From contig JAJYPW010000021.1 in the NCBI GenBank assembly GCA_021795055.1, positions 1-10,152 on the forward strand: a stretch of 10,152 nucleotides of DNA, read 5' to 3'. How positions within the stretch are numbered: position 1 is the first letter of the stretch; every line of letters starts with the position of its first letter. The position numbers and the translations under genes are program-made. Shown piece by piece: positions 1 through 10,152 of the stretch. The stretch is from Thermoplasmata archaeon. Its GTDB lineage: Archaea > Thermoplasmatota > Thermoplasmata > Thermoplasmatales > Thermoplasmataceae. Below the pieces are notes generated by a model that was given only the letters and a program-made list of their open reading frames with translations, searched no databases and was not told the origin of the DNA.

Positions 1-456
1 GAACTGGGGCCAATAGGTATTTTCTATGATCCAGGAGGACACGCTATTATGTTGAGTTTTCATACAACGATCGCAGGTAATATTTCCAGCAACATTCACC
101 CGTCCGGCCTACAGTTCCAGGCAACTAATCGGTATCACGGTTCCGGCAATGTGCCTCAGGGGTTTTTGTTTGTGATCCCCAGTTCCAAAGATAACTGGAA
201 TCTTTCTATCGGCAACACGCAAAACAATTACAATGCAACCAGCTTTTGGACCCCATTCGAATTTCTTAACCAGCCATCGAGGTCAATACCTGGAGGATAT
301 AGCGTTGATCGGTACACTTTCGGCTACACGACTTGGTCGGTGATGATACAGTTTTCTCTCGCCGTTGGATTACGTACCTTTAATCTTTCAGCAGAATTGA
401 CAGGCCTTGACAAGCCTGTTTTTGCCTCGGTGGAAATAGCATTGGATGAATCGTAG
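1..456 (+). CDS. C-terminal part of an unrecognised, possibly secreted protein
   Basis: The reading frame is open from the first base of the window to a TAG at 454-456, so this is probably the 3' end of a longer gene. An internal start at ATG 49 is also possible, because AGGAGG lies at 32-37, 11 bases upstream. I do not recognise the family. The visible 151 residues are rich in Asn, Ser, Thr, Gly and aromatic residues, have few charges, and read like alternating beta strands. They contain several N-x-S/T sequons (NIS, NAT, NLS) and no clear membrane helix. This composition is typical of extracellular or S-layer-type archaeal proteins, but that is inference. Only 12 bases separate the stop from the transposon-derived repeat at 469, so the original downstream context may be disrupted. 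Confidence 0.6.
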   Translation, partial: ELGPIGIFYDPGGHAIMLSFHTTIAGNISSNIHPSGLQFQATNRYHGSGNVPQGFLFVIPSSKDNWNLSIGNTQNNYNATSFWTPFEFLNQPSRSIPGGYSVDRYTFGYTTWSVMIQFSLAVGLRTFNLSAELTGLDKPVFASVEIALDES

Positions 457-468
457 GTGATAAAATGT

Positions 469-674
469 GCCCTCCTCAAGAAATAATGGCCTGAGAACAA
501 TCACTGAAAATGAAGTAAGTCCAGAAAACATACAACCGTAAATCCATAGCTTCGTCCAGATAATTGAACAGACCCGGGAATATTACAAATAAGAGAGTGT
601 CCATTATCCATTGAAAGCTGACAAGCTGGGCCTGTGGACTAAAGAATGGTGGAAATAAATCTTCATTTGAAAAT
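469..674 (+). repeat. 206-bp direct repeat, copy 1 (decayed transposase-derived fragment)
   Basis: This segment matches 8148-8354 in the same orientation, with about ten substitutions (mostly transitions) and one single-base indel, roughly 95% identity. It has no intact ORF. One plus frame reads as a broken protein containing FVQIIEQTREYYK and LGLWTKEWWK, interrupted by stops. The first part resembles the stretch before the second catalytic Asp of IS630-type transposases. That agrees with copy 2 lying directly behind an IS630-like N-terminal fragment. The match to copy 2 stops abruptly at both ends. The IS630 assignment of this piece alone is tentative; the repeat itself is directly visible. 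Confidence 0.85.
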
Positions 675-722
675 GGCTTTGCACCTAAATTCACTCAAAA
701 AGTGGTTTTTGAGTGCAAAGCC
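675..722. repeat. 48-base imperfect palindrome next to repeat copy 1
   Basis: The inner arms 692-701 (CACTCAAAAA) and 706-715 pair perfectly over 10 bp around a GTGG loop. The outer arms GGCTTTG (675-681) and CAAAGCC (716-722) continue the helix for 7 bp, with a 10-base bulge (682-691) on the left side. It starts exactly where the match between the two 206-bp repeats ends. It could be a transcription terminator for the upstream gene, or a pair of fused terminal inverted repeats left by a transposon. There is no T-tract after the stem, which weakens the terminator reading. Confidence 0.7.
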
Positions 723-730
723 ACCCAACA

Positions 731-746
731 CGAGATTTTAAATAAA
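731..746 (+). promoter_or_regulatory. Archaeal TATA box for the hydrogenase-related operon
   Basis: TTTTAAATA at 736-744 is a good archaeal TATA box, preceded by a purine-containing CGAGA that could act as the BRE. Initiation about 25 bases downstream would start the transcript near 766 and give a leader of about 60 bases before hyfC. This is the only strong TATA-like element between the palindrome and the first operon gene. The start site is inferred. Confidence 0.55.
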
Positions 747-770
747 GGTTGAAAATTCCAATATCCGGTG

Positions 771-835
771 ATGACGTCCACCCATAACCGCTGAAGCAGC
801 TGATGACGTCTGTTTCGCAGTGAGAACATGACGTC
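771..835 (+). promoter_or_regulatory. Leader with three ATGACGTC copies: two mini-ORFs, then the hyfC start
   Basis: ATGACGTC occurs at 771-778, 803-810 and 828-835. The third copy is the start of hyfC (ATG ACG TCG). Each of the first two also opens a reading frame: 771-794 encodes MTSTHNR and stops at TGA, and 803-823 encodes MTSVSQ and stops at TGA. The leader thus presents three starts with the same Met-Thr-Ser opening, only the last leading to a long protein. The core GACGTC is also a perfect palindrome, so the copies might instead be operator half-sites. An inverted repeat, ACCCATAAC (780-788) and GTTATGGGT (836-844), brackets the hyfC start codon. Regulation by any of these is inference. 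Confidence 0.4.
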
Positions 836-1775
836 GTTATGGGTAGAGACAATAATACAGATAGTTGGAGTTTTGGCTCTGGCGCCGCTTGTCACGGGCA
901 TACTGAACAGGGCAAAAGCCTGGTTCGAAGCCAGAAAGGGACCTCCTATTTTCCAGCCTTACTATGACCTGGCTAAGTACATTCGGAAGGAAATCCTGCT
1001 TCCTGCCAACTCTACCAGGATATTCTATCTGGTGCCATTCTTCGTTTTCGGCATATACCTGCTCATTTCATTCGTGATTCCCGTGATCCTTCCATTTCCC
1101 GATTACCTTTCAGTGTCTGTGGACTTTCTCGGGGGCGGCCTTCTCTTTGCACTCACGTCTGTGCTCCTGATCCTCGGGGCACTAAATTCAGGAAACAACA
1201 TATCTGCCATGGGGGCGAGCCGTTCGGCAACTTTTTCAGCTTACGGAGAGCCGACACTCATAATGGTTTTCTTCGCTGTGGCGCTGATCTCAGGAACCAA
1301 CAATCCTTACGTCACCAATGCGATCCTGTCAACATCCATATCTGGCTACCTCGGGCTCTATCATCTCTTCGCGACGGTCGCATTTTTTATGCTGCTGCTG
1401 TTCGAAACCGGCCAATTACCCCTTGAGAGCAGCTCGAACATGGAACTCGGCATGATAGACGAGGCTCGTGTCTACGAATATTCCGGACCTCATCTTTTCA
1501 TGATAAAGTACTCTTCCATGATTAAGCTCTACCTTCTTGGCTCCGTCTTTCTCAACGTTTTCGCCTTCCCCTGGTTCATGCAGACGGGCATTGCCGGTTC
1601 TATTCTTGACATTCCCATAATGCTGGGGAAATGGTTGGTTCTCATTGCAATTCTTGTTATTGTGAACGAGAGCCTTGGAAAGGTCAGGCTTTTCAAGATC
1701 CAGGACTTCCTCTCGATCTCCTTTGCCCTTTCAATATTCTCGGTAATTACTCTCACGCTGGGAGGGATCCTGTGA
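828..1775 (+). CDS. hyfC: HyfC/NuoH-like membrane subunit of a hydrogenase-related complex
   Basis: This 315-residue protein is a hydrophobic membrane anchor of the HyfC/HycD/NuoH family, the subunit that links the soluble redox arm to the ion-pumping arm. Its length is typical. ARKGPPIFQPYYDLAK at 35-50 is the conserved NuoH-type cytoplasmic loop after the first helix. FETGQLPLE at 192-200 carries the conserved Glu (E193), and ELGMIDEARVYEYSG at 206-220 is the long acidic loop expected to face the large and small subunits. About eight membrane helices can be recognised. The ATG at 828 is the first usable start: the only earlier in-frame ATG (771) runs into a TGA at 792. The Shine-Dalgarno signal is weak. 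It is the first gene of the operon, and its TGA overlaps the GTG start of the next gene by four bases. Confidence 0.93.
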   Translation: MTSLWVETIIQIVGVLALAPLVTGILNRAKAWFEARKGPPIFQPYYDLAKYIRKEILLPANSTRIFYLVPFFVFGIYLLISFVIPVILPFPDYLSVSVDFLGGGLLFALTSVLLILGALNSGNNISAMGASRSATFSAYGEPTLIMVFFAVALISGTNNPYVTNAILSTSISGYLGLYHLFATVAFFMLLLFETGQLPLESSSNMELGMIDEARVYEYSGPHLFMIKYSSMIKLYLLGSVFLNVFAFPWFMQTGIAGSILDIPIMLGKWLVLIAILVIVNESLGKVRLFKIQDFLSISFALSIFSVITLTLGGIL

Positions 1776-2392
1776 TATACTCTGAAATAGAGGGAATTCT
1801 GGGTGCGCTGATCCTTGGGTCGACCCTTGTCGTTCAGACGAGATCTTACATCAGGCCTATGATAAACACCGTAGTTACTCAGTCAGTCATCCTTGCAGTT
1901 ACGGCAATCATTATTGGCATCACCACATCTGCGCCTGACCTCATCGTCCTGGCAGGATTGGTAGTGGTCCTCAGGGGAATTCTGGTAAGACACTTCCTTA
2001 GCCTGAGGCTTCCAAAGACCAGGATGTTCGTAAAGGAGACATCCCATGGAGTCACCTCCGTGACCATGTACAGCGTCATAGCGCTGATCTTATCGTTCCT
2101 CGTATACAGGTACACCTTCTTTCCAATCATTCAGGCTCCCCTTGGTGCTATTGGGTTTTCGATGATAGTCCAGGGGCTCCTCCTCATAACCACCAGGCGC
2201 AACAGCTTCGCTCATTTCATCGGATATGTTGAGGAGGAGAACGGAATCATCTTCATGAGCCTCACGATAGTGCCGCTGCCATTCCTGATTGAAATTAGCG
2301 TCCTCCTTGATGTTCTTGCGCTCATAATTGTCGGAACGGGTCTTGTGACAGAGAATGTGGAGCATCCACGCGTTGAGGAGCTGATGGGATGA
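1772..2392 (+). CDS. hyfE: HyfE-like membrane subunit
   Basis: This 206-residue integral membrane protein matches the HyfE family, whose C-terminal part is related to NuoK and sits between the antiporter-like subunits and the HyfC anchor. I chose the GTG at 1772, which overlaps the hyfC stop as GTGA and follows GGAGGG at 1761-1766. A longer frame opening at 1631 lies inside hyfC and is not needed. Roughly six helices are visible. The GYVEEENGI stretch (151-159) and FLIEISVLLD (171-180, with E174 and D180) resemble the conserved membrane-associated acidic positions of the family. The protein ends in a short charged tail, EHPRVEELMG. The stop overlaps the next gene as ATGA. Confidence 0.9.
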   Translation: MIYSEIEGILGALILGSTLVVQTRSYIRPMINTVVTQSVILAVTAIIIGITTSAPDLIVLAGLVVVLRGILVRHFLSLRLPKTRMFVKETSHGVTSVTMYSVIALILSFLVYRYTFFPIIQAPLGAIGFSMIVQGLLLITTRRNSFAHFIGYVEEENGIIFMSLTIVPLPFLIEISVLLDVLALIIVGTGLVTENVEHPRVEELMG

Positions 2393-3732
2393 ACCTGGTT
2401 ATCCTCTTCCTGATTGCAATACCGGCAGTATTCTCGCTGGGCTATTTCGCCAGGCAGTTTAAGCACATGGCAGTGCTTTCGGCATCGCTGACTGTGGTTC
2501 TGTCCCTGTACATAATGGTCACGCAGCTTGATCTTTCCGGCGATTTCCTGGTGGATTATCTCTCCAGGTACTTCATCATAGCAATATCTTCCATATACCT
2601 GCTTTCAGTGGTCTTTGGACTGGGATACCACCACAAGATGGGCGAGTCGAGGAACATGAGGCTCCACCTGTCCCTAATGGATCTCTTTGCTTCCAGTATG
2701 CTCTTCTCCATGACGGTCAACAACTTTGGGCTCCTGTGGTTCGGCATAGAAGCTACAACGGTGTCCAGCACGCTTCTCCTGGTGATCGAGAGAGAGCCGC
2801 TGAAGATAGAAGCCGCCTGGAGATATGTGATAATCGTTTCCGCTGGGTTGACCATCAGCCTGCTTTCCGTGCTGGTGATGTACTATGACTTCAACAACCT
2901 CACCATCAGCTACCTCCTGATCCATCATCCGGCTTACTCAGAACTCACAGCCATTGCGGCAGGTACTGCCCTGATAGGATACGGTACAAAGATAGGCCTG
3001 TTTCCAATGCATACATGGCTTCCGGATGCCCACAGTGAAGCTCCATCAGAGATAAGCGCGATGTTCTCAGGAGTACTCCTGCCAGTCGCAATTTATGCGC
3101 TTTACAGGGTTTATGAGGTAACTGCAAGCCCCAGCATAACAGACCTTTTCATTTTCTTTGGAGTTGTAACAATCCTGTTCTCTGCCATTATGTTGCCCTC
3201 CCAGCGCTTCTACAAGAGAATGTTTGCATATTCAACAATGGAGAACATGGGATTGATCCTCATCGGCTTCACCATTGGTGGAATTGCGCTCACTGGGGCC
3301 TTGATTCTCCTGGTAACCCATGCGTTCGGGAAGGGAGCAGCCTTCTACTCTTCCGGAAACATACTTGAGAACTATGAGTCGAAGAAGATTTCTGACGTTA
3401 CGGGACTCAGGGAGAGAATGCCTTATACATCCGTATCACTCATACTATCCTCGCTTGCAGTGACAGGGGCGCCTCCGTTCGGCACTTTTCTCGGCGAGTT
3501 CCTCATACTGACAGGGCTCTACCTTAATGGATATTTCCTGCCAGTGGGGCTAATTGTTGCATCTCTCCTGATTGCATTTGGGAGCGTCAACTTCCATGTC
3601 TCAAGAATGGTGTTTTCTGGTCATGAAGAACCCGTCTCGGAGTCCTCTAGGTCGCAGGTGGCAGTGGCGCTCAGTGCGTCTGCAATCACTCTCCTGATTC
3701 CATTTCTTTTCCTTGCATACGGGGTGATCTGA
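2389..3732 (+). CDS. hyfF: HyfF-like (NuoN/NuoM-type) antiporter-like subunit
   Basis: This 447-residue protein belongs to the proton-translocating antiporter-like family (NuoL/M/N, MrpD), subgroup HyfF. The residues that form the ion path are present: a Glu in WFGIE (E121), a Lys in GTKIGLFPMHTWLPDAH (K201, followed by the conserved His), the AYSTMENMG motif at 280-288, and a His/Lys pair in THAFGKGAAF (H311, K315). The length and about 13-14 helices fit a complete subunit without the lateral helix of NuoL. Retention of this chain argues that the complex still pumps protons or sodium. It overlaps hyfE by four bases (ATGA) and hyfG by one base (TGATG), as expected of translationally coupled subunits. 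Confidence 0.93.
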   Translation: MNLVILFLIAIPAVFSLGYFARQFKHMAVLSASLTVVLSLYIMVTQLDLSGDFLVDYLSRYFIIAISSIYLLSVVFGLGYHHKMGESRNMRLHLSLMDLFASSMLFSMTVNNFGLLWFGIEATTVSSTLLLVIEREPLKIEAAWRYVIIVSAGLTISLLSVLVMYYDFNNLTISYLLIHHPAYSELTAIAAGTALIGYGTKIGLFPMHTWLPDAHSEAPSEISAMFSGVLLPVAIYALYRVYEVTASPSITDLFIFFGVVTILFSAIMLPSQRFYKRMFAYSTMENMGLILIGFTIGGIALTGALILLVTHAFGKGAAFYSSGNILENYESKKISDVTGLRERMPYTSVSLILSSLAVTGAPPFGTFLGEFLILTGLYLNGYFLPVGLIVASLLIAFGSVNFHVSRMVFSGHEEPVSESSRSQVAVALSASAITLLIPFLFLAYGVI

Positions 3733-4955
3733 TGGTTGGAGAGGATGTCATAACAGGAGTCCTTGAATCCGGCGGAGCGGAATATGAAATCGCATCGGGA
3801 TTTGGTGTTCCATTTTGGAAGAAAGCTATTGGCAGGGACATTGAAGGGCGCGAAGATTTCAAGGCATGCGTGGGCAGGTTTGATGAAAAGGCAGAGGGTG
3901 CAGACGTTCTCAATTTCACATACGGTCCGTCAACCGGAGGGTTGACTGAATCGTGCAAATTCAACATATACACCTACGGTGAGCGAATTCTTTCGCTCAG
4001 GCCGGAACCCGCATACAAAGACAGGAAGTTGCAGGTTTCTGGATCGGGACTGGAAATGGCAAACCTCAAGATTGAACGTTACTGCGGGCCATTGAGCCCT
4101 TTCTATTCCGGCATGCTTACCGCTGCTGTGGAGGCAATCATGGGAAATGGCGAGAACAACGATCTCCGGCTTGCAAGGGTAATCATGAACGAGGTCAGCA
4201 GGATCTCTGATCACATGCACGTGATTGCAAAGCTCGCGGAGGGTGCATCGCAGAACGTGGCGTACAACCTGCTCTTCGCCCTGAGGGAAAGGCTTCTCAG
4301 GCTTGTCTCAAAAAGATTTGGCCACCGCTATTTCTTCGGGATCAATGGCTTCGGGGGCCTTGCCAGAAGCGCAGACTTCAGGGGCATTTCCTCAGAGGTT
4401 GGAGAAATAGCGGACGAGTTCCGGCAGATATGGATCAGGCTGGAGAATTCAAGGATATTCATCGACAGGATCCAGGGAACTGCCACTCTCAAGAGGCCAT
4501 GGATGGTCGGCCCAGCAGCAAGGGCTGCAGGGTTGCGCACAGACACAAGGACAGAAGGTTCATGCCTGCGGTATGATGATCTTGATCTTGAAGTTACCAG
4601 CACGACCAGTGCGGATACCCTGGCTAGGGCCCTGGTGCGGAAGGACGAGATCTTTGCATCTGCACGCATCATAGAGAAAGCAGAAAGCATGATTCGTGAG
4701 GTCCCGGTAGCAGGCCGAATGAGTCTGGTAGGCATCAACGGTGAGATTTCTGTGAGGACTGAAACCCCCGGGGGAGATTCCCTTATGCGGGTTTCACTGG
4801 TAAACGGAGTGGTGAGGAAGATATACATCAGACCATCGTCACTGCAGAATCTTGCGGTATTCACTTATGGCATCAAGGAAAACTTGCTCACCGACCTCAC
4901 TTTCGGGTACGAGGGGCTGGGCATTCATGTTTCAGAGGTGGGGGGCGTACTGTGA
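3732..4955 (+). CDS. hyfG: HyfG/NuoD-like large subunit lacking the [NiFe] ligands
   Basis: This 407-residue protein is related to the group 4 [NiFe]-hydrogenase large subunit (HycE/HyfG) and to NuoD. Family signs are FTYGPSTGG at 62-70, IERYCGP at 114-120, and EVSRISDHMHVIAKLA at 154-169, equivalent to the ER-IANHLGD helix. In true hydrogenases the N-terminal motif is CGxCxxxH. Here C118 remains, but the second Cys is Leu (L121) and the His is Tyr (Y125). The C-terminal DPCxxC motif is absent: the matching end reads TFGYEGLGIHV (390-400). There is no cleavable tail after it, so no processing peptidase is needed. The N-terminal 50 residues are only a remnant, if anything, of the NuoC-like domain of HycE. 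The active site therefore cannot hold Ni-Fe in the usual way. It fits the Ehr class; its reaction is unknown. Confidence 0.9.
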   Translation: MVGEDVITGVLESGGAEYEIASGFGVPFWKKAIGRDIEGREDFKACVGRFDEKAEGADVLNFTYGPSTGGLTESCKFNIYTYGERILSLRPEPAYKDRKLQVSGSGLEMANLKIERYCGPLSPFYSGMLTAAVEAIMGNGENNDLRLARVIMNEVSRISDHMHVIAKLAEGASQNVAYNLLFALRERLLRLVSKRFGHRYFFGINGFGGLARSADFRGISSEVGEIADEFRQIWIRLENSRIFIDRIQGTATLKRPWMVGPAARAAGLRTDTRTEGSCLRYDDLDLEVTSTTSADTLARALVRKDEIFASARIIEKAESMIREVPVAGRMSLVGINGEISVRTETPGGDSLMRVSLVNGVVRKIYIRPSSLQNLAVFTYGIKENLLTDLTFGYEGLGIHVSEVGGVL

Positions 4956-5584
4956 AATCATGGCTTACATATGGCTTGATGCGTAAGCGACTGACTACCA
5001 GGTTCCCTTCCATGGCAGCCGAAGAGGTACCTCTCTGGACCACCACCCCGGTCAGCACCGGGATCGGAGAGGCACAGTGCCCTGCCAATGCAATCAAAGG
5101 CACGGCGGTTGAAATTGGAAGATGCATATCATGCGGCTACTGCAGTCCCGCCTTCCAGCCGGATGGGGACCCGAGGACATCGATCATTCGATCAACAGAG
5201 AAGGCATTCAGGAAATCGTTCCACATCTATCTGTTCGATGCTGGATCCTGCGGATCCTGCAATCTTGAGATCAAGGCGCTGGGAAATCCTTACTACGATA
5301 TGAGCCGTTTGGGAATATCGTTCTGTGCAACTCCAAAACATGCGGATGCACTCATTGTCGTGGGGGTCCTTGCCGACGGGATGAGCGCTCCCCTGAAGAA
5401 GGCGGTTGAAGCGCTTCCCTCACCCAGGCTGGTCTTTGCCGTTGGAGCGTGTGCGATATCAGGAGGCATCATCGGAAAGTCCATATCCGGGATAGTTGAA
5501 GCGGATGTAGTTGTGCCGGGTTGCCCACCAAACCCGTTTACTATCCTTGATGCTCTGCAGAAATCCAGGGGAGACAGATCATGA
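4952..5584 (+). CDS. hyfI: Half-ferredoxin fused to HyfI/NuoB-like small subunit
   Basis: This 210-residue protein has two parts. Residues 90-205 form the NuoB/HyfI fold that holds the proximal [4Fe-4S] cluster: CGSC (C100, C103), GACAISGG (C167) and PGCPPNPF (C191) supply four ligands. Residues 1-70 look like a shrunken HycF/HyfH ferredoxin. YGLMRKRLTTRFP resembles the start of such proteins, and C43 in CPANAI together with C58, C61 and C64 in CISCGYC makes one complete [4Fe-4S] site. The ligands for the usual second cluster are missing; the CxxCxxCxxxCP Cys before Pro is replaced by Phe68. The fusion shortens the normal two-gene arrangement. The GTG start at 4952 overlaps the hyfG stop as GTGA. 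Cluster binding is inferred from cysteine spacing. Confidence 0.88.
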   Translation: MKSWLTYGLMRKRLTTRFPSMAAEEVPLWTTTPVSTGIGEAQCPANAIKGTAVEIGRCISCGYCSPAFQPDGDPRTSIIRSTEKAFRKSFHIYLFDAGSCGSCNLEIKALGNPYYDMSRLGISFCATPKHADALIVVGVLADGMSAPLKKAVEALPSPRLVFAVGACAISGGIIGKSISGIVEADVVVPGCPPNPFTILDALQKSRGDRS

Positions 5585-7458
5585 TTCTTCCTCTGCTCCT
5601 GGTTGCAGCATTCATCCCCGTCTTGATCTCCGCGTTTAGCGTAACTAACTCATACCGGGCAGGTACCATGCTCTATTCCGTCATAGCAGCGACTTCGTTG
5701 TATGCCCTGCTGGCAGGAACCACAGCCCATGTGATTGTCAGCAGTTACCTGGCATTCTCCATTGACCCCCTGTTTTCAGCATTCTTGCTCATAATATCCA
5801 CGGTGTGGGCAGTTACCTCATTCTTCTCAATTGAATACGACCGAAAGTCTAGGCCAAACGCTCTTTCCTTCCACCTTGCCATACTGGCCATGATGGTCGT
5901 GATGATCTCCGGATCATTCCCTCTGTTCCTTTCCGGATGGGAAGTAATGACAATTTCCGGGTACCTCCTCATTGGTTACAGGAAGGGCATGAACAGCATT
6001 CCTCCCTACGTTTTCCTTGTCTATGGCGAGCTGAGCACGCTTCTTATCATGGTGATGGGTGCGGGTATGTACTTCCAGTCAGGCACCATGATCTTCACAG
6101 CAGAGCCTTACAACCAGGTCATCGTATTCCTTGGGATAATGGGCTTCTTCATCAAGATGGGTGTCATGCCTTTTCAGATAACGGAATGGTTACCTATTGC
6201 TCATGGGAATGCCAGCACCAACGGTTCAGTACTGTTCAGTGCAGCGATGACTACCGTGGCACTGTACTCCGTATTGAGATTCATAACTATCTCGGACCCC
6301 GGCGAGGTATTTGGACTTCTCATAATGGGAATAGGCGCATTCTCACTTCTTTTTGGGTCGATATACTCCGCCTCCGCTGAGCACGTTAAAATGCTGCCTG
6401 CTTACAGCACCATAGAGAATAGCGGTGCAATGCTCATCTTCACCGGGGCATTCGTTGTCATGGACACACTGAACCAGATGCAGATAGCCACGTTTGCGCT
6501 CGCCGGGCTGTTGATATTTGCCTTTTCTCATGCGCTTTCGAAGAGTGGGCTCTTCATGTTCGCCGGGATCATGGAAGAAAGTACCGGAGCAACGGAGATC
6601 AAGAGCTACCATGGAGGCAACAACTCGACATTCTACGGTGCTGGAGGGTTCCTGAATTCAGTTTCTCTTGCCGGCATGTTGCCTCTTGGAGGAGGCGTGG
6701 GAGAGTGGATGCTCCTTGAGACTCTTTTCATCATGTCGATTATCGGGAACTCCGTCACAAGTCTTGTATCCATAATAGTGGGCGCCACTGCTGCCCTTGG
6801 CGGAGGGATATCCATAATTTCCATGACCAAGATCTTCGGGTTCGGATCAAGAGGGGCTCATGAGAAGGGGAGGAAAGAGGGACCGATGAGGATCTCCTTG
6901 CTGGCCATGGGCGCAGGCGTGATCCTGCTGGGAGCTTTCTCGACCCTGTACGTTGCTTTGGTCAGCAATATGATAGGAGGATATACCGGCATAGCTGCGA
7001 CCACCATACTCGGTGGAGCGCTCATTGTGCCGCATGACTTCCTTCTGACTTCATCCAGCAGTACTGGCCCATTTGGCGGAATATCTCCGCTTTTCACTGC
7101 ACTGTTCATAACATTGTTCACCGGAGTCTTGCTCCTTTCATTCAGGGGCGCAAGCTCCAGAACAGTTGTGAACTGGAATGGGGGGATAGAGGAGGAAGAC
7201 AAGCTGCACTCCTTCGCCTATGCTAACTCACTTCGCCTAACCATGAAGAGATTCTACCTGACTACTGAGGAGAGGAAAGCAGGCAAATACTCCGAGAGGA
7301 CCTTCGATGCATTCTGGCTGGTCATCATATTCCTGGCAAGAAAGACTGTGGCCCTTTCAAGAATCGTGGGGAGATGGGTAATGAACAGCAGCCTGATGGC
7401 TTATGTGTTCTACATAATGGTAGCGTTCTTTGCCGTCATGATTTACATTGCGATCTAG
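5581..7458 (+). CDS. hyfB: HyfB-like (NuoL/MrpD-type) antiporter-like subunit
   Basis: This 625-residue membrane protein is the second antiporter-like subunit and the last gene of the operon. Conserved ion-path residues are visible: E121 in GWEVMTISGY, K192 in FIKMGVMPFQITEWLPIAH followed by the conserved His, AYSTIENSG at 274-282, and H317/K321 in FSHALSKSGLF. The C-terminal part after about residue 535 has a charged linker (GIEEEDKLHSF) and two further hydrophobic stretches, as in HyfB proteins; there is no clear NuoL-type lateral helix. The ATG overlaps the hyfI stop by four bases. In enteric hyf operons hyfB comes early. Here it is at the end, which is a different gene order but still one transcription unit. 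Confidence 0.93.
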   Translation: MILPLLLVAAFIPVLISAFSVTNSYRAGTMLYSVIAATSLYALLAGTTAHVIVSSYLAFSIDPLFSAFLLIISTVWAVTSFFSIEYDRKSRPNALSFHLAILAMMVVMISGSFPLFLSGWEVMTISGYLLIGYRKGMNSIPPYVFLVYGELSTLLIMVMGAGMYFQSGTMIFTAEPYNQVIVFLGIMGFFIKMGVMPFQITEWLPIAHGNASTNGSVLFSAAMTTVALYSVLRFITISDPGEVFGLLIMGIGAFSLLFGSIYSASAEHVKMLPAYSTIENSGAMLIFTGAFVVMDTLNQMQIATFALAGLLIFAFSHALSKSGLFMFAGIMEESTGATEIKSYHGGNNSTFYGAGGFLNSVSLAGMLPLGGGVGEWMLLETLFIMSIIGNSVTSLVSIIVGATAALGGGISIISMTKIFGFGSRGAHEKGRKEGPMRISLLAMGAGVILLGAFSTLYVALVSNMIGGYTGIAATTILGGALIVPHDFLLTSSSSTGPFGGISPLFTALFITLFTGVLLLSFRGASSRTVVNWNGGIEEEDKLHSFAYANSLRLTMKRFYLTTEERKAGKYSERTFDAFWLVIIFLARKTVALSRIVGRWVMNSSLMAYVFYIMVAFFAVMIYIAI

Positions 7459-7487
7459 ACTCATATAATCACTCACTGCATCCGCAG

Positions 7488-7497
7488 CACTTTTTAT
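7488..7497 (+). terminator. Possible T-tract terminator after the operon
   Basis: CACTTTTTAT lies about 30 bases after the hyfB stop. Archaeal transcription often ends at short T-tracts without a hairpin, so this is a plausible end for the operon transcript. The stretch 7459-7550 otherwise shows nothing I can identify. Confidence 0.25.
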
Positions 7498-7550
7498 GCG
7501 AGATTTCAGCGTAGAGTCGCCCTCCATGCCCCTGCAGTATCTTTCAGCAG

Positions 7551-7868
7551 TTGACATCCTCCCACCCCAGGGGGCGTGGGATTCCTGCTTCATATAGTCG
7601 CAACTCGCAGACCTCCTTTCAAGAGTTTCGTCGTCGTGACGCTTTCCACAGGCGAGAATCCGGGAATGCCCTTCCCCACTCCTGTTAGACCGATGTTGCG
7701 GATGTTTATGGAGGCGTTAAGGTCCAGGTGCATTTCAAGACCGCAGCACCGGCAGTGGAATGTTCTGTCCGGGAGTTTCAGGTCTTGTTTCCTGTTTCCG
7801 CAGCCCGGACAGAGTCTTGATGAGGGATCAAATCCCCCAGTCTCTACGAGTTCCGGTCCTATACGCTC
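7551..7868 (-). mobile_element. IS200/IS605-type remnant with its right end preserved
   Basis: The segment holds the 3' part of a tnpB gene and, beyond its stop, a typical right end. On the plus strand this reads TTGACATCCTCCCACC at 7551-7566, followed by an imperfect hairpin whose arms CCCAC (7561-7565) and GTGGG (7576-7580) still pair. The TTGACATCC...GGGATTCC pattern is a well-known end of IS605/IS1341-type elements and corresponds to the 3' end of the TnpB guide RNA scaffold. The left end, any tnpA and most of tnpB are missing. The inner boundary near 7868 abuts an IS630-type fragment on the other strand, so one element was probably inserted into or recombined with the other. Confidence 0.75.
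7590..7868 (-). pseudogene. tnpB: TnpB C-terminal fragment (IS605-type RNA-guided nuclease)
   Basis: The minus-strand frame ending at 7590 matches the C-terminus of TnpB, an RNA-guided DNA nuclease related to Cas12. FDPSSRLCPGCG (from about 7832 downward) followed by DRTFHCRCCG is the zinc ribbon, with both CxxC pairs intact. LDLNASINI corresponds to the DRDxNAAxNI motif and keeps the last catalytic Asp. About 90 residues are recognisable out of the roughly 370-400 of a full TnpB. The RuvC-I and RuvC-II parts and the N-terminal region are absent, so the protein cannot be an active nuclease. The frame stays open to an ATG at 7997, but the residues before about 7868 are antisense to the IS630 fragment and are not TnpB-like. 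Confidence 0.82.
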
Positions 7869-8354
7869 ATGACGGATCACATAAGGAAGAGCTGGTCTTC
7901 CCTTAAGAATATGAGCAGATCCACTGTCTTTGAGATCCTCAATGAAGCGGAGATAAGACCGCACAGGATCAGGTATTATGTGGAAAAGAGGGACCATGAC
8001 TTTTGGGAGAAGATGAAGGAGACCTTGGGGATGAAGTCATTCCCTAAGATTCTGCTGAGTTGGAGTGAAGAAATTGGATTTAGGCTTGAGAGCAACCTAA
8101 GGGGGAGAGTTTATTTCAGAGGAATGTTCTATGACCAATTATACCACGCCCTCCTCAAGAAATAATGGCCTGAGAACAATCATTGAAAATGAGGTAAGTC
8201 CGGAAAACATACAACCGTAGATCCATAGGCTTCGTCCAGATAATTGAACAGACCAGGGAATATTACAAATAAGAGAGTGCCCATTATCCATTGAAAGCTG
8301 ACAAGCTGGGCCTGTGGACTATGGAATGATGGAAATAAATCTTCATTCGAAAAT
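7869..8354 (+). pseudogene. Decayed IS630-type transposase
   Basis: The frame 7869-8165 contains SRSTVFEILNEAEIRPHRIR, followed by YYVEKRDHDFWEKMKE. This is the helix-turn-helix and linker typical of IS630-family DDE transposases. The later GFRLESNLRGRVYFRG resembles the first catalytic region (usually DExGF...RGW), but the Asp is replaced. The frame stops at 8165 after about 98 codons, where a functional protein needs over 300. Broken frames in the following 190 bases (FVQIIEQTREYY, then NKRVPIIH one frame over) look like the region before the second Asp. The true N-terminus is missing at the junction with the TnpB fragment. The gene is dead through truncation, stops and frameshifts. The family call for the 5' part is firm; the 3' part is tentative. 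Confidence 0.75.
8148..8354 (+). repeat. 207-bp direct repeat, copy 2
   Basis: This is the same sequence as 469-674, in the same orientation and about 95% identical. The one length difference is an extra G in ATAGGCTTCG (copy 2) against ATAGCTTCG (copy 1). Here the repeat is continuous with the IS630-type fragment upstream, which shows where the repeated piece came from. The two copies bracket the whole operon at a distance of about 7.5 kb. Confidence 0.9.
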
Positions 8355-8408
8355 ATACAATTATATGCATTCGACTTTATATCACGAGATTCGACCGGAC
8401 CATGCCAT

Positions 8409-8464
8409 AATATCTATCCTGTTTCCCGGTTCAGTAATCACCAAAGCGATGGTAGATAGATATT
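8409..8464. repeat. 10-bp inverted repeat upstream of the Lys-rich gene
   Basis: AATATCTATC at 8409-8418 and GATAGATATT at 8455-8464 are perfect inverted copies separated by 36 bases. The right arm ends nine bases before the TATA box of the next gene, so the pair could be a regulator binding site. The rest of 8355-8471 shows no gene or known element. Confidence 0.35.
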
Positions 8465-8472
8465 CCGATAGC

Positions 8473-8480
8473 TTTTTAAT
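8473..8480 (+). promoter_or_regulatory. TATA box giving a leaderless or near-leaderless transcript
   Basis: TTTTTAAT lies about 25 bases ahead of the ATG at 8502, the usual archaeal TATA-to-start-site distance, so the mRNA would begin at or next to the start codon. A GGAGG at 8482-8486 is 15 bases from the ATG, too far for a good ribosome site and probably not in the transcript. Confidence 0.55.
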
Positions 8481-8501
8481 TGGAGGATACTTAACTTCTA
8501 T

Positions 8502-8750
8502 ATGTGGCCGTTTAAGAGAAAAACGAAAGCTGTTTCCGAACCTGCGAAATCTGCTCCAGAAAAAGCCAAGAAACCATCTGCTGAACCTGCCAAGGCAGCC
8601 CCCAAGCCTGCAGCCCCTGCAGCTGCAGAACCTTCGTCTGCTCAGCCAGACTCTGCAAAACCTAAGAAGACAACCAAGTCCACAACGTCTTCAAAGGGAT
8701 CCGGCAGCAAGACCTCAGGAACTAAAAAATCACCCAAGAGCGGAAAGTAG
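8502..8750 (+). CDS. Small lysine/alanine/proline-rich basic protein
   Basis: This 82-residue protein has an N-terminal MWPFKRKTK followed by low-complexity sequence built from Lys, Ala, Pro, Ser and Thr. I count 19 Lys and 1 Arg against five acidic residues, a net charge near +15. There is no Cys, no hydrophobic core and no membrane segment, so it is probably disordered. The middle has EPAK/APEK/AEPAK units, and the end is a Lys-Ser-Thr-Gly tail (KSPKSGK). Such composition recalls the tails of histone H1-like nucleoid proteins or ribosome-associated proteins, but composition alone does not show function and I do not recognise a family. The well-placed TATA box supports it being real. A longer overlapping frame (8314-8760) in another phase is probably a shadow. 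Confidence 0.7.
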   Translation: MWPFKRKTKAVSEPAKSAPEKAKKPSAEPAKAAPKPAAPAAAEPSSAQPDSAKPKKTTKSTTSSKGSGSKTSGTKKSPKSGK

Positions 8751-8768
8751 TATCATTTAACCGAGTCG

Positions 8769-8781
8769 TTGAATTTTTCAA
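8769..8781. terminator. Short A/T hairpin between convergent genes
   Basis: TTGAA (8769-8773) and TTCAA (8777-8781) pair around a TTT loop in the 66-base gap between the convergent Lys-rich gene and the MarC gene, with T-rich sequence on the plus strand just after it. It may help end transcription from either side, but the stem is weak. Confidence 0.25.
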
Positions 8782-8816
8782 TCTTCTTATTGACGAGAAT
8801 CCGTTCTTCCATCCTT

Positions 8817-9448
8817 TTATGCAATACTCTGTACGAGGGAAGTTATACCTTCCACGATGAATGATATTCCGATTGCTGCAATAAGCAATCCCATTATTCT
8901 GGACAGCAGCAGTGAACCAGTCTTTCCTATCTTCTCGAATATCCTGGCCGAATATACCAGAATCACGAAAGACACTATTAGCACCGCCAGAATGGCAAAT
9001 ATCACTGCAAGCCTGTCATAGAGTGTGACGCTCTTGAGGTTGAAGTATATGATGGCGGTTGTGATCGACCCCGGACCGGCTAACAGCGGAGTTCCAAGAG
9101 GTACCACGCCGATGGAATCCTTCTGCAGAGATTCCTCCTCTTCTGTTGCAGTGAGTTTGAGGTTTTTCCCTGCATCATGTCGAAAGCGACCTTGAAAACC
9201 AGTATGCCGCCGGCTATCTGAAAATCCGAAATACCAATACTCAGACCCTCGAATATGTAAATCCCAACCAGCATAAATCCAAAAAGCATTCCTGCCGCCA
9301 CCATCAAGCTCTTCTTGATGACCCTCGCCCTCTCTTCTCTGGTGTATCCCTCAGTCAGGGTGACGAGGATTGGAACTGCACCTATAGGATTCAGGATTGA
9401 AAATATGGCTACAAAAACGGTCACGAAGAACAGGACTATCTCAAACAT
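8817..9448 (-). pseudogene. marC: MarC-family (UPF0056) membrane protein with a one-base frameshift
   Basis: Two adjacent minus-strand frames together make a full MarC-family protein of about 210 residues with six membrane helices. The N-terminal part from ATG 9448 carries LNPIGAVPILVTLTEG. The C-terminal part, ending at 8817, carries PLLAGPGSITTAI, the second family signature. The frames meet in the loop before the second half. Adding one A to the A5 run at 9163-9167 gives a smooth MMQGKNLKLTATEEEESLQ, like the acidic loop of other members. As it stands, the first frame runs off into NLCRRIPSAW and stops. This may be a real mutation, a homopolymer sequencing error, or ribosomal slippage: the junction reads G GGA AAA, a canonical -1 slip heptamer. 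The transport substrate of the family is not firmly known. Confidence 0.85.
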
Positions 9449-9537
9449 CTTTTGAAAGGGAAGTTTTGATTGTCTCTTAATCCTTTCAGTCCGGAACAGC
9501 GCGAAACTGCTCTCTCCAGATTACGCAGGAATAATAC

Positions 9538-9558
9538 GAGGAATTAGAGAAATTCCTC
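9538..9558. repeat. 8-bp hairpin in the marC-pckG divergent spacer
   Basis: GAGGAATT (9538-9545) and AATTCCTC (9551-9558) form a perfect inverted repeat around AGAGA. It lies between the divergent marC and pckG genes, about 46 bases upstream of the pckG TATA box, where an operator could sit. No T-tract follows. The rest of the spacer 9449-9600 shows nothing else clear. Confidence 0.4.
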
Positions 9559-9597
9559 ACCCAGATAGCATGTTGCAGGCAAATCAGCAAGATCAAT

Positions 9598-9610
9598 GAA
9601 AATGTTTAAG
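9598..9610 (+). promoter_or_regulatory. TATA box for pckG
   Basis: GAAAATGTTTAAG contains a TATA-like TTTAA at 9605-9609 with an A-rich BRE-like stretch before it. Initiation about 26 bases downstream would start near 9633 and leave a leader of roughly 14 bases before the ATG at 9647. Confidence 0.45.
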
Positions 9611-9646
9611 GGATGTTCCCATTAAGTTGCCGGGGACGTTTAGGTC

Positions 9647-10152
9647 ATGTTTATTGAGGACAAGGCTGATTTTGTCAAAGATAGTGATGTTTACAGAGAG
9701 ATGCTGGGCAAGAGCAGGTTTATCTCCTCCCTGAAATCTTACAATAACCAGGTTGCCGGGTCGCTTGAGTCCGACATTATTGAGGTCGCAAGGCTTCTTG
9801 AACCTGACAGTATATTGGTTGTGGACGATGATGATCGCTCAGATCTCATCTCCCAGATGCTTGATACCGGGATGTTGATCAGGCTCAACCAGGAGCATTT
9901 TCCCGGCAGTTACCTGCACAGGAGCAACATCAATGACGTTGCCCGCAGTGAAAAAGACACTTATATTTGCACAGAAGGAACAGAGGGGGATGCCGGACCC
10001 ACAAACAACTGGCTGCACACCAAGAAGGCACTGGGAATTCTGACGCCTATCCTTAGCAAGTCAATGAAGGGAAAGACGATGTATGTTGTCCCATACTGGC
10101 TCGGGCCCATTGATTCGGAATTCGGCGATGCAGGAGTGGAGATCACAAACAA
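9647..10152 (+). CDS. pckG: Phosphoenolpyruvate carboxykinase (GTP), N-terminal part
   Basis: The frame from ATG 9647 runs without a stop to the window edge, giving the first 168 residues of a protein that is normally about 600 long. It matches GTP-dependent PEP carboxykinase, which interconverts oxaloacetate and phosphoenolpyruvate with GTP/GDP in gluconeogenesis or anaplerosis in the cytoplasm. YLHRSNINDVAR at 89-100 is the family motif ending in the substrate-binding Arg. GPTNNW (117-122) and MKGKTMYVVPYWLGP (140-154) are also characteristic, and GVEITN continues toward the GVQITDS motif at the edge. The first 50 residues are more variable. The catalytic Cys loop and P-loop lie beyond the window. 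It is divergent to marC and has its own promoter, so it is not part of the redox operon. Confidence 0.92.
   Translation, partial: MFIEDKADFVKDSDVYREMLGKSRFISSLKSYNNQVAGSLESDIIEVARLLEPDSILVVDDDDRSDLISQMLDTGMLIRLNQEHFPGSYLHRSNINDVARSEKDTYICTEGTEGDAGPTNNWLHTKKALGILTPILSKSMKGKTMYVVPYWLGPIDSEFGDAGVEITN

Follow-up and report, generated by a model that had tools for sequence, protein, structure and literature searches.

A likely transferred Ehr operon whose hydrogenase-like large subunit lacks Ni-Fe ligands in a Thermoplasmata archaeon

A hydrogenase-like large subunit that has lost the ligands of its Ni-Fe site, encoded within a complete pump operon, raises the question of what such a complex does instead of making hydrogen. 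We analysed one such locus on a 10,152-nt stretch of DNA (the window) from a MAG of a Thermoplasmata archaeon. The window carries an intact six-gene operon in the order HyfC-E-F-G-I-B, bearing out an earlier sequence-only reading of an otherwise intact pump operon, and no NuoE/F/G-like gene was found within it:

828–1775 (+), HyfC/NuoH-like membrane anchor subunit, first operon gene (PF00146, 103 bits)
1772–2392 (+), HyfE-like membrane subunit (NF008556, 35.8 bits, below the cut-off of 136; no match in a Pfam search; homologous in related operons)
2389–3732 (+), HyfF-like antiporter subunit (NF005042, 480 bits, above the cut-off of 437; NuoM alignment)
3732–4955 (+), HyfG/NuoD-like large subunit without Ni-Fe ligands (PF00346, structure-chain matches, alignments)
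4952–5584 (+), HyfI/NuoB-like small subunit with a fused N-terminal one-cluster ferredoxin domain (PF01058, 73.5 bits; Cys census)
5581–7458 (+), HyfB-like antiporter subunit (NF005046, 433 bits, below the cut-off of 460; NuoM alignment)

The large-subunit gene is an open frame of 407 amino acids that matches PF00346 with 73.9 bits (cut-off 24) and the solved structures of MbhL (6cfw_L) and HycE (7z0s_E). Against the E. coli HycE reference segment, DRVCGICGFAHS ... SLDPCYSCTDR, the window's row reads ERYCGPLSPFYS ... GLGIHVSEVGG. In place of the four Cys ligands (CxxC...CxxC) of a group 4 [NiFe] hydrogenase, this alignment puts C118 (C1), L121 (C2), H399 (C3) and E402 (C4), with Y125 at the His position. 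The corresponding features are:

4083–4106 (+), C118-G-P-L121...Y125, the former CGxCxxxH motif (HycE alignment, state counts)
4911–4937 (+), E394...H399...E402, the C-terminal motif (HycE alignment, state counts)
4920–4937 (+), G397-I-H399-V-S-E402, residues 397–402, the former DPCxxC (HycE alignment)

The protein contains four cysteines (46, 75, 118 and 278) and no CxxC, so intact Cys pairs do not lie elsewhere in it and the Ni-less reading stands. Alignment and Cys census thus agree with the sequence-only reading on the loss of the cysteine pairs and on the reduced N-terminal motif. Its placement of the former DPCxxC at 392–397 was five residues too N-terminal. An AlphaFold2 prediction from three sequences was unusable (mean pLDDT 37.4).

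In a tree with hydrogenase and NuoD relatives, the large subunit groups with Ni-less rows, sister to HycE/HyfG, which supports an Ehr-type complex. The pump descends from hydrogen-making enzymes and has since lost its nickel-iron site. Position 118 is Asn in 19 of the 32 Ehr-I rows with a letter there, followed by Ala (4), Cys (3), Thr (2), Ser (2), Val (1) and Gln (1). The fewest Cys/non-Cys changes at this position number three, and rooting on NuoD makes one of them a gain within the clade of the window. By parsimony, Cys118 would have been regained within this small clade, and the idea of C118 as a relic of CGxCxxxH was discarded. The other former ligand positions also vary among Ehr-I rows, position 121 being H14 F10 Y5 L3 and position 399 W16 Y5 H3 plus others. 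Because 118, 121 and 399 vary so widely, no replacement metal site is visible; a candidate N118-H121-E402 site and a shift of the His from 121 to 399 were both dropped on these counts. Such variability runs counter to a fixed catalytic site. Fixed among archaeal Ehr-I are E73, R116, D388, E/D394, G397 and E/D402. Of the 'rebuilt active site' proposed earlier, the conserved acidic part (E73, E/D394, E/D402) holds, while the variable positions 118, 121 and 399 do not fit it.

The retained glutamate has a counterpart in MbhL:

3948–3950 (+), codon of E73, aligned with MbhL Glu21 (large-subunit alignments)

In MbhL, Glu21 is described as a proton-shuttling residue and proposed as a loop mover (PMC11228991). 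Glu occupies this place in 33/33 Ehr-I rows, one of which is a C-terminal fragment whose letter is an alignment accident, and in 7/7 Ehr-II and 4/4 NiFe rows, but in 0/6 NuoD rows covering the region.

The small subunit carries ligands for two clusters:

5078–5143 (+), ferredoxin-type ligands C43, C58, C61 and C64 (Cys census)
5249–5524 (+), proximal [4Fe-4S] ligands C100, C103, C167 and C191, with the CxxC spacing of hydrogenases (alignment, census)

As had been claimed, the proximal cluster is kept, with all four cysteines present in 32/32 Ehr-I small subunits; the four ferredoxin-domain cysteines are complete in 30/32. The window reads CGSC at 100–103 rather than the adjacent CC of complex I NuoB, and the motif aligns without gaps to MbhJ and HycG. 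The proximal cysteines are lost in relatives on Mycobacterium branderi and Allomeiothermus silvanus plasmids, so this architecture can persist where electrons no longer reach the pocket.

We compared six NuoM positions in each antiporter-like subunit. The places of NuoM E144, K234, H348 and E407 are retained as E121, K201, H311 and E370 in HyfF and as E121, K192, H317 and E375 in HyfB. Those of K265 and H322 are P232/N286 in HyfF and T225/N280 in HyfB; in E. coli, both places are Asn in HyfF, and Lys and Asn in HyfB. The Glu/Lys/His chains described earlier are therefore conserved at four of the six positions in each subunit, and not at these two.

Taken together, the homology of the large subunit to group 4 hydrogenases and NuoD, its lack of [NiFe] cysteine pairs, the cluster ligands of the NuoB-like small subunit and the NuoH-like and antiporter-like membrane proteins encoded in the same operon support assignment from sequence to the energy-converting hydrogenase-related (Ehr) complexes rather than to the hydrogenases. 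Two other classes fit less well. The quinone-binding His and Tyr of complex I NuoD are both missing, an observation that also counts against the explanation preferred below. Unlike MBS, which is reported to have no Glu21 equivalent (PMC7684303), the window has E73, and its Cys motif is not three residues shorter than that of MBH, with MBS judged here by description.

The large subunit is present in 61 of 77 genomes of the family. The order C-E-F-G-I-B recurs in 32/32 loci; 30 of these show the full set of six genes, and the other two are cut off before reaching HyfC. Against genome G013, from another genus, the six genes have dN/dS values of 0.05–0.14, indicating purifying selection. In the comparison with G003, conservation is lowest for the large subunit (53%, compared with 62–82% for the other subunits), which runs counter to the explanation preferred below. 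HypD, expected in the genome of a group 4 [NiFe] hydrogenase producer, was found at E ≤ 1e-10 in none of the 77 family genomes, of which 35 are of high quality, in a search whose control was positive in 4/14 known genomes, E. coli included; the MAG that contains the window has a completeness of 62% and 140 contigs. [NiFe] maturation thus looks absent from the family, making a Ni-Fe site very unlikely. Among recurrent neighbours (ORFs of at least 90 aa in fetched flanks, some short), no family occurs in more than 6/32 loci, so a dedicated partner gene is not apparent, and the idea of one was set aside.

The surroundings of the operon suggest how it came to lie here:

750–7559, block 88.4% identical to G013, likely a transferred cassette (DNA comparison)
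469–674 (+), left copy of a direct repeat of ~207 bp (repeat comparison)
8148–8354 (+), right copy, 95% identical to the left (repeat comparison)
7590–7997 (−), TnpB C-terminal remnant (PF07282; NF038281 and NF040570 below cut-offs)

The G013-like identity spans 6.8 kb, contains only the six operon genes, is flanked on both sides by the repeats and stops at both ends near these and the IS remnant. From these comparisons, the cassette was likely transferred horizontally between genera as one block. This apparent six-gene transfer suggests a module that needs only the host's general electron carriers. The same boundaries would also be expected if a real operon of a G013-like organism had been joined to the MAG contig at repeat or IS sequences, a reading that the incompleteness and fragmentation of the MAG also favour, as does the left flank (1–456), for which no match was found in same-genus G001, in the corresponding region or elsewhere. 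With only the right flank matched, the G001 comparison revealed no clean empty site. Against such a join, the right flank is native from position 8392 on (87.4% DNA identity to G001) and contig C133 starts with the window's end; we consider the artefact unlikely. It is in any case separate from misassembly of the gene itself, which the sequence-only reading had named as a hazard: full-length relatives exist elsewhere, so the large-subunit gene is not an artefact.

Our preferred explanation, held with moderate confidence, is a six-subunit Ehr complex that oxidizes ferredoxin, reduces an acceptor other than H2 and pumps ions. We infer its donor, acceptor, coupling and direction as follows. A low-potential donor, most likely ferredoxin, would reduce the [4Fe-4S] cluster in the small subunit's fused ferredoxin domain; the electrons would then move on to the proximal [4Fe-4S] cluster and finally to a small acceptor sitting in the cavity vacated by the Ni-Fe site. 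E73, on the beta1-beta2 loop, would give protons and shift the loop, as proposed for MbhL Glu21, and the shift would power the movement of ions through HyfC and both antiporter-like subunits. Quinone is a tentative first guess for the acceptor. A bolder version is somewhat doubtful: a ferredoxin-driven proton pump with a metal-free reduction site and an acceptor, organic or not, new to the characterized superfamily, its six genes forming a self-contained module mobile across archaeal genera. There, Asn, His or aromatic residues and acidic residues would fill the Ni-Fe hole, with E73 and the proximal cluster kept.

Alternatively, the peripheral arm might turn over no substrate and only gate an Mrp-like exchanger, as a non-catalytic or redox-sensing antiporter. 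The varying pocket, the poorly conserved large subunit and the two bacterial relatives that retain membrane subunits without a proximal cluster would suit this; the constancy of the proximal and ferredoxin cysteines in archaeal Ehr-I and the fixed E73, R116, D388 and G397 argue against it, and we think it improbable. Less probable still is a sulfane-sulfur (polysulfide) reductase like MBS, in which the proximal cluster, one of whose irons would lack a Cys ligand, would itself cleave polysulfide inside the vacant Ni-Fe cavity, with no need of protons. MBS belongs to the same superfamily, has lost its Ni ligands and is also described without the NuoD His/Tyr pair (PMC7684303), but it retains two of the four Ni cysteines, whereas the window has none by descent, and E73 is found in all Ehr rows compared. 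A formate-linked complex (formate hydrogenlyase-like or FDH-Ehr), fed by a formate dehydrogenase partner, is similarly a poor prospect. One was proposed for Ehr of lineages sibling to Cyanobacteria (PMC6349859), and PMC3750248 reports a formate hydrogen lyase cluster in Ferroplasma Fer1 and orthologues of it in Eplasma and Gplasma; yet none of the six neighbour families in at least 3/32 loci is formate dehydrogenase-like (one example judged per family), and the G013-like block holds the operon alone. A working hydrogenase with unusual ligands is scarcely credible despite the overall likeness to HycE/HyfG and the one Cys at the C1 place, given three of four ligands missing, a secondary C118 and no HypD in the family.

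That such complexes of Thermoplasmatales have lost both Ni motifs is already published. In 2013, 'putative group 4 hydrogenases' without both Ni/H2-binding motifs were described in AMD plasmas, 'possibly indicating some other function' (PMC3750248); like the window's complex, they come from Thermoplasmatales and group with group 4 hydrogenases. The retrieved text of that paper gives no residue-level account and mentions neither ferredoxin fusion, retained Glu nor transfer. FAD_0579-0584 of F. acidiphilum, listed as subunits of 'Mrp/hydrogenases and related complexes' (PMC5473848), are six consecutive genes and probably this Ehr operon. Our searches of an open-licence library turned up, among the entries listed, no residue detail, ferredoxin fusion or transfer for Ehr in Thermoplasmata, nor does the retrieved text of PMC8975820 hold any. 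New here are the retained E73, the fused one-cluster ferredoxin domain beside hydrogenase-type proximal cysteines and the likely cassette transfer. Ehr complexes sit between hydrogenases and complex I, and the literature consulted gives them no established reaction; with the coupling Glu and proximal cluster kept and the metal site lost, coupling and catalytic parts could prove separable for study.

Among the tree rows, the nearest catalytic relatives are E. coli Hydrogenase-3 and -4 (HycE, HyfG). They share the Glu at the E73 place and the CxxC proximal-cluster spacing, but have four Ni-Fe cysteines, Hyp genes and separate HycF/HyfH genes where the window has a fused one-cluster domain. NuoD/NuoB belong to the same fold family and also lack Ni ligands, and E402 aligns with the Glu of NuoD GEVDR; by contrast, the window has no counterparts of His38/Tyr87, carries CxxC where NuoB has adjacent CC, and falls in a separate clade. 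Pyrococcus furiosus MBS has likewise lost the Ni-Fe site, uses ferredoxin electrons and pumps ions, the last two being what we infer for the window, but differs in its shortened Cys motif, a proximal cluster on three Cys and the missing Glu21 equivalent (PMC7684303). Ehr of Sulfobacillus (PMC4378227) and of Margulisbacteria/Saganbacteria (PMC6349859), likened here by description, have lost the Ni motifs and retained antiporter-like subunits; for the latter, unlike the window, a formate dehydrogenase partner was proposed. The Mycobacterium branderi plasmid operon (NZ_AP022607) shares the C-E-F-G-I-B order and the fusion of a one-cluster ferredoxin domain to the small subunit, and differs in its lost proximal-cluster cysteines and its large subunit of 506 aa.

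The putative energy-converting hydrogenase-related (Ehr) complex in the window is encoded by a six-gene operon whose neighbouring genes overlap by 1-4 bases:

828-1775, plus strand, HyfC
1772-2392, plus strand, HyfE
2389-3732, plus strand, HyfF
3732-4955, plus strand, large subunit
4952-5584, plus strand, small subunit
5581-7458, plus strand, HyfB

The MAG holding the window (contig C130) amounts to 915 kb and is 62% complete. It carries a canonical Nuo set separate from the operon, with NuoA, B, C and D on contig C8. All six operon genes are under purifying selection, with dN/dS of 0.05-0.14 against G013, a genome of another genus.

We aligned the large subunit with archaeal relatives and the E. 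coli proteins HycE, HyfG and NuoCD. In place of the first Ni motif, DRVCGICGFAHS, it has ERYCGPLSPFYS, and in place of the second, SLDPCYSCTDR, it has GLGIHVSEVGG. The sequence-only reading had placed the second motif at residues 392-397; the alignment moves it to 397-402. The two motif alignments together equate the MbhL ligands C68/C71/H75/C374/C377 (numbering of PMC11228991) with C118/L121/Y125/H399/E402 of the window protein, which contains four Cys in total and no CxxC. We then extended the census to 33 rows of the window's type (Ehr-I), representing 32 loci with one gene split in two. Position 118 is occupied by N (19), A (4), C (3), T (2), S (2), V (1), Q (1) or a gap (1), and none of the 33 rows has Cys at 121, 399 or 402. 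In the second Ehr copy of genome G005 (locus L076, 7714-8921), the large-subunit gene lies in two ORFs and is apparently frameshifted.

HypD (in E. coli annotation, the Fe-(CN)2CO group scaffold) was found at E <= 1e-10 in none of 77 family genomes, of which 35 have a completeness of 90% or more; a control search over 14 known genomes was positive in four, E. coli among them. Judged from these sequences, the window complex is not a hydrogenase. The Ehr large subunit (E <= 1e-60) occurs in 61/77 family genomes, 30/35 good genomes and 18/19 genera; it is missing from five good genomes: G001, of the window's genus, and four of genus g6.

Large-subunit trees of 49 and 55 rows were built, leaving out the split gene. 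Apart from NuoD, the Ni-less rows form a single clade (support 100/99 in the 49-row tree, 100/100 in the 55-row tree) with HycE/HyfG as its sister (96/89 and 99/98), and the 32 rows of the window's type group together (100/100 and 100/99). Deep branches are less certain in the 55-row tree because one row is long (Mycobacterium branderi) and 13 have an unusual composition. The window groups with G013, L003 and G017 at bootstrap 100 in both trees, and these four are the only Ni-less tree rows with Cys at 118. Because Cys118 is confined to this four-member clade, parsimony makes it a secondary gain, regained there.

The relationships of the operon differ from those of its surroundings. G013 is 88.4% identical to window 750-7559, and L003 is 80.8% identical to 737-7482. 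The nearest named MAGs are the Thermoplasmata bins WY2.bin136 (L003, 81%) and FK_Sedi_B_Bin.205 (L004, 88%); L004 is apparently the same contig as the G013 locus L069, at 57,290 bases and equal identity. Within the window's own genus, large-subunit identity is 53% (G003) and 44% (G002), and G001 has no such gene. Two vertical markers, NuoB and the right-flank PEPCK, show identities to the window of 95% and 87% for G001, 87% and 62% for G003, 86% and 58% for G002, and 76% and 50% for G013, respectively. From 8392 rightward, the DNA is 87.4% identical to G001. The block is bordered by:

1-456, ORF truncated at the contig start, without Pfam match
469-674 and 8148-8354, direct repeats bracketing the block, copies 95% identical
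7590-7997, minus strand, C-terminal remnant of an IS200/IS605-like TnpB, adjoining the operon's right end

These observations suggest that the six-gene block was probably acquired by horizontal transfer; a chimeric contig is the less likely alternative. No further repeat copies were found in the incomplete MAG, and the retrieved regions of G013 (L069, L112), L003, L004 and G001 contain nothing that matches the TnpB remnant. Among 41 genomes searched, the ORF at 1-456 matches one diverged paralogue in its own MAG (contig C107) and two in G019, with no relatives in the remaining 39; no placement of the left flank was found in G001. Further right, a MarC-family gene (8817-9448, minus strand) occupies two overlapping frames, compared with a single 236-aa ORF in G001 (L109, 9489-10199), and its sequence indicates a frameshift or assembly error.

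Other functional residues are retained. MbhL Glu21, to which simulations in PMC11228991 assign proton shuttling and the triggering of the beta1-beta2 loop, aligns without gaps to E73. This Glu is kept in all Ehr-I rows (33/33, one a C-terminal fragment counted by accident), all those of a second Ehr type (7/7) and all hydrogenase rows (4/4), and in 0/6 NuoD rows holding the region. In the small subunit, C43, C58, C61 and C64 form one ferredoxin-type cluster (CP plus CxxCxxC), and C100, C103, C167 and C191 are the proximal ligands; the proximal four are present in 32/32 Ehr-I rows and the ferredoxin four in 30/32. The proximal spacing is CxxC, as in hydrogenases, whereas complex I has CC. In family f5 (L089, L092), one of two Ehr small-subunit types has Ser at C61 and has lost CxxCxxC.

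Of six NuoM positions checked (E144, K234, K265, H322, H348, E407), HyfF and HyfB of the window both keep E144, K234, H348 and E407 and have lost K265 and H322, residues likewise missing from E. coli HyfF. Across 11 aligned Ehr-I loci, the last HyfB Glu (E407 place) is lost in three (G012, G019, G130), and both HyfF E121 and HyfB H317 are missing in G330. At the three former loci (L079, L085 and L080, respectively), T or V replaces the HyfB Glu and the HyfF Glu is retained.

The best fit to the kept and lost parts is a complex in which electrons would enter from ferredoxin, the putative donor, and reduce a presumed non-H2 acceptor, with ion pumping triggered by E73. The quinone His/Tyr of NuoD are absent from the aligned large subunit, so it has no complex I-type quinone site as such.

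The second Ni-less type, with signatures ERxSGD and S-x-x-LSY-x-GN, comprises seven loci (L100-L104, L106, L107) spread over four further families of Thermoplasmatota (f8, f9, f10, f23). Its order is antiporter-C-E-F-G-I in 6/7 loci, two of these six with an additional HycF-like gene, and 5/7 carry a two-cluster ferredoxin fusion. The C-E-F-G-I-B order holds at 32/32 loci of the window's type (six genes visible in 30, two cut before HyfC) and is identical on a Mycobacterium branderi plasmid. Relatives from outside Thermoplasmatota came from E. coli and plasmid records only (127 plasmid records gave a match; of seven places retrieved, six were used). The M. branderi and Allomeiothermus silvanus plasmids keep a one-cluster fusion and have lost proximal-cluster Cys, GSCxxC being replaced by GSNGSD (L131, 9087-9881) and GNTGLD (L136, 9053-9925), respectively, which argues against a uniform redox function across the wider family. 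The group 4 hydrogenase large subunits encoded on Azospirillum plasmids (L133, L137) have their Cys pairs intact, and a gene for aldehyde ferredoxin oxidoreductase lies close by.

Ehr complexes are described in other organisms (PMC4378227, PMC6349859). PMC7684303 gives the Pyrococcus furiosus sulfane sulfur reductase MBS as lacking a Glu21 equivalent, whereas the window's Ehr has E73 at that place. Putative group 4 hydrogenases without Ni motifs were already reported from Thermoplasmatales in PMC3750248; relative to that account, what is new here is the residue-level and evolutionary detail.
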